A DNA stretch of 5,517 bases from contig JACRDV010000063.1 in assembly GCA_024860865.1 (NCBI GenBank), positions 1 through 5,517 of the forward strand. Reading direction: 5' to 3'. Under the pieces are notes generated by a model that saw only the letters and a program-made list of their open reading frames with translations, did not search any database and was not told where the DNA came from. Each line of letters opens with the position of its first letter. Within the stretch, counting starts at the first letter, position 1. Made by a program: the position numbers and the translations under genes. Source of the stretch: JACRDV01 sp024860865 [NCBI: Methanobacteriota archaeon] (GTDB lineage: Archaea; JACRDV01). This document shows, one piece after another, positions 1 to 5,517 of this stretch.

Positions 1-972
1 AATACCCAAAGTGCCAGTTTCTTTAGCTAAAATTTCAGCTAGGCTATCTCCCTTATCAAAGTCAGCTATTACCTTAACAACTAGACCTGGTCTCCCTTTT
101 TTCATCGTACATGGAATTGCGATTGCATCTCTAGCTCCCGCGTCAATTAATTTTTGCAAAGTATGACTAATCACTTCGCCTGAAACATTATCAATATTCG
201 TTTCAAGCACACAAACAGTATCCTGGAAAAATTTTTGCTCCATTAATTGCCCAGATACAATTCTTAAAATGTTTGGAATATTTTCAAAATCTCTCGCACC
301 TGCGCCGTAGCCTATCTTCTCTGGTTTAAAAATAGGAAAATCAGTAAGAAAAGCGTGAACAAAATTTTTTAAGATTGCGACTCCGGTTGGCGTAGCCAGT
401 TCCACTTCAACAGCTCCTTTAAGGATTGGGATGCCCTTCAATAGCTCAAGTGTAATAGGTGTTGGAATGGATAGCTTTCCGTGCTTAATTTCAATTATCC
501 CGCTTCCAACCGCTACTGGTGTGGATAAAACTTGGCTTTCAAAGAGATTTAGTTCATTAGCTGCTACAACAGCTCCCACTATATCTGCAACTGTGTCAGC
601 AGACCCAATCTCATGCAAATGAACTCTTTCTTTTTGTGTTTTATGAACACAAGCCTCAGCTTCAGCCAATGTATCCAAAATTTTTAGCGCCAGGTTAGTT
701 TCTTTTTCACTTAAATCAGCCTTCATTATTGCTGTTTTTAGCTCGGCATATGTGCGGCCACTATCGTTTGACTTGACATCAATGCGCGTTGAAGCTATGG
801 TTTTCCTTAAAACTTGTTTAATTTCAACTTTAGTTGGTGAAAGATTGTTAGCAGCCTTTTCCATGGCTGATTTAACTGCCTCAGCATTCGCTCCTAAATC
901 AACTAGCGCTCCAACTACCATATCGCCAGCAACACCGGCTGTCTGACAATCAAATAAAAAAGCTTTTGTCAT
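1..972 (-). CDS. larC: LarC-type nickel-pincer cofactor biosynthesis protein (DUF111), 3' end outside window
   Basis: The minus strand is open for 324 codons from an ATG at 972-970 to the window edge, with no stop, so the C-terminus (roughly 65-75 residues by family length) is missing. LarC inserts nickel into the pyridinium dithiocarboxylate mononucleotide made by LarB and LarE, giving the cofactor of lactate racemase and related LarA enzymes; it is cytosolic and CTP-dependent. Family blocks seen in order: DCQTAGVAGDM (8-18), VHLHEIGSADTVADIVG (117-133), TPVAVGSG with IPTP (151-172), ATPTG (193-197), IGYGAGARD (220-228), TNIDNVSGE (258-266), CTMKKGRPG (288-296) and KETGTLG (317-323). In Lactiplantibacillus plantarum larC is split and joined by programmed frameshifting; here the reading frame runs unbroken through both parts. 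No larA, larB or larE lies in the window, so the client enzyme is unknown. No clear Shine-Dalgarno precedes the start. The family call is firm; in vivo substrate use is inferred. Confidence 0.93.
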   Translation of the reverse strand, partial: MTKAFLFDCQTAGVAGDMVVGALVDLGANAEAVKSAMEKAANNLSPTKVEIKQVLRKTIASTRIDVKSNDSGRTYAELKTAIMKADLSEKETNLALKILDTLAEAEACVHKTQKERVHLHEIGSADTVADIVGAVVAANELNLFESQVLSTPVAVGSGIIEIKHGKLSIPTPITLELLKGIPILKGAVEVELATPTGVAILKNFVHAFLTDFPIFKPEKIGYGAGARDFENIPNILRIVSGQLMEQKFFQDTVCVLETNIDNVSGEVISHTLQKLIDAGARDAIAIPCTMKKGRPGLVVKVIADFDKGDSLAEILAKETGTLGI

Positions 973-990
973 AAAAGACCCGAAATCAAG

Positions 991-1004
991 AGAAAGATTT
1001 ATTG
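991..1004 (+). promoter_or_regulatory. Candidate BRE/TATA element for the PRC-barrel gene
   Basis: AGAAAGATTTATTG resembles an archaeal BRE (GAAA) followed by a TATA box (TTTATT). The centre near 1001 predicts a transcription start near 1027, leaving a leader of about 19 nt that contains the strong ribosome binding site at 1033-1040. It interleaves with the proposed larC TATA box on the other strand. Confidence 0.4.
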
Positions 1005-1008
1005 TAAA

Positions 1009-1017
1009 GTATTTAAG
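1009..1017 (-). promoter_or_regulatory. Candidate TATA box for larC
   Basis: Read on the minus strand the bases are CTTAAATAC, preceded by an A-rich stretch that could be the BRE. The centre is about 41 bp upstream of the larC ATG, predicting a transcript with a leader of roughly 14 nt. This is motif resemblance only in AT-rich DNA. Confidence 0.35.
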
Positions 1018-1032
1018 ATTTTATAGCAACTC

Positions 1033-1040
1033 AGGAGGGA
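1033..1040 (+). promoter_or_regulatory. Shine-Dalgarno site that fixes a TTG start
   Basis: AGGAGGGA is a near-perfect Shine-Dalgarno, with its GGAGGG core 6 nt upstream of TTG at 1046. It supports the non-ATG start of the PRC-barrel gene, since no in-frame ATG lies near the beginning of the domain. Confidence 0.75.
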
Positions 1041-1045
1041 GAACT

Positions 1046-1303
1046 TTGGAAAAGATATTTGCAAGCAGTTTGTCCGGGAAAATAGTATCCAGCGATAAAG
1101 GCGAAGTAATTGGCAAAGTAAATGATATTCTATTTAAGGCAGAAACTGGTGAAATCACTATGCTTTTAGTTCAACCAGATAAAGCACTCCAAGAAAAGGC
1201 CTATCCAAGAGACGAAAATGGCCTAATTACAGTTCCATTTACTGCAATCAACGCAATTGGCGAATTTGTGGTAGTCTCAGAAGAGAAGCTTCTTCGCGGC
1301 TAA
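1046..1303 (+). CDS. Small stand-alone PRC-barrel domain protein
   Basis: An 85-residue cytosolic protein made almost entirely of one PRC-barrel domain. Visible signature: LSGKIVSSDKGEVIGKVNDI (about 9-28), a second strand block around ITMLLVQPDK (37-46), then ITVPFTAINAIGEFVVVSEE (61-80). The spacing matches archaeal single-domain PRC-barrel proteins. PRC-barrels are small protein- or RNA-interaction modules, known from the RimM C-terminus and the photosynthetic reaction centre H subunit. In haloarchaea, single-domain members (CdpB proteins) take part in cell division together with SepF. That role is possible here but cannot be read from the sequence, and no ftsZ or sepF is in the window. 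The start is TTG, backed by a strong Shine-Dalgarno 6 nt upstream. Its TAA stop at 1301-1303 directly touches the stop of the facing bpsA gene. It is divergent from larC and appears monocistronic. Confidence 0.88.
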   Translation: MEKIFASSLSGKIVSSDKGEVIGKVNDILFKAETGEITMLLVQPDKALQEKAYPRDENGLITVPFTAINAIGEFVVVSEEKLLRG

Positions 1304-2500
1304 CTACCCCCTTATTCTTCTCGCTAACTTAAACCCTTTTTTTCTGCCGCAGGCAGGGCAGCCTTTCTTCTTTAGCTCCTCGATTGTTTTAATAGATTTA
1401 TCTGCCCCAATCTCAATTTCACAGCCACAACTGCACGGGTAGATTCGCAATACTGGATAAATTTGCCCGGTATAAATTGGTTTTTCATATTTTTCGGTAA
1501 TTAAAGGCCTGCTATTTTTTGTCGTTTTTAATCTCGCTAAAAAAGTTGTGCCACCGATCATCTCTGCTCCTTCATAAATGTTGAAACCAGGCAATAATTC
1601 AGTTATGACTAATCCCATTTCCGTTAAAGTCTTCTGAACCTCAAGCCGATCTTCAGGACCTTTGTGCGAGAATGCTAAATAAATGTATTTAATCCCCGGC
1701 TTCAGTCCTTCGATTCCACGGGATAGGAATAAACTAAGGCCCGGTATAGTGTATGGTGGATCCGTAAAAAATACATCAAACTGATTTTTTAGAGAATTTG
1801 GAAGTGAATTCCTTAGATCATGTTCCACCGCCTCAATTTCTAAATTTTCAGCTTTTGCAATTTTTTCAATTAACTCAAGTAATCTCTTGTCTATATCTAG
1901 AGCAACTATTCTTTCGGGAAGTCCAGTGAGTGCAGTTGGTATAGAAGTTAAATCATCATCTCCAAGAAATAGGATATTTTTTCCTTCTAAATCCCCTCTC
2001 TCAGCCATAATTGCAGTTCTAAAAACAGCTGTTTCTGGAGTTGCATAAGCTTGATCTAATAAAGTATCCGGAATTGGCCTAAGTTTAGCGATTTGTTTTT
2101 GTTTGTCCAGTATTTTTTGAAAAAATGGAGATAATTTTATTGTACGCCCTTTACAAGCGCATGTTGTAACCTCAAATTCCGGTTTAAGTTTTAAAATTTT
2201 TCGGCCGAACTTAGAGCCATCTTCAGTTAAAACGGCGCCTTTTTCAGTCCTTTTTAAAAGCCCTGCCTTCTCTAGCTCGTCTCTAACCTCCGAAATTATC
2301 GGAAGTGGAAATTTAGTTAGCTGAGCTATCTTCCACGTGCCTATAGGCTGAAACTTTGCAATTGTTCTAAAAATCTCTCGAATGCCTTCAGCTCCTTCAG
2401 CTAACTCAACCTGATCGGCCACATAATCGAGTAACTCTTGTGTTTTAACTAATTCTTTTATTGGTCTTTTCGGTACTCCAAGTTTTCCAACTGCTTTCAC
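1304..2500 (-). CDS. bpsA: Branched-polyamine synthase family protein (BpsA, DUF43)
   Basis: A 398-residue protein of the N4-bis(aminopropyl)spermidine synthase family. Characterised members transfer aminopropyl groups from decarboxylated AdoMet onto the N4 of spermidine, making branched polyamines in thermophiles. Domains: an N-terminal winged-helix-like region (about 35-95); a Cys pair at 114 and 116; then a Rossmann methyltransferase-like core with the diagnostic GDDD (180-183), DID at the end of the next strand (202-204) and TDPPY (246-250), followed by GLSLFLSRGIEGLK. In the Thermococcus kodakarensis enzyme an Asp of the GDDD motif is held to be catalytic. A C-terminal extension (about 350-398) carries C356, C358, C360, C381 and C384, probably a zinc ribbon. 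The start is GTG, overlapping the speD TGA as GTGA, with GAGG about 9 nt upstream. Its position after speD, which makes the aminopropyl donor, strongly supports the role. The DPPY form and zinc ribbon suggest a divergent subgroup, so the exact product could differ. Confidence 0.88.
   Translation of the reverse strand: MKAVGKLGVPKRPIKELVKTQELLDYVADQVELAEGAEGIREIFRTIAKFQPIGTWKIAQLTKFPLPIISEVRDELEKAGLLKRTEKGAVLTEDGSKFGRKILKLKPEFEVTTCACKGRTIKLSPFFQKILDKQKQIAKLRPIPDTLLDQAYATPETAVFRTAIMAERGDLEGKNILFLGDDDLTSIPTALTGLPERIVALDIDKRLLELIEKIAKAENLEIEAVEHDLRNSLPNSLKNQFDVFFTDPPYTIPGLSLFLSRGIEGLKPGIKYIYLAFSHKGPEDRLEVQKTLTEMGLVITELLPGFNIYEGAEMIGGTTFLARLKTTKNSRPLITEKYEKPIYTGQIYPVLRIYPCSCGCEIEIGADKSIKTIEELKKKGCPACGRKKGFKLARRIRG
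1337..1343 (+). terminator. Possible oligo-T terminator for the PRC-barrel gene
   Basis: A run of seven T lies about 33 nt past the PRC-barrel stop, inside the 3' end of the convergent bpsA gene, where it corresponds to lysine codons on the minus strand. Archaeal RNA polymerase often terminates at U-rich tracts without a stem, and the absence of any spacer means the terminator has to lie inside bpsA. This is weak evidence, since AAA Lys codons give T runs anyway. Confidence 0.3.
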
Positions 2501-2850
2501 TTTCTCGGGCCTCGAAAAATTTCTTTAACTCTGACTGATTTTGGCTTAAGATTATTTTTAAAAATTTTAAGCACTTTATGTGCGTCAAATTTCCCACACA
2601 CAAAAATATCAACTGCAGCATATCCAAATTCTGGCCATGTGTGAATTGTAATATGCGAGAGTTGAAGTAATAATGCACCAGCTACACCGCGCGGTTTAAA
2701 CTTATGTAAAATAGGTTTGGCAACTACTTTTAATTTGGCAGCTTTAGCAGATCTGCCCAGTATTTTTTTAATTAATTCTATATTATCAAGAAGCTCGCTT
2801 TCACAGCCTTCAAGTTCAACAATTAAATGTCTTCCAAGAATTTTCGCCAT
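2497..2850 (-). CDS. speD: S-adenosylmethionine decarboxylase proenzyme, prokaryotic class
   Basis: SpeD decarboxylates AdoMet to give the aminopropyl donor for polyamine synthesis. The proenzyme normally cleaves itself just before a serine that becomes the pyruvoyl group. I place the start at ATG 2850-2848, which gives 117 residues beginning MAKILGRHLIVE, as is usual for the family, and a 4-nt gap after the upstream stop. An alternative ATG at 2865 adds five residues and overlaps the upstream gene. Numbering from 2850, the core block reads SHITIHTWPE (65-74): Ser65 (pyruvoyl precursor), His70 (processing), Glu74 (substrate ribose), with Cys85 (proton donor) in YAAVDIFVC. These align with Ser63, His68, Glu72 and Cys83 of the Thermotoga maritima enzyme. 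The residue before the serine is Leu64 (codon CTC), where family members have Glu. The stop overlaps the bpsA start (GTGA), implying coupled translation. The family call is secure; normal processing and substrate are less certain because of Leu64. Confidence 0.92.
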   Translation of the reverse strand: MAKILGRHLIVELEGCESELLDNIELIKKILGRSAKAAKLKVVAKPILHKFKPRGVAGALLLQLSHITIHTWPEFGYAAVDIFVCGKFDAHKVLKIFKNNLKPKSVRVKEIFRGPRK

Positions 2851-2854
2851 AATA

Positions 2855-3544
2855 TTACCAACCATAATAAAGTCGCTGAGCTAACAAAGGAGGCAATCCA
2901 GCTCTTTCAATTGCTCGGGCCGCTTCTGCTACTTGATATTCAACTCTGACTTGCTCAATTTCAATCTTCTCATTCTCTATGTCCAATATCATAAAACTAG
3001 CTCGCGGATCATTATCGCGTGGCTGCCCTATAGCCCCAGGATTAATGACAAAGTTCCGCCCAAGTTTTCGAATAAATGGTACGTGTGTATGGCCCATCAC
3101 AAGTACATTAGCCTGAGTTTGTTTTAAAAATTCTTCTAATAATCCATCTAAAACATCAGGAAAGATATATTCCTCAATCGGGGATCTAGGGCTGCCATGC
3201 ACAACATATAAAGAATATTTGTCAATCTGTCTTCGTAAGAAAGTTGGCAACTTTGAAATATAATCTAAATTTTCTTTCGTAATATGGTCTATCGTCCACT
3301 GTATTGCTTCCGCTGCAACGGGATTAAACCAAGAAGTATCGCCAGTTACAACAGCCCACTCATGATTCCCGGTAACAGTTGGAATTCTTCTTTGCTTGAT
3401 TAAGTTAACGCACTCGTTGCAGTAATTCCCATACCCAACTATATCACCAATACAAATTATTTCATCAATGTTTCTAAGTCTTTCTAAAGCAGCCTCCAAT
3501 GCAAGCAAGTTTGAATGAATGTCGGCAATAAGACCAATTTTCAT
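2855..3544 (-). CDS. Calcineurin-like metallophosphoesterase
   Basis: A 229-residue cytosolic protein of the YfcE/MJ0936-like metallophosphoesterase superfamily. All five metal-binding motifs are in order: ADIHSN (Asp8, His10), GDIVGYG (Asp34), GNHE (Asn60, His61), VVHGSP (His116) and GHTHVPF (His152, His154), followed by INPGAIGQPRD (167-177). The third motif is GNHE rather than the commoner GNHD; the metal-binding Asn and His are kept, so the enzyme is probably active on two metal ions. Archaeal relatives are phosphodiesterases with poorly defined natural substrates, and the same fold includes symmetrical Ap4A hydrolases and phosphoprotein phosphatases. It is the first gene of the run into speD and bpsA, 4 nt before the chosen speD start. 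The ATG at 3544 lacks a Shine-Dalgarno and sits about 28 bp from a TATA-like box, as for a leaderless transcript. A link to polyamine metabolism is suggested only by position. Confidence 0.88.
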   Translation of the reverse strand: MKIGLIADIHSNLLALEAALERLRNIDEIICIGDIVGYGNYCNECVNLIKQRRIPTVTGNHEWAVVTGDTSWFNPVAAEAIQWTIDHITKENLDYISKLPTFLRRQIDKYSLYVVHGSPRSPIEEYIFPDVLDGLLEEFLKQTQANVLVMGHTHVPFIRKLGRNFVINPGAIGQPRDNDPRASFMILDIENEKIEIEQVRVEYQVAEAARAIERAGLPPLLAQRLYYGW

Positions 3545-3567
3545 GGTTATCTTTTTGGTGGTCCATG

Positions 3568-3577
3568 TATAAAAAAT
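3568..3577 (-). promoter_or_regulatory. Candidate TATA box for the metallophosphoesterase-speD-bpsA operon
   Basis: Read on the minus strand, a run of six T followed by ATA is centred about 28 bp before the ATG at 3544. This predicts a leaderless mRNA, in line with the missing Shine-Dalgarno. The same T-rich tract, roughly 26-35 nt past the trmB stop, could also terminate trmB transcripts, so it may serve both jobs. Alternatively trmB reads through, since the gap is only 58 nt. Confidence 0.45.
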
Positions 3578-3602
3578 AGCAAAACTAATGTAAACCTAGT
3601 TA

Positions 3603-4337
3603 TTATTTTTCCTTCACATCGTTCCAAATATGCTTAAAATAACTTTGATAAAGTTTTATACAACTTGGGTTTTTGTTATACAGTGCAAAAAATGAGCTCC
3701 CCGGATCTTGAGATGCTAAAATCAGCTCTTTATTATCTAGCAAAATAAAACGAGAATGATCATGTTTATAATCATGCACATCTGCGCCAATTTCATCAAA
3801 TATCGCTTTACAGTAGTCATCGAACATGCCTAATGCTTTAACCTTAACACCCCTTTTAGCTGCTTTCTTTAACTCTCCCCCAATTGCTGGCGTACTTATT
3901 GGGTGCACTCCTATAATTAAAATCTCTTTTCTGGCACTGTTTATCATTTCAATAATTTTTTTCTGGATATTTTCTACTCCTCTGATGACCCACATTGCCT
4001 CTTCTGGGGGCGAATATCTCATTGTTCGATCATAGAGTGGCGCTATTGCTTTCAAGAGTTTATCAATTGCTTTTTCTCTCTCTTCAAGTTCTTTTTTTAA
4101 AACAATTTTAGGATCTATTGCCTTGTACCTTCTTGGCCTTCCGGGTTGTTGTTGAACAAAACCCCTCTTCTCAAGACTAGTTAGAATGTCATATTCCCGA
4201 GAATAGGGTATTCCTGCCAATTCTCTGATTCCTTTAACAGTAGATGGCCCGTTAATTGCCAGCGCCAAGTATGTTTTGGATTCATATTCCGTAAGATTAA
4301 GCAATTTTAGCTGTTCAACGAGCTTTGGGTCAATCAT
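3603..4337 (-). CDS. TrmB-family transcriptional regulator with degenerate PLD-like domain
   Basis: A 244-residue DNA-binding regulator. The N-terminal winged helix-turn-helix (about 7-75) shows the TrmB pattern: LNLTEYESKTYLALAINGPS, then IRELAGIPYSREYDILTSLE as the recognition helix region, and a wing with QQPGRPRRYKAID. A charged, probably coiled-coil helix (about 76-100) links it to a phospholipase-D-like domain (about 113-240) with MWVIRG, ILIIGVHP and a degenerate HKD motif, HSRFILLD (194-201), where Lys is replaced by Arg. Such domains in TrmB-like regulators sense ligands or dimerise and do not act as enzymes. It is shorter than Thermococcus TrmB (about 338 residues) and seems to lack the extra C-terminal sugar-binding part, so sugar sensing should not be assumed. 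It is divergent from tusA-dsrE and probably controls that pair and itself. The ATG at 4337 has no Shine-Dalgarno and a TATA-like box about 28 bp upstream, suggesting leaderless mRNA. The ligand is unknown. Confidence 0.88.
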   Translation of the reverse strand: MIDPKLVEQLKLLNLTEYESKTYLALAINGPSTVKGIRELAGIPYSREYDILTSLEKRGFVQQQPGRPRRYKAIDPKIVLKKELEEREKAIDKLLKAIAPLYDRTMRYSPPEEAMWVIRGVENIQKKIIEMINSARKEILIIGVHPISTPAIGGELKKAAKRGVKVKALGMFDDYCKAIFDEIGADVHDYKHDHSRFILLDNKELILASQDPGSSFFALYNKNPSCIKLYQSYFKHIWNDVKEK

Positions 4338-4360
4338 ATATGTTATATTTTTATCATTAA

Positions 4361-4369
4361 ATATTTAAG
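4361..4369 (-). promoter_or_regulatory. Candidate TATA box for the trmB-like gene
   Basis: Read on the minus strand the bases are CTTAAATAT, centred about 28 bp before the ATG at 4337, the spacing expected of a leaderless archaeal transcript. The box is part of a perfect 12-bp palindrome, TTAAATATTTAA (4357-4368). Its BRE position falls on the left arm of the 22-bp palindrome at 4373-4394. Confidence 0.5.
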
Positions 4370-4372
4370 TTA

Positions 4373-4394
4373 ATTTACTTTAAATCAAGTAAAT
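4373..4394. promoter_or_regulatory. Palindromic operator candidate between trmB-like and tusA genes
   Basis: ATTTACTT (4373-4380) and AAGTAAAT (4387-4394) are perfect inverted 8-bp arms separated by TAAATC. The centre lies about 17-18 bp from each of two opposed TATA-like boxes (4361-4369 minus, 4397-4404 plus), so each arm covers the BRE region of one promoter. This is a natural place for a dimeric winged-helix repressor to control both directions. The motif differs from the TATCAC-N5-GTGATA site of Thermococcus TrmB. Function is inferred. Confidence 0.5.
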
Positions 4395-4396
4395 AA

Positions 4397-4404
4397 TTTA
4401 TATT
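4397..4404 (+). promoter_or_regulatory. Candidate TATA box for tusA-dsrE
   Basis: TTTATATT is a close match to the archaeal TATA consensus. The predicted transcription start is near 4426, giving a leader of about 12 nt before the ATG at 4438, or a leaderless GTG start at 4426. The right arm of the palindrome occupies its BRE position. Confidence 0.5.
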
Positions 4405-4437
4405 TGATAATATGTTAAAACTTTTGTGAGTGCAAAT

Positions 4438-4713
4438 ATGTCTGAAATAACAGCAGCTCTATCACTTGAGTGCCGCGGAATGCACTGCCCATTGCCCGTA
4501 GTACAAATGAAAATAGGATTGTCAAGAATTAATGTAGGAGAAATATTGGAGATTATTGCCACAGATCCTGCCACAGAAAAGGATATCCCACCAGCAGCCA
4601 GAGCTCTTAGTGCAGAGATAGTGAAACAAGAAAAAGTAAGCAAAATTTGGGTATCTAAGACCGGAGAGAAATACAATATAGAATATCGCTATTATATTAG
4701 GAGGTTGAAGTAA
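4438..4713 (+). CDS. tusA: TusA/SirA-family sulfur carrier protein
   Basis: A 91-residue cytosolic protein with the TusA fold. Such proteins carry sulfur as a persulfide on the Cys of the CPxP motif and pass it between sulfurtransferases, for tRNA thiolation, cofactor sulfur delivery or dissimilatory sulfur metabolism. Here LECRGMHCPLPVVQMK (10-25) carries Cys17 in CPLP, the active cysteine, plus Cys12. It is followed by VGEILEIIATDPATEKDIP and a C-terminal strand region ending in YRYYIRRLK, all typical. The ATG at 4438 is preferred because it leaves the usual short lead into the first strand and has GTGA, complementary to the 16S rRNA end, 8 nt upstream. A GTG at 4426 would add four residues and coincide with the predicted transcription start. 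The TAA stop shares one base with the next gene's ATG (TAATG). The pairing with a DsrE-like protein points to a sulfur-relay role; the recipient is not in the window. Confidence 0.93.
   Translation: MSEITAALSLECRGMHCPLPVVQMKIGLSRINVGEILEIIATDPATEKDIPPAARALSAEIVKQEKVSKIWVSKTGEKYNIEYRYYIRRLK
4699..4706 (+). promoter_or_regulatory. Strong Shine-Dalgarno for the dsrE-like gene inside tusA
   Basis: AGGAGGTT lies within the last codons of tusA (Arg-Arg-Leu), 6 nt upstream of ATG 4713. It fixes the start of the second gene and, together with the TAATG overlap, indicates coupled translation of the pair. Confidence 0.8.
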
Positions 4714-5192
4714 TGGCTGAAGAAAAAAAGAATAAAATGTGTATTATCTGCAGTAAAGGTACTCTAGATATGGCTTACCCTCCCTTCATGTTAGCAACTG
4801 CTGCAGCTGGCATGGGATGGGAAGTGCACTTGTTCTTTACACTTTGGGGAATAAATCTCATAAAAAAAGGAGGTGCAGAAGCTCTTAAAATAACGCCTGT
4901 TGGAAAACCGGAAATGCCAATGCCAATGCCGAACATCCTTGCTATAATTCCTGGAATGACACCAATGGCAACCAGTATGATGAAGGGACAAATTAAGAAG
5001 AGCGGCATCGCAACAATTCCAGAATTATTAAAACTTACAAAGGAAATGGGGGGCCATTTTCATGCTTGCGAGCCAAGCATGGCTATGTTTAAACTTAAAC
5101 GAGAAGACCTAATAGCTGAAGTAGAAGATATAATTGGTGTTGCAGGTTTTTTAGAACTCGCAGCTGATGCCAATATAACGCTATTCGTCTAG
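4713..5192 (+). CDS. DsrE/DsrF/DrsH-like family protein (DsrE2-type, COG2210-like)
   Basis: A 159-residue protein with the DsrE fold. The diagnostic stretches are SKGTLDMAYPPFMLATAAAGMG (14-35), the strand VHLFFTLWGINLI (38-50), a Met/Pro-rich segment (about 65-90) and HACEPSMAMFKLKREDL (117-133), ending in IIGVAGFLELAADANITLFV. Cys119 sits at the position of the conserved sulfur-binding cysteine of the family. Cys10 and Cys13 form a CxxC near the N-terminus, which may be an extra thiol pair. Proteins of this type are often encoded next to tusA; in the archaeon Metallosphaera cuprina DsrE and TusA homologues bind and transfer thiosulfate. Older annotations call the family peroxiredoxin-like. 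The hydrophobic Met-rich loop may favour membrane or partner contact. The gene is read from the tusA transcript with a one-base overlap, and its TAG stop directly abuts the stop of the facing HAD gene. The family is clear; the cargo (persulfide or thiosulfate) is inferred. Confidence 0.87.
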   Translation: MAEEKKNKMCIICSKGTLDMAYPPFMLATAAAGMGWEVHLFFTLWGINLIKKGGAEALKITPVGKPEMPMPMPNILAIIPGMTPMATSMMKGQIKKSGIATIPELLKLTKEMGGHFHACEPSMAMFKLKREDLIAEVEDIIGVAGFLELAADANITLFV

Positions 5193-5517
5193 TCAACATA
5201 TTCCAAGGAGTTTATTAACTGCTTCTAAAACTCCTTGCCCATAACTTCCTTTAGTTACCAAATCAGCAACTTTTTTTGTTTTTTCATCAGCATTTCCAAC
5301 AGCAATCCCAAATCCAGAAACTCTTAACATATCAATATCATTTTCAGAATCCCCAATCGCCGCGATTTCCTTAACATTAATTTTCATTAACTCAGCTACT
5401 TTTTGCAAAGCTTTTCCTTTCCCAATGTTTGGATCTTTAATGTGGATTGCAAATCCTGTATCAATTGCTTCGAGCCCGAACAATTGGCTCTCTCTATGGA
5501 TTATACTTACATCCACT
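5193..5517 (-). CDS. HAD-superfamily phosphatase, archaeal phosphoglycolate phosphatase type; N-terminal part outside window
   Basis: About 107 C-terminal residues are visible; the reading frame is open to the window end, so roughly the first half (family length about 225-230) is missing, including the catalytic DxDGT motif. The visible first codon is GTG (5516-5514) and is internal, not a start. Seen are the late cap region VDTGFAIHIKDP-like block (here AIDTGFAIHIKDP), the motif III lysine in IGKGKALQK (31-39 of the fragment), and motif IV GDSENDIDML (55-64), whose acidic residues bind Mg2+. The tail, GFGIAVGNADEKTKKVADLV with YGQGVLEAVNKLL, matches the Cof/SPP-type branch containing archaeal phosphoglycolate phosphatase, which clears 2-phosphoglycolate to glycolate. 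Related members of the branch hydrolyse sucrose phosphate or mannosylglycerate phosphate, so the substrate is likely rather than proven. The gene is convergent with dsrE and its TGA touches that gene's stop. Confidence 0.85.
   Translation of the reverse strand, partial: VDVSIIHRESQLFGLEAIDTGFAIHIKDPNIGKGKALQKVAELMKINVKEIAAIGDSENDIDMLRVSGFGIAVGNADEKTKKVADLVTKGSYGQGVLEAVNKLLGIC
5204..5237. repeat. Perfect 10-bp inverted repeat just past the dsrE stop
   Basis: CAAGGAGTTT (5204-5213) and AAACTCCTTG (5228-5237) are exact reverse complements around a 14-nt loop. The repeat starts 11 nt after the dsrE-like stop and lies inside the last codons of the facing HAD gene. In a tusA-dsrE transcript it could form a stem marking or protecting the 3' end. 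No T run follows on the plus strand, so a bacterial-type intrinsic terminator is not supported. Confidence 0.6.

Follow-up and report, generated by a model that had tools for sequence, protein, structure and literature searches.

The window, by which we mean the whole stretch of 5,517 nucleotides analysed here, holds a trmB-like gene and, divergent from it, the gene pair tusA–dsrE2. Between the ATGs of trmB-like (4337, minus strand) and tusA (4438) lies a spacer of 100 bp (4338-4437) with 14% G+C, which contains an inverted repeat:

3603..4337, minus strand: gene for a TrmB-family regulator of 244 aa, with a winged HTH, a helical linker and a single PLD-like effector domain
4373..4394, no strand assigned: putative operator, ATTTACTT-TAAATC-AAGTAAAT, with the core TTTACTY-N6-RAGTAAA at 4374-4393
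4438..4713, plus strand: tusA, sulfur carrier (Pfam PF01206, 58.6 bits; CPLP motif in the sequence)
4713..5192, plus strand: dsrE2, sulfur carrier/transferase (Pfam PF13686, 140.4 bits), overlapping the tusA stop by one base

An alternative upstream start of tusA is a GTG at 4426, and the dsrE2 product scores 154.3 bits against the NCBIfam model SulfCarrDsrE2, under its cut-off of 210. Elsewhere in the window are genes for a nickel-insertion protein (1-972, PF01969) and a PRC-barrel protein (1046-1303) and, at 1304-2865, a branched-chain polyamine synthase (BpsA_C) gene that overlaps an S-adenosylmethionine decarboxylase gene, likely a polyamine operon.

The inverted repeat has 8-bp arms that are 100% complementary and separated by 6 bp, exactly where the initial annotation had placed a perfect 8-6-8 palindrome; its core in the window reads TTTACTT-N6-AAGTAAA. 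Judged on the window alone, it is not clearly beyond chance. Among 2,000 dinucleotide shuffles of the 100-bp spacer, 28.6% contain a perfect 8-bp-arm repeat with a spacer of 0-20 bp, and 2.75% contain one with a spacer of exactly 6. In its own genome (1.54 Mb, 92% complete) the only exact match to the palindrome is the window site itself, and near-matches with up to three mismatches are no commoner than those of a reversed control (45 versus 51). Both the shuffles and the genome-wide counts are what a chance product of very AT-rich DNA would give.

We searched for orthologs of the regulator in 101 genomes of the same domain and then in 23 genomes of one phylum, the Hydrothermarchaeota; the window genome is the sole member of its phylum in the set searched. 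A first scan of the named genomes with the single regulator protein as query returned no match, and an alignment query found relatives. Orthologs with 46-57% identity to the window protein occur in 13 Hydrothermarchaeota genomes besides the window's own, five of them from one genus; the bearers include Pyrohabitans (JdFR-16, JdFR-17) and Hydrothermarchaeum profundi (JdFR-18, G106). When the search was extended to 394 genomes of the domain, the same 14 orthologs came back, with no further one at an E value of 1e-50. A tree that includes 11 other homologues places these 14 in one clade (support 98/99), inside which the place of the window protein is not resolved. Gene order is kept as well: the trmB-like gene is divergent from tusA in all 14 genomes, and dsrE2 follows tusA in 13, being cut by a contig end in the remaining one (G115). 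A second tusA precedes dsrE2 in JdFR-18. Neither tusA nor dsrE2 was found beside any of 92 other TrmB-homologue loci, within flanks of 1.5 to 4 kb or less.

The pattern TTTACTY-N6-RAGTAAA is present in 14/14 orthologous spacers, although one genome (G044) has no exact copy but two that each deviate by one base. Across seven genus representatives, where G001 stands for genus g2 and the mismatched G044 is therefore left out, TTTACT and AGTAAA account for 12 invariant bases out of 14 arm positions, and mean pairwise identity is 93% in the arms compared to 39% in the 15-bp flanks. The seventh base pair varies (T...A, C...A or C...G), and the outer pair is C...G in G115 and G107, with both sides changed relative to the window. 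The operator proposal thus survived the comparison on which the initial annotation had staked it, conservation of both arms in orthologous trmB/tusA spacers. Since the arms are kept in every orthologous spacer whereas the flanks are not, chance is refuted as the origin of the palindrome and we regard it as very improbable; the significance of the repeat comes from this conservation, the window alone being unremarkable. Two spacers hold the operator twice: that of JdFR-18 (L043) has two exact copies 46 bp apart, one of which overlaps the apparent trmB start codon (ATGAGTAAA), and that of G044 (L038) has two operators 48 bp apart, where the promoter-plus-operator block looks tandemly duplicated.

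Genome-wide, the 14 genomes contain 15 exact sites, 14 of which lie in the trmB-tusA spacer, and the regulon amounts to nearly one site per genome. The remaining exact site, in G001 (C39:3891-3910, L130), lies between genes for a [NiFe]-hydrogenase small subunit and a phosphodiesterase-like protein (functions by inspection). No such site was found, at up to three mismatches, at five hydrogenase orthologue loci of genus g53, of which two cover only ~276 and ~139 bp upstream (the G001 site is ~70 bp upstream); it is lineage-specific or due to chance. A wider regulon in the window's own genome was considered and rejected, as one-mismatch sites are at chance level (four including the window site, compared to five for the reversed control). 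The three besides the window site are one on C127 and two on C149; of the latter, one is inside a 396-aa ORF and the other may lie immediately before the true start of an antitoxin-like gene (by inspection).

Presence of the site goes together with presence of the regulator. Four Hydrothermarchaeota genomes (G111, G112, G113 and G116; 89-100% complete) have dsrE2, and no regulator ortholog was found in them; the operator is absent, at up to two mismatches, from their dsrE2 loci (2.8-3.5 kb each), where tusA is beside dsrE2 in two and was not found in the other two. Neither the exact pattern nor its core occurs at 95 loci (592 kb) of other TrmB homologues. Because nearly all exact sites are in the spacer and the regulator-less dsrE2 loci lack the site, the adjacent TrmB-family regulator very probably uses the palindrome as its operator. 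An independent pointer to the TrmB-like neighbour is the TACT/AGTA of the site, a half-site known from TrmB proteins. As the neighbour's binding is read from sequence, the site could instead serve a different, unlinked transcription factor. We consider this improbable, given that 14 of the 15 exact sites adjoin the TrmB-like regulator, that the four dsrE2 loci of relatives without a detected regulator have no site, and that the half-site is one of the TrmB family (PMC4158304).

How the operator of the adjacent regulator might act depends on where the promoters lie. We scored BRE/TATA elements against the consensus RNAAANNTTTAWAWA with self-set weights (14 points at most) and 500 shuffles per spacer. 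No clear positional preference emerged from a promoter model built on 211 kb of the own genome with 79 upstream regions, so the choice between the TATA boxes could not be made with it. Two candidates for tusA stand in the window:

4357..4371, plus strand: possible tusA BRE/TATA, weak, TTAAATATTTAAGTT (10.5/14), TATA centre 16 bp upstream of the operator centre
4390..4404, plus strand: alternative tusA BRE/TATA, weak, TAAATAATTTATATT (11/14), TATA centre 17 bp downstream of the operator centre

On the minus strand a TATA-like string lies on the trmB side, 18 bp from the operator centre. The TATA-like boxes that the initial annotation described at about 17-18 bp on both strands therefore exist as strings (17 bp plus, 18 bp minus), but they do not exceed shuffles: the best scores in the window are equalled or beaten by 436/500 shuffles on the plus strand and 376/500 on the minus strand. 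This is chance level, and the claim that the window has two opposed promoters is not supported.

The relatives are more informative. In 11/13 of them the tusA strand has a strong BRE/TATA (13-14 of 14 points, reached by at most 5/500 shuffles) towards trmB from the site, and the TATA centre precedes the operator centre by 19-23 bp in ten relatives and by 36 bp in G001 (in G044 and JdFR-18 the distance is taken to the tusA-proximal copy); the TTAAATATTTAAGTT box of the window occupies the position usual in the relatives. No plus-strand TATA rises above shuffles in G115 and G107. In the 11 strong-TATA relatives a Shine-Dalgarno-like string starts 0-8 nt past the site; no such string was found before tusA in the window. 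The site ends 11-23 nt before the tusA start in these 11 relatives compared to 44 nt in the window, 46 nt in G107 and 57 nt in G115 (start codons of the relatives by inspection). As archaeal transcription starts about 26 bp after the TATA (PMC10817205), the operator would cover or adjoin the predicted tusA start in the 11 relatives. On the opposite strand, 12/13 relatives have their best trmB box 15-19 bp from a site, towards trmB, so placed that the left arm would be its BRE; the best trmB-strand score is matched by at most 1/500 shuffles only in three genomes of g24, by 24-98/500 in nine others and by 464/500 in G115. A palindromic operator at the BRE/TATA or the predicted start, a trait of the TrmB family, is found in the ortholog group. 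The notion that each arm occupies one BRE is not supported by the relatives: only on the trmB side can an arm match a BRE-like A-run, and in the 11/13 relatives with a near-perfect BRE/TATA towards trmB the operator lies downstream of the tusA TATA. The window, with weak boxes on either side, is ambiguous.

The explanation that we favour, and hold to be likely, is a dedicated TrmB-family operator at which a dimer represses tusA-dsrE2 downstream of the TATA and is released by a signal. Recognising both half-sites, TTTACT and AGTAAA (with TACT-N8-AGTA as core), the regulator dimer would, when unliganded or unmodified, repress the divergent tusA-dsrE2 operon by occupying the DNA just downstream of the tusA TATA, near the start, so that RNA polymerase is not recruited. 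With the left arm in the place of trmB's own BRE, the same dimer would probably damp the trmB-like gene too. Release of the dimer would come about when the C-terminal PLD-like domain senses a signal from sulfur metabolism. Of the simplest scheme suggested at the outset, autoregulation plus control of tusA-dsrE, control of tusA-dsrE2 by the TrmB-like neighbour is well supported; autoregulation of the trmB-like gene is plausible but weaker, since the trmB-strand boxes mostly do not score strongly.

With 44 nt between site and start, the operator could in the window sit upstream of the tusA TATA, activating or blocking TFB. The operator and regulator would then be the same, with the TATA of tusA to the right of the palindrome and a dimer that activates or, over the BRE, blocks TFB. 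The TAAATAATTTATATT box scores 11/14 at +17, the site is 44 nt from tusA compared to 11-23 nt in 11/13 relatives, and TrmB-family proteins activate if bound upstream of BRE/TATA (PMC4158304, PMC4706686). We think this arrangement rather unlikely, as the TAAATAATTTATATT-side box is not above shuffles and the strong TATA is on the opposite side of the site in the 11 relatives.

The flanking gene, as initially annotated, encodes a TrmB-like regulator: its product matches the TrmB winged HTH (Pfam PF01978) with 78.2 bits against a cut-off of 25.6, and 14/14 orthologs match this model. The TrmB effector domain (PF11495) matches with 34.4 bits and only over positions 1-130 of 233 (residues 114-239 of 244); the full sugar-sensing domain of 233 positions is not present. 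Scores remain far below the NCBIfam equivalog cut-offs for TrmBL1 (93.6 versus 650 bits), TrmB (87 versus 600), TrmBL2 (79.9 versus 530) and halobacterial TrmB (53.7 versus 500). The AlphaFold2 model has a mean pLDDT of 87.2 and a pTM of 0.54, which leaves the relative placement of the domains unsure; residues 76-102 form a long helix in this single-chain model, a candidate for a coiled-coil dimer of the TrmB kind. The closest solved sequences are TrmBL2 (E value 5e-31; PDB 5bpd, 5bqt, 5box) and then TrmB (E value 8e-22). By fold the C-terminal domain is PLD-like, with a Z score of 16.2 to Zucchini (1.8 Å over 124 residues) and of 12.2 to the TrmB sugar domain 2f5t.

Several residues set the group apart. 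Y49 and D50, a Tyr-Asp pair in the recognition helix, are invariant in 14/14 orthologs, and such a pair contacts DNA in TrmB proteins (PMC4158304). Also in the HTH, R38 is found in 13/14 orthologs and E48 in 14/14, each compared to 0/95 other homologues, differences that would fit a private DNA specificity. In the effector domain G143, H194, S195 and C226 occur in 14/14 orthologs compared to 1, 4, 5 and 2 of 95, about half of which have a gap at 194-195; these residues may offer a lead to the ligand. H194, S195, D201 and C226 are invariant in 14/14 orthologs, all in the PLD-like domain. We tentatively suggest, while leaning against it on balance, that TrmB has a sulfur-sensing branch with this regulator as its first member, in which the sugar-binding domain would have shrunk to a single PLD-like (HKD-fold) domain that senses sulfur species and releases tusA-dsrE2. 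The signal might be sulfane sulfur, acting via persulfidation of C226, or alternatively an oxyanion of sulfur (sulfite, thiosulfate) that binds in the former phosphate pocket.

Known systems share parts of this arrangement. TrmB operators are described as TACT-N3-AGTA for Pyrococcus TrmB and TACT-N7-8-GAGTA for Halobacterium TrmB (PMC4158304), and the site here, TACT-N8-AGTA, combines the Pyrococcus half-site with the Halobacterium spacing. The TrmBL1/Thermococcales glycolytic motif is TATCAC-N5-GTGATA (PMC4158304), which the window site does not match. The site had been called unlike the known Thermococcus TrmB motif, which is correct for this glycolytic motif but overlooks the TACT/AGTA shared with Pyrococcus TrmB. 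At malE, TrmB of Pyrococcus furiosus and Thermococcus litoralis has the same half-site and the same HTH Tyr-Asp pair, and the regulator is encoded with its target operon there as well (PMC4158304), whereas TACT and AGTA are separated by N3 rather than N8, the target is sugar transport rather than a sulfur relay, and the protein has 338 aa rather than 244 aa with 130/233 effector positions. Halobacterium salinarum TrmB (VNG1451C) is alike in half-site and spacing, and the G115 and G107 sites are literally TACT-N7-GAGTA; in contrast, it answers glucose and glycerol and is both activator and repressor (PMC4158304), whereas the present genomes have close to one site each, next to sulfur genes.

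TrmBL1/Tgr resembles our proposal in that a palindrome downstream of BRE/TATA blocks RNA polymerase recruitment (PMC4706686, PMC4158304); with TrmBL1 downstream of the promoter elements 9/9 templates were repressed, and with TrmBL1 upstream 2/3 were activated (PMC4706686). Unlike here, TrmBL1/Tgr and the Thermococcales glycolytic motif involve another half-site, many targets and sugar effectors. TrmBL2, the closest solved sequence, aligns with the regulator model at a fold Z score of 15.7 over 214 residues with an rmsd of 21 Å, which we read as domains that are set differently in the model. It is called a chromatin protein (PDB entry title), and a homologue binds coding and intergenic DNA (PMC4158304), in contrast to the single conserved site here. 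OxsR of Haloferax volcanii is, like the regulator, a TrmB-family protein with one conserved cysteine, and has a thiol switch at C24 (PMC9426492), so the family can use cysteine chemistry. It differs in being a single-wHTH protein, whereas the cysteine here, C226, lies in the PLD-like domain, and in acting as activator and repressor, with activation via a CG-rich motif upstream of BRE/TATA (PMC9426492).

New here are the sulfur-relay target, the near one-site regulon and the shortened effector domain with an invariant cysteine. Among the matches listed for the open-access literature, by titles and the openings of abstracts, none concerned TrmB-family control of tusA/dsrE. In bacteria, CstR, sHdrR and SoxR are sulfane-sulfur repressors of sulfur-trafficking genes (tusA/dsrE-type). 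The likeness to the proposed system lies in a sulfur-responsive repressor over sulfur-trafficking genes. CstR is CsoR-type, the other two are described as ArsR-type, and none of the three is a TrmB protein.

DsrE2 is another branch of the DsrEFH family. A published survey of Hydrothermarchaeota genomes reports no DsrEFH genes, in a passage that does not mention DsrE2 (PMC6759336). The window's own genome has dsrA over the curated cut-off (494 bits), adjoined by a second dsr-type gene below its cut-off (G000:C132:3235-5392), from which we infer that TusA-DsrE2 probably serves dissimilatory sulfur metabolism. A dsrA-family match is present in 13/14 regulator bearers, in ten over the cut-off, and dsrA over the cut-off also occurs in 4/10 Hydrothermarchaeota without the regulator; dsrA therefore does not discriminate between them, and what it shows is a general connection with sulfur physiology.

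Taken on the conservation and distribution of the site, the palindrome is very probably a real, conserved and dedicated TrmB-family operator for sulfur-carrier genes. Archaea known mainly from metagenomes would gain one concrete, testable circuit, in which a regulator would act through a 20-bp site on sulfur-carrier genes, and, if true, TrmB-type control would extend from sugars and redox to sulfur trafficking. The Hydrothermarchaeota literature, as far as available, leaves the direction of the sulfur pathway open. As dsrA-type sulfite reductase genes are common among regulator bearers, the regulator's signal could help to tell whether TusA-DsrE2 acts in sulfite/sulfate reduction or in sulfur oxidation. 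Separately, the window's own genome encodes a paralogous TrmB-like regulator (G000:C26; L147:1910-2668, minus strand), divergent from an apparent radical-SAM gene (by inspection).
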